From positions 2,356,001 through 2,420,000 of the forward strand of contig OX621163.1 of NCBI GenBank assembly GCA_951640195.1: a stretch of 64,000 nucleotides of DNA, in the 5' to 3' direction. Below are positions 1 through 64,000 of this stretch, piece after piece (position 1 is the stretch's first letter; every line of letters starts with the position of its first letter). The notes under the pieces were generated by a model. That model did not search any database. It had not been told where the DNA came from and saw only the letters and a program-made list of their open reading frames with translations. Both the position numbers and the translations under genes were made by a program. This DNA comes from Porpolomopsis calyptriformis. Lineage: Eukaryota > Basidiomycota > Agaricomycetes > Agaricales > Hygrophoraceae.

Positions 1-1
1 G

Positions 2-1315
2 GTCTCAGGAGTGATATGTGAAAAACTGGGTGGAGCTTCCAAGTTCTGGGGATCTCGATAAGATAAGCAAATCCGATACTTGTTTTAGGATCTTGAATGG
101 TCCAGTTCTTCTATTATCCAGCTTCTTGGCAGGTCGAGTTGTCTTGATGTTTTTGGTATCTAACCAAACCAAATCTCCAACTTTGAAGGAAGGAGCAAGT
201 TTCTGTTTTTGATTGGCATACTTCTTCATTGATTCTGCGGCATGTGATAGTGATTCGCCAGCATTCTTCTGAGCACGCGTGAGACATTCGTGAAAGGTGT
301 TTGCTGCGGGGACGTTACTCAGGGATTCAATAGTGATCGGCAGATAAGGGTGATGGCCATATTCTAAATTGAAGGGTGATTGTGAAGTGGCAGAGTGTTG
401 TCGATTGTTATAAGCGAATTTGGTGGAAGCCAGCCATTCAGACCAGTTGTCTTGTATAAAATTGGTATAGAACCATAGGTAGACTTCGAGTTCTTGGTTC
501 GTTTGTTTGGTCTGACTATTGGTTTCGGGATGATAAGCAGTAGACAGTCCAGATATGGTTCCTAGAAGTTTGTTGAGGGCTTCAGTGAATTTCGATGCAA
601 ATTGAACTCCACGATCAGAAATGATCTTCTTTGGCCATCCATGGTGTTTCCAGATGTGATCACGGAAGAGTCGGGCAGCACCTTCTGATGAAAGATTGGA
701 AGTCATTGGAATAAAGTGGGCACGTTTCGTAAAGCGATTGACGACTACCATCACGGCATCGTATCCAAGTGAGTCAGGTAGTTGAACGATGAGATTGATG
801 GTTATCTTGGTCCATGGTTCAGTAGTGGGGGGTATAGGTTGTAGAAGTCCTGTCAGCTTCGAGGGGTAGTTCTTGTTTTGTTGACAAGCAGGGCAGGGCC
901 GTATGTAGTTAATGACGTCTTGAGAGACACCATCCCAAACAAAGTTTCGGAGCACCAGCTCCTTCATCTTCTCAATGCCAGGGTGTCCAGCATGGGGGTA
1001 GGCATGGGACAGTTGTATTATGTCTGTGCACAAAGATACTTCCTCCAGCACCACAATTCGACCTTCAACATTGCGAACCAACCCATCGGCTTGGTTGCAA
1101 AACAATGAGGTATCCTCGATTTTCTGTGAGATCTCATTCAGTATCAGTAGCTTGAAGCATAATCTTGTGAAAAAGTCCAGTTTCGAAAGTTTGACGATCG
1201 AATTGATCCAGTGATCATTTGCGATTAAAATCTCATTTTCCACCTCGCCTTTACCTCCGTCGAAATAATCCAGGCATCTGGACAATCCATTGGCTTTGTT
1301 CTTTCTCCCTGGGAT
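2..1315 (-). pseudogene. pol: Element B pol, C-terminal part: end of RNase H, H2C2 zinc finger and integrase core
   Basis: Minus-strand reading runs from the connection motif (IPGRKNKANGLSR) through the H2C2 integrase finger (H..H, CPACQQ) and the integrase core to the post-core GPFKILKQ segment. The integrase is dead by substitution. The usual TADLIVELP reads TINLIVQLP (first catalytic D to N). VVVDRFTK reads VVVNRFTK. The TERTNQELE glutamate helix reads TKQTNQELE (catalytic E to K). All three are G-to-A changes on the coding strand. A single-base frameshift near 65-80 puts the LHPVFHISLL segment in another frame. The 5' side of this reading frame continues at 8310 beyond the A1 insertion. 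Confidence 0.9.
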
Positions 1316-1320
1316 GTACT

Positions 1321-1679
1321 TGTCAGAGATATATTTTTTCCTTTTCCTTTGCTTGTCTATTCCCATTTACATCAGACAGTTTACACCAATAGCCGCTTAG
1401 CCACCCAAACTCCGCTTAGTAATACAAGGTGACCAAGCCATATCTATATTTAGTCAACCATCACTCTCCTTATCTACATGACTCATCCATAGTCGTTACG
1501 ACTCACACATAGTCAATATGACTCATACTTAGCTAGTATATAAAGCTAGCAGTAGATAGACTTAGGATAAGTCTGTTTCTTTCGTTAACACCCCAATCAG
1601 TAGTCTTCCAACCCTTTAAAACCCTACACCCAGAGCCTGAAGTAAAACCTTGCAATCAACCCTAGACTGCCGTCTAACA
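1321..1679 (+). repeat. 5' LTR of element A1
   Basis: It begins TGTCAGAGATAT and ends CCGTCTAACA, and is 359 bp like the other four A-family LTRs. U3 holds two perfect TGACTCA boxes (1479-1485 and 1519-1525) and one CGACTCA variant (1499-1505) upstream of a TATATAAA box at 1537-1544. TGACTCA is the Gcn4/AP-1 bZIP core. Use by a host bZIP factor is inference. Confidence 0.95.
1537..1580 (+). promoter_or_regulatory. LTR promoter and self-primer segment of A1
   Basis: TATATAAA lies at 1537-1544. AAGTCTGTTTCT lies at 1569-1580, about 25-30 bp downstream, where the transcript should begin. This 12-mer is the exact reverse complement of the 12 bases directly after the LTR (1680-1691). In Tf1/sushi elements the 5' end of the RNA primes its own reverse transcription in this way. 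Confidence 0.75.
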
Positions 1680-1691
1680 AGAAACAGACTT
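1680..1691 (+). other. Primer-binding site of A1 (self-primed type)
   Basis: AGAAACAGACTT abuts the LTR with no spacer. It pairs over 12/12 bases with LTR positions 1569-1580. It does not begin with TGG, so it does not look like a tRNA-CCA primer site. Confidence 0.75.
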
Positions 1692-1859
1692 CCTTCTTGC
1701 TCACTCCACGCTATACAACCCCTACTCTGTCTGGCCAGTGCTGAAGGTCTTCACCCACGAGATCAATTTCACCACCCAGACATTAACATCGATTAGGCTT
1801 GCTCTCTCCCCTTGTATTCCCGTCAAGCCCCCCAATATCCAACTGCCACCGTTCCACCA

Positions 1860-3281
1860 ATGGTTTTGACTCGTTCATCATCCACTATCCCTCACCCTGC
1901 TATCCCTCTCTCCCAGGAAGGCTCTCTCCCTCCTGCCCCAGCTCCCATCCTCGACGAGACGGTTGACCCTGCCCAAGAAGAAGAAGAACAAGAAGAAGAA
2001 GAACAAGCGGGTCCCTCTCACTCAAAAGGGAAAGGTCGAGCTGAGGACAATGATGAGGATGAAGAAGAAGATCCACGCGTAGCCTTTGAGATCATGAAGC
2101 AGGATTATCAACAATTGCTGCAGGTCCAACAAGACCAAGCGCAAGCGAGTCATAGAATCGAACAACAACTTCAAGTATTGATGGCCAACCTCATAGGCCC
2201 CCAACCTGTCCCTGCCCCTCTTGGGCTATTCCCACAACCTCTCCAAGCACCCCCAGTATTCCCCCAACCTGTCCCTGCCCCTGCCCCTGTCCCTGGCCCT
2301 GCCCCTGCCCCCGCTAAGATCAAAATGAACCCTCCTGACGAATTCTCTGGTGATCCCACCAAGCTCCGCAACTTCCTGCGTCAAGTGAAGTTGAATCATT
2401 GGGGACGACCAGGAATCTCAGAGGCCGACAAGATTATCTATGCCTTGTCGTTTATGATCGGAGGAAATGCAGAACCATGGGCTGAGCGTCAAGTAGACGC
2501 TTACACAATGTTGAACTGGGTTGGTGCCGATTGGGCTGTCTTTGAACAAGCCCTCACCCGAGACTTTGGAGACTTGGACCCCAAGTCAACTGCTCAACTG
2601 AAGATCAAGGACGTCAAGCAGTTCAACAAGAGCGCAGAGGAGTACAACATCAATTTCAATCGATGGGCCCATGATACTGGATACGGACAAGAAGCTTCGG
2701 TGACTTTGTATAAAGATGGACTCAACCCCTCCCTTTTGCGACAGATCTACCTTTCAGATCGTCAACCCACCACCCTCTTTGAATGGCAGTCTCGTGCTGC
2801 AGAACTTGACAGACGACATCGAGAATTCCTGGCTAGAACATCTTCTAAGCCCCAGACTCGTAACACCCGCATCACCAACACCCCCTACCGACAAGGACCA
2901 CCTGCTGGTCCCTCCACCTATTCCAAGCCTGCTGCCCCCAGAATCAAACAAGAAGAAAAGCCTGCTTCACTAGGAGGAATTCCCAAAGGAGCATGTTTCA
3001 ACTGTGGACGATTTGGCCACTTTGCCAGTTCTTGTCCCAATGCTCCTAGGACGAGTACTTCTGGTTCTGGAAGCTGCCCCTTCACCCCAGCAGCTAGAGG
3101 TCGTGGAGGAAAGAAACCCGGTCGAGGAAGAAATGTTCGAGTTCTGGAGACCTCAGCCTCGATTGAGGAGGTCAACTCCAATGAAGATTCTTGTCAAGAC
3201 TTCGAGAAGTGTGGTATCGTCAACTGGGAGCCTAAGAGGAAAGAAGAGCTGAAGAGAGCTTTGGAGAAACAGGGTTTTTGA
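1860..3281 (+). CDS. gag: Gag of element A1
   Basis: This is an intact 473-residue Gag, the structural protein of the virus-like particle. I start at the ATG at 1860 (MVLTRSSS); the frame is open upstream but has no ATG there. In order: an acidic Glu-rich stretch, a Gln-rich coiled segment, a Pro/Ala/Val low-complexity tract (about 2205-2315), the retrotransposon gag fold (PPDEFSGDPTKLRNFL through WAHDTGYGQE), and one CCHC knuckle, CFNCGRFGHFASSC (about 2996-3037). It ends GGT TTT TGA, and pol overlaps in the -1 frame at this point. No internal stop is present, unlike pol. Confidence 0.9.
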   Translation: MVLTRSSSTIPHPAIPLSQEGSLPPAPAPILDETVDPAQEEEEQEEEEQAGPSHSKGKGRAEDNDEDEEEDPRVAFEIMKQDYQQLLQVQQDQAQASHRIEQQLQVLMANLIGPQPVPAPLGLFPQPLQAPPVFPQPVPAPAPVPGPAPAPAKIKMNPPDEFSGDPTKLRNFLRQVKLNHWGRPGISEADKIIYALSFMIGGNAEPWAERQVDAYTMLNWVGADWAVFEQALTRDFGDLDPKSTAQLKIKDVKQFNKSAEEYNINFNRWAHDTGYGQEASVTLYKDGLNPSLLRQIYLSDRQPTTLFEWQSRAAELDRRHREFLARTSSKPQTRNTRITNTPYRQGPPAGPSTYSKPAAPRIKQEEKPASLGGIPKGACFNCGRFGHFASSCPNAPRTSTSGSGSCPFTPAARGRGGKKPGRGRNVRVLETSASIEEVNSNEDSCQDFEKCGIVNWEPKRKEELKRALEKQGF

Positions 3282-6200
3282 ACAGTCCGGACAATAGCTC
3301 GTGCGTTGCGGACTCCTTTTCTATGTGTACCACTACCCCTATGCAATCTATTTCCCAAATTCTTGGTGCACTTGATTCGAGCGAAGAAGCTTTAACCATA
3401 CCCCTTTGGTTGGAAACCACAGACACTGGTAGACGAATTGCTGCCAGTGCATTGATAGACTCTGGCGCCTCTGGATGCTTTATAAACTGGAATTTTGTGC
3501 AGGAGCGCGATATCCCTTTTTATCAATTGGAAGGACCAATCCCCGTGCGGAACGCAGATGGGACAGACAACCGAGGAGGTCCCATCGAATATGCTGTAGA
3601 CCTGTGGATGGAGACGCTGGATTTTCCTAGGGAACGAACCCATTTGGAAGTGACAAATTTAGGAGATATGATACAGGTTATCCTCGGCTACCCGTGGCTC
3701 AAACGTAACGATCCCCTGGTTGACTGGAAGGCTGGAACACTGACTTCATGTCAGACTGTGGCCCCAACCAAGACTTCTCAGGCTGGAGTGATAGTGTCAT
3801 GAGTAGGCTCTACATTGAATGGCGACTCCTATGCCAAGATTATCAGATTGGTCTCACTGGGAGACCATGCAAGACCCACTACCGTGGAGGAAGATATGAA
3901 GAAGTATGTGCCGAAGAAATACTGGAGGCACTGGAAGGTGTTTATGAAGACCACCTTCAATGAACTTCCCCCACGACAACCAGAATTTGACCATGCGATC
4001 GATCTCGAACCTACCTTTAGACCCAAGATCGGAAAGGTGTACAAACTCACTGAGTACGAACAGGGAAAGCTGAATGAATTCCTGGAGGAACAACTTGCAA
4101 GTGGACGAATACGACGATCGAACTCCAAACAAGCTGCCTCCTTCTTCTTTGCTGCCAAAGGTGAAGAAGTTAATGCCCAAGGACAAGATGCTGGACTACG
4201 TCCAATCCAAGACTATCGCTATCTGAATGCTCACACAATCCCAGACGCCTATCCCTTACCTCTCATCTCTGAGATTATTCAACAGACCAAGTTATCAGAA
4301 GCGGAACTGTTCACAGTCATGGATATCCGATGGGGCTTTAACAATATTCGTATCAAAGAAGGAGACGAATGGAAAGGAGCCTTCAACACTCGACGAGGGC
4401 TGTTCGAGCCCACTGTTATGTTCTTTGGAATGCGAAACTCGCCTGCCTCCTTCCAATGAATGATCGATGTTCTCTTCAAAGAGGTTATCGATTCCAAGCA
4501 GGTCCATATCTATATTGACGATATCCTGATCATGGGAAAGGACCTCACTGAACTCACCTATTGGACAGAACGAACTCTAGAGATCATGGAGAAGAACCAA
4601 CTGTCCTGCAAACCCGTCAAGTGCCAGTTTGAGAAAAAGGAAGTGATTTATCTGGGGATGATGATCTCAAAAGGCCACATTGCTATTAACCCCAAGAAGG
4701 TTGAGGCGATCAGAACCTGGCCTATCCCCCAGAAGAAACGAGATCTCCAATCCTTCCTTGGCACTGCCAACTTTTGGCGGAGGTTTATCAAGGATTACTC
4801 CCTGATTGCTCGTCCTCTTAATGAGCTCCTACGAAAGGATCAAGAATGGATTTGGACTCCTAGGCAACAACGTGCTTTTGATACCCTCAAGAATGCGCTT
4901 ACCTCTGCTCCTGTTTTGAGGACCCCGAAGCCAGACCTTCCTTACCTTCTGGAGATGGATGCCTCTGGTGTTGCACTGGGTGCAGTCTTGACCCAGAAAG
5001 AGAATGATGAAGAAGATTGGCATCCCATTGGCTTCTACTCCAAGACCCTCCTCCCAGCTGAACGAAATTACCCCACCTATGACCAAGAGCTTTTGGCCAT
5101 CATATCTGCCTTGAATGAATGGAGATACCTTCTACAAGGGACACGACAGCCTATTATGGTCAAGACTGATAACCAGTCCCTCCAATATTTCATGACCAGT
5201 CATCAACTCTCCAGGCGCCAGGCTAGATGGTCGGAATTTTTGGCTCGCTTTTGGTTCAGAATCAGTTACCAGCCTAGAATCAAGAATAAGGCTGATGGAC
5301 TCTCCAAACGTCCAGATCATTACCCGGAGTCTTATGAGGAGGTGGAGGACAAGGTCCTTCTGCCAAAAGAACTTTTTGTCAATGCGCTTTTCATCAATGC
5401 GATTATCAGTTTATCATCCCCCAACTTTTTATCCAAGCTTTGTTTTCATTCCCCCTTACCTCTCGAGATCATGGCCAAAATTGAAGATCCCTCTTCCGGA
5501 TACACCCACGTAGATGGCATTGTGCGCGATGCTGGAGATCGTATAGTTGTGCCAAAGGACGTATCTTTGCGCACAGAAATTATTCGATTGACCCACGACA
5601 CACCCACTGGTGGCCATCCCGGTATTGAGAAGATGAAGGAATTGCTCCTCCGTAATTACACATGGGAAGGTGCCCCACAAGATATCACCAATTACGTGAA
5701 GTCCTGCCTTGCTTGTCAACAGACCAAGGTTTATCCACAGAAACCCACTGGACTTCTCCAACCGTTACCCCCTCCTACTAAACCGTGGCAACAGATCACT
5801 GCTGATCTTATCGTGGAACTCCCTAACTCAAAAGGATTCGATGCTATTCTAGTTGTGGTGGACAGATTCACCAAACGGGCTCACTTCATCCCAACAACTG
5901 GAAACCTGTCTGCTAAAGGAACTGCTGCGCTATTTCAAGAACATGTCTGGAAGCACCATGGATGGCCAGAGAAGATCATTACTGATCGAGGAACCCAATT
6001 CTCATCGAAGTTTGCTACGTCATTGAATGAACTCCTAGGAACCACTTCTGGGCTTTCTACCGCCTATCACCCCCAAACAGATGGACAAACCGAACGAACC
6101 AATCAAGAGTTAGAGCAGTACATACGGCTCTACACTAACTTCATGCAAGACGATTGGAAAGATTGGTTAGCTCCGGCGGAGTTCGCTTATAACAACCGAG

Positions 6201-6859
6201 AACATTCCTCCACTCACCAATCCCCCTTCTGGCTTGAATATGGCTGACACCCTCACACCCCCTTATCAGTTCCAACCCAAACCTCAAATCCCGATGCCAA
6301 CGAGTTTTACGTGCAGCTTACTAGAGCTAGAGAGAACGCTGAAGAGTCTCTTCAAAAGACCGCTAACTCAATGAAGCTCTATGCCGATTGAAAACGTCAA
6401 AAGGAACCCACGTTTTACGAAGGACAAAGGGTCTGGCTTGATGCCAAGAATTTGAAAACTGGCCGGCCCACAAAGAAACTGGATGTCCGCCAGCTCGGAC
6501 CTTTTATAATTCTAAAACAAGTATCGCCTGTGGCTTACCGACTAAAGCTACCGCTGTCATGGAGGATTCATCCCGTGTTTCACGTTTCGCTACTCAAGGC
6601 TCTAGAAGAGAATCTCGATCTCCACCCCCCGATCGGAGAAGATGATAATCTCCGACCACCTCCAGATGTGATCGAAGGAGAGCCCGAGTATGAAGTGGAA
6701 TGTATTCTCAATCACACCCCAGGAAAATGGAACCGACAATACCTAATCAAGTGGAAAGGCTACCCAATAGAGGCAGCCACCTGGGAACCACGATGGAACC
6801 TCAAGCACGCAAAAGATGTCTTAATGAATTATGAAAAGTCTATTCAAGCGGCGATTTAA
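3278..6859 (+). pseudogene. pol: Pol of A1: protease, RT, RNase H, integrase with chromodomain; four TGA stops
   Basis: One reading frame (about 1190 codons, -1 relative to gag) contains: retropepsin (ALIDSGASG, near 3450-3480); RT with an intact YIDD motif (near 4510); RNase H; H2C2 finger (CLACQQTK); and integrase core with the catalytic set visible (TADLIVELP, ITDRGTQF, TERTNQELE). The end is a chromodomain with the expected YEVE...YLIKWKGYP...TWEP pattern (about 6690-6830). In-frame TGA codons sit at 3800, 4457, 6245 and 6389. At the last three, sister copies have CGA (Arg), so these are single C-to-T changes. Apart from the stops the protein looks complete, so decay is recent. Confidence 0.93.
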
Positions 6860-6973
6860 CTCTCTTTCACAAATACTACCGACATCACGATCGTTGAGCC
6901 TCTTTTTCTCCTTTTCAATCTCCGACGATTATAAGGACTTCCCCTTCCCGACAATCATCAAAAGAAGCACGAA

Positions 6974-7666
6974 ATGCCCCGCCAAGTTCTTTATGCTCGC
7001 AAGTCGACTGGGAGGCGTCCACCTCGAGGGAATCCCACCGCTTCTACCTCCAACCTCCCCCCTGATTCTTCTTCCTCCTCTTCCTCGTCCGACAGTGTCT
7101 TGGTTACCCGATGGTTCAAGAAGCCGAAATGACGTACCGATACTATCGACAAGCCGGGACGAAACCGTAACTACCGAGGGCTCCCCTTTGCCAAGGTCGA
7201 GCACCTATCTGGGTGCCCCGAAACCTATGTCCCTTTTATCTCTGGAGCACGTCGATGCGAACTTAACTATGACCGTCACTGGTACACGTTCGACAAGGAC
7301 AGCAACTTTGACGACAAGAAGAATCAACTCAAAGATTGGCTGGAGGCGTACCAAGTTGGGCGCCAACTTTTGATGGTTATACCGGACCAGGACGAATCCG
7401 ACGTCACCACCCCCACTATCCCCGAAGACCCCATCTCGCACCACATCCATCGTGTCGCCGACCGACTCTATGCTGCCCGAAACGGGTACCGCTCGATGAT
7501 GGATGCCAAGTATGAAAGGATCCTTGACCTGGAGGAGAATGCTGTGATGTGTAGGGAGCTGGCTGAAACTTGGTTGCGACGTGCCCGGGAGTTGGATGGC
7601 CGTTACCACTGGTTTGACCCAGATGGACACCTGCTTCAACCCCCAGTTTATGATGGTGCGACCTAG
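6974..7666 (+). pseudogene. Extra ORF (ORF3) of A1 with a histone H3 tail-like N-terminus
   Basis: This ORF of 231 codons between the pol stop and the 3' LTR belongs to no standard gag-pol domain. Without Met1 it reads PRQVLYARKSTGRRPPRG. In H3 numbering this matches R2, A7, R8, K9, S10, T11, G12, P16 and R17. A Ser-rich linker follows, then an acidic middle and a helical region (YRSMMDAKYERIL, WLRRARELDGRYHWF). One in-frame TGA (7130-7132) interrupts it. Copy A2 has CAA at that codon, so the parent was most likely CGA. The C-family ORF3 shares position, H3-like start and a similar W-R-A...Y helix. I do not recognise the rest. A role in binding chromatin readers is inference. Confidence 0.8.
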
Positions 7667-7910
7667 GGACCGGATGCTGTTTCCGAACGAACAGTATTCC
7701 TTACGCCTCCCTTCTGGATGTGTGGTTAGAGAAGGTGATATCTACTGGAGAGTTGAGGAAAAGTATACCTAGTGGATAGTCTTTGATCCGACAACTATCC
7801 ACTCATCCCTCCTCTTCATCGCTCACCCATCTCATCACCCCTCTACCCACCTCTACCATCCCTTTACACCTCCCCTTGACACCCTTCCTTCGCTTCGAAG
7901 GGTCTCCTCA

Positions 7911-7945
7911 AAATTCGGGACGAATTTCCTTTTTGTGGAGGTGAA
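7911..7945 (+). other. Inverted-repeat box and purine-rich tract before the 3' LTR of A1
   Basis: AAATTCGGGACGAATTT (7911-7927) forms a 7 bp stem. It is followed by T-rich sequence and GTGGAGGTGAA, which directly abuts the LTR and should be the plus-strand primer (polypurine tract). The same palindrome occurs in C1 (20781-20799) and C2 (37905-37923). Confidence 0.65.
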
Positions 7946-8304
7946 TGTCAGAGATATATTTTTTCCTTTTCCTTTGCTCGTCTATTCCCATTTACATCAG
8001 ACAGTTTACACCAATAGCCGCTTAGCCACCCAAACTCCGCTTAGTAATACAAGGTGACCAAGCCATATCTATATTTAGTCAACCATCACTCTCCTTATCT
8101 ACATGACTCATCTATAGTCGTTACGACTCACACGTAGTCAATATGACTCATACTTAGCTAGTATATAAAGCTAGCAGTAGATAGACTTAGGATAAGTCTG
8201 TTTCTTTCGTTAACACCCCAATCAGTAGTCTTCCAACCCTTTAAAACCCTACACCCAGAGCCTGAAGTAAAACCTTGCGATCAACCCTAGACTGCCATCT
8301 AACA
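7946..8304 (+). repeat. 3' LTR of element A1
   Basis: This 359 bp copy nearly matches 1321-1679. The few differences (for example CTTGTC/CTCGTC, CCATAG/CTATAG, GCCGTC/GCCATC) are all C/T or G/A transitions. It is followed by the GTACT target duplication. Confidence 0.95.
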
Positions 8305-8309
8305 GTACT

Positions 8310-8375
8310 CAATTTTGTACTTGTATCTTGCCAAAATCTCTGACCAACAAGCACGTCGTCTGAATAACACATGAG
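8310..8375 (-). pseudogene. pol: Sliver of element B RNase H between two insertions
   Basis: Minus-strand reading gives AHVLFRRRACWSEILARYKY, matching the RNase H tail motif S-RRQARW-EFLARF of the sister elements. It joins in frame to the B fragment at 2-1315 once A1 is removed, and to the fragment at 9413 once the solo LTR is removed. Confidence 0.85.
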
Positions 8376-8379
8376 CAGT

Positions 8380-9408
8380 TATCAGGTGAAATATAAATAC
8401 TTCACTTCTAGGACTACTGGAGTTATACGTCAATCAAGTAGGTCCTAGTTGTTCAGGGGAGATGTGAGTTGATTGGGTAATGATCACTTCCTCCTTTGAT
8501 GGGGCTTGAGTAATCCTTGGCTAGGATGTACAGATGAGCAGGCTATCCAAACTCAATGGATAGTATTGACTGGGAGAGCAAGAATGAAGTCAACGGCTGA
8601 CTTAGAAGAATATGTATCACAGTGAGGTCTCTCCAATAAGGACTGAGACTTAGAGAATGTGATGAATAAGCAGGGGCTGAAGTAAGATAAGATAGTCCTC
8701 GGTGGCTATCTTCAACTTACAGAAATACGTCAAGGGGTGATTCCTAAGTTGGTTCTTAACGTAAGAGGGCTTAGGCGAAATCACACAGGGTATAAGCTTA
8801 ATAGACTAGATTGGATTGGATGTATTGACTACAGACAAGTAGTATCAATAAGGGGTAGTACTAGGTACTGAGTACTAGGGGTGAGTTCAAGGGAAAAGGG
8901 GAAGAGTAGACTAGGGGGAGGGGAGTGGGGTAAAAGTGGGTTAAAAGTGAACTCAATGTGAACTGGTGAAAAGGGGGCCCTTTATATATGTTTGAGAACA
9001 ATGGGCAATGAGAACAATAGGAAATAAGAACAATGGACAAAAGAACAATGAGGAGTTTGAATTGTGACTCACTATGAGTCAGACAATGAGGAGAACAATG
9101 GGGAAGATTAATATGAGTCATAGTGACTCAGAGAACAATGGAGTGATGACAGAACAATAGAGAAATGGGATATGAGTCATTCTGACTCAGAGAACAATGG
9201 GAAGAATTCTATTGTCCATGATAAGATAGCATAAGTAAAGATAGTAGTGTATCTTATCTGAGATAAGATAATGTGTGAAGGACAGTGATATCTTATCTAA
9301 GATAAGACCAGATAAGATAAGATAAAGGATATTTGAGCTATGGATGCTACTTGCTGAATGCATGATCTTTGGTTAAGTTTGATACCAAATCAGTTTGGGA
9401 TCATGACA
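8380..9408 (-). repeat. Solo LTR (family H), about 1.03 kb, inside element B
   Basis: On the minus strand it starts TGTCATGATCCC at 9408 and ends near 8380 with TGATA, probably a decayed TGACA. A 4 bp duplication CAGT flanks it (8376-8379 and 9409-9412). Removing the block plus one CAGT rejoins the RNase H reading frame with the expected seven residues between LKYF and RR. No coding sequence is visible. TATATAAA lies on the minus strand at 8981-8988. No second copy is present in the window, so the family is unnamed here. Confidence 0.78.
8981..9345 (-). promoter_or_regulatory. Repeat-rich U3 enhancer of solo LTR H
   Basis: Upstream of the minus-strand TATA (8981-8988) lie eight AACAATG/A motifs (8997, 9013, 9029, 9044, 9094, 9134, 9153, 9193). 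Six TGACTCA or TGAGTCA boxes follow (9065, 9075, 9114, 9124, 9173, 9183), then a GATAAG-rich stretch (about 9225-9330). AACAATG is the HMG-box/SOX core, TGACTCA the bZIP core and GATAAG the GATA-factor core. Binding by fungal factors is inference. Confidence 0.6.
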
Positions 9409-9412
9409 CAGT

Positions 9413-10403
9413 ACTGAAATATTTGAGGGCAAGACTGTTAGTATGAATTAGAAGATCATGTTGTGAACCTTCCAAAAGATGTCGCCATGCATTGAGACAG
9501 TCTATAATCACTAGAAGCTTGGCGTTGTGGGTCAGATAATTCTTTTCAGCAGGGGTTAAGGATCTTGAATGAAAGCCTATGGGTTTCCAGTCGTTACCAT
9601 GCAGTTGAGACAATATACCTCCTAAGGCAAATCCAGAGGCGTCAGTCTCCAAGCAATATGGTAGGTCTTGATCTGGTATTTTGAGGACAGGGGCATTTGT
9701 GAGGGAGTGCTTTAATTGGTCAAAGGCGTGTTGTCATTTAGGGGTCCATTCCCATATGGTATCTTTGCAGAGTAACTAGTTAAGTGGCTGGGCAATCTTT
9801 GAAAAGTCCTTGATATATTTTCTCCAGAAGTTTGTGCTTCTGAGGAAGGATTGGAGCTGTTTAACAGTCTGAGGTTCAGGCCATTCAGCTATGGCTTTGA
9901 TCTTTTTGGGATTGGTTCCGATATGACCTTTCGTCAAGGTCATTCCCAGATAGATCACCTCTTCCTTCTCAAATTGACATTTGACAGGTTTACAGGAGAG
10001 TTTGTGTTTCTTCATGATATCAAGGGCTTTGAATGTCCAGTAACGCAATTCTTCTAGATCGTCTCCGCAAATGAGAACATCATTGATATAGATAAAAACA
10101 CAACCTGATTTCAGCACTTCAGTGAATCGCGTATCGATCATTCATTGGAATGTAGCTGGAGAATTTTGTAAACCAAAGAACATCACTCTTGGAATGTAAA
10201 GTCCTTTGACCATTAGGAAGGCAGCTTTCCATTTGTCTCCTTCCTTGATACGAATGTTATTGAATCCCCATCAGATATCTACAACTGTGAATAATGCAGT
10301 AGATTAGAGTTTCAGTTGTTGAACGATCTGATGCAGGAGAGGTAGGGGATAACAGTCGGGAACTGTAAAGTGGTTCAAATATCGATAGTCTTCGATTAGT
10401 CTA
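9413..10403 (-). pseudogene. pol: Element B pol, middle part: RT palm to RNase H
   Basis: Minus-strand reading starts at EDYRYLN (RT) right after the LINE target duplication. It runs through WGFNNIRI, the RT catalytic box and the RNase H start (LETDASGFALGG) to LKYF at the solo LTR. The RT catalytic motif YIDD reads YIND (Asp to Asn), so the enzyme is dead. In-frame TGA codons occur at SFQ*MID (10142-10144) and near 9735, where the sister elements have CGA. Confidence 0.88.
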
Positions 10404-10797
10404 TTTTTTTTTTTTTTTTTTTTTTTGTGCTATAGGCGTCTGTCTAATATTACACATTACAGCGGATTGGGTGTTTTACTTGTGTGGTATTGGCTATTGT
10501 TTGTTTCATCGCTGTGTCTCAGGGGGTCTGCTGTCGGACTCCCTATCCCTCTGTGGGGATAGAGCCCCGCATTGTACGTGTGGTTGGTATGTGGCCTGAC
10601 AGGTGCATCTGCACCTTTGCTTGTTCCCTTTTTCACCTCTCTGCTTCTCATTTGGTTTCGTTTGGTTTATTTGCGTGGGTTTTGTGTTTCATTGCTCATG
10701 TTGAGCATTATTTAAAGGGCTTTATCTGTAAAATAAGGTAGTTAGCTGATGAATATAGAGGAGCCTTGTGTGATGGAGTTGTTTAGTCAGTGATGGT

Positions 10798-13700
10798 TCA
10801 CCGGGCTGGTTCAACCACTCTGAAGGTTGAAGTCAGTCTTTTGGTTCTGTGCACGTATCTCAGTAGATGTGGTAGGGCTTTATTGTTGGATAGTAGGTAG
10901 GGTATTGAGTGGGTGTTTCGTCCTAGGTGTCTTCTGATGTGGGATCGTTTGTGTTGGTATTGAGGGCAGATAAGTAGGTAGTATCGTACTGTTTCATTTG
11001 TTGGCGGTACACAGTGTGGGCAGTGTAGTTCTTGTGTTGCTGCTATTCGGTGTAGATGGTGATTTAGGGGGATGTGGCCTGTTCATAGTTGGGTGAGTAG
11101 GGATATCTGTCTGTGGGTGAAGTCGTTTGTCAGCTTTAGGTACGATGGTGAGGGTAGCGTATCATTGTATTTCTTTATTTCTCTATATCGTTTGGAGTGT
11201 TTCCACTCTTTCGTCCATTGTTTCTTCATGTTCTTCATGTGTGTTTGCTTTTGGGCACTTGTGCTGATCGGTAGTGGTTTTTGTCTGAGGAATGTTGGGA
11301 GGTCCTTGGTTGGGCTTGAGTGTCCTTCTGCTGCAGATTTTGCTTCTTGGTCAGCTAGTTTGTTTTCCTTTATTCCTACGTGTCCTGGGATCCACTTGAT
11401 TTCTAGGTCGATAACGCCTCTTGTTTTGGGTTGCCGTCTTTGTCCATTTTGGTTTGTTGGTCTTTGGTTTTTGTTTGATTTCTGGTCTTCTTTGGCGTGT
11501 AGGTTGGCAGCTAGGTTGTGTATGATATTGAGGATGTAGTGACTAGGTTTGGATTGTTGGTTGTTGAGGGCTTGGATTATGGCTTGATTGTCGAGTCCAC
11601 ACATGGCTTTCAGTATCCATCTTGTTAGATTGGTTAGTAGGTGGAGGCTAAGTATGAGTCCTATGCCTTTGGCTTTGTATACTGTGTGTTCGTTAGCTTT
11701 ACCTAGGTGGTATTTCAGTGTTCGTCTCTGTGTGTTCCTGATGTATAAAGTTGCTGCTGCTCCTACTCCATTTTCATGGCTCGAGCCATCGGAGTACATG
11801 CGTATTTGGTTGGTTTGTGTGGTTTGTATTGCATTGGTGATGGCTTGGTTCTTGTCTTCAGCTATCATTGTGGTGAATGGTGGGATGTGGTTGCTTCGTC
11901 ATCATATTGGTTTGATGGTTTCGGTGGTGCTGGGTTGGATGTGAAAGTGTTTGAAGAGGTTGTGGAGGGGCGAAGGGTGTCTTGTTCTTTGTCGTTTAGC
12001 TGCTTGTTTTACTGGTTTGGAGAGTGGGTGTGTCGGCGGTAGGGAGGCGAGGCAGCAGGTTGCATGCATGCATGCCTTGTTGAGGAGTAGGTGGGGGGGG
12101 GGGGGACGTTTGCATGGGCTTCTAGGATGTCTCGAGCTGTTGTTCGCATTCCGCCTATGATGATAGAGGTTGCTTTTCTTTGGATGGTTTGCAGTTTGTT
12201 GATTACATTGATGGATCCCGTTCTTTGTTTGGTGTTGGTGTTGGTTGGCAGTACTGGGGTGTACCAGATGTCTGCAGTGTATATGATTCTTGGGACTGCT
12301 ACTGTCACATATAGTTGTCTTAGCTTGAGGGGAGGGATGCCAGTTGCAATTCTTCCTAGATGGCAGAATTGGTTAGTCCATTGTATGGCTGATGTGATTA
12401 CCTTCTGGGTGTGTGCGCCCCATTTTAGTTTGGGGTCAAAAAGGATGCCAAGGTATTTGTACGTATTGGCTGGTAGTACTTCTTGTACCGTTTGTGTGTC
12501 ATCTGTGTTTGTTTTGGTTAGTGTGAGCGTGTTGGGGGGGGGTCTCATTTTGTTTGTGGAAAGTTCATGGTTGCTAGTTTGGTCAGCTCAAACAGTGAGT
12601 TATGTGTGGCTGACCAGTGGAAGCCTCCATCCGGTCTTTCCATCATGTTTTTGAGTATCTTGTGTGAGTCTTCTAGTGTGTTGGCTGTTGCCAGGAACAT
12701 GACGTCGTCTACAAATCCTACTGAGAGTTCGTTGGGGCCATTGGCTATTTCCATTAGTGGCACATTGTAGAAGGCATAGAGGATCATTGAGAGGTAGCAG
12801 CCTTGTGTTGTGCCATTGTTTAGGGGGATGGGTGGTGATACATAGTCATCAAATCATACTGTTGTGGTGCGATTGGTTAGTATACGTTCAGTTAATTGTA
12901 TGTACTTTTCTGGTACTCGTTGTAGTCTCATGTTGTGTAGTAGTGTTGTTTTGATGGTGTTTAGGAAGGCACCTTGGACATTGAGGAATAGGGCTGCCAC
13001 TACTTTTCCTCTTCTCCACGCTTGTTTTATTTGATGGGTTACTAGATGTATTGAGTCTGTGGTCATTCTTGCTCATCTTCCTCCGAATTGGTTTTGTGGT
13101 AGTAGGTTGTGCTTTTCACTTAGGTATGACAGGTTGTCGGCTACTAGTGTGGTGAATAGTTTCCCTATAGTGTTGAGTAGTCCTACTGGTTGGTATGCTT
13201 TTGGGGCTGTGTAGTTGGGCTTTCCTGGTTTGTGTAGTACAACTGTGGTTGACTTGAGCCATGGTTAGTAGTAGGTGTTGAGTTCAAGTATCACCCTGTA
13301 TATGAAGAATAAGTGGTTTGTTAGCTGGTTGATACTCTTTATTAAGACAATGTTTGGTATGCCGTCTGGTCCTGGTGCCTTGTATGGGCTTAGTGTTTGT
13401 ATTTTCTTTTGGATTTGCTTTTTGCTGAAGTAGTTTATTCCTTTCAGTTGGTTGGGGTATACTGTGTCGACTGGGGATTGCGGGTTGTGTGGTGGTGGTG
13501 GTGGGAAGAAGGATTTCATTAGGGTGTGGCATTTTGTTTCGTTTGTTTCATGTTTTGTTGTGGTGCCATCTGGTTTGGTTGTTTGTAGTGTTGGGATTCA
13601 TGTCTGTGAGTAGTCAGATGGTAGGTCAGTTACGAATTTGTTCGCTGTATATAGGTCCTTGGTTGAGAGGTTTTCGAGCCATTCATTCCAGTGTTGGGCT

Positions 13701-14809
13701 TTGGCTTGTTTGATTAGTTTGGCGTATTCTTTTGAGGCCTCTTTGAGTTCGGTTTTTGCTGGGTGGTTGGGGATGTCACGGAAGCGGTAGGCTTCTCGGC
13801 TTATTCGGTTTTTCCTTTTTCTGGTGTCTGTGAGTTCTTTTGTCCACCATCTTTTTCTGTACGGGTTGGGTTTAGTTATTGGTATGGTTTTGGAGATGGT
13901 TGTCTGTATGGTTTTGATCAAGTTTGACATTACCATGTTTAATTGGTTTTTGGTTTGTATTTTTTGGGGTGGTGTGATCGTTTTGAGGTTTTCTTGTAGC
14001 TTCTTTGTGAATTCCTCCCAGGGTGCTTGTCTGAAGTTTCGTTGTTCTCGTGTTGTTGTTCTGTTTATGGTTAGTTCTATGGTACTTACTATCGGGAGGT
14101 GGTCTGTAAGTGGGGGTCTTAGTGACGGGTTGACATTGCATTGGGTGAACGGGTTGCAGTCCTGGTGTGAATACCATACATTGTCTGGTCTCGTCCAGTT
14201 GCCTGTGTTGCTGGCTTTGAGTGTTGGTAATCCTTCCGGTAGTGCCATTTTCATGTCGTATCTGCTGATCATGTCTATTAGTGGTTCAGATAGGTGGTCA
14301 TTTCTGAATAGGTGACTGTTCCGTGGTTCCTCCCATAGTGGGTAGTGCCTGTTGAAGTCGCCCATCCATATTGTGTTGTTTTTGTCGCTTGGGGGGTTTG
14401 CTATTAGGTGGGTGTTGAGTGTGTTGAGGGTTTCATTGTTTGTGCAGTCGTTGTATATGTTAAATATGTCGAGTGATTCTTGTGCGTTATGTATTCGTAT
14501 GGCTGTGATATCATTGCTTTGTATGTCTACCTGTGAGTATGAATCAGTATCTATGTTGGTGTTGATGAGGATGAGTGAACGGAATCGTGATTTGTTTCCT
14601 GGGGTTTGGGGGGTGGGATATATGGTTCAGAAGTAGTGGTTTCCTTGGGAGTTGCCATAGCTGTCAATCCATGGTTCCTGTATTAGTATTAGATCCCATT
14701 CCTTTGGGTCGGCTGTGTTGAGGATGTGTTCGTGTGCTGGTTGTGATTTGCGTGCGTTTTGCTGCCATACACATAGTGTTGTTGGCGAGGTTGGTGGGAT
14801 TCTGCTCAT
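10798..14809 (-). pseudogene. LINE ORF2: AP-like endonuclease, reverse transcriptase, RNase H, C-terminal CCHC
   Basis: The start ATG at 14809 overlaps the ORF1 stop. Domains in order: apurinic-type endonuclease (CVWQQNARKS, LILIQEPWI, then GDFNRHYPLWEE near 14360); RT with fingers (YKAPGPDGIPN near 13370) and an intact catalytic FVDD (near 12705); RNase H (MYSDGSS near 11795, DNQAIIQAL, WIPGHVGIKENKLAD); and a terminal zinc motif CPHC...ETVRYYLLICP (about 11005). It ends at TGA 10798. About 1337 codons. It is broken by several TGA (CGA-type) and by frameshifts at G-runs near 12540 and 12090, which are homopolymers of 9 and 13. Confidence 0.9.
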
Positions 14810-16545
14810 TGAGAGGGGGGTAGGTTTGTTTCGTCTTTGTGGGTTTGATTTGTTTGATTTGATTTGCATATGAGCATGTCAATGGTCATTTGGCATAGGT
14901 TTCTTGTTGTTTTGTTCATGTATCTTCGGTTGGTTTGGGTGGGTGGTTGGGGCGGTGTTGTTGTTATGTCTGTTTGTGTTGGTGGGGTTGGTTGGGATGG
15001 TGTTGGGCTTGAGGGTTGTTGGGTTTGCTTTCTGCTGGGTTTCAGTGGTGGGAGGTTGGTTCTTGCGTTTGGTTTTGGGATGGTCTCGGCCCATGTCCAT
15101 CTTTCATGGGTGGGGAAGAAGGGGAGTTTGTTTTCAGGGTTTCTAGCATTTAGTTCGTTGATTCTGGTGGTATATTGTGGGCATTCTCTTGAGTTGCTGG
15201 TATGTTTTGACATTGGTCTGCAGTTGACGCAGCAAGGGTCGTTCCGGAGGTTGCAGTTTTTGGTTGTGTGGTTGTGGCTTGTGCACAGTGCGCATCTTTT
15301 GTTTTCATTACAGCATGCTCTTATGTGGCCGTAGCTTTGGCACTTGTTGCAGCGTAGGGGTTCCTTGGCATCCTTGTGGGCTGCTACGATGTGGTTGTGG
15401 ATTTGTATATGGTTGGCTAGGAGTGAGTTAGCTGTTTTGGCAGTGGGGCATGTTACCTTTAAGTTGGCTACAGTTTGGTTGGGTGCTCATTTTGCTGGGT
15501 TTTTGATCCAGTTTGCTGAGGTTATTGTGTTCAGCTTGAGGTCATTTTCTTCTTCGATTTGTTGTAGCTGATCTGTATCTGCTAGGTTGAAGTCAGTGGT
15601 GCATGGTACAAATCTTAGAACGACGTTGAATGCTTGTGTTTTTATCATTGATGATTTCGGTAGGACTTCGAATAGGGCCTGGAAGTTCTGGGGGTTTTGG
15701 ATGTGGTCTGTTGCTTCTGGTGAGTTGAATTCTAGTAGCAGAGCGCCTGGGTTTATCGGCGTGATGTTTTTGATAGTTGCTTTGACATTATCAGTGTGGG
15801 TTAGTTCAAGGGCTTTGTTGCACTCTTTGTGAAGTTCCCGCATGGCTGTCTCTGGTGTGCTGTTGGCAAGCATTGGTATACTTTCCTCCGGGTTGTATTG
15901 GATCATTATATGTCATTCAGTGAGTGCTTGTCGCTGTCTCATTTTCATTTCTTCGTAGGTTTGGTCTGGGGGGGTGGGATTTGTGGTTTGTCCTGCTATT
16001 TTTGCCCACGTGGGTTGCGTGAGTGTTGGAGGTAGATCTTTCTGTGTGTTAGCATGGTCTTTCAATTGCATGGCAGTGTTTGCTTGATCTTTTGTTAGTG
16101 CTTCTAGAAATTTTGCTGAGTTTTTAATTGATTCTATTATGGGGCTTAGCTTGGTGTCTAGTTTTTTGATGATTAGGTTGGGCGTGTTGTTGTTTATTTT
16201 CTCTCCGATTTCCTCAGCCAGTTGGGTTGTCTCTCGGTTGTGGAGGAGGAAAGCAATAGCTCAGACTATGGGGGTTAGCTGAGCGGGGATGTTTGCAGTT
16301 AACGATATCGTCATTAGTATGTCACTTAGCTTGTCCAGATTGTGTGGTTCTTCTTTGAGGATCCAATTCTTTTTCACTAGGAAGGATCTTGCAGATTCTA
16401 TGTTTGTTACTGGGCTGCTGTCGCTACCTATAAGTGTCTGGATGTCTTTCCGTGAGGGTAGGGATGTTTTGTTGGTTTGAGGGTTGTCTTTATTCAGGCT
16501 GGGTGTACTCCTTCGCCCAGTTGGCATTGGGTCATTCCGTGACAT
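14806..16545 (-). pseudogene. LINE ORF1 (nucleic-acid-binding, three zinc knuckles)
   Basis: One frame of 580 codons from ATG 16545 is interrupted by three TGA codons (16258-16260, 15910-15912 and 15484-15486) in contexts consistent with CGA. The C-terminal third carries three Cys/His knuckles: CNKCQSYGHIRACC, CALCTSHNHTTKNC and a CCVNC...C variant (about 15350-15185). This is the arrangement of ORF1 proteins that coat the LINE RNA. A Pro/Thr/Asn-rich tail follows. The stop TGA overlaps the ORF2 ATG as ATGA (14806-14809). Confidence 0.85.
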
Positions 16546-16687
16546 GGTTTGTGTTAGTTAGGTCTACGTCTCTCTTTTGTAGGTACGTTGTACTATTTTG
16601 TGTGTCCATTGGCTACTGGGGTGCTTTCGGGTTGGTTTTTCTGGGGTCTTTTCAGGGTGCCATGTGGTAGAGGTCCAAAAGAGATCC

Positions 16688-17597
16688 CGATTGGTCTATA
16701 TCCAGCTTCTTGTCCTTTTGCGTTGATGTCTTCAGCTTTCTTGCTTAAGAAGAAGGGAGTGGCTTGAGGCAAAGAACCCTTGAATATTCGTCCAGTGGCC
16801 ACGTTTTCAGCTAAAAACTTCTTCAAATATTCTATCTCTTGAGGGGACATTGGATAAGTCATGTCAGTTTGAGGCACGAAATCGTCTCTGAGATCAATGA
16901 TGTGATCAAACTCGGAATGAGGTGGAAGGCAATTGAAGGACTCCTTGGCAAAGACACTAGCATAGTTTTTCCAATAGACCTCTGGTACAAACTTTCGCAT
17001 ATCTTCCTCCACCATGCTGGCTCGAGATTCGTCTGATTTTGAAATACTTGTAATCGCTAGCAAGACCGATTCTACCACAGAGGGCTCTGCTTCACTGCTA
17101 CAATACCGATGAGAAGTCTCTTTGCCTCCGAGAGCCAGTGTTGACTTCTCCCAATCGATACTAGGGTTTTAAGCTCTGAGCCATGGGTAGCCGAGGATAA
17201 TATCAATCTTGGATCTGAGGTCGGTTACTTCCAAACAGATCCTTTCAATGTGTCCACCTGGAGCTTCTATCCAAACATCAGTGTCAAAAACGATCGGGCC
17301 TCCTCGGTTCTCTGACCCATCGGCATTCCATACGGGGATTGGGGTTTCCAAATCCTGAAGAGTAAATTTGTGATGAGTTGTGAAGGTCTCGTCTATAAAA
17401 TTTCCAGAAGCTCCGCTATCAATAAGACACGTGGCAGGGACACGTCGGCCACTGTCTGCAGCTTTGATCCAAATGTCCATCATAAGTCCTGAGTTGCCCT
17501 TTTCAATAGTACCAAGAATTCAAAATAGATTGCATGGGGTAATGGTACATCAAGTGGTATAGTCCATAACATTGGGCAAATCGTCCAGACCTTTCAA
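16688..17597 (-). pseudogene. pol: Element B pol, N-terminal part: protease and start of RT
   Basis: It begins in the -1 frame at the gag terminus. Retropepsin is clear (ATCLIDSGASGNFIDETF near 17390-17430; NADGSENRGGP; IILGYPWL). The linker and RT N-terminus follow (VEEDMRKFVPEVYW, EFDHIIDLR, ATPFFLSKKAEDINAKGQEAGYRPI), and the frame stops at the LINE. Several in-frame stops are present, including one right after the protease GYPWLRA. Confidence 0.88.
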
Positions 17598-18811
17598 AAA
17601 CCCTGGGACTTCAAGTCCATTGCCAGCCTCTTCTTTCAATCATCCGACCAATTGCGTATACCACATTTCGCCATATCCGATGGAGTTTCGCTCGTTGCTA
17701 GTGCAGTGGGCGAGCTGATGTTCTCCACGTTGGGCTCAGCGGTAACAACACGTATGTCACAACCTCGACCTCGACCTCGACCTTGACCTCGTCCTTGGTA
17801 ACCACCTCTACCTTGATAGTATCCTCCTCAATGTGAGGAAGAGGTATTGGATAAATTCTTCGCATCACTGGCGACACAGTTTGGGCAGGCATTCGCAAAG
17901 TGCCCAGGTTGGCTGCAGGAGTAGCAGTTTCCATATGGGATCGTAAGGGCAGAAGAGGAAGACTCTTCTCTTTTGATGGTGGGGGCTGCTGACATTTGAC
18001 AGGTCGTTGTTGCAGCTACGGACGATCCTCGGGTAGGAAAGGGGTTGGAGTATTGGGGTCGGGATGTGGAGGACTGTTTCTGTGAGGTGAGAATGTCCTT
18101 TTGGTGTTGATAATGTGTCGTGGCGTCCTTCCACTCTTGAAGTGTGGTAGGGATGGCGGGGAGTTGGTAAACAAATTCTATGAACTCGGAGTCGAGTCCA
18201 ACTTGATAGAGATCGATGAGGGCGGCGTCATTGAAACCGGTATCGACCTGTAAAGCGCCAAAGTGCAGGTTATAATCTTTGATTTTCTTTCTTCCCTGGC
18301 AGAGATTCTTGATGTCGTTTCGGGCACGAGACTGTCTGTCGATTCCTTCAAACGTTGATCGAAATCGAGTTACAAATGCAGCCCAAGTAGCAGTTAGGCC
18401 AGTCCAGTTGACAGCTCTCATGTCATTGGTCTCCTTCTTGGACCAGGTTTGGGCCATCATACCCTTCATGAAGGAGAGGGCAACAGGGATCTTGTGTTCG
18501 TCGCGATATGGGTTTCCCATAAAATACAATTCGCAGCTGTTAATAAATTTGTCGACATCTTGCTATCGACTAGTGAACTCGTCTGGCTTAGCCATCTTTA
18601 TCTCGATGGTGGGAGTGGCAGGAAGTTGAGGTTGAGGTTGCGGTGGGGGCTGAGGTTGAGCTTGGGCAGTAAGCTGTTGGTTGAGATTCTGAATCTCTGT
18701 TGCCTGTTGAGCATTCGAAGCCTGGAGATTAGCCATTTCCCTCCGCAAGTCGTTCATGACTGTGAGGATCTCATTAAGGTTGGGAACAGGGGGATTAGCA
18801 TGGGAACCCAT
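17594..18811 (-). pseudogene. gag: Gag of element B
   Basis: ATG at 18811 (MGSHANPP), and the stop TGA at 17594-17596 is embedded in GGGTTTTTGA as in element A. About 405 codons: an N-terminal coiled segment and Gln/Pro linker, the gag core (YFMGNPYRDEHKIPVALSFM, LYQVGLDSEF), a CCHC knuckle CYSCSQPGHFANAC (about 17930), an Arg/Gly-rich stretch (about 17755-17815), and a C-terminal CGIRNW motif like CGIVNW of element A. In-frame stops include a TAG near 18563 and a TGA near 17828. Confidence 0.85.
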
Positions 18812-19153
18812 TGGATCTGGTGATGGTGAACGTGAAGGTGTTGTTAAAGGTGAAGAAGGTCAAGTAGGTTGTTGGAACGGGAAGGGTTAATACCTAACAG
18901 TAGGGGGAGTGATGGGACATTGTGACTGGGCAGTGGCAAGTAGATGAGTTGTTTCACTTCAAGTTCTTCCTAGAGCTTGTGAGATACCTGGTAAAGGGGA
19001 AGCTTGACTAGTTTCCTCGTTTGGGTCTGGGAAGATCCAAGTTTGTGAGTAAAGCGATTGAGAGAGTGGATTCTGCTCAGAGGGATTGTAAAGGTCCTCA
19101 TCATCCAGTGTGAAAGCAAGGGTGGATCAAGTAGAGGGGAGAGAGCAAGAAGG

Positions 19154-19165
19154 AAGTCTGATTCT
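19154..19165 (-). other. Primer-binding site of element B (self-primed type)
   Basis: On the minus strand AGAATCAGACTT directly follows the LTR. Its complement matches LTR positions 19264-19275 at 11 of 12 bases. These lie 27 bp downstream of the minus-strand TATATAAA (19302-19309). Confidence 0.65.
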
Positions 19166-19554
19166 TGTTATAAACTGGTTGTCAATGAGATGGTTTTACT
19201 TCGAAGAGCTCTGTCCCAAGATGATGATAATGTCTCAAGTCCTAGTTATTGGGTTGCTAATGAGGAATCAGACTTAAAGTCTGAGTACGACTAACTAGGG
19301 GTTTATATACTGACTACGCTACTGCGGATGAGTCAGTGTTTACACGAGGAATACATGCAACAAGTGAAGATAAGCATGATAAGGAACTTGGAGCATGTGA
19401 AGGGATGAAACATAATCGTCGGAAATGAAAAGTATCTTATCTAGGATAAATGAAAAGATACGAAACTGTGGGGAATCCCAAACAAAGATAAGACTGTTCC
19501 AACTAAGCAGTAATGACTAACATAGAGAAGGAATGAAAAATTATGTCTGTGACA
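19166..19554 (-). repeat. 5' LTR of element B
   Basis: This 389 bp LTR starts TGTCACAGAC on the minus strand (19554) and ends TATAACA (19166). It carries TATATAAA (19302-19309), one TGAGTCA box (19329-19335) and the self-primer segment. Its partner LTR is outside the window. Confidence 0.82.
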
Positions 19555-19695
19555 GGAATCACCTGAAGCCCAGGTGGGAACTCTCCAATTGATTAACGCA
19601 ATGCATTGAGCATCCGTTCTGCTCTCTCAAGGAGTTGCCTGCACTATTGTAACAAACAATTGCGCAAGTTTGAGAGCCTTGTTATTACCTGATTC

Positions 19696-20389
19696 TTAGG
19701 CTTGCAGGAACAGAGTGCGCCATTGGCGCACATTGACTAGATATCTGTGGTCATCCACAGATTGAGTTCCACGTGGAGGGGGTAATCCCAATGCTTCGTT
19801 TTGTTGCGCTGCTTCAGCGCTTGTGCTAACCTGGATGGTCTGGTCAACAGGTGAGTAATGGGCCCCAGCAGTAATGGTTGAGTGCTTCTTGCACTGTTTG
19901 ATTATCTGTTATGTTGGCAGTCGATACTCAGGTTGCTAGATGTGAAGCACGAAGAGCCCAGCGCATAAGCTAGGGGTGACAACGTTGAAGGACAAATCTA
20001 AGGAAGATACAAGCGTTCTGTGCACTACTTGTATCTACCTGGGCCTAGACCGTGATTGTGATAACCACGGCGATGATCCATGGAACGGCTGACTAATGTG
20101 CAGTATTGCATAGCCTTGCGCAGCTACTGCGGAGCACGTCTTCATCAACCAATGGCGTTATCACCTCTAATCTATGAGGAGATAAGACAAGAGATTAGAT
20201 AAGGTGAGATAAGATAAGATTATATCGAAGATAAGATTAGATAAGACGAAAAAGGAAAGTTGTTGGGACGACAAAATGAAGTGACTGTAACATTATCTCA
20301 CCACTAGGGCCAGATTGATTATTCACTCCTGGATCTGGGAGGTTTGGGAACTTGACATATGAGTTAGGTTGAAGGTGCACCTTTAGTTC
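19696..20389 (-). pseudogene. Unidentified ORF, C-terminal part (broken by solo LTR F)
   Basis: Minus-strand frame. Removing solo LTR F (19907-20292 plus one TTATC) and element C1 (plus one CTCAT) gives one uninterrupted reading frame from 27285 to a TAA at 19696. This half reads EELKVHLQPNSY...PSGEIIKQCKKHS...VDDHRYLVNV and ends RTLFLQA. I recognise no domain. Perfect frame restoration over two insertions suggests a real coding region, host or older transposon. The 141 bp between its stop and the element B LTR shows nothing. Confidence 0.55.
19907..20292 (-). repeat. Solo LTR of family F
   Basis: TGTTACAGTCAC...ATAACA on the minus strand, 386 bp, flanked by the 5 bp duplication TTATC (19902-19906 and 20293-20297). 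It matches the LTR at 57878-58874. It contains a GATAAG-rich stretch (about 20180-20245). Confidence 0.9.
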
Positions 20390-20394
20390 CTCAT

Positions 20395-20763
20395 TGTTAT
20401 GATTCGGTAGTCGAAGGGTTTTACTTCTCGCGTTGGTGGGGCTGATGAGGAAATGGAATTCGACTAAAGAGTGGGGGAGCTAACTAGGAATCGAACTTAA
20501 TCTACTGACTAGAGGTCAGGCTTTATATACTAACTACCTGAGTTGCCATGAGTCAGTCGTATGTACGATTACAAAGCGGAATCCGGAATGTGACCAGTAA
20601 AGAGTCACAAAAAGAATAATGGAAACGGAATGTGACTCATGAAGAGTTGGAAGGAAGGTACATGTGATCAGTCTCTATATATAAAGCGGTAAAGCGGAAG
20701 GATGAACGGAATGGAGACTAATCAAGTATGACTAAAAAGAAAAAGAAAAAAGTGTCCGTGACA
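20395..20763 (-). repeat. 3' LTR of C1
   Basis: 369 bp, TGTCACGGACAC...CATAACA on the minus strand. It carries a minus-strand TATATAAA and TGACTCA-type boxes like the other C LTRs. It is preceded (minus strand) by the AATTTCGGGACGAAATT palindrome (20781-20799) and GTGTGGGTGTA. Confidence 0.93.
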
Positions 20764-20843
20764 TACACCCACACTAAAAGGAATTTCGTCCCGAAATTCG
20801 AGGCGGCTTCAAGAGTGTTGATGGGTGTGGAGGAGGGGAAGGA

Positions 20844-21422
20844 CTAGGATAAGTCCTTGTTGGAGACGGCGGTTGACAGGGAAATAATGTCGGCCGGGGA
20901 AGTAATGTCGTCGTCGGGGATGGTGATGGGGTTCGACGACGAACCAGGGGGAATGATGAGCGGATCTGGGAAAACAGGGGGAGCGGGGGAATCGAGATGG
21001 GGAAGTACCTTTGCGACTTCCTCGTATTTCGCCTCCCAATGTTTGGCCTGTTCTCGCCAATATTCGCTCACTCTTCTTTTTCCATCCAAGCTCATTCCTT
21101 GATTATATAACTCTTCGTTCAATCTCGCGATTTCGCTCTTGTAGTATTCGACGTCCTTTTTCAATGACTCAATGATCTGCTCAGGCGGGATGGGTGGTGC
21201 AATGATTTCCTCTGGCCATATGGGAAGGTCCTGATTACGTGTGTGTCGATTGTGTTGCCAGAGTTGTCCAGCGAGCTCAGCTTCACCGTAGGCGGAGGAG
21301 GTGGAAGCGAGCGGAGGGAGAGCACAATGAGGGGGTTGTCCTCCAGTGGACATACGAGGAGCACGGGGTGGACAACCACCAGTAGACTTGCGAGCAGTTT
21401 GGTGTGAGCGTTCTGCGGGCAT
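20844..21422 (-). CDS. ORF3 of C1: histone H3 tail-like protein with coiled coil
   Basis: Intact 192-codon ORF between pol and the 3' LTR. It starts MPAERSHQTARKSTGG, and residues 8-16 (QTARKSTGG) equal H3 residues 5-13, including K9 and S10. PPR follows where H3 has APR, then a second STGG element. Residues about 75-140 are charged and helical (VEYYKSEIARLNEELYNQG; EYWREQAKHWEAKYEEV), a likely coiled coil. The tail contains NPITIPDDD, resembling a SUMO-interacting motif (hydrophobic core then acids). No known retrotransposon domain is recognised. It remains open although gag and pol of this copy are broken. Confidence 0.85.
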   Translation of the reverse strand: MPAERSHQTARKSTGGCPPRAPRMSTGGQPPHCALPPLASTSSAYGEAELAGQLWQHNRHTRNQDLPIWPEEIIAPPIPPEQIIESLKKDVEYYKSEIARLNEELYNQGMSLDGKRRVSEYWREQAKHWEAKYEEVAKVLPHLDSPAPPVFPDPLIIPPGSSSNPITIPDDDITSPADIISLSTAVSNKDLS

Positions 21423-21546
21423 AGCGATGTTGATTTTTAAGAGTGAAAGACGGAGACGAAAGAGATTATAAGGATGAGTTGGAGTTTGGAAAAGGTGACA
21501 AAGGTGAAAAATATAAACAAGGGGAGTTGATACCGTGAAAGAATGA

Positions 21547-24500
21547 TTAGGTCGCCGTTTGAATTGATTGTTTGTATTCTAGAATTCATTCTTTCACATG
21601 GAGGAGGTTCTTCTTCAGCTCCCAAGTTGCTTCTTCAATGGGATAGCCAACCCATTTGACCAAATACGTACGACGCCGGGTAGACCTGTGGTGTTGGAGA
21701 ATCTGTTCGACCTCATATTCTTCTTTCTCTTGAATAACATCTGGAGGTGGGTGGAGATTATCATCTACTTCTTCTGGATGGAGATTGGAGTTAATGTTAG
21801 CAGGTCTCAAGAGTGAAACGTGAAAGACGTCGTGTATTTTCCATGATAAGGGGAGGGCCAGGTGATAAGAGACTTTTCCGATTCTTTCTAGAACTTTGAA
21901 TGGTCCTGTGCATCGGACATCGAGTTTAAGGGTTGGACGACCTGTTTTTAAGTTACAGGCATCAAGATAAACAAATTGACCTATTTGAAGTTGGGTATCT
22001 TTCCGTTTGCGATCTGCGAAGCGTTTCATGGTTTCAGCCGTTGTTTCCAGAGCTTTTGTGGCTTTTTCACGGGCTTCTGTGAGATGATCGTGAAAGGCAT
22101 CTGCTGCGGGGTTGGGAGTAGAGGTCGCAGGGATAGATGGGACGAAGGGATGTTGGCCAGTATCAAGGTAAAAGGGAGTGTGTTTCATCGAGGAGTGTTG
22201 TCGGTTATTATACACAAATTCAGCTGGGGATAGCCAGTTGGACCAATCGTCTTGCATAAAGTTTGTATATAAACGAAGGTATTGTTCAAGTTCTTGATTG
22301 GTGCGTTCCGTTTGACCATCAGTTTGGGGATGATAAGCGGTGGATAGACCGGAGATGATTCCTAAATGAGTGTTGAGAGCTTTCACGAATTTGGAAGTGA
22401 ATTGAGTTCCTCGGTTGGTTATGATCTTCTTTGGCCAGCCGTGGTGTTTCCATACATTGTCCCTGAAGAGTTTTGCAACTCCTTCTGCAGAAATATTTGA
22501 AGTCGTCGGGATGAAGTGAGCGTGTTTGGTAAAGCGATCGACAATGACTAAGACAGCATCGTAGCCAGATGATTGGGGGAGTTCCACGATTAGATCGGCG
22601 GTGATTTCTTCCCAAGGTTGAGACGAAGGGGGAATGGGTTCCAGGAGACCTGCAGGCTTCGAAGGATAAAGCTTGACTTGTTGGCAGGTCGGACAGGATG
22701 ATACAAATACACGGATGTCAGGGGCAGCACTACTCCAGGTGTAGTTCTGCAACACAAGCTCACGTGTCTTCTCAATTCCAGGATAGCCTCCATGGGGTAG
22801 GGAGTGGGTCAATCGAATTATCTCTATGCGTAGCGATACGTCTGCTGGCATGACAATACGATCTCCTGCATCTCTCACAATTCCGTCAGTGAAGGAGTAG
22901 CCAGAAGAGGGATCGGATAGTTTGATGCAAATGTCCTCTGGGATTTGATCGAAGTCAGGGAAGCGAAGTTTTGACATGAAAGAGGGTTCAGACATGGAAA
23001 TGATAGCATTGATGAAACGTTCGGGGGGGAGGAGGGCTTGGCCTTCTAATTCTTCTTTTTCTGTACGACGGTGATTGGGTCGGCGGGAGAGTCCATCGGC
23101 TTTGTTTTTGACTCCAGGGGAATACTTGATTTTGAAGTCGAATCTGCCTAAGAATTCCATCCAACGTGCTTGTCATCTGGAGAGGGATCTGTTCTGCATG
23201 AAATATTTGAGCGCTAAATTGTCTGTTTTTATCAATACAGTATCCCTTGCGCCCTCTAAAAGATAGCGCCAATACTTGAGGGAAGTGATGATTGCAAGCA
23301 TTTCCAGATCGTGGGTAGGATAGTTGTATTCAGCAGGGAGCAAGGATTTCGAGAAAAAGCCAACAGGGTGCCAACCATTGTTGTGTTTTTGAGATAAGAC
23401 CGCGCCAATACCGAAATCAGAGGCATCGGTCTCCAAGAGGTAAGGAAGGTCTGGCCGCGGGGTAAGAAGGACAGGGGCTGTAGTGACAAGATGTTTGAGT
23501 TGTTCAAAGGCTTTTTGACACAAAGGAGACCAATCCCAAGGCTGGTCTTTTCGCAAAAGGCCACAGAGGGGACGAATGACTGAGGAGAAACTTTTGATAT
23601 AACGCCGCCAAAAGTTGGTGGTGCCAAGGAAGGATTGGAGGTCTCACAATTTTTGGGGTGTCGGCCAATTAATGATGGTGTCTACCTTTGTTGGGTTGAT
23701 AGTGAGTTGACCTTTGCTGATGATTGTACCAAGGTATGTAACAGAGGTCTTCTCCATTTGGCACTTGATGGGTTTGGCGGATAGTTGATTCTTCTCCATG
23801 AGTTTAAGGGTTTCGTCAGTCCAGTGGCAGATTTCTTCAGGGGTGTTGCCCATGATAAGAATGTCGTCAATATAGATGTGAACACAGCCAGAGTCCAGAA
23901 CGGGTTTAAAGAGAACGTCTATCATTCATTGAAAAGATGCTGGGGAGTTCCGTAGTCCAAAGAACATAACAGTCGGTTCAAAGAGTCCTCGATTGGTGAT
24001 GAAAGCCGCTTTCCATTCGTCGCCTCCCTTGAGTCGTATGTTGTTAAATCCCCATCGAATGTTGATAATGGTGAAGAGTGAAGCAGTGGCAAGCTTCGGT
24101 ACTTGGAGGATTTCTGACAAAAGGGGAAGGGGGTAACGATCAGGAATGGTCTTTGAGTTGATATAGCGATAGTCCTGGATGGGACGTAGACTAGCACTGA
24201 GACCTTTGGCATTGATCTCTTCAGCCTTTTTCACAAAGAAGAAAGGAGCAGCTTGCGGCAATTTCGATGGACGTATTCGACCTGTTCTGAGATTTTCGTC
24301 AATAAACTTATTAAGTTCCACCTGTTCGTAGGGGGAAAGGGGATAGAGTTTTCCAACTTGAAATTTGGTGTTCGGGTAGAGGTTGATCGCATGATCAAAG
24401 GGACGTCGAGGAGGAAGTTTGTCGAATTCTGCGGTATGGAAGACACGCCAGAAATTGTAATAACGACTGGGAATGAAGGATTTAATGTCCTCCTTGATGG

Positions 24501-25112
24501 AAACTGGTTGGGAGTGGTCAACTCCAACCAAGCGGATAAAGGAGTCATGTTTCAGACTCGAATCAAAGACGTAGAGTTCTTCCTGTGGGGGCAACACTCC
24601 GACTCGCATACTACTGAACAGCGTGTCACCAGACGCGAAGGTTAAGGTGCCTTTTGTCCAATTGATGGTGGGGTTGTGTCGCAAGAGCCATGGGAAGCTG
24701 AGGATGACCTGTTGTTTTCTTCCTAAGTTGGTGACCTCCAACCGAATTCGTTCTCGAAAAGATAGATCTGGTGCCTCGATAAACAGGTCTGTGTCGTGCA
24801 TGATGGGACCTCCTCGGTTCTCGGAACCATCAGCGTTTCGTACCAGTACAACCTCATCTAATGGATAGGTCGATATCTCCATTTGACGAATGAATGCTTC
24901 ATCAATAAAATTCCCTGAGGTGCCAGAGTCAATGAGTGCTATGATAGCCACTTGTCGAAGATTGTCAGCACTCGTGATCCAAAGATAGAATTCAAGAGCG
25001 CCTTTGCCCTGTTCAAGTGTGCCAAGAAAATGAAAACTTTTCATAGATGGTGGTACACATACATGGGACACAGCCAAAGTGCTCGGGCTTTTAGCACTTG
25101 GCTGGACTAAAA
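21547..25112 (-). pseudogene. pol: Pol of C1 (protease to chromodomain), four TGA stops
   Basis: One frame on the minus strand, -1 to gag. Protease ALIDSGTSGNFIDE (GAS changed to GTS), RT with YIDD, RNase H, H2C2 finger (CPTCQQVK), integrase, and a chromodomain (EYEVEQIL...YLVKWVGYP...TWEL). TGA stops at 23926, 23644, 23173 and 21586 correspond to CGA codons intact in C2. The second integrase aspartate is lost (IITDRG reads IITNRG). The region upstream of the protease carries KSPSTLAVSHVCVPP in the -1 frame. Confidence 0.92.
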
Positions 25113-26540
25113 ATCCTTTTGCTCTTTTAACACTCGAGCTAGCACAGCCCATCTCTCCTTGTCCCAATTCGCGATTCCCATATCCTTCAAGTCGTCCTTT
25201 GCCGTCCTTTTCTCTTTTTCGTTGTCCTCTGGTACTTCCTCTATCCGCGCTTCCGATTCTTCTGTATTGACCCGATTGATTATTCGGACATTTCGTCCTT
25301 TGCCTCGACTGCGATTTCCTCCTTTTCCTCGAGTAGAAGTTGAGGTCTCTTGACGTGCCGGAACGTCTTCAGCACGTGGGCTTCAACATTCGTTGGCATA
25401 GTGTCCTTTTTTGCCACAGTTGTAGCAGGTGATGGAGGAGTTGTCTCGTTTCGCTGTCTTGAGAGAGGCTTCTCTCGATTCTTGTTTGATCAGGGATGAA
25501 GTGGTGGTGGTGGAGTGGGGAGGGTTTCCTCAGGGATTTGATTTGGTTTCAGACTTCTTTCCTTTTTGATCTTGACTTGACCACAATGCTTGTTCAGCTC
25601 GTTGCTCCTGGTACTGTTCTTCGAACTGGGCCGCTTTTGTCGTCCAGTCCAGCAAGGTCGACGGCATATTGTCCATCGAGTATAGCCGCGTTCAGATCGG
25701 CTGGGGGAGTCTGGCTTTGTAAAACCGAAGTAGGGCAGCCTCGTTGTACTCAGTTCTTGCTGCGTGTTGCATGAACCGAAGGTTGTAGTCTTCAATCGTT
25801 CCTGTCATCTTCACTTTTTCTAGCTCGATCCGCGCTTTCGCCACTGGGTTAATCCTTCCGAAAGCTTCCCAAAAATTGTCCAAAAATGTTGTGTAGTCCC
25901 ACACATAGTTTCTCATTCTATCAACTCCTTCCGTGAACAGTCGTCCCCAAGCCCGTGGATTACCGTCACCGAGATAAGAGAGCATGTAGATGATTTTCTG
26001 TTTGTCGTTGTAGTCCTTGACCACAAAATTGAGTCGACATTGGTGAATGAAATCTTCGAGCTTCTCAGAGGTTCCATCATACTCGGTTGGATCGGCAATT
26101 TTAATTTTGGTGGGGGCTGGAAGTGTGGGGGGAGCAGTCGTCTGGGTGGGTGGTTGGGTTTGAGTGGGAAAGGTTGGTTGGAAAGGAGGTTGGACAGATT
26201 CGGTTCTTCTTGGAGCATAAACGAAAGGATTCGAGGGGGAAAGTCCAGGTCCTCGAAGTACAGATCGTCGTCGTGGGGGAGGGGTGGCTGGTTCAGATTC
26301 TTCTCGTCGACTTTCTTTGAGAGTCTTCAGTTCCTTTCGGAGTTCGTCGTTGATGTCGACTTCGTTGTAGTACTAGCCATGGAACTGGTCGATTTGTGCT
26401 CTTAGGTCTTTGAGCTCTTGTTCCATGTTGAATAGGATGACATCTTCTTCTTCTTCTTGGATGGTAGGGGGAATGTTGCTGGGTCCAGGTGCGGGAACGG
26501 TTTGATCGGCTTCATACTCTTGTTGAGATGTTTGAGACAT
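25107..26540 (-). pseudogene. gag: Gag of C1
   Basis: ATG at 26540 (cat 26538-26540) and stop TAG at 25107 within ATTTTTAG. It corresponds to the intact 471-residue gag of C2 but has several stops, including a TAG in the MEQELKDLRAQIDQFHG region (about 26375) and a TGA in the zinc knuckle region (about 25380, CGA in C2). The core LSYLGDGNPRAWGRLFTEG is preserved. Confidence 0.85.
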
Positions 26541-26715
26541 TGATGTTAGTGATGATGATGAGGGGGAAAGGGGGATGATGGATTGTGCAGGGGTTTGGAA
26601 TACTATGGGTTGAAAGGGAGTATCTGAATCTGCAGATGAGAAGATTGACCTTGTTAAGTCTTCGGCAGGATCCAGAGTGGAAGTGGTTTGGTGCGCAAGA
26701 AGGAAGTTTGATCCT

Positions 26716-27083
26716 TGTTATGATTCAGTAGTCGAAGGGTTTTACTTCTCGCATTGGTGGGGCTGATGAGGAAATGGAATTCAACTAAAGAGTGGGGGAG
26801 CTAACTAGGAATCGAACTTAATCTACTGACTAGAGGTCAGGCTTTATATACTAACTACCTGAGTCACCATGAGTCAGTCGTATGTATGATTACAAAGTGG
26901 AATCCGGAATGTGACCAGTGAAGAGTCACAAAAAGAATAACAGAAATGGAATGTGACTCGTGAAGAGTCGGAAGGAAGGTACATGTGATCAGTCTCTATA
27001 TATAAAGCGGTAAAGCGGAAGGATGAATGGAATGGAGACTAATCAAGCATGACTAAAAAGAAAAAGAAAAAAGTGTCCGTGAC
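26716..27083 (-). repeat. 5' LTR of C1
   Basis: 368 bp, partner of 20395-20763. The adjacent primer site on the minus strand (AGGATCAAACTT, 26704-26715) is a decayed version of AGAATCGAACTT in C2. The 175 bp between it and gag hold leader sequence only. Confidence 0.92.
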
Positions 27084-27285
27084 ACTCATTCTCTTGAATG
27101 AGTTGGGGGAAGTGTCTCTTGATGTATGCATTATCCTCCTTGTCAAGGTTTTTGAACATCAGGCCACAGCCTGCCAACTTGTCATCTGAGTATGGATCGA
27201 AGTGTTCCATATCAGCTCTTTGTTGAGCCTCCTCATCAGTTTCCCTTTCCTTGCCCTTGTCTCGGGCAGAGGAAGTCTTGGTCAC
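27084..27285 (-). pseudogene. Unidentified ORF, upstream part
   Basis: Minus-strand reading, including KGKERETDEEAQQRADMEHF and a segment ending FPQLIQENE at the C1 insertion. It joins in frame to EELKVHLQP at 20389. Its 5' side appears cut at 27285 by element G, where TGTAACAGATAT begins. The in-frame Met further left lies within G sequence and is not a reliable start. No domain is recognised. Confidence 0.5.
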
Positions 27286-30200
27286 TGTAACAGATATGTT
27301 ACATACAGCCACCATGCTGTGTTTGTATGTATTTGTACCAGATACCTTAAGTACCGGTTACGCTTAGGTAAACAATAAGTTTACATCCCACTCCTGCTTA
27401 TACCAGATTGCCCCAATACATTGGTTCTGTGCATATCCTGGTATTGAGCAAAGTGTGATAACTTATCCCAAACCCTTACAATTTTTTGCACATCCACAAG
27501 AAATTGTGGAATATCTGTGTAAATCAACTTTGATTGCAAAAGCTTCCCTGTCGACGACACGGCCTCTGTCAATGATGAAGACCCACACAAAGACTCAAAT
27601 CACACAGGCATCAATGGCGCACAACTTGCAAGGCAAACTGCCTGACAACGATGACCTGGGAATGGCGCAGATGAGTGCTGTCGCTGATTCTGGTGTGCCA
27701 CGTCACGACCTCAGCGACACCCAAAGATGGCCAGCATCAGCTGTAAATTCACCCCAGAGTGAACAAAGACATCATGCCAACTTAGATGATGGCAGTTCCC
27801 AACTTACAGAAAGAGAGGAGTTATTGCCGACGACAAGTCAGCATGTAAGTATGTCAATCGACCCAACACTCGATACGTTAATGCACACCCTCACTGAGGG
27901 TCAAACGAGGACAGGAGTCCCTTCCTCATCACGAAACCTGAATGAATGAGTATACGTTCATCAAATGTTAAATCTATTACAGCGTAATGAAATAGACAAT
28001 CAATATGAGTGACAAGACCTGTCGCCCACACCCAGTCAGATGTCAACTGTGACCCGTACTAAGAGATGACAAGAAAAGTGCCTGCAGAATTGCGAGGCAC
28101 CAAGTGAGACACTCTCTGACATAGTTGATAGGGTCAATGCACTCGTTCAGATGAGAATGGGCGGAATTAGTCATGATGAATTCATGAAGCTAGCCAATGA
28201 CCTTAACAAGGTTATGGTGCATAAGAATAGCAACAACACCCATCAAAATAAGACAGATACAACCATTTGTCCAGATAGGGACAAAGAAGATGAACTTCTG
28301 CAACAAGTGGAAGCTGAGCTTCACTGTCCTCAACAAGAAGACAAGGTGAGTTCCGTCTATCAGAGACGGCGAGCCGCGGCTGATCGAATTGATAAACATC
28401 GACATGGAAGTAAGAAAAGGAACGACCGGAACAGATTGTTCGAACAAGAAAACAAAGTGGCCTTGAGACCGGGCACATTCACACTCAAAGACAGAGTGGC
28501 TATCCAAAGGTTGAGAAATGGCGACATCCGTGAAACTGGAAGATCTGGCCTGGATGATCAAGGCATCGCCTTCGATGCTTCTGGAGAAACCATAGATTTA
28601 TAGGCAGAAGGACAAAATGAGCAGTCCAAACAAGACCGCAGGCCGCCCTCAGATAGAAGGCAGTATCACCAGTCAGATGACGGTGATTCAGATGACCCAG
28701 ATCAAGGATCGTCTTCTGATGATGAGTCCGATCATAGCAAAATGACAGACACTGGAAGTGACCAGTCAAGGAATCAACTATCCGACGCTACTAGACATGG
28801 TAGTAAGAGAACATCTAAACAGACGTCAAAAACAACAATACAACACAGAAGTCGTAGCCGTAAACCTCATAAATATGAGGGGAAAGATCGACGCTCTGAT
28901 TACCTCAGAGACATTCATTGTAAATATCATAAATTAATTGATGAACAAGTGGGCAAACCACTGAAAGGAAACCTATCCAGTCTCCAAACCTCATCACCTA
29001 AACTGCCTACCCCAAAAGAGTATAGTGGTGAGGAGGACATCGAGAAATTCGATGGGTGGCTTCAATCATTCCTGAGATGGTTGAAATTGTCCAACTATGC
29101 TGGACCTAATGCTGAGCCAGAGCGTATTGCTTTAACAGCTATTTATCTTGCAGACAAAGCAAGACAGTGGTTTAACGACAATGTTGACAGCATGTCTAGG
29201 CAGAAACACTGATGGACATTTAAAGAGGTTATAACCAGACTGTATGACCAGTTTATTCATAAAGCATCCATACAAGATGCTACAATGAAATTCTATTCGA
29301 GAAAGTACACCACGGAAGGTGGTGTCTCAGGATTTTGCTATGACCTCAAGAGGTACGCAGGATGTATGATACATGAGCCTGACTTGTATATGTTTAAAAC
29401 CCAATTATTATTGGGTCTACCTGCAAGGATAACTGACGCAGTTGTCCAGAAAGGTGTTACCGCCGAAACCTCATCACTTGAGATGATCCTCAAAGTTGTT
29501 TGACATGTTGAAGAGAGTATTCATATAAAGCATCGCTATGATGAGCGACGCAAGGTGACATCTGGAGTAACCAGTCAGCCAAAAGCAACCACAAATATGC
29601 GGCCGCCAACAAATCAGACGACAAATAAAGAGATGCCGTCATATACGAAGCTAGCGTACAATAAGTACACTAACAAACGAGGTCTATACTGACCATATAG
29701 ACCAACTGACAACCGTCAGCCTTACAGACCACTGCCAAATAGACCTAGCAGTTCTGGAAGTAGACTGACACCGCAGGCGCCGGCACATAATAAGAACTAG
29801 ACAGGATTGTCTGGTGTGAAATGCTATGTGTGTGGCAAATTTGGCCACTATGCAACTGATCCGAAATGTCCCAATTTTGGGAAGCCCTGAATGGCAGCAA
29901 TCCGAGAGGGGGAGGATGCATTCAAAATGGTAGCAGAAGACGCTATCGACAAGAATGATCAAGAGGCAGACAAGCCTCACAACAACTACAGAATCGTAGT
30001 TGAGGAAGTGGAGGACAATCCTTTACAAGGATCGCAGTATACATCACAAGGTGAAGAGTATCACCTCCAGGAATATGATGAGTATGAGGAGTACTCACAA
30101 GAGGAAGACGACAGTAACATCATCAACAAACAGATACATTCAATAAGAGAAACAAGTAACTCTGCTTGTGAATTTATAGCATCTATAAATGACAAACAAG

Positions 30201-32028
30201 TGTTCAAAGAGGACACTCACCCCAAATCATGGGTTTGTAAGTCCAGCAGGCAGCAGGACCACCCAGTGAAGCTGAGCACGAAAGTAAGGCCTTTAGTGGC
30301 TCGCATGGAATTAAACAGCCTCATAGCCATTGTAATGTTCAATACAGGCAGCACCTCTGATGCCATTAGCCCTGAATTTGCGAGAGTTGCAAATTTGAAA
30401 ATATATCAGTTGAAGGACCCTGTTCCAATCCAACTAGGATGCTGCGGTAGCAGATTGCAGATTAACTACAGTACTTACTGTCCCGTGCGATACGAAAGTA
30501 TCGCAAAGAAATACTAGTTCGATATTGTAAATATTGACAGATTCAATGCTATAATTGGCATCGGTTTCATGTGTGAATTCGAAATTACGCTAGAGCCTAG
30601 TGCAAACCAGATAATGGTCTGCAGGGTAGCTGCTCCCGCTCTTACTGAAGGGGAGGAAAATAACGAAATCATGCGCAGACAATCGCTGCGATGAACTGAA
30701 CAAAGGTCTGCTGAATGACTAGCGGACACAGAACCGAAAGGTTCTGCAGGGAAGACGTCTGGACAGGATGTCATAGAAACCGACAAACCAAAAGAGTTTG
30801 TTGAGGAGTTTTCTAGAAAAAGGTGTTCAGACGCAAACACAAAGAAAATAAAAGAGAGTACCCCTACTGGGTCTAATGAAAAGATGCTACTGAGTGTAGC
30901 TCAAATTGTTCAACTGAATGAAAGGACTGAAACGTCCCTAACACACAAGGACAGACCTCGCCTTCGAGCCAAATGGATTGAAGCGTGCCAAGATATCATG
31001 CATGGAGTACCTGAGGAATTGCCTCCAGTACGTGGTGTCAATCACCACATACCTCTTATTGACGAAGATAAGAAGTACAACTACTACCTTCTGAGATGTC
31101 CAGACTTGCTAAAGCCTCAGCTTATAGCGAAGATCGCACAGTATACGCGTGCTGGATGGTGGGAATCGGTGCAAACCGATCAAGCAGCTCCGATGCTGTG
31201 CATTCCAAAGAAGAATGGCACTCTACAGATGCCAATTGATTGTTATAAATGCAATGACAATACTTTGAAGGATGTTATGCCCTTTCCTGACCAAGACCAG
31301 ATCAGGTATGATGTGGCCAGCGGGATAATAAGGTCAAAAATTGACCTATCAGATGCTTATGAGCAGGTACAGACAGTACCTGAAGACATGCATAAAAGCA
31401 TGTTTGCAACTATATATGGCACCTACGTGAGCCATATAATGCAGATAGGAGACTGCAATGCACCCACTATGTTCCAGCAGGTAATGACAATAATCTTTCG
31501 AGATTTTATCAGCATATTCATGCATGCCTATCTTGACGATCTATTTGTCTATAGTGCTTCTGTCTCGGAGCACAAAAAACACTTGGGTCTCGTGTTTGGT
31601 AAACTACGAGAATACAAGTTCTACCTCCAAGAGGAGAAGTGCGAACTGTATGCCAATGTAATCGACTGTCTAGGTCATAAGATAGATGACAAAGGGCTAC
31701 ACACAGATGCTGATAAAATGGTGAGAATACGTGATAGGCAACAACCACGCAATTACAATAATGTCCAGAAATTTATAGGACTCATACAATATCTGGCGCA
31801 TTTCCTGCCAGATATCTCAAGTTATACAGGGCCGTTAGCAGCCATGACAGTGAATGGGCAATGGTTCGCATGGAGACCAATCCACGATAAATGCTTTGAA
31901 ACAATAAAGCAGATATGCTGCTCGACACCTATACTAGTGCTGATACATCACAAGAAAAATGAGCCCATATGGGTCATCTGCGACACCTCAATACATGGCA
32001 TCGGTGCAATGTACAGACAAGGCCCTAC
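27286..32028 (+). mobile_element. Decayed Ty3/gypsy element G, truncated by element D
   Basis: A single plus-strand gag-protease-RT-RNase H frame ends abruptly at 32028, where the D LTR starts. A short possible 5' LTR of about 100 bp (27286-27385, TGTAAC...GTTTACA) is suggested by its inverted ends and by its abutting the interrupted ORF, but no second copy is in the window to confirm it. It differs strongly from the A-D families. Confidence 0.7.
27455..32028 (+). pseudogene. pol: Gag-pol of element G (single frame, many stops)
   Basis: All pieces from 27455 to 32028 fall in one frame, so gag and pol were probably one polyprotein. Long polar N-terminal region; gag core near 29020-29500 (KEYSGEEDIEKFDGWLQSFL, ARQWFND); zinc knuckle CYVCGKFGHYATDPKC (about 29820); protease-like domain whose catalytic D is lost (MFNTGSTSD, about 30335); RT with PIDCYKCND, DLSDAYEQV and an intact YLDD (about 31530); RNase H start CDTSIHGIGAMYRQ. 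Stops include TGA and TAG. The start is uncertain: the frame is open upstream of 27455 and that position is not an ATG. Confidence 0.82.
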
Positions 32029-32554
32029 TGTCAGAAATATCTGCGCCAAACGAGCATACTCGTTCCGCGCACCTTTTATAGTGATTATGCCAAAATCACT
32101 AAAGAGACTATAACTCAAGAACCAGTGATTGGATTCACTCCAAACTTGGTTCATCGGGCTCCTTGAAAGCTGCGCGAAACGAGCACACTCGTTTCGCGCA
32201 CTCTGAGCCACTGTGGCACTCGGATCATCTATGACAGTCCCTTTCACCCTTTCATTTCACTTCATTCTGTACTCCTATTGAACCCCCTTTAAAGACTATA
32301 TTATGGACCATTATCCCTTACATATCAGGTCCCTATGACCTTCAAACACTCGTCCCTTATAGTCCTTCATAGATTTCCCTTTTATTGCTTCATATATAAA
32401 GATACGCTTTTTCGTAGTAAACTCCCTAGTTTTGACTTACTTGTCTACATACTGTGGTTCCATCCTGAATCCAACAGTCCCTTTGGATCACTTATCAGCT
32501 CTAGACTGTGTCGTGTTAGGCCCAGAGAACCCCCTTGGAACCTCGGTCCTAACA
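32029..32554 (+). repeat. 5' LTR of element D
   Basis: TATATAAA at 32393-32400. TAGTTTTGACTTAC (32427-32440) pairs 13/14 with the bases after the LTR (32555-32568), again a self-primer layout. U3 contains two GCGC...GCGC palindromic modules (about 32041-32072 and 32170-32203). The 624 bp copy has four modules and the 580 bp copy three. Confidence 0.85.
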
Positions 32555-32620
32555 GAAAGTCAAAACTATACTCTCTGCCTCTAGCACTATACAGCACTAC
32601 CCTCCCCTGACTCCACTGCT

Positions 32621-32922
32621 ATGTCTCAACTGGACCATATCACCACCCTCCTTAACCAAATCAATGAACGGCTTCTCACTCTTGAGCAGCATATCCCTTC
32701 TATCTCATCTCTGGATGAACGAGTTACTGAACTCTCACTGTGGCTTGAAGAACATAGAGCTGAGGTCATGGCTGAAGTCTCAGCTATTGAAGACCGTATC
32801 CCTGGACCAGATTCCCTCCTGCTAACCACCCCCACTTCCTCTTCTGAAAGGATCAAGGTAGCCAAGCCTAGTGACTATGATGGCTCTCGTGACAAGTTTA
32901 CTACCTTTTGTCGAGAGCTAGC
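32621..32922 (+). pseudogene. gag: Gag of element D, N-terminal 100 codons
   Basis: Starts at ATG 32621 (MSQLDHITTLLNQINERLL). The coiled-coil N-terminus is followed by the gag lead-in ERIKVAKPSDYDGSRDKFTTF, comparable to IKMNPPDEFSGDPTKLRNF of element A. Sequence after 32922 is A2 LTR, so the open frame beyond that is not gag. Confidence 0.8.
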
Positions 32923-33281
32923 TGTTAGACGGCAGTCTAGGGTTGATCGCAAGGTTTTACTTCAGGCTCTGGGTGTAGGGTTTTAAAGGGTTGGAAGACT
33001 ACTGATTGGGGTGTTAATGAAAGAAACAGACTTATCCTAAGTCTATCTACTACTAGCTTTATATACTAGCCAAGTATGAGTCATGCTGACTATGTGTGAG
33101 TCATAACGACTATGGATGAGTCCTGTAGATAAGGAGAGTGATGGTAGACTAAATATAGATATGGCTTGGTCACCTTCTATTACTAAGCGGAGCTTGGGTG
33201 GCTAAGCGGTTATTGATGTAAACTGTCTGATGTAAATAGAGATAGATGAGCAAAGGAAAAAGAAAAAATATATCTCTGACA
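32923..33281 (-). repeat. 3' LTR of A2
   Basis: 359 bp, TGTCAGAGATAT...TAACA on the minus strand, with TATA and TGACTCA-type boxes as in A1. The adjoining palindrome/PPT box (33282-33320) is partly decayed. Confidence 0.94.
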
Positions 33282-33560
33282 TTCACCTCCACAAAAAGGA
33301 AATTTGTCCTGAATTTTAAGAAGACTCTTTGAAGCAAAGGAAGGATGTCAAGGGGAGGTGTAAAGGGATGGTAGAGGTGGGCAGAGGGGTGATGAGAGGG
33401 ATGAGTGATAAAGAGGAGGGATGAGTGGACAGATGTCGGATCAAAGACTATCCACTAGGTATACTTTTCCTCAACTCTCCAGTAGATATCACCTTCTCTA
33501 ACCACACATCCAGAAGGGAGGCGCAAGGAATACCCATTGTTTGGGAATAGCATGCAGTCC

Positions 33561-34838
33561 CTAGGTTGCGCCATTATAAACTGGGGGTTGAAGTAGGTGT
33601 CCATCTGGGTCAAACCAGTGGTAGCGGTTGTCCAACTCCCGGGCACGTCGCAACCAAGTTTCAGCTAGCTCCCTACACATCACTGCATTCTCCTCCAAGT
33701 CAAGGATCCTTTCATACTTGGCATCCATCATCGAGCGGTAGCTGTTCCAGGCAGTATAGAGTTAGTTGGCAACACGATGGATGTGGTGCGAGATGGGGTC
33801 TTCGGGGATAGTGGGGGTGGTGACGTCGGATTCATCCTGGTCCGGTATAACCATCAAAAGTTGGCACCCAACTTGATACGCCTCCAGCCAATCTTCAAGT
33901 TGATTCTTCTTGTTGTCAAAGTCGCTATCCTTGTCGAACGTGTACCAGTGATGGTTGTAGTTGAGTTCGCATCAACGTGCTCCAGAAATAAAAGGGACGT
34001 AGGTTTCGGGGCACCCAGATAGGTGCTTGACCTTGGCAAAGGGGAGCCCTCGGTAGTTACGATTTCGTCCCAGCTTGTCAATAGTATCGGTGCGTTGTTT
34101 CGGCTTCTTGAACCGTCGGTGTCAGGACCAAGGTTCCAAGGGGGTTCTCTGGGCCTAGCACGACACAATATAGAGCTGATAAGTGATCCAAAGGGACTGT
34201 TGGATTCAGGACGGAACCACAGTATGTAGACAAGTAAGTCAAAACTAGGGAGTCTACTACGAAAAAGCGTATCTTTATATATGAAGCAATAAAAGGGAAA
34301 TCTATGAAGGACTATAAGGGACGAGTGTTTGAAGGTCATAGGGACCTGATATGTAAGGGATAATGGTCCATAATATAGTCTTTAAAGGGGGTTCAATAGG
34401 AGTACAGAATGAAGTGAAATGAAAGGGTGAAAGGGACCGTCATAGATGATCCGAGTGCCACAGTGGCTCAGAGTGCGCGAAACGAGTGTGCTCGTTTCGC
34501 GCAGCTTTCAAGGAGCCCGATGAACCAAGTTTGGAGTGAATCCAATCACTGGTTCTTGAGTTACGGTCGCTTTAGTGATTTTGGCATAATCACTATAAAA
34601 GGTGCGCGGAATGAGTATACTCGTTTCGCGCAAGGTGTCACAACGTCACCTGAGAGTGCGCAAAATGAGTGTGCTCATTTGGCGCAGATATTTCTGACAG
34701 TTGGGCAACCAAGACACTGTCGGACGAGAAGGAGGAGGAAGAGGAATCAGGGGGAAGGTTGGAGGTAGAAGCAGGGGGGTTCCCTCGGGGTGGACGCCTC
34801 CCAGTCGACTTGCAGGCGTAAAGCACTTGGCGGGGCAT
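33561..34838 (-). pseudogene. ORF3 of A2, split by a D solo LTR
   Basis: ATG at 34838 and stop TAG at 33561, matching A1 ORF3. The N-terminus reads MPRQVLYACKSTGRRPPRG: the H3-like ARKS has become ACKS through CGC to TGC. The LTR at 34120-34699 interrupts it. Codons corresponding to CGA in the parent became CAA (A1: TGA) and TAA, showing C-to-T change on both strands. Between insertion and stop the helical WLRRARELD region is preserved. Confidence 0.82.
34120..34699 (-). repeat. Solo LTR of family D in A2 ORF3
   Basis: 580 bp, TGTCAGAAATAT...TGACA on the minus strand. The 5 bp duplication is GTCGG (34115-34119) and GTTGG (34700-34704), differing by one C/T at a CpG. Three palindromic modules lie at about 34471-34505, 34600-34634 and 34655-34689. 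The first contains a perfect GCGCGAAACGAG/CTCGTTTCGCGC inverted repeat. Confidence 0.92.
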
Positions 34839-34952
34839 TTCGTGCTTCTTTTGATGATTGTCGGGAAGGGGAAGTCCTTATAATTGTTGGAGATTGAAAA
34901 AGAGAAAAAGAGATTCAATGATTGTGATGTCAGTAGTATTTGTGAAAGAGAG

Positions 34953-36046
34953 TTAAGTCGCCACTTGAATAGACTTTTCATAATTCATCAAGACGTCTTT
35001 TGCATGCTTGAGGTTCCATTGTGGTTCCCAGGTGGCTGCCTCTATCGGGTAGCCTTTCTACTTGATTAAGTATTGTCGATTTCATTTTCCTGGGGTGTGA
35101 TTTAAGATACGTTCCACTTCATACTCGGGCTCTCCTTCGATCACATCCAGAGGTGGTCAGAGATTGTCATCTTCTTTGATTGGGGGGTGGAGATCAAGAT
35201 TCTCCTCTAGAGCCTTGAGTAGTGAAACGTGAAACACGGGATGAATCCTCCATGACAGCGGTAGCTTTAGTCGGTAAGCCACAGGCAATACTTGTTTTAG
35301 AATTATAAAAGGTCCGAGCTGGCAGACATCCAGTTTCTTTGCTGGCCAGCCAGTTTTCAAATTCTTGGCATCAAGCCAGACCCTTTGTCCTTCACAAAAT
35401 GTGGGTTCCTTTTGACGTTTTCGATTGGCATAGAGCTTCATTGAGTTAGCGGTCTTTTGAAGAGACTCTTCAGCATTCTCTCTAGCTCTAGTAAGCTGCA
35501 CATAAAACTCGTTGGCATTGGGATTTGAGGTTTGGGTTGGAACTGATAAGGGGGTGTGAGGATGTCGACCATATTCAAGCCAGAAGGGGGATTGGTGAGT
35601 GGAGGAATGTTCTCAGTTGTTATAAGTGAACTCCGCTGGGGCTAACCAATCTTTCCAATCGTCTTGCATGAAGTTAGTGTAGAGCCGTACGTACTGCTCT
35701 AACTCTTGATTGGTTCATTTGGTTTGTCCATCTGTTTGGGGGTGATAGGTGGTAGAAAGCCCAGAAGTGGTTCCTAGGAGTTCATTCAATGATGTAGCGA
35801 ATTTTGATGAGAATTGGGTTCCTCAATCGGTAATGATCTTCTCTGGCCATCCATGGTCCTTCCAGACATGTTCTTGAAATAGCGCAGCAGTTCCTTTAGC
35901 AGACAGGTTTCTAGTTGTTGGGATGAAGTGAGCCCATTTGGTGAATCTGTCTACCACAACTAGAATGGCATTGAATCCTTTTGAGTTAGGGAGTTCCATG
36001 ATTAGATCAGCAGTGATCTGTTGCCATGGTTTAGTAGGAGGGGGTA
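34953..36046 (-). pseudogene. pol: A2 pol, C-terminal part: integrase core to chromodomain
   Basis: It resumes after element E with PLPPPTKPWQQITADLIMELP and continues through VVVDRFTKW, the integrase core and the GPFIILKQV linker to a chromodomain interrupted by stops, with the pol stop TAA at 34953-34955. IITD*GTQF carries CGA to TGA (35821-35826 region). The part upstream of E lies at 52085-54569. Confidence 0.85.
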
Positions 36047-36050
36047 ACGG

Positions 36051-36649
36051 TGATACGACCCCTCCATCCCCTGAGCACCGTATATTCAACTATACGAATA
36101 CTAGACACCTACCAAGTCCTTCGAACACAAACTCGAATGCTCCCGATAGCTCCCAAACATCCCGAACGACTTCGAGAATCATCAAACGCTCCGAACGCGA
36201 TCGAAGCTTTCCGAACGCGAATGAAAGTTTGTATATCAAAGGGAAGACACTATTCAAAGGCATTGGTTCTCTTCTATTTCTCCCTTTTCATTCAATTCCT
36301 TCATTCCCATTTACTACTTTTCCCTTAGATCATTAGAGAGGCTCCCCTTTTATCATATACACTCAAAGGGATCCTTGTACTAGAAGATATATATACTGTA
36401 TGTTGTAGCTAGTGATCTAACAAGTCAGATATTTGCTTCTCTCTCGCTCTCGAGTCTAGATCCTCTTTAGATCTTCTAAGACTTCCTCTTTCAACTTCCC
36501 GATCCTTCCGATTCCCCAATTGATCACGTTCGCGAATGATCGAAGACTCCCTTTCCACAATTATCGATCATAGGCTGTGTCGAGACTCTTTATAGTCATC
36601 CTCACACCTTGTTCTGTGTTCAGTTCTCATACATGAAGCAGACGTATCA
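36051..36649 (+). repeat. 5' LTR of element E
   Basis: 599 bp, ends TGATACGACC and CAGACGTATCA. It contains several TTCGNGAACG-like stretches. The partner at 51482-52080 has the same length, with scattered transitions. Confidence 0.94.
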
Positions 36650-36652
36650 TTT

Positions 36653-36670
36653 TGGAGCCCACCGCGAGGG
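36653..36670 (+). other. Primer-binding site of element E (TGG type)
   Basis: TGGAGCCCACCGCGAGGG begins 3 bases after the LTR. A TGG start is what pairs with the CCA end of a tRNA. I cannot name the tRNA from this sequence. No matching segment occurs in the E LTR, so self-priming is not suggested. Confidence 0.6.
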
Positions 36671-36728
36671 CCCACTATTAAAATCTTAAAAGATTCCTTC
36701 GACTCAGTCCTTCGAACCGCTGTTCCCA

Positions 36729-37513
36729 ATGCACAATCGAGTCACTCGAAGTACTACCCTACAAGATAGATTCACTCGGAACACCAATCCGACCCAACTA
36801 ACACTTCCCAGCTCTCAAGAAAATCGAAATACAACTTTGATCAACAATCCTGATTCGCCTGATGAACCCTCTTCTACCTTATCGCTTTCGTCTTTATCCT
36901 CGATTTCTACAACAACAATGACGACTCCACCAACTCTAGTTATGCCTGCTTGTGGTCACTCGACCGCCCCGAAGTTCAATCCCGAACAACCTTGTGAACT
37001 TTGAAGATACTTCCAAGACCTTAGAGGTCTTTTCACTAATTGTAGCATCACCGACGACGATGCTAAGAAGACTTACACCTGCAAGTACATCGACATCGAT
37101 ACCTCCGAACTCTGGGAATACCAAACAGAGTTCCAAGCTGGACATACATTCGACGAATTCGTCGCCGCCATCTATAAGCTATACCCAGGATCAGAAGACG
37201 ATCGAAAGTGGTCCATCGCCGATATGGACAAAATAGTCGGAGAACAGCTTCGACTAGGAATCATGAACACAAACAAACTCGGAGCGTATTTCCGATCGTT
37301 CCTGGCAATTACCAAATTTCTGCGATCGAAGAACAGAATCTCTAAAGCGGAACAAAGTTGCGCTTTCGTCCAAGGATTCCAACCCGAACTCTGGACTAGA
37401 ATCGTCCGACAACTGGAGATCAAGTTCCCCAACCACTTCCCCGACGATCCTTATGGGGTAAATGATATCAACGAGGCGGCCCATTTCGTTCTCTATGGAA
37501 CGTCTCTGAACAC
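36729..37513 (+). pseudogene. gag: Gag of element E, N-terminal part
   Basis: ATG at 36729 (MHNRVTRSTTLQDRF), then a Ser/Thr-rich region and the gag core (RYFQDLRGLFTNC, WEYQTEFQAGHTFDEFV, AYFRSFLAITKFL, WTRIVRQLEIKFPNHFP). One TGA (37002-37004) stands where CGA is likely. C2 cuts the frame at 37518. Removing C2 plus one CTTCT (6672 bp) restores the frame exactly at 44191. Confidence 0.85.
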
Positions 37514-37518
37514 CTTCT

Positions 37519-37887
37519 TGTTATGATTCAGTAGTCGAAGGGTTTTACTTCTCGCGTTGGAGGGGCTGATGAGGGAAATGGAATTCGACTAAAGAGTGGG
37601 GGAGCTAACTAGGAATCGAACTTAACCTACTGACTAAAGATCAGGCTTTATATACTAACTACCTGAGTCACCATGAGTCAGTCGTGTGTACGATTACAAA
37701 GCGGAATCCGGAATGTGACTAGTGAAGAGTCACGAAAACAATAGCGGAAACGGAATGTGACTCGTGAAAGAGTCGGAAGGAAGGTACATGTGATCAATCT
37801 ATATATAAAACAGTAAAGCGGAAGGATAAACGGAATGAAGACTGATCAAGTATGACTAAAAGGAAAAAGAAAAAAGTGTCCGTGACA
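37519..37887 (-). repeat. 3' LTR of C2
   Basis: 369 bp. Minus-strand TATATAAA at 37647-37654; TGAGTCA boxes at 37664-37670 and 37674-37680; self-primer segment 37612-37623. The AATTTCGGGACGAAATT palindrome lies just outside at 37905-37923. Confidence 0.95.
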
Positions 37888-37967
37888 TACACCCACACTA
37901 AAAGGAATTTCGTCCCGAAATTCGAGGCGGCTTCGAGAGTGTTGAGGGGTGTGGAGGAGGCGAAGGA

Positions 37968-38546
37968 CTAGATTAAGTCCTTGTTGGAGACGGCGGTCGA
38001 CAGGGAAATAATGTCGGCTGGGGAAGTATTGTCGTCGTCAGGGATGGTGATGGGGTTCGACGACGAACCGGGGGGAACGATGAGCGGACCTGGGAAAACA
38101 GGAGGGACCGGGGAATCAAGATGGGGAAGTACCTTTACGACTTCCTCGTATTTCGTCTCCCAGTGTTTGGCCTGTTCTCGCCAATACTCACTCACTCTTC
38201 TCTTTCCATCCAAGCTCATTCCTTGATTATACAATTCTTCGTTCAATCTCGCGATTTCGTTTTTATAGTATTCGACGTCCTTCTGTAACGACTCGATGAT
38301 TTGCTCGGGTGGGATGGGAGGCGCGATAATTTCCTCTGGCCATATGGGAAGGTCTCGGTTGCGCGTGCGTCGGTTGTGCTGCCAGAGTTGTCCGGCGAGC
38401 TCAGCTTCACTGTAGGCGGAGGAGGTGGAAGCGAGCGGAGGGGGAGCGCGACGAGGGGGTTGCCCTCCAGTGGACATATGAGGAGTGCGGGGTGGACGAC
38501 CACCAGTTGATTTGCGAGCGGTTTGGTGTGAGCGTTCTGCGGGCAT
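37968..38546 (-). CDS. ORF3 of C2: intact histone H3 tail-like protein
   Basis: 192 codons, ATG at 38546, same place as in C1. The N-terminus MPAERSHQTARKSTGGRPPR carries nine consecutive residues of H3 (Q5 to G13), then R/P/P/R where H3 has K14/A15/P16/R17; a second STGG follows. Met1 is followed by Pro, so it should be removed, leaving the mimic close to a free N-terminus as in H3. A helical region (about residues 77-139) may dimerise, and NPITIPDDD near residue 165 resembles a SUMO-interacting motif. Differences from C1 are scattered and the H3-like core is unchanged between the two copies. Function unknown; chromatin-factor recruitment is inference. Confidence 0.88.
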   Translation of the reverse strand: MPAERSHQTARKSTGGRPPRTPHMSTGGQPPRRAPPPLASTSSAYSEAELAGQLWQHNRRTRNRDLPIWPEEIIAPPIPPEQIIESLQKDVEYYKNEIARLNEELYNQGMSLDGKRRVSEYWREQAKHWETKYEEVVKVLPHLDSPVPPVFPGPLIVPPGSSSNPITIPDDDNTSPADIISLSTAVSNKDLI

Positions 38547-38664
38547 AGTGATGTCGATTTCTAGTGAAAGACGGAGATGAAAGAGATTATAAGGATGTGT
38601 CGGAGTTTGGAATGGTGATGAAGTGAAAATATAAACGAGGGGAGTTGATACCGTGAAAGAACGA

Positions 38665-41600
38665 TTAGGTCGCCGTTTGAATTGAGTGTTCGTATTCTAG
38701 AATTCGTTCTTTCGCATGGAGGAGGTTCTTCTTCGGCTCCCAAGTTGCTTCCTCAATGGGATAGCCGACCCATTTAACCAAATACGTACGACGTCGGGTA
38801 GACCTGTGGTGTTGGAGAATTTGTTCGACCTCGTATTCTTCTTTCTCTTGAATGACATCCGGAGGTGGATGGAGATTATCATCTACTTCCTCTGGATGGA
38901 GATCGGAGTTGATATTAGCGGGTCTCAGGAGTGAAACGTGAAAGACGTCGTGTATTTTCCATGATAAGGGAAGGGCCAGGCGATAAGAGACTTTTCCGAT
39001 TTTTTCTAGAACTTTGAATGGTCCAGTACATCGGACATCAAGCTTGAGGGTTGGACGACCTGTTTTTAAGTTATGGGTATCAAGATAAACAAATTGACCT
39101 ATTTGGAGTTGGGTATCTTTCCATTTACGATCTGCGAAGCGTTTCATAGTTTCGGCTGTTGTTTCTAGAGCTTTTGTGGCTTCTTTACGGGCTTCTGTGA
39201 GATGATCGTGAAAGGCATCTGCTGCAGGATTGGAAGTAGGGATCGCAGGGATAGACGGGACAAAGGGATGTTGGCCAGTGTCAAGGTAAAAGGGAGTGTG
39301 TTTCGTCAAGGAATGTTGTCGGTTATTATACGTGAATTCAGCTGGGGACAGCCAGTTGGACCAATCGTCTTGCATAAAGTTTGTATATAAACGAAGGTAT
39401 TGTTCAAGTTCTTGATTGGTGCATTCCGTTTGACTATCAGTTTGGGGATGATAAGCGGTGGATAGACCGGAGATGATTCCCAAATGAGTATTGAGAGCTT
39501 TCGCGAATTTGGAAGCGAATTGAGTTCCTCAATCAGTTATGATCTTCTTTGGCCAGCCATGGTATTTCCATACGTTGTCCCTGAAGAGTTTTGCGACTCC
39601 TTCTGCAGAAATATTCGATGTCGTCGGGATAAAGTGAGCGCATTTGGTAAAGCGATCGACAACGACTAAGATAGCATCATAGCCAGATGATTGGGGGAGT
39701 TCCACGATCAGATCGGCGGTGATTTCTTCCCAAGGTCGAGACGAAGGGGGAATAGGTTCCAGGAGACCTGCAGGCTTCGAAGGATAGAGCTTGACTTGTT
39801 GGCAGGTTGGACAGGATGATACGAATACACGGATGTCAGGGGCAGCACTACTCCAGGTGTAGTTCCGCAACACAAGCTCACGTGTCTTCTCGATTCCGGG
39901 ATGGCCTCCATGAGGTAGGGAGTGGGTCAATCGAATTATCTCTGTGCGTAGCGATACGTCCGCTGGCACGACAATACGATCTCCTGCATCTCTCACAATT
40001 CCGTCAGTGAAGGAGTAGCCGGAAGAGGAATCGGATAATTTGATGCGAATGTCCTCTGGGATTTGATTGAAGTCGGGGAAGCGAAGTCTTGACATGAAAG
40101 AGGGTTCAGACATGGAAATGATAGCATTGATAAAATGTTCGGGAGGGAGGAGGGCTTTGCCTTCTAGTTCTTCTTTTTCTGTACAACGGTGGTCGGGTCG
40201 GCGGGAGAGTCCATCGGCTTTGTTCTTGACTCCAGGGGAATACTCGATCTTGAAGTCAAATCTGCCTAAGAATTCCATCCAATGTGCTTGTCGTCTGGAG
40301 AGGGATCTGTTCTGCATGAAATACTTGAGTGCTAAATTGTCTGTTTTTATCAATACAGTATCCCTTGCGCCCTCTAAAAGATAGCGCCAATACTTGAGGG
40401 AAGTGACGATCGCAAGCATTTCCAGATCATGGGTAGGATAGTTGTACTTGGCAGGGAGCAGGGATTTCGAGAAAAAAACCAACGGGGTGCCAACCATTGT
40501 CGTGTTTTTGAGATAAGACTGCGCCAATACCAAAATCAGAGGCATTGGTCTCCAAGAGGTAAGGAAGGTCTGGCCGTGGGGTAAGAAGGACAGGGGCTGT
40601 AGTGACAAGATGTTTGAGTTGTTCAAAGGCTTTTTGACACAAAGGAGACCAATCCCAAGGTTGGTCTTTCCGTAAAAGTCCGCAGGGGGGATGAACGACT
40701 GAGGAGAAACTTTTGATATAACGTCGCCAGAAGTTGGTGGTGCCAAGGAAGGATTGGAGGTCTCGCAGTTTTTGGGGTGTCGGCCAATTGATAATAGTGT
40801 CTACCTTCTTTGGGTTGATGGCGAGTTGACCTTTACTAATGATTGTACCAAGATATGTAACAGAAGTCTTTTCCATTTGGCATTTGACAGGTTTGGTGGA
40901 TAGTTGATTCTTCTCCATGAGTTTAAGGGTTTCGTCAGTCCAGTGACGGATTTCTTCGGGGGTGTCGCCCATAATGAGAATGTCGTCAATATAGATGTGA
41001 ACACAGCCAGAGTCCAGAATGGGTTTAAAGAGAACGTCTATCATTCGTTGAAAAGATGCTGGGGAGTTTCGTAGTCCAAAGAACATAACAGTCGGTTCAA
41101 AGAGTCCTCGATTAGTGATGAAAGCTGCTTTCCATTCGTCACCTTCCTTGAGTCGTATGTTGTTAAATCCCCATCGAATATCGATGACAGTGAAGAGCGA
41201 AGCAGTAGCAAGCTTCGGTACTTGCAGGATTTCCGATAGAAGGGGGAGGGGATAACGATCAGGAATGGTTTTCGAGTTGATGTAGCAATAGTCCTGGATG
41301 GGACGTAGACCAGCACTGAGACCTTTAGCATTGATCTCTTCAGCCTTTTTCGCAAAGAAGAAAGGAGCAGCTTGTGGTGATTTCGATGGACATATTCGAC
41401 CTGTTCTGAGATTTTCGTCAATAAACTTATTAAGTTCCACCTGTTCATAGGGGGAAAGGGGATAGAGTTTTCCAACTTGAAATTTGGTGTTCGGGTAGAG
41501 GTTGATCGCATGATCAAAGGAACGTCGAGGAGGAAATTTGTCGAATTCTGTGGTATGGAAAACACGCCAGAAATTATGATAACGACTGGGAATGAAGGAT

Positions 41601-42233
41601 TTGATGTCCTCCTCGATGGAAACTGGTCGGGAGTGGTCAACTCCAACCAAACGGATAAAGGAGTCATGTTTCAGACTCGAATCAAAGACGTAGAGTTCTT
41701 CCTGTGGGGGCAACACTCCGACTTGCATACTACTGAACAGCGTGTCACCAGACGCAAAGGTTAAGGTGCCTTTTCTCCAATTGATGGTGGGGTTGTGTCG
41801 CAAGAGCCATGGGAAGCCGAGGATGACCTGTGGCTTTTTTCCTAAGTTGGTGACCTCCAACCGGATTCGTTCTTGAAAAGATAGATCTGGTGCCTCGATA
41901 AACAGGTCTGTGTCGTGCGTGATGGGACCTCCTCGGTTCTCGGAACCATCAGCGTTTCGTACCGGTACAACCTCATCCAACAGATAGGTCGATATCTCCA
42001 TTTGACGAACGAATGCTTCGTCAATAAAATTCCCTGAGGCGCCAGAGTCAATGAGTGCTATGATAGCCACTCATCGAAGATTGTCGGCACTCGTGATCCA
42101 AAGATAGAATTCGAGAGCGCCTTTGCCCTGTTCAAGTGTGCCAAGAAAACGAAAACTTTTCGTAGATGGTGGTACACATACATGGGACACAGCCAAAGTG
42201 CTTGGGCATTTAGCACTTGGCTGGACTAAAAAT
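38665..42233 (-). pseudogene. pol: Pol of C2: protease, RT, RNase H, integrase, chromodomain
   Basis: Starts in the -1 frame at the gag stop. Protease ALIDSGASGNFIDE (about 42030); RT with SFQRMIDVLF and YIDD (about 40990); RNase H (TNASDFGIGAVLS); H2C2; integrase with ITADLIVELP, IITD and the later helix; chromodomain EYEVEQIL...YLVKWVGYP...TWEP (about 38700-38850). Defects: TGA at 42071 and 39529 (CGA class), and one extra A in an A-run near 40471 that shifts the frame relative to C1. Otherwise near full length. Confidence 0.92.
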
Positions 42234-43641
42234 CCTTTTGCTCTTTTAACGCTCGAGCTAGCGCAGCCCGTCTCTCCTTGTCCCAATTCGCGATTCCCAT
42301 ATCCTTCAGGTCGTCTTTTGCCGTCCTTTTTTCATCATCCTCTGGTACTTCCTCTATCCGCACTTCCGATTCTTCTGTATCAACCCGATTGATCGTTCGG
42401 ACATTTCGTCCTTTGCCTCGACCGCGATTTCCTCCTTTTCCTCGAGTAGAAGTTGAGGATTCTTGATGTGCCGGAACGTCTTCAGCACGTGGGCTTCGAC
42501 ATTTGTTGGCGTAATGTCCCTTTTTGCCACAGTTGTAACAAGTGATGGAGGAGTTATCTCGTTTCGCTGTTTTGAGAGAGGCTTCTTTTGATTCTTGTTT
42601 GACTGGGGATGAAGTGGTGGTAGTGGTGGAGCGGGAAGGGTTTCCTCGGGGATTCGATTTGGCTTCAGACTTCTTTCCTTTTTGATCTCGACTTGACCAC
42701 AACGCTTGTTCAGCTCGTTGCTCCTGGTACTGTTCCTCAAACTGGGCCGCTTTCGTCGTCCAGTCCAGTAAGGTCGACGGCATATTGTCCATCGAGTAGA
42801 TCCGCGTTCGGATCGGCTGGGGAAGTCCGGCTTTGTAAAACCGAAGTAGAGCGGTCTCGTTGTACTCAGTTCTTGCTGCGTGTTGCATGAACTGGAGGTT
42901 GTAGTCTTCTATCGTTCCTGTCATCTTCACTTTTTCTAGCTCGATCTGCGCCTTCGCCGCTGGGTTAATCCTTCCGAAAGCTTCCCTGAAATCGTCCAAA
43001 AATGTTGTGTAGTCCCATATGAAATTCCTCGTTCTATCAACTCCTTCCGTGAACAGTCGTCCCCAAGCCCATGGGTTGCCGTCACCGAGATAAGAGAGCA
43101 TGTAGACGATTTTCTGTTTGTCGTTGTAGTCCTTGACCACAAAATTGAGTCGACATTGGTGAATGAAATCTTCAAGCTTCTCGGAAGTTCCATTGTATTC
43201 GGTTGGATCAGCAATTTTAATTTTGGTGGGGGCTGGAGATGTAAGGGGAGCAGTTGTCTGGGCAGGTAGTTGAGTGGGAAAGGTTGATGGGATAAGAGGT
43301 TGGACGGATTCGGTTCTTCTTGTAGGGTAAACGAAAGGATTCGAGGGGGAAAGTCCAGGTCCCCGAAGTACAGATTGTCGTCGTGGGGGAGGGGTGGTTG
43401 GTTCTGAGTTTTCTTGTCGACTTTCTTTGAGAGCTTTTAATTCCTTTCGGAGTTCATCATTGACGTTGACTTCGTTGTAGTACCAGCCACGGAACTGATC
43501 GATTTGTGCTCTTAGATCTCTGAGCTCTTGTTCGATGTTGAATGGGATGACGTCTTCTTCTTCTTCTTGGATGGTAGGGGGGATGTTGCTGGGTCCGGGT
43601 GTGGGAACACTCTGATCGGCTTCGTATTCTTGTTGAGACAT
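42226..43641 (-). CDS. gag: Gag of C2
   Basis: Intact 471-residue Gag from ATG 43641 (MSQQEYEADQSVPTPG). Acidic and coiled N-terminus (about residues 30-75), Pro/Ser linker, gag core (IADPTEYNGTSEKLEDFI; LSYLGDGNPWAWGRLFTEG), a basic linker, CCHC knuckle CYNCGKKGHYANKC (about 42520-42480), Arg/Gly stretch and acidic C-terminus. It ends GAT TTT TAG and overlaps pol in the -1 frame. Confidence 0.93.
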   Translation of the reverse strand: MSQQEYEADQSVPTPGPSNIPPTIQEEEEDVIPFNIEQELRDLRAQIDQFRGWYYNEVNVNDELRKELKALKESRQENSEPTTPPPRRQSVLRGPGLSPSNPFVYPTRRTESVQPLIPSTFPTQLPAQTTAPLTSPAPTKIKIADPTEYNGTSEKLEDFIHQCRLNFVVKDYNDKQKIVYMLSYLGDGNPWAWGRLFTEGVDRTRNFIWDYTTFLDDFREAFGRINPAAKAQIELEKVKMTGTIEDYNLQFMQHAARTEYNETALLRFYKAGLPQPIRTRIYSMDNMPSTLLDWTTKAAQFEEQYQEQRAEQALWSSRDQKGKKSEAKSNPRGNPSRSTTTTTSSPVKQESKEASLKTAKRDNSSITCYNCGKKGHYANKCRSPRAEDVPAHQESSTSTRGKGGNRGRGKGRNVRTINRVDTEESEVRIEEVPEDDEKRTAKDDLKDMGIANWDKERRAALARALKEQKDF

Positions 43642-43804
43642 TGATGTTAGTGATGATGATGAGGGGGAAAGGGGGATGATGGATTGTGCAGGGGTTTGGA
43701 ATACTATAGGTTGAAAGGGAGTATCTGAATCTGCGGATGAGAAGATTGACCTTGTTAAGTCTTCGGCAGGATCCAGAGTGGAGGTAGTTTGATGTGCAAG
43801 AAGG

Positions 43805-43816
43805 AAGTTCGATTCT
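43805..43816 (-). other. Primer-binding site of C2 (self-primed type)
   Basis: AGAATCGAACTT on the minus strand directly follows the LTR. Its complement matches the LTR at 11/12 (37612-37623), about 24 bp downstream of the TATA box. The next bases CCTTCTTG are also shared with A and B leaders. Confidence 0.68.
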
Positions 43817-44185
43817 TGTTATGATTCAGTAGTCGAAGGGTTTTACTTCTCGCATTGGAGGGGCTGATGAGGGAAATGGAATTCGACTAAAGAGTGGGGG
43901 AGCTAACTAGGAATCGAACTTAACCTACTGACTAAAGATCAGGCTTTATATACTAACTACCTGAGTCGCCATGAGTCAGTCGTGTGTACGATTACAAAGC
44001 GGAATCCGGAATGTGACTAGTGAAGAGTCACAAAAACAATAGCAGAAACAGAATGTGACTCGTGAAAGAGTCGGAAGGAAGGTACATGTGATCAATCTAT
44101 ATATAAAACGGTAAAGCGGAAGGATAAACGGAATGAAGACTGATCAAGTATGACTAAAAGGAAAAAGAAAAAAGTGTCCGTGACA
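43817..44185 (-). repeat. 5' LTR of C2
   Basis: 369 bp, nearly identical to 37519-37887, consistent with recent insertion. Confidence 0.95.
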
Positions 44186-44190
44186 CTTCT

Positions 44191-45707
44191 TACCACGCAA
44201 AACTACAACTTCGATGACGACTACTACCCCTGCCACGAAACAAGAAGACCTCAGCGTCTTCATGGAAAAACTAATGACTACGCTCGTCAAAACCCTGGAC
44301 AATAGAGGTCCCCCGAAACGAAACCTGCCCCCTTGATCACCACAATCATCCGAACAACAACCCAACGCTCCCGACCCATTCAAGCTGAAGACTTGCATCT
44401 TCTGTGGAAGTCCCGATCACTTCATCGGAAGCTGCCCGACCTGCCATGAATATATTCAAAATGGTCGATGCAAGAAGAACTTCGAAGGAAGGATCGTACT
44501 CCTGAACAACAGGTTCATCCCCCAGCAAATGCCAGGAAAAACCCTGAAAGAACGAATAGATGAATGGTATAAGCAAAACCCGACTCCGACCACTGGAATG
44601 ATGTATGGAATTTCAGCAGGTATCCAACGTGATCCAGTGACCAAAACTTATCAACTATCCGCTGACGAACAGATCGCCGCCCTCAAAAAGGAGATTTTCG
44701 CGTTAAGGAGCAAGAAGACCTTCGATGGAGTAGAGATCGTTTGGCCTCGACGACAAGAACTGGACAAAGAGAAAGCGACCGACAAACCATCGAGTGCTCT
44801 GATCGCGACCACCCCGACTCAACCGACTACGACGGAACATCTGTTCGCGAAAGCGAAAGAGTCCAACTACGTACCACCCCACGTCTGAAACTTTGGCTCT
44901 CCAATGGCAAAGAGAGACAGAGACCCCTCGTACCACACTCAAGCGCCGATCCAAGATGCCAAGATCGCCTCTGATATCTATACTCGTTCGATGAAAACCC
45001 CTTGTATCACGCTTTCCCCCAAAGAGTTGCTATCCCTCTCACCCGAAGTCCGATCAAAGGTTCGAGAGGCAGTAACGCCTAAATGAACTCAGCCTCCTAG
45101 TCGACCAATCGCGGTCAAGACCGTCGAAGTAGAAACAATTCCGAACAACACCCTCCCCTATTGCGACAATGACAATTGTTCAATCACCATGCCCGACCCC
45201 TACGAATTGTATCTAAACACTCTCTCATCTGACGAAACCCCTCACACTGTTACTGTCGCGAAGGAATCACACGCTCTCCGATTGATCGTCATGTTGATTG
45301 ATCATAAAGAAACGATCGAATGCATCATCGATCCCAGATCTCAGATAATCGCTATGTCTGAAGCCATTTGTCACAACCTAGGACTCATCTATGACCTGAC
45401 CATCCAACTTAACATGCAATCGGCCAACGGCAAAATAGACCAATCTTTAGGTCTCGTGAGGAATGTCCCCTGTCAGATCGGCGACATAACCCTGTACCTT
45501 CAAATCCACGTCATTCGCACTCCCGCCTATGACATCCTGCTTGGAAGACCATTCGACGTTTTAGCTCAAAGTCTCATCAAGAACTTTGCTGACAAAAACC
45601 AGACGATCACTATTTGCAATCCGAATAGTGGAAGGACCATCACAATTCTGACGGTTCCACGAGGACTGCTGAAGCATCGTTCAGATTTTCACTCATCGAG
45701 GATTTGA
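44191..45707 (+). pseudogene. gag: Element E gag C-terminus and protease
   Basis: Continues the 36729 frame. Zinc knuckle CIFCGSPDHFIGSC (44394-44435), then a conserved-looking GRIVLLNNRFIPQQMPGKTL segment and ERIDEWYKQNP. A retropepsin-like domain lies near 45230-45600 (VMLIDHKETIECIIDPRSQIIAMSE; DILLGRPFDVL). The usual D-S/T-G appears as DPRS, so activity is doubtful. Several TGA stops (for example near 44334, 44886 and 45083). The frame ends at TGA 45705-45707 and RT follows in the -1 frame. Confidence 0.82.
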
Positions 45708-46838
45708 TTCCTGATCAAGGAGAGATCGCGATAATTCTAGATTACGACCACGCTACATCTATGCTATCTATCAATTCCTGTGCGCCTCTATGCGCATCAA
45801 ATAAAGTTTCAACAGTTTCCCACACTTATTTATCCGCTTGTGACCTCCCCAACCTTATCTCTAAATCTCGATCAACTAGCGATCAACCTTCCACTTCTGA
45901 CTGTCTCGATCGATCAATGGAAATTGCAACCTTCCTCACATCAAAAAAGAAATATAAACCCATCTCAAAGAAAGTTCCCTCCGTAGTAGCTGAACTCCCC
46001 AACAAGTTCTGAATCATTCGGAAAATCCTTGGCGATCCACTCGTGGACATGCCAACACTTGACCCGAACCCCCCGACATTTACTCCGACCGAATGATATA
46101 CAATCGAACGAATGGAGCTTTTCGATAAAGCTCACCCCGGAGATTTCCTTTGGCCTCAGGAAAGGGCCCTCCTTCACGATTTCATGAGAAAACAAGATCT
46201 CACTTTCGCCTAGAATGACTCCGAATGAGGACGTTTCAGATCCGACTTCTTCCCTCCCATCAATCTCCCAGTAATACCACATACGCCTTGGGTACAAAAG
46301 AATATTCCGATTCCCCCAGGTATCTATCACGAAGTCTGCAAAGTTATCCAGCGAAAAATTGACACTGGTGTCTACGAACCCTCGAACTCCTCCTACTGAT
46401 TGCGATGGTTCACTGTTCTAAAGAAAGGAGGGAAAGAACTTAGAATCGTTCACAGTCTCGAACCACTCAATCAAGTCACGATTCGACATTCGGGAGTGAC
46501 GCCAATCCCCAAACACTTGGCTGAACAGTTTGGCGGTCAATCCTGCAGCGCTATGTTCGATCTTTACGTTGGATACAACGAGTGAGTGATCGCGCCTTCG
46601 TCTCGCAATCTAACCACCTTCCAAACACCCTATGGGGCTCATCGACTAGTTACCCTACCTATGGGATGGACGAATTCTGTACCAGTTTTTCACAACGATG
46701 TCACCTATATTCTCCAACTGGAGATTCTGGAGTTTATGATCCCCTATATCGATGATATCCCTGTGAAGGGTCCCGCGACTCGATACATACTCCCCGATGG
46801 ATCCTATGAAATGATTCCCAAAAACGATGGAATTTGAC
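45704..46838 (+). pseudogene. pol: Element E pol, RT part
   Basis: RT reads WFTVLKKGGKELRIVHSLEPLN (about 46405), QFGGQSCSAMFDLYVGY, TTFQTPYGAHRLVTLPMGWTNS and the catalytic YIDD (about 46747). TGA codons fall at the NE*VIAPSSRN position and elsewhere, where Arg is expected. The frame ends at NDGI followed by a solo A LTR. It continues in frame at 47203 once the LTR and one target copy are removed. Confidence 0.85.
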
Positions 46839-47197
46839 TGTCAGAGATATATTTTTTCTTTTTCCTTTGCTCGTCTATTCCCATTTACATCAGACAGTTT
46901 ACATCAATAGCTGCTTAGCCACCCAAGCTCTGCTTAGTAATAGAAGGTGACCAAGCCATATCCATATTTAGTCTACCATCACTCTCCTTATCTACATGAC
47001 TCATCCATAGTCATTATGACTCACATGTAGTCAGTATGACTCATACTTAGCTAGTATATAAAGCTAGCAGTAGATAGACTTAGGATAAGTCTGTTTCTTT
47101 CGTTAACACCCCAATCAGTAGTCTTCCAACCCTTTAAAACCCTACACCCAGAGCCTGAAGTAAAACCTTGCGATCAACCCTAGACTGCCGTCTAACA
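46839..47197 (+). repeat. Solo LTR of family A inside element E
   Basis: 359 bp TGTCAGAGATAT...TAACA, flanked by TTGAC (46834-46838) and TCGAC (47198-47202). The left copy shows a C-to-T change at CpG that also makes a TGA in pol. No internal sequence is left, so the rest was removed by LTR-LTR recombination. Confidence 0.94.
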
Positions 47198-47202
47198 TCG
47201 AC

Positions 47203-49592
47203 GATTCATGTGGGAACACTTTGGGAATCTCAATCGAATAGTTCAGTGAATGAAATACTGCGGCGGAACCATGTCAGGCTATAAATCGTTCTTGTGCGCA
47301 GAAGAGACCACCGTTCTCAGACACTGATGTACCCACTTAGGACAACTACCAGATGAATCACGCATATCTGCAATCCAAAACTGGGGTCCCTGTAAAGACC
47401 TCTCCAAAGTTCAAGCCTTCCTTGGCACAATCAGCATCGTTCGAATATTCATTCGCAACTTCGCGCATCTGGCGCACCATCTCGTCAAGCTCACTAGGAA
47501 GGATATGCCCTTCGAATTCAGTCCCGATCAACTCGCCGCTCAAGAGGACTTAAAACAAGCTCTTCTAGAATCGCCTATGCTGTGAGTTCTCGATTATACT
47601 TCTGATGCCCCTGTCATACTCACCGTTGACACCTCATATATTACGGTTGGCTTTCATCTCTGCCAATGCGATCCCGACGACCTGAAGAAGCGGTACTATA
47701 ATCGATTCAGTTCAATCACATTGAACGATCGAGAAAGAAGGTTCTCTCAGCTGAAACTCAAAATCTACGGTCTCTATCGAGCTTTGCAATCGCTCCGACT
47801 CTACCTCATTGGTGTGTGGAACCTCATTATAGAAGTTGACGCTTGGTATATCAAAGGAATGCTAGCGAACCCAGACATCGCACTGCAAGCTAGTATTAAC
47901 AGATGGATCGTAGCGATTCTCACGTTCCATTTTACTTTGGTACACGTCGCTGGTTCAAACCATGGTCCCGACGGTCTCTCTCGACGCCCCCGACAGCCTG
48001 ATGACCAAGATGATGAACAGCCGATTGATAAAGACTTTGACAATTGGATCGATCGCGTCCATGGACTAATGCACCATATCAACGATTCGCCCACGCCCCA
48101 AACGAAAACCCTCCGAATGCCCACCTCAGTTTACTTGCAGAGTAAACATTTCAGTGAGGAGGAGGAGGACCGTATCCACCAATGTACCGATTCTTACAAC
48201 ATCGTTCTGCGATCGGAAGCAGCTCAGCAAGACGATCAACAACTTCTCCTCGTTTGAAAATGGCTTTCAGATCTCGAACAACCAAGCAACATGTCCGACA
48301 GCGACTACGCAAGTTTTATATGATACTGTGAAGAGTTCTTTATCGCCAACCACCGACTATGGCGAAAGGGTAGACAAGGAGCTCATAAATTAGTCATCGA
48401 TCCGGATCGCCGATTAGCGATCATGATGGAACTTCATGATCAAACAGGCCACAAGGCTATCTTCGCTACCCGATCGATCATTTCCGAATGCTTCTGGTGG
48501 CCCCATATGGCCCCCGACATCGTCTGGTTCATTCGGACGTGTCATACCTGTCAGGTTTGCTAAACCACGCAAGCCCTCGTTCCTCCAACCGTCTCCATGC
48601 CAGCTCCCCTATTCGCCAAAATCTACATCGATACCATGCACATGCCCCGATCCAGTCCATTTCAATATATAGTCCAAGGGTGATGCTCTCTCACCCACTA
48701 TCCCGAATTTCGAATGCTTCGTTCGGAAACAGCGAAATCGATTGGAGAATGGATCTTCGAGGATATAATCTGTCGCTGGGGCTCTCTTCGAGAAATTGTC
48801 ATGGATAACGGAACGGCCTTCTTAGGAGCTGTAGATCACCTCGCCAAGTGCTATCGAATCAACCATATTCGCATCAGCGGATACAACTCTCGGGCGAACG
48901 GAATAGTCAAACCATCTCACTTCGACGTATGACAATCACTATTCAAAGCCGTCGATGGCAATCAGAAACAATGGTCGATCGGAGCCTACTCTGTATTCTG
49001 GGCTAAGCACGTCACTACCCGAAAGCAACTGGGATGCTCACCCTACTTTGCCGTCACAGGGTCTCAGCCATTGCTTCCTCTAGATATTTCCGAAGTGACG
49101 TATCTCCTTCCCACTCCAGATTCGGTTCTCTCGACGACTGATCTAATATTGCAACACGCAATCGCCCTACAAAAACGAGATGCTGATTTAGAGCAACTTC
49201 GATCGAAGGTTCTCACTGCTCACCTATGATCCGCCGTTTGATTCCAGAAGAAACACGAGAAGACCATTCGTGACTACAACTTCAAGACTGGCAATCTCAT
49301 ACTCATTCGGAACATGAAAATCGAGAAGTCTCTCAATCAGAAAATGCGTCCTCGATACCTAGGACCCCTAGTTGTGATATCTCAAAACCTAGGGAAAGCT
49401 TATATCGTCACAGAGCTCGACAGATCCATCTTACATCACCCAATCACTGTGTTTAGAGTCATCCCATACTTCACTTGAAGATCGATCGCAATTCCTGAAC
49501 GATTCCTCGATATATCGACTTCACGACTTAGAGAGATGGAACGTTCGCTAGCTAGCGAACCACTCGATAGCATTGCGATCGAGGACTTGTAA
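47203..49592 (+). pseudogene. pol: Element E pol, RNase H and integrase
   Basis: Thumb/RNase H (VQAFLGTISIVRIFIRNFAH; TVDTSYITVGFHL; GSNHGPDGLSRRP near 47960), H2C2 finger (HDQTGHKAIFATRS...CHTCQ near 48440-48555), and integrase core with YIDTMHMP and VMDNGTAFLG. The catalytic Glu helix reads NGIVKPSHFDV where NGIVE is expected. TGA stops are frequent. The original end is probably TAA at 49590-49592; the TGA at 49476 interrupts an otherwise continuing tail (RSIAIPERFLDISTSRLREME). No chromodomain. Confidence 0.85.
48145..48164 (+). other. Possible central polypurine tract of element E
   Basis: AACATTTCAGTGAGGAGGAG here is identical over 20 bases to 51461-51480, the tract directly before the 3' LTR. 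It lies within pol between RNase H and the integrase finger, a position like the central tracts of Ty1 and lentiviruses. Confidence 0.6.
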
Positions 49593-49724
49593 CCTGCCGT
49601 AACGCATCGCTACGCACTTCTTTTTCATTTCAAGTCTTTCTTTCATTTTTTTTAGAATCAAAAATACAATTTTTAAAGGAGAAGACTAGAGGCTACAACA
49701 ATTATACAAAACAAAAGTAAAAAT

Positions 49725-51315
49725 CTATAACTGGTCCAAGACCATCTCCTCTTCCCTCTCTTCTAAACCCCTCAATATCTCTTCGAGAACGACGATTCGC
49801 ACCTTTACATGCACTTTCTCCTCCGCGATCGCCGCCAACACCTCTCGCAACTTGTCTTCATCGACAGCCGCCGCCTTCGCCTTTCCCTTCCGACCCGCAA
49901 TCGGTCGCGTCGTTTCCTTCAAGCTCTCGCCCACTGTCTCCTCTTCGAAACGCGGGGTCTCGTCGATATAAACCACAGGACCTGAAAAGAATTAGTTAGA
50001 AAGAATAAAAAAAAACAAGAGATAGAAAAAGAAACACTTACGAGACATGGCCCTCGCCGATTTCCGAACCCCCTTCTTCAATTCCTCTGCTGTCGCTGAC
50101 TTGTTCATGCCCTTCAACTCCCCCTTGGGCCGCAGCTTGAATTTCTTCCCCAGATGAGTTTCCCCCTTCCAATAGCACCCACGCTTGTCCGTTACGCACT
50201 TGGTGCATAACGGATCCGCGGGGTCAATTTCGCATTCCGCGCTGACCTTTTTGCAGAAATCACACTACGAAATAAAAAGAGTCTGTTAGTTAAAACAAAA
50301 ATAAGAGAAAAGAAGAAAACTCACTTTGCCCTCGACCAGGCGCAAAGACTCCTCTATCGCCTTTCTCTTGCGGTACTCCCGCGTCGTGATCGCAGGGAGC
50401 GACCGTCCCTTCGCCACCATCCTCTCCTGATGCGCCGCCTTCGACCACTCGACCAGTTCTTTAGCAGTCAGTGATTGCACTGCTGCCACCAATTCGTCTT
50501 CGCCGTCCGGGGGCTGGTGCCTGTCCTCTGTCATTTCCATCATCACCCCTGTTGTATCTGGCGTGTCAGCTGACACCTCCACCGCCTTTGTCCCACCTTT
50601 GCCCACCGCCTTTTCCGTTTCTCGACAGAATTCCTCCTCATCGATTTCGCCGTCCATAAGCGATTGGAGGAGCCTCTCGTAGGTCTCCTCCACCCGCTTC
50701 TGATCCTCCATGTCCTGTTCCTCCCGTTCTCATTCTTCTCGCTCCTCTCGCTCCTGCTTCTCTTGCACCTCCCGTTCCACCCTCTCGACCCGCTCGCACT
50801 CCTCTCGTTCCTCTCGTTCCTCACGCTCCCCTCGCTCTCACTCCCCTCGCTCCTCGCGCTCGATCCTCTCTCGTTCCTCCCATGCAGAGGCCTCCGCCCT
50901 CTCCCTCACCTCGCATTCTTCTTCCTCCCTTCACTCTCGCTCAACCTTCTCCGCCTCTGCCTTCTCTTCGACCTCCTGACGTACCACCTCTGCCAACCTT
51001 GGTATCAACAACTCCCCCACCCACTCCAACCATTCCCGCTCTTCGAAAGCGTCGAAGGTCTCGCGGGCCTCTTTTTGCCACGTGACGACCTCGTCGTCCG
51101 TCGATGTTTGCTTCAGGGCCTTCACGACCCGATTATATGCGATCTAAAAAATGGATTAGCGAAGAAAAACAACTAAAAAACACAAGACTTACCAGCAGTT
51201 TACAAAACTGTTGCCCCCAGACTTTATAGTCTTCGGGTTTGGCAACTCCATCTGGAAGCGACTTCATCTGGTCACTGATCTTCTGTTTCACGATATTGAT
51301 AATGTTCTTTGTCAT
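49725..51315 (-). pseudogene. Antisense spliced gene in element E with Zn2Cys6-type zinc cluster
   Basis: Four exons on the minus strand: 51193-51315, 50325-51143, 50042-50264 and 49725-49981. The introns are 49, 60 and 60 bp with GTAAGT/GTGAGT donors and TAG or CAG acceptors, and joining keeps frame (phases 0, 0, 1). The predicted protein is about 473 residues: a short helical start (MTKNIINIVKQKISDQMKSL), a long Glu/Arg-rich coiled coil, then a cluster C-x2-C-x6-C-x8-C-x2-C-x6-C (about 50264-50170). That spacing is the one of fungal Zn2Cys6 DNA-binding domains. A basic segment and an acidic C-terminus follow. Three in-frame TGA in the coiled coil (near 50930, 50840 and 50735) sit at GAG-TGA/GAA-TGA where CGA fits. 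It lies between pol and the 3' LTR, opposite to pol. Confidence 0.72.
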
Positions 51316-51386
51316 TTTGAATGTCTTGACATGGTTTTCTTGACGTCGTGGTGTGCGATTTAAAGACAGTCGTGTCTAAAGATGAA

Positions 51387-51412
51387 TGTGACACAGTTGT
51401 CACACTTATAAA
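51387..51412 (-). promoter_or_regulatory. Possible promoter of the antisense gene in E
   Basis: A minus-strand TTTATAAG box (51405-51412) lies about 90 bp upstream of the ATG at 51315. An inverted repeat TGTGACA-CAGT-TGTCACA (51387-51404) is next to it. A palindrome at that place could bind a dimeric regulator. This is inference. Confidence 0.4.
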
Positions 51413-51460
51413 CATTCCTTGGCAATTACCAGCAAATCACGTGATTGACTGAGAACAGTC

Positions 51461-51481
51461 AACATTTCAGTGAGGAGGAGA
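51461..51481 (+). other. Polypurine tract of element E
   Basis: GTGAGGAGGAGA directly abuts the 3' LTR start at 51482. The 20 bases 51461-51480 recur at 48145-48164. Confidence 0.72.
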
Positions 51482-52080
51482 TGATACGACCCCTCTGTCC
51501 CCTGAGCACCGTATATTCAACTATACAAATACTAGACGCCTACCAAGTCCTTCGAACATGAACTCGAACGCTCCCGATAGCTCCCGAACATCCTGAACGA
51601 CTTTGAGAATCATCGAACGCTCCGAACGCGATTGAAGCTTTCCGAACGCGAATGAAAGTTTGTATATCAAAGGGAAGACACTATTCAAAGGCATCAGTTC
51701 TCTTCTATTTCTCCCTTTTCATTCAATTCCTTCATTCCCATTTACTACTTTTCCCTTAGATCATTAGAGAGGCTCCCCTTTTATCATATACACTCAAAGG
51801 GATCCTTGTACTAGAAGATATATATACTGTATGTTGTAGCTAGTGATCTAACAAGTCAGATATTCGCTTCTCTCTCACTCTCGAGTCTAGATCCTCTTTA
51901 GATCTTCTAAGACTTCCTCTTTTGACTTCCTGATCCTTCCGATTCCCTGATCGATCACGTTCGCGAACGATCGAAGACTCCCTTTCCACGATTATCGATC
52001 ATAGGCTGTGTCGAGACTCTTTATAGTCGTCCTCGCACCTTGTTTTGTGTTCGGTTCTCATACATGAAGCAGACGTATCA
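51482..52080 (+). repeat. 3' LTR of element E
   Basis: 599 bp, pair of 36051-36649. Followed by ATGG, the right target copy, and then A2 pol sequence. Confidence 0.94.
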
Positions 52081-52084
52081 ATGG

Positions 52085-54569
52085 TTGGAGAAGTCCAGTG
52101 GGTTTCTGTGGATAAACCTTGGTCTGTTGACAAGCAAGGCAGGACTTCACGTAATTGGTTATATCTTGTGGGGCACCTTCCCATGTGTAATTATGGAGGA
52201 GCAGTTCCTTCGTCTTCTCAATGCCAGGATGGCCACCAGTGGGTGTGTCGTGGGTCAATCAAATAATTTCTGTGCGCAAAGATACGTCCTTTGGCACAAC
52301 TATACGATCTCCAGCATCACGCACAATGCCATCTACGTGGGTGTATCTGGAAGAGGGATCTTCAATTTTGGCCATGATCTCAAGAGGTAGGGGGGAATGA
52401 AAACAAAGCTTGGATAAAAAGTTGGGGGACGATAAACTGATAATCGCATTGATGAAAAGCGCATTGACAAAAAGTTCTTTTGGCAGAAGGACCTTGTCCT
52501 CCACCTCCTCATAAGACTCTGGGTAATGATCTGGATGTTTGGAGAGTCCATCAGCCTTATTCTTGATCCTAGGCTGGTAGCTGATTCTGAACCAAAAGCG
52601 AGCCAAAAACTCAGACCATCTAGCCTGGCATCTGGAGAGTTGATGGCTGGTCATGAAGTATTGGAGGGACTGGTTATCAGTCTTGATCATAATGGGCTGT
52701 TGTGTCCCTTGTAGGAGATATCTCCATTCATTCAAGGCAGATATAATGGCCAAAAGCTCTTGGTCGTGGGTGGGGTAATTCCATTCAGCTGGGAGGAGGG
52801 TCTTGGAGTAGAAGCCAATGGGATGCCAATCTTCTTCGTCATTCTCTTTCTGGGTCAAGACTGCACCCAGTGCAACACTAGAGGCATCCGTATCCAGAAG
52901 GTAAGGAAGGTCTAGCTTCGGGGTTCTCAAAACAGGAGCAGAGGTAAGCACATTCTTGAGGGTATCAAAAGCACGTTGTTGCCTAGGGGTCCAAATCCAT
53001 TCTTGATCCTTTCGTAGGAGCTCATTAAGAGGACAAGCAATCAGGGAGTAATCCTTGATAAACCTTCGCCAAAAGTTGGCAGTGCCAAGGAAGGATTGAA
53101 GGTCTCATTTCTTCTGGGGGATAGGCCAGGTTCTGATCGCCTCAACCTTCTTGGGGTTAATAGCAATGTGGCCTTTAGAGATCATCATCCCCAGATAAAT
53201 CACTTCCTTTTTCTCAAACTGGTACTTGACAGGTTTGCAGGACAGTTGGTTCTTCTCCATGATCTCTAGAGTTCGTTCCGTCCAATAGGTGAGTTCAGTA
53301 AGGTCCTTTCCCATGATCAAGATATCATCAATATAGATGTGGACCTGTTTGGAATCGATAACCTCTTTGAAGAGAACATCGATTATTCGTTGAAAGGAGG
53401 CAGGCAGGTTTCGCATTCCAAAGAACATGACAGTGGGCTCAAACAGCCCTCGTCGAGTGTTGAAGGCTCCTTTCCATTCATCTCCTTCTTTGATACGAAT
53501 ATTGTTAAAGCCCCATTGGATATCCATGACTGTGAACAGTTCTGCTTCTGATAACTTGGTCTGTTGAATAATCTCAGAGATGAGAGGTAAGGGATAGGCA
53601 TCTGGGATTGTGTGAGCATTCAGATAGTGATAGTCTTGGATTGGACGTAGTCCAGCATCTTGTCCTTGGGCATTAACTTCTTCACCTTTGGGAGCAAAGA
53701 AGAATGAGGCAGCTTGTTTGGAGTTCGATCATCATATTTGTCCACTTGCAAGTTGTTCCTCCAGGAATTCATTCAGCTTTCCCTGTTCGTACTCAGTGAG
53801 TTTGTACACCTTTCCGATCTTGGGTCTAAAGGTAGGTTCGAGATCGATTGCATGGTCAAACTCTGGTCGTTGTGGGGGAAGTTCGTCGAAGGTAGTCTTC
53901 ATAAACACCTTCCAGTGCCTCCAGTATTTCTTTGGCACATACTTCTTCATATCTTCCTCCACAGTAGTGGGTCTTGCATGGTCTCCCAGTGAGACCAATC
54001 TGATAATCTTGGCATAGGAGTCGCCATTCAACATAGAGCCTACTCATAACACTATCACTCCAGCCTGAGAAGTCTTGGTTGGGGCCACAGTCTGACGTGA
54101 AGTCAGTGTTCCAGCCTTCCAGTCAACTAGGGGATTGTTACATTTGAGCCACGGGTAGCTGAGGATAACCTGTATCATATCTCCTAAATTTGTCACTTCC
54201 AAATGGGTTCGTTCCCTAGGAAAATCCGGCGTCTCCATCCACAGGTCTACAGCATATTCGATGGGACCTCCTCGGTTGTCTGTCCCATCTGCGTTCCACA
54301 TAGGGATTGGTCCTTCCAATTGATAAAAAGGGATATTGCGCTCCTGCATGAAGTTCCAGTTTATAAAGCATCCAGAGGCGCCAGAGTCTATCAATGCACT
54401 GGCAGCAATTCATCTACCAGTGTCTGTGGTTTCCAACCAAAGGGGTATGGTTAAAGCTTCTTCACTCAAATCAAGTGCACCAAGAATTTGAGAAATAGAT
54501 TGCATAGGGGTAGTGGTACACATAGAAAAGGAGTCTGCAACACATGAGCTATTGTCTGGACTGTTCAAA
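52085..54569 (-). pseudogene. pol: A2 pol, N-terminal part: protease, RT, RNase H, H2C2 finger
   Basis: Protease MIDSGASGCFINWNF (about 54390), RT ([37 protein letters not shown] about 53340), RNase H (LDTDASSVALGAVL) and H2C2 finger (CLACQQTK) up to GLLQP at element E. The SFQR arginine codon is intact CGA here. Stops include the TGA after the protease (54041-54043), which A1 also has, and others at 53600-54040. The downstream part is 34953-36046. Confidence 0.87.
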
Positions 54570-56004
54570 AACCCTGTTTCTCCAAAGCCCTCTTCAGCTC
54601 TTCTTTCCTCTTAGGCTCCCAGTTGACGATACCACACTTCTCGAAGTCTTGATGAGAATCTTTATTGGAGTTGACCTCCTCAATCGAGGCTGAGGTCTCC
54701 AGAACTCAATTGTTTCTCCCTCGACCAGGTTTCTTTCCTCCATGACCTCTTGCTGCTGGGGTGAAGGAGCGGCTTCCAGAACCAGAAGTACTCATCCTAG
54801 GAGCATTGGGACAAGAACTAGCAAAGTAGCCAAATCGTCCACAGTTGAAACATGCTCCTTTGGGAATTCCTCCTAGTGAAGCAGGCTTCTCTTCTTGTTT
54901 GATTCTGGGGGCAGCAGGGTTGGAATAGGTGGAGGGACCAGCAGGTGGTCCTTGTCAGTAGGGGGTATTGGTGATGCGGGTGTTACAAGTCTGGGGCTTA
55001 GAAGACGTTCTAGCTAGAAATTCTCGATGTCGTCTGTCAAGTTCAGCAGCACGGGACTGCCATTCAAAGAGGGTGGTTGGTTGACAATCTGAAAGGTAGA
55101 TCTGTCACAAAAGGGAGGGATTGAGTCCGTCTTTATATAAAGTCGTCAAAGCTTCTTGTCCATATCCAGTATTATGGGCCCATCAATTGAAATTGATGTT
55201 GTACTCCTCTGCGCTCTTGTTGAACTGCTTGATGTCCTTGATCTTCAGTTGAGCAGTTGACTTGGGGTCCAAGTCTCCAAAGTCTCAGGCGAGGGCTTGT
55301 TCAAAGACAGCCCAATTGGCACCAACCCAGTTCAATGTTGTGTAAGCGTCTACTTGACACTCAGCCCATGGTTCTGCATTTCCTCCGATCATAAATGACA
55401 AGGCATAGATAATCTTGTTGGCCTCTGAGATTCCTTGTCGTCCCAAATGATTCAACTTCACTTGACGCAGGAAGTTGCAAAGCTTGGTGGGATCACCAGA
55501 GAATTCGTCAGGAGGGTTCATCTTGATCTTGGCAGGGGCAGGGGCAGGGGCAGGGACAGGGGCAGGGGCAGGGACAGGGGCAGGGGCAGGGACAGGTTGG
55601 GGGAATACTGGGGGTGCTTGGAAGGGTTGGGGAAATGGCCCAAGAGGGGCAGGGGGTTGGGGGCCTATGAGGTTAGCCATCAATACTTGAAGTTGTTGTT
55701 GTTCAATTCTGTGACTCGCTTGCGCTTGGTCCTGTTGGACCTGCAGCAATTGTTGGTAATCCTGCTTCATGGTTTCGAAGGATACATGTGGATCTTCTTC
55801 TTCATCCTCATCATTGTCCTCAGCTCAACCTTTCCCTTTTGAGTGAGAGGGACCCGCTTGTTCTTCTTCTTCTTCTTCTTCTTCTTCTTGGGTGGGGTCA
55901 ACTATCTCATCATGGAAGGGAGCTGGGGCAGGAGGGAGAGAGCCTTCCTGGGAGGGAGGGATAACAGGATGAGGGATAGTAGATGATGAACGAGTCAAAA
56001 CCAT
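54564..56004 (-). pseudogene. gag: Gag of A2
   Basis: Start ATG at 56004 (MVLTRSSS) and stop TGA at 54564 in GGGTTTTTGA as in A1. Length 1441 nt is not a multiple of three, so there is at least one indel; the tract of repeated GGGGCA units (about 55535-55595, Pro/Ala/Val repeat) is longer than in A1. Several TGA and TAG stops between 54700 and 55300. CCHC region at about 54850. Confidence 0.85.
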
Positions 56005-56184
56005 TGGTGGAACAGTGGCAGTTGGATATTGGGGGGCTTGACAGGAATACAAGGGGAGAGAGCAAGCCTAATTGATATTGATGTCTGGGTGGTGAAAGTG
56101 ATCTGGTGGGTGAAGACCTTCAGCACTGGCCAGACAGAGTAGAGGTTGTATAGTGTGGAGTGAGCAAGAAGGAAGTCTGTTTCT

Positions 56185-56543
56185 TGTTAGACGGCAGTCT
56201 AGGGTTGATTGCAAGGTTTTACTTCAGGCTCTGGGTGTAGGGTTTTAAAGGGTCGGAAGACTACTGATTGGGGTGTTAACGAAAGAAACAGACTTATCCT
56301 AAGTCTATCTACTGCTAGCTTTATATACTAGCCAAGTATGAGTCATGCTGACTATGTGTGAGTCGTAACGACTATGGATGAGTCATGTAGATAAGGAGAG
56401 TGATGGTAGACTAAATATAGATATGGCTTGGTCACCTTCTATTACTAAGCGGAGCTTGGGTGGCTAAGCGGTTATTGATGTAAACTGTCTGATGTAAATA
56501 GAGATAGACGAGCAAAGGAAAAAGAAAAAATATATCTCTAACA
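56185..56543 (-). repeat. 5' LTR of A2
   Basis: 359 bp; the minus-strand start reads TGTTAGAGATAT, a C-to-T change from TGTCAGAG. The primer site AGAAACAGACTT (minus strand, 56173-56184) follows it, identical to A1. Confidence 0.93.
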
Positions 56544-57400
56544 GCAACCTGCGATTCATTTCCAAATTTATGACTAATCTCTTCCGCCTTCTGGGTACCT
56601 CCCAGAACATTTCTACAGCCTACCACCCCCAGACTGATGGCCAATCCGAACGGATGAACCAGACGCTCGAACAGTACCTTCTCGTCTTCATCAATCATTG
56701 CCAGGATAATTGGAAGGAATGGCTTGCGTTAGCTGAGTTCTTGTACAATAACTTGGTTCACACAGCTACACGACAAACCCCCTTCTATGTCAACTACGGC
56801 CAGAACCCCTGGAAGGGAAATAACACTAAGAGAGAAGTCCGAAATGAATCTGCAACCCAATTCGCTGATCAAATGAAAAATGTCTATCAGGAAGCCGAAG
56901 CCACCCTCAAGAGAGCAAATGAAACCATGAAGATCGCCCATGACAAACATGTCCAAGTTGCCCAAGAATACTCACCTGGAGATAAAGTATGGTTGGCTGC
57001 CACCAACATCAAGACCAAATGACTGATGAAAAAGCTGGACAATAAGCGCTTTGGTCCCTTCAAGGTTATCACGAAGGTTGGTCGCTCTGCCTACAGACTT
57101 GATCTCCCCCATGAATGGTTAGGACTCCATCCAGTCTTCAATGAATCCTACCTCTCCCCATATCAATCTCCCTCATTCCCCAATCAAAGAAAACCTGCTC
57201 CTCCTCCCCCAATCCAACTAGAAGGCGACTCTGAATATGTCGTCGACGAAATCCTAGACTCCCATCTGCGACGAGGAAAACTTCAATACCTGGTACACTA
57301 GGAAGGCTACACCAGTGAGGAAAACACCTGGGAACCCAAATCCAATGTCAAGAATGCTTAGGAACTAGTGGATGAATTCCATACCCTTCATCCTGAATGA
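56544..57400 (+). pseudogene. pol: Element F pol, C-terminal part: integrase to chromodomain
   Basis: Begins mid-integrase (LRFISKFMTNLFRLLGTSQ, YHPQTDGQSERMNQTLEQYL with the catalytic Glu kept), then the [19 protein letters not shown] linker and a chromodomain (EYVVDEIL...LQYLVH*EGY...TWEPKSN). The chromodomain Trp is replaced by a TAG stop (57299-57301). It ends at TGA 57398-57400. The upstream part is missing at the A2 border. Confidence 0.86.
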
Positions 57401-57433
57401 CCAGCCCCTCGGCTCTAACTCCGTGTAATCTGA

Positions 57434-57844
57434 ATGGATGACTTCTTCGGGATTGACGAACGTCTCTACAATCCAATCACAGACTCTACTGGTGAGGACT
57501 ACAAATTGCTGAAGGTCAGTGATAACATCGATGTTCTTATCCCACTCCACCCAATGGAAGTTGACTGACTACTGGAACACAATTTCGATGGTTCAATCTT
57601 CCTCCCCCGCTTACCTCCTTCCGCTCGCCGAGCCTGGATTTACGAATCCAGTCCTGTCAATGCGGTCACAGCTGTTCTGCGACTGGACGCTCAAGGACAA
57701 TTGCTCCAAATGTACCAGCTGGTTTCTCCCTTGTCCGCTCTGGAAATCCGTCGATGGTACCAGTATCATCTCCCAACTTCTCCCTGTTATGCACCTCGGT
57801 GGTTACTACGGGACTACTCAAGACATCTCCAACACCTGTTCTAA
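57434..57844 (+). pseudogene. Extra ORF downstream of pol in element F
   Basis: 137 codons from ATG 57434 (MDDFFGIDERLYNPITD), with one TGA in the middle (57566-57568), ending TAA 57842. It contains SARRAWIYESSPVNAVTAVL and LEIRRWYQYHLP. It sits in the same slot as ORF3 of A and C but shows no H3-like start. No family recognised. It could also be a fragment of a longer 3' ORF. Confidence 0.5.
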
Positions 57845-57877
57845 CGTCGCGCAGATGCGAATTTGAAGAGAGGGTGA

Positions 57878-58874
57878 TGTTACAGTCACTTCATTTTTAT
57901 CATCTCACTAACTTTCCTTTTTCTCCTTATCTAATCTTATCTTCATTTTATCTTATCTTATCTCTCCTTATCTAATCTTTTATCTTATCCCCTCAGAGAT
58001 TAGAGGCGATTACACCATTGGCTGATGAAGACGTGCTCCGCAGTAGCTGTGCATTAGTTAGCCGTTCCATGGATCGTCGCCGTGGTTATCTGTCAGAAAT
58101 CTCAAACCCGATACCTTGCGCCATCTGAACACACTCGTTTCGCGCACCTTTGGATGATGTCATATCACCTTGCGTGATCTGAGTGTACTCATTCTGTGCA
58201 CCTTTGGATGATGTCATATCATCTTGCGTGATCCGAGCGTACTCGTCCTGCGCACTAAACCAAAGATAACTCAAGATCTACTGATTGGATTCATTCCGAA
58301 ATTGGTTCGTTGGAATCCCTAAAAGCCGTGCGCCATCCGAGCGCACTCGACTGGTGCACTCTGAGCCACTCCACCGTTCGGACCATCCATAATGGTCCCT
58401 TTCTTCCCTTTCTACTTTTCATCCCATACATTCTGTTAGAGTCCCCTTTGAAGGCTATATTGTAGATGACTTCCCCTTACATACAAGGTCCTTATGACCC
58501 TTAGATGTTCATTCTTCTTAGTCCTTCATAAAAATCCCTTTATTTACTATGCATATATAACATACACATTTTATAGTAGACTACTCTAGTTTTGACTTAC
58601 TTGTCTACATACTGTGGTTCCGCCTCGAATCCAATAGCTTCTTTGGAACACTTTTCAACCCTGATTGTGTTGTGTTAGGCCCAGAGAACCCCCTTGGAAC
58701 CTCGGTCCTGACATTATCACAATCACAGCCCAGACCCAGGTAGATATAAGTAGAGCACAGAACACTTGTATCTCCCTAGTTTTCATCCTTCAACATTGCC
58801 ACCCTTAGTTTATGTGCTAAGCTCTTCGTTGCCCCCCATTTAAGCAACCTGAGGTTTCAACTGCCAATATAACA
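57878..58874 (+). repeat. 3' LTR of element F, split by a D solo LTR
   Basis: TGTTACAGTCAC (57878) to ATATAACA (58874). Subtracting the D LTR and one TTATC leaves 368 bp, similar to the 386 bp solo copy at 19907-20292. GATAAG/CTTATC-rich stretch at about 57925-57990. Confidence 0.88.
58091..58714 (+). repeat. Solo LTR of family D
   Basis: 624 bp, TGTCAGAAATCT...GTCCTGACA, flanked by TTATC on both sides (58086-58090 and 58715-58719). It carries four GCGC-type palindromic modules, with duplicated CCTTTGGATGATGTCATATC spacers between the first three. Confidence 0.93.
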
Positions 58875-58950
58875 CCTAGTTTATAAGTTCATTGTGTACA
58901 AGGTAGATCTGCACAATATTTTTCTACAAGGTATAACCTTGCATTGCAAT

Positions 58951-59317
58951 TGTCACAGATTCTTTTTCATTTTTCATTTAGTCATACTTGATTAGTCTCA
59001 TTTCCATTTACCCTTCTGTCTTACCATTTTATATATAGAGACTAGTCACATGTACCTTCATTCTGACTCTTCACAAGTCACTTTCCGTTTCCTTTATTCT
59101 TTTCGTGACTCTTCACCAGTCACATTCCAGATTCCGCTTTGTAATCATCCTTATGACTGACTCATGGCAACTCAGGTAGTTAGTATATAAAGCCTGACCT
59201 CTAGTTGGTAGATTAAGTTCGATTCCTAGTTAGCTCCCCCACTCTTTGGTTGAATTCATATTCCTTATCAGCCCCTCCAACGCAAGAAGTAAAACCTTTG
59301 ACTACTGAATCATAACA
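58951..59317 (+). repeat. Solo LTR of family C
   Basis: 367 bp, TGTCACAGATTC...CATAACA, flanked by a perfect GCAAT duplication (58946-58950 and 59318-59322). More diverged from C1/C2 LTRs than these are from each other. TATATAAAG near 59189. Confidence 0.93.
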
Positions 59318-59322
59318 GCAAT

Positions 59323-60476
59323 AGAATACCTTGTCATTTATTATTCTAAGGCCCTACCAGTCAGTTACACAGCCTTGTGTAATGGTGTCCTAGGTCTTAG
59401 GCAGATACACATTAGACTTGAGCTGGCACAAGCATAACAGTAACCTAATCAGTCTTGCTTTCCATAATTATAAGACAGATAAGTCTAAAATGTAATAAGA
59501 TAGATAAGTCCTAGTAAGGGAAAAGAGTAAAAGTGGATGGAAATAGTAATCCTAACAAGTACATTTATTACTTCAATTTATTTAACTTAGAGTTTTATTT
59601 CAACTTGTAGTCAATACCATTCTTACTTTATTAATAATGTAATACTACAATCAACCTTTTATTTTAACTTCTATAATTCCTTTTTTTTCTCTTTTTTTTT
59701 CTTGACAACTTATTCTATCAAATTGTATTTAATATAATCAAATTTTAGATAAAATAATAAATACTCTTTCTCATATCACATTCACATTCAAGGCAACAAG
59801 GTTGACTGCTATCAGAGAGCAGCACTAGAACTAGTCCCTTTGTACACTCTATAATAGCTATATCTGTTACTGTATAATGTAGTATGACTCATTTCCCAAT
59901 CATAGCACAGTAGAATGCCCATTATTGGCAAGTTCTAATTATGGAAAGGTCAGGTGAGTGTGGGAATATCAGCACATGTAAAGTTACATAAGCAATATAT
60001 AAATAACAGCCTTCTATGTGGTAGATCTCTCCCAACAACTCTCAACAACTCTCATACAAAAACAACAGCCAACTCATTGTTATTTTGGTTGTAAAAGTCT
60101 TGCTAGCAAGTTTCCTTGCTCAGGTGAGAAACATTCTTGCTGCTTACAGCCATGTGAAGTTTGCCTATACCTTTCCTTTGTTGTTGTCATTCTACTGTGT
60201 CCCTTCCTGGAGCCACCTTTCCATTATAATTTCCGCATGAATTTCATCGATGTTGATCTTCCTCAACAATATTTGTCTGTGGCCACCAATGTATTGTAAC
60301 ACCCAATTGCCATTCTACTCTTTCATTCTTCACTTTGGGTGTTTCCAGCTGGCTCCTCTCTTCGCTAAGCGGCTCGTCTACATCCTACCCAGCCAGTCTT
60401 TCTTACTTCCGACCAAACATGCGCTCATTCCTTCTTCCCGGTCTTAGATCTGAGCTAGTTTCTCCTCCTCTTCTAG
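59323..60476. other. AT-rich intergenic stretch, no gene seen
   Basis: Low-complexity AT-rich DNA (poly-T tracts near 59680-59700) with no convincing long ORF. A TATAAATA at about 59999 precedes a small Cys-rich ORF (60018-60299) that I do not accept as a gene. The last few hundred bases must contain the promoter of the gene starting at 60477. Confidence 0.5.
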
Positions 60477-62343
60477 ATGGAACGCGGTCCAATCATCGCG
60501 ATGTCGTCTCCTCCAAAAGTCAACCCTCCTCCCCACCAGCGGCTCACAATAGTTCCTGTTTCTTCAGCAGTCACATCTAAGCATTTACCGACCGTAACTT
60601 TATCCCCTTCTTCCGCCTCTGCATCTTCCGTCGAGTCTGGTCAAGATGACACGCCTGCCAGTGCGAACATTTTGTTACTGGCACCATCGCTCATAAGCCG
60701 AATTTCCCCACACCGCGCGCTCCCGACCACGCCCACTACCGAAACGTCGGTTGCCGGTGTCCCCCACACTAAAGGAAAGAATGCAGAGAAATTCGCGGGG
60801 GTTGTGATCGCGACATCTCCGCCCAATTTGGGCCCGACGCCTGTCCCGCTTGCGGATGAATCTGGAGGCGGGACGATTTACTGCGCGCCACCTACCATGC
60901 AGCTAGGTAAACGGGAATCCGAGGTGGGAAATGAAGGTAGAAGTGCAAGCACGCTTGGACTAGAGTTAGACTCGCGACTTGAGACAGATAAAGGTTCTGG
61001 CGTCGATGTAGATACTCGCGCTTCATCACCCTCATCAAGTGGTGTGCCCTCTAGGCCTGCTTCCGAGCCTATGGCCAAGACAAATGGCACATCCGCCAAC
61101 CTCCGAGAGACGAAGACCCCCCCGATCACTACGCCACACAAAACTCAGGAACGGTCTTCTTTCCTTGGTGTTATCATCACTCAAAAGTCTCCGCGGAAGC
61201 CACCGCGCTCTAAGGCAACGAGTAGTATTGCCAGTGGCTCACCAAAACAAACCCTGGTATCGGCACTCTCACATGCGTTTAAGATTAACAAGAGCACCGT
61301 CGCCAACTCTACCATTCCACCCACTGTGGCCAAAGCCAAGCGACCGCTGCCGGTCCGCCGCACCCCTCATGTGGTACTTAATTCGAGACTACGACCCCCA
61401 CCAGTTCGCACAGCGGACATTGCAGCAACCCTGGGGACAGTCGAAGCCGAGATACGGGAGCCGCAGGTGGGTGGACGTGGATGGTATGATGCTGAGGCAT
61501 GGAAAGAGTTTTGGGTGGGGGAGGAAGCGACACGGCGTCGGCAGGTGTGCTTGAGATTTATCGAGGCTAAGGCTGGGGGAAAGGAGGAAAGGGAGAAGGG
61601 TGGGCCGCGGATATTTGCTGTGCCACGCAAGTCGAAGGCAGAAGAATTTATTGAGCGGTTGGAGGGGATGTTCGGCCCTGGAAGCATACATCGTGGTGAG
61701 GGTCCCAAACCCAAACAGGTGAGCGGCGGAGTTTTGCATTTTAATTCTGTGTACTATGATACCGACAGGGACAGAAACGAAGACATGAAGGAAGGAGAGC
61801 TAACAATACATCGGGGTTCGAGTCCTCGGCAAGCAACTCGCGGGCTACGAGCGTGCTAGATGGAAATGAGTTGATACTGGGGAAGCGGGCACGAAGCGTC
61901 GAACCTGAGGAGGATGAAAACCCGCTCAAGCGTCCAAAGTCAGACAAGGATGTGAATGAAGAGGTGGAGTTCGAGAAGGCGGTGGGCTGGTTGATGGCGT
62001 TGCAAAAGCTGATCAAGGGCAAGACTGCAACAGATGAAGAGGTGGGTTATTGTACACGAAGAATGAAGATGGACGCTAATGCACGCGCTGGCTGCAGGGC
62101 TTGCGACAGCTTGGGGTTGTGATGGACGAGATCTACGAAGCAAGGGATGGATTAAAGACAGGGGGACTAGAAGTGAGTACTGATTGGATGGAAGTCAAAC
62201 GAATGCTGATAAACGAGTTGAAATAGAGTGCGAGAATTCGAGAGAGCGTTGAACAATTGTCACAATTGGATGAGATACCATTTGAAGATGAGCAAGGACT
62301 ACAAGCTCGAGCACTTGTCCTTATTCAATTCTGGAATTCATAG
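60477..62343 (+). CDS. Host gene of unknown function, four exons
   Basis: Exons 60477-61718, 61769-62041, 62098-62172 and 62227-62343. The introns are 50, 56 and 54 bp, all GT...AG and all phase 0. The predicted protein has 568 residues. The first about 300 residues are Ser/Pro/Thr-rich and probably disordered. A charged segment follows (WKEFWVGEEATRRRQVCLRFI; EEFIERLEGMFGPGS), then a basic patch (LGKRARSVEPEEDENPLKRPK, nuclear-signal-like) and a helical C-terminus (VGWLMALQKLIKG; GVVMDEIYEARDGL; RARALVLIQFW-type end). An unspliced reading would stop at 61859, but clean splice sites and a continuous conserved-looking helical frame favour the spliced model. An ATG at 60501 is an alternative start. 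I recognise no family. Confidence 0.72.
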
Positions 62344-62356
62344 TAATAGTAATAGT

Positions 62357-62385
62357 CACGTGTTTATTTAAAATATGATCACGTG
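62357..62385 (+). promoter_or_regulatory. Two CACGTG boxes upstream of the cyclin gene
   Basis: CACGTG at 62357-62362 and 62380-62385 lie in the 120 bp between the two host genes. CACGTG is the palindromic bHLH core, bound in yeast by Pho4 and Cbf1. The downstream gene is a Pho80-type cyclin, so a phosphate-response link is possible but is inference. They could also lie in the 3' UTR of the upstream gene. Confidence 0.5.
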
Positions 62386-62463
62386 CTTTTGTGACCATTT
62401 TGTGACAATAAACTAATAAAATATTTCTCATCACCCAACTTCTGTGCCCGAAATCTCGAAAAA

Positions 62464-63907
62464 ATGCTTGCCCTCGTCCATCCAACCCAACCAACCCCTT
62501 CCTCCTCCTCCTCCTCCTCCCGTTCGTCCTCCTCAAGACTTTCCCAACGAAGACATTCCACATTTTCATCATCATCATCATCTACTTCTTTCTCGCGCAA
62601 CTCTAGACATTCCCAACCACTTTCCTACCCTCAACCTACCCCCCCTCCCCCTCCACCAGCCGCACCTACTCCTACTCCCTCCAGCATCTCAAGACCACCA
62701 TCTATCCATTCCAGTCCCCCTTTTGACATCCACACATACCCCTCTCAAGAACTTCTCCGTCTCCTAGCTTCCCTCCTCACACAAATAGCCGCCACAAATG
62801 ACGCTATTTCCGCCCCGGCTCCTCTCCAGCCTGATCCACCATCAGCCCGTCCACCGTCACTTACCTCCCCTTCCACTTACCACACTCCCATTTGGCGCTC
62901 TCTCACTACCGCCTCTCGCACAGCCCTCTCTACCCCATCCTCCACCCTCACTTTTCATGCCCGCAACATACCTACCATATCCCTCGAAGCCTATCTCCTC
63001 CGTATCCTCAAGTATTGTCCCGCTACCAACGAGGTCTTTCTCTCCCTCCTTGTCTATTTCGATCGCATGTCCAAGATGAGCACCGACGCGACTGGCAAAG
63101 CATTCGTCATAGATTCTTACAACATCCACCGCCTAGTCATTGCCGGCGTAACCGTCGCTAGCAAATTTTTCAGTGATGTTTTCTATACAAACTCTCGCTA
63201 CGCCAAGGTGCATCCCCTTCCCTTCCCCTAAACTTCAACTGACCGCTCTCTTTCAGGTTGGCGGCCTACCCCAACCAGAATTAAACCAGCTCGAACTCCA
63301 GTTTCTACTCCTAAACGATTTTAGACTTGTCATCCCCAAGGACGAAATGCAACGCTACGCTGAGCAACTCATCCTCTTCTCCAGCTCTGCATCAGCCATA
63401 GCCGCACCACCACCACCACCCAACCTCCGATCTCCCTCTCCCGCCCGTCCATCTCGGGCAATGGGCGCCGTGGACGCATACGGTGGTCATCTACTCCCTG
63501 ACGAGCACAGTTCGTCAAGTAATAATAATAGGACTCCACACATCCTTCCGCGGTACGGCCATGCCCGTACTCTCAGCGAGTCGACAACAACGACAGAGCC
63601 TGAGACAGAGCCCGAAACCGAGGTCGAAACCGACGGCGGGGAAACGGACGATGAGCCGACGATTCGTCCCGCACACTCGAGCGCGTCGAGTATACGCGAG
63701 GATTCGGACAGTTTGTATGCATATAGATCGGGGTCCCTTGGTGTCGATGAAGAGGACACAGGAGACGAGGGCGGCGACGAAGAAGATGAGGAGGACGGAC
63801 GTGGACTGGCCCGGGGTATGGACGATGATGATACCGATGAGGATCCTAAGGGCGACCTTACTCCCGAGGGGCGACCTGCGAGTGACGAGCCAATGTCGAG
63901 CCCGTAG
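62464..63907 (+). CDS. Pho80-like cyclin (Pho85-type CDK partner)
   Basis: Exons 62464-63207 and 63257-63907, with a 49 bp intron (GTGCAT...TTTCAG, phase 0). The predicted protein has 464 residues. The N-terminal about 150 residues are Ser/Pro-rich. The cyclin domain spans about residues 165-290: FLSLLVYFDRM, IDSYNIHRLVIAGVTVASKFFSDVFYTNSRYAK then, across the intron, VGGLPQPELNQLELQFLLLNDFRL, the signature of Pho80/PCL cyclins. The C-terminal tail is strongly acidic (ETETE and DEEDEE runs). Such cyclins bind a Pho85-like kinase and act in phosphate or nutrient signalling; the exact role here is not shown. The stop is TAG at 63905. Confidence 0.9.
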
Positions 63908-64000
63908 GTTGCCGTATCCGACTCTTTTCTTTTTCGCTGTGGGAAACTATACCTCTGTAATGCCGACCATCTACGTCTCCATCTATTCTCGCTCTCTTAC

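Follow-up and report, generated by a model that had tools for sequence, protein, structure and literature searches.

Short motifs that resemble the tail of histone H3 are known from host enzymes and from genetic parasites. The automethylation sites of G9a and GLP carry an H3K9-like motif that is methylated and then bound by HP1 (PMC9768651), and H3-tail-like motifs have been described in influenza NS1, SARS-CoV-2 ORF8 and adenovirus protein VII (PMC10208167). Among retroelements, a helix of the Ty3 integrase imitates in part the binding of a histone tail to the protein's own chromodomain (PMC8632968), and LTR retrotransposons of bdelloid rotifers carry a family-specific ORF after pol (PMC5408684). 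Fungal chromoviruses (Ty3/gypsy, e.g., MAGGY) consist of gag, pol, an integrase with a Tyr-Trp-Tyr-cage chromodomain and two LTRs.

The element studied here, from the agaric Porpolomopsis calyptriformis, shares these chromovirus parts but has an extra ORF after pol (ORF3) with an H3-like N-terminus. Unlike in G9a and GLP, the likeness here consists of nine identical residues near the N-terminus of a transposon protein. The block is also longer than the ARKS of SARS-CoV-2 ORF8, which is only claimed to be a mimic and is disputed (PMC10833455), and it was tested for selection over 71 copies. Whereas the Ty3 mimic lies within the same protein as its chromodomain, which has no aromatic cage, the element described here has an intact cage and carries the mimic on a separate protein. 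The ORF3s described in bdelloids include env-like proteins, esterases, exonucleases, and coiled-coil or transmembrane proteins (PMC5408684), and they are not known to contain a histone tail. Among the papers listed by a search of open-licence literature, mostly of titles and the beginnings of abstracts, there was no transposon-encoded histone mimic, which is weak evidence of absence; within that literature, what is new here is that the mimic is encoded by a transposon.

The window is a stretch of 64,000 nucleotides (contig OX621163.1, positions 2,356,001 to 2,420,000) containing two copies of this element family, termed C, and fragments of a second family, A (Table 1). The C copy at 37519-44185 is ordered as LTR, gag-like ORF, pol, integrase with a C-terminal chromodomain (stop at 38665), ORF3 and 3′ LTR. 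This order bears out the earlier statement that ORF3 lies between pol and the 3′ LTR. The repeat search found the LTRs as a 300-nt pair, 98% alike, and by reading we found a 5-bp target site duplication, AGAAG, outside both, so that the LTRs and duplication of a chromovirus are present. In this copy pol is broken into three separate frames (40427-42070, 39529-40746 and 38665-39483), yet ORF3 is intact. In many copies, but not all, a pyrimidine tract and an AG precede the ORF3 start by about 15 bases (window 38547-38586); at positions −16/−15, the A is present in 60 and the G in 39 of 71 copies. These features possibly mark a splice acceptor used to make an ORF3 mRNA.

Table 1. Positions of the C- and A-family features in the window
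Feature	Position	Strand	Basis or remark
C-family LTR retrotransposon, whole	37519..44185	-	LTR pair and flanking duplication
5′ LTR of C element	43817-44185	-	369 bp; ends read by eye
Gag-like ORF with CYNCGKKGHYANKC, which we take to be a zinc knuckle	42226..43641	-	By reading
Pol region of C element	38665..42070	-	ORF list
Chromodomain, integrase C-terminus	38689..38835	-	Residues 217-265 of the 38665-39483 ORF
ORF3, 192 aa	37968..38546	-	ORF list and translation
QTARKSTGG codons (ORF3 codons 8-16)	38499..38525	-	Translation and genome pattern search
3′ LTR of C element	37519-37887	-	369 bp; ends read by eye
ORF3 of second C copy	20844..21422	-	Same motif at 21375-21401
A-family integrase end with chromodomain	6611..6853	+	60% identical to the C chromodomain
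A-family ORF3, open part to first stop; MPRQVLYARKSTGRRPPRG	6974..7132	+	ARKSTG codons 6995-7012
Second A-family ORF3 start, decayed; MPRQVLYACKSTGRRPPRG	34698..34838	-	Window scan and reading

In translation, ORF3 of the window element opens MPAERSHQTARKSTGG (start of the ORF, MPAERSHQTARKSTGGRPPRTPHMSTGG; N-terminus of the 192-residue protein, MPAERSHQTARKSTGGRPPRTPHMSTGGQPPR), and the copy starting at 21422 opens MPAERSHQTARKSTGGCPPRAPRMSTGG. The sequence-only reading had pointed to nine residues matching the H3 tail around K9. This claim is confirmed and turned out stronger than first made. QTARKSTGG equals residues 5-13 of the host genome's own H3 in 9 of 9 residues. Of the three H3 loci in the host, two open MARTKQTARKSTGG and are interrupted, by reading, by an intron at G13, while L040, the third, contains QTARKSTGG but has a different exon start. 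The P-P-R reported to follow the block is seen in the translations of both window C copies, where the residue just before it differs (R or C). Further on, at 38463-38474 (codons 25-28), lies a second STGG followed by QPPR, resembling a partial repeat of STGGRPPR.

For the genome-wide count, a degenerate codon pattern covering all spellings of QTARKSTGG was searched over the 33.5-Mb genome, with the reversed pattern as the control. The pattern gave 70 matches against 0 for the control; 3 were at H3 genes and 67 at the expected place in ORF3 copies. The identity of the block to H3 around K9 therefore exceeds chance. A search for ORF3 listed 128 matches, 98 of them including the N-terminus, and the exact block is present in 67 of these 98. 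We read 90 N-termini (71 full copies plus 19 picked for having no exact match); of the remaining eight, seven are exact as known from the pattern only, and one is inexact. The mimic is unchanged between the two window copies, as stated earlier, but not in every copy of the genome: 31 N-termini lack the exact block, mostly in decayed copies and mostly through Arg to Cys or His (30 of the 31 were read). The lysine is kept in 88 of the 90 N-termini read (N in L100, E in L101). Among the full copies, 54 of 71 have no stop before residue 185 and 60 of 71 have the exact motif; the arginine matching H3 R8 is gone in nine, six of which are stop-free. Indels occur directly upstream of the core (SHQ, THHQ, IQHHSQ) while the core stays.

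Many of the changes in decaying ORF3 copies turn Arg into Cys, His or stop. These are CpG-type transitions, which cytosine methylation of the copies would be expected to produce. Some older copies (L103, L099 and L104) have Thr-His before QTA (CTHQTARK, CTHQTAHK), and such starts are nearer to the RTKQTARK of H3 than is the RSHQ of young copies.

Changes were then mapped by parsimony on one midpoint-rooted FastTree topology, built from ORF3 and 1.3 kb of upstream sequence in the 71 full copies. In the block (codons 8-16), 37 changes were synonymous and 9 altered the amino acid, 7 of these 9 at Arg11 and none at the lysine, against 121 and 165 in the flanks (P = 1.9 × 10−6 by Fisher's test) and with P = 1.3 × 10−4 against the rest of codons 1-185. 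Synonymous and amino-acid changes numbered 25 and 28 in codons 1-7, 96 and 137 in codons 17-50, and 294 and 192 in helix codons 86-140. With mutation modeled approximately (kappa, 3; CpG factor, 1, 5 or 10) to correct for codon make-up and CpG, and with copies that are not independent, omega was 0.08-0.10 for the block and 0.02-0.03 without Arg11, compared with 0.36-0.44 for codons 1-7, 0.62-0.63 for codons 17-50 and 0.21-0.30 for the helix. Internal branches carried 19 synonymous and 2 amino-acid changes in the block, both at Arg11. Apparent back-changes on the tree suggest recombination or homoplasy. The block is kept by selection in the C family: the dN/dS-type comparison that the sequence-only reading had proposed came out in favor of retention, and the free drift that it had named as contrary evidence was not observed.

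Per codon, the synonymous and amino-acid changes were 0/0 for Q, 4/0 for T, 6/0 for A, 1/7 for R, 11/0 for K, 8/0 for S, 6/0 for the second T, and 1/1 and 0/1 for the two glycines. The many synonymous changes argue against constraint at the DNA level. Arg11 is only modestly better kept than other arginines, with 7 changes against 7 to 19 in the nine others of codons 1-64. Of 177 nine-codon windows, the block ranks seventh, behind six that begin within the helix, at codons 98-105. The next codon after the block, R17, which matches H3 K14, had 1 synonymous and 13 amino-acid changes, so the kept stretch stops where H3 G13 ends. This pattern bears on the idea that the block is an H3-like nuclear import signal of the Kap123 type, with methylation having no role. 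H3 residues 1-28 are an import signal in which K14R has a minor effect, but the lysines that matter in that signal are K14, flanked by Gly/Ala, and K23 (PMC5677370), whereas in ORF3 the poorly kept R17 is followed by Pro and the kept block lies upstream. As the position matching Lys14 is poorly kept, import by an H3 signal fits worse, and we regard it as very improbable.

The same counts weigh on a reading without any functional mimic, in which a basic disordered segment resembles H3 by chance or through an old capture of H3 exon 1 and has been retained for some other reason. The end of exon 1 at G13 in two of the three host loci would suit a capture, as would one ORF3 spelling that matches H3 DNA at 25 of 26 bases. 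That match is not decisive, since a codon-usage null reached at least 25 in 94 of 20,000 draws and 14 spellings, found among 59 compared ORF3 copies, were tried. The likeness also continues past the exon end (RPPR versus KAPR), the exon start is not shared by the third H3 locus, and neutral retention of a captured exon is at odds with 37 synonymous and 9 amino-acid changes; chance does not give the exact block, the reversed control having had 0 matches. We consider this reading, in which the block has no mimic function, improbable; as the origin of the block, capture of H3 exon 1 is a possibility.

A second family shows a similar start. A-family ORF3 (window 6974; second fragment, 34838) opens MPRQVLYARKSTGRRPPRGNP, where ARKSTGRRPPR stands against ARKSTGGRPPR in the C family (10 of 11 residues, ARKSTG.RPPR) and LY stands where H3 has QT. 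Overall, the A and C ORF3s are 33% identical; by BLAST, the piece from ARKSTG onward is 42% identical, and a later piece is 18% identical, a weak match (E = 0.19). When the window was scanned in six frames for [AT][RCH]KS[TA], four places matched, all of them ORF3 N-termini of A and C. The 52-residue A-family start had 115 matches in the genome; with the two in the window, we read 22, and among the 20 others 15 have frames of 214 or more, with the rest decayed or short. In the 22 copies read, the lysine is kept in all and ARKSTG is exact in 10; most losses turned Arg into Cys, or Ser into Leu, at CpG. On these sequences, the mimic belongs to two of the element families seen, C and A.

Other chromodomain elements do not carry it. 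In a third family (L133 and L134; integrase end SIQTAT), the ORF after the integrase opens MPATRSTRSPSPQ, with no mimic at its start; further on, L133 has ARKTS in a frame without a start codon and L134 has ARKIS there, and we did not count these as mimics. Another chromodomain class (L131, L132 and L135-L137) had no mimic in the 461 bases after the chromodomain, nor did the six-frame scan find one downstream of the chromodomain element at 57.2 kb of the window. Conversely, the element typified by L031 and L109 has, by reading, an integrase without a chromodomain and a related helix ORF3 without the mimic (29% identity in the ORF3 alignment, for the L109 ORF). A strict pairing of chromodomain and mimic, which this element had suggested, was dropped because L133 and L134 carry a chromodomain and no mimic; reader and mimic are therefore not strictly paired. 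In L031 (1-3026, with L109 at G000:C1:519364-523350), a C-type fragment lies inside the chromodomain-less element and comprises an integrase end, a frame-shifted chromodomain with cage residues and a complete ORF3. Five ORF3 copies resemble each other (77 to 78% to the query), each about 1.4 kb before the ORF of the chromodomain-less element, so this chimera seems to have multiplied.

The C integrase ends in a PF00385 chromodomain (E = 4 × 10−14; 52.7 bits against a cutoff of 25.1), as in Ty3/gypsy chromoviruses with a group I chromodomain. Its cage in the window copy is Tyr217/Trp238/Tyr241 of the 38665-39483 ORF, and YWY is present in 69 of the 70 copies with a chromodomain match (71 searched), with one Y*Y. 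The cage positions named for such chromodomains are Y24, W45 and Y48, and the MAGGY chromodomain binds H3K9me2/3 (PMC3350952). A fold search placed chromodomains of H3K9me readers and SUV39H1 nearest to that of the element. In chromodomain binding of H3K9 peptides, Q5-S10 (QTARKS) is critical, and QT distinguishes K9 from K27 (PMC3532415). The host genome has one Pre-SET match, whose nearest solved structures are Clr4 and which adjoins frames reading like SET exons. Judged by these matches, the host has a Clr4-like methyltransferase gene, so that a candidate writer, the mimic and the reader coexist. A chromo shadow family search for host HP1 gave 0 matches, with no positive from any control genome either, so that this zero carries no weight.

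The block might instead serve proteins that read or modify the H3 tail in its unmethylated state (a kinase, an acetyltransferase or a PHD-type reader) or 14-3-3 after Ser phosphorylation, and retention of T and GG beyond the Q5-S10 chromodomain footprint suits such partners. A1-R2, on which readers of the free H3 end depend, are missing from the ORF3 N-terminus, and the C family retains the Q and T that precede ARKS, both of which speak against this explanation; it seems to us hardly more than a slim possibility.

In the structure model of ORF3, residues 1-46 have low confidence (pLDDT, 42-48 over 1-40), with no helix until residue 47, and are likely a disordered tail. Residues 80-139 are modeled as a single long helix (mean pLDDT, 94-98 over 81-130) that is compatible with a coiled coil. 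ORF3 matched no Pfam family at E = 0.1, and a fold search with the model gave no match (best E = 3.5). A place after pol would suit an env-like ORF3; no transmembrane segments were seen by eye in the translation. Against a protein collection, the C and A ORF3s had no relative at E = 0.001, while the integrase had relatives at 61 to 64% identity; viral contigs yielded no relative of either ORF3 or the integrase. ORF3 is thus either fast-evolving or restricted. The mimic, its copies and the selection are known from one host genome.

With ARKSTG also present in a second family, a full-cage chromodomain on the integrase and an H3K9-type methyltransferase gene in the host, the block is most naturally read as a mimic. 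We tentatively propose, as a serious possibility still short of probable, that the ORF3 N-terminus is a selected copy of H3 5-13 that is likely methylated by the Clr4-like enzyme and held by chromodomains. The host enzyme would likely methylate the ORF3 lysine matching H3K9, and methylated ORF3 would likely be held by the chromodomain of the element's own integrase or of host HP1. The predicted long helix may pair ORF3 molecules, so that each complex would show two or more tails. Chromoviruses are thought to integrate at H3K9-methylated chromatin. Paired tails could bridge integrase complexes or tether element DNA to such chromatin; methylation, binding, pairing and tethering by ORF3 are all steps that we infer. 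In the simplest reading, ORF3 would be a methyl-dependent handle for chromodomain proteins on a probably self-associating helix. Points against the proposal are the chromodomain families that lack the mimic, the loss of Arg11 in nine full copies, the six helix windows that are kept better than the block, LY in place of QT in the A family, the single genome surveyed and the disputed precedent of ORF8.

The evidence on the motif would also fit a decoy, in which ORF3 occupies the H3K9 methyltransferase or HP1 and weakens the silencing of the element. Many CpG-type losses give the copies the look of silenced DNA, the host genome has matches to DNA methylase families, and transposon anti-silencing proteins such as VANC exist (PMC10398659, PMC5735166). 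On the other hand, the abundance of histones makes bulk titration hard, as has been argued for ORF8 (PMC10833455), and ORF3 has no Pfam domain. We consider a decoy unlikely.

Returning to the proposed handle, an extension of it, which we regard as doubtful, is that an H3K9me switch is encoded whole by the element, with the integrase chromodomain as reader and an ORF3 ligand that the host enzyme arms by methylation, so that the host's silencing machinery would license assembly or targeting. The transposon-encoded mimic, retained in dozens of copies and present in two families, accompanies an H3K9me-type reader that is part of the integrase of the element itself, and it makes a concrete peptide-binding experiment possible. 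If the proposal is true, chromovirus silencing and integration would be linked via a protein for which the silencing mark serves as a signal.
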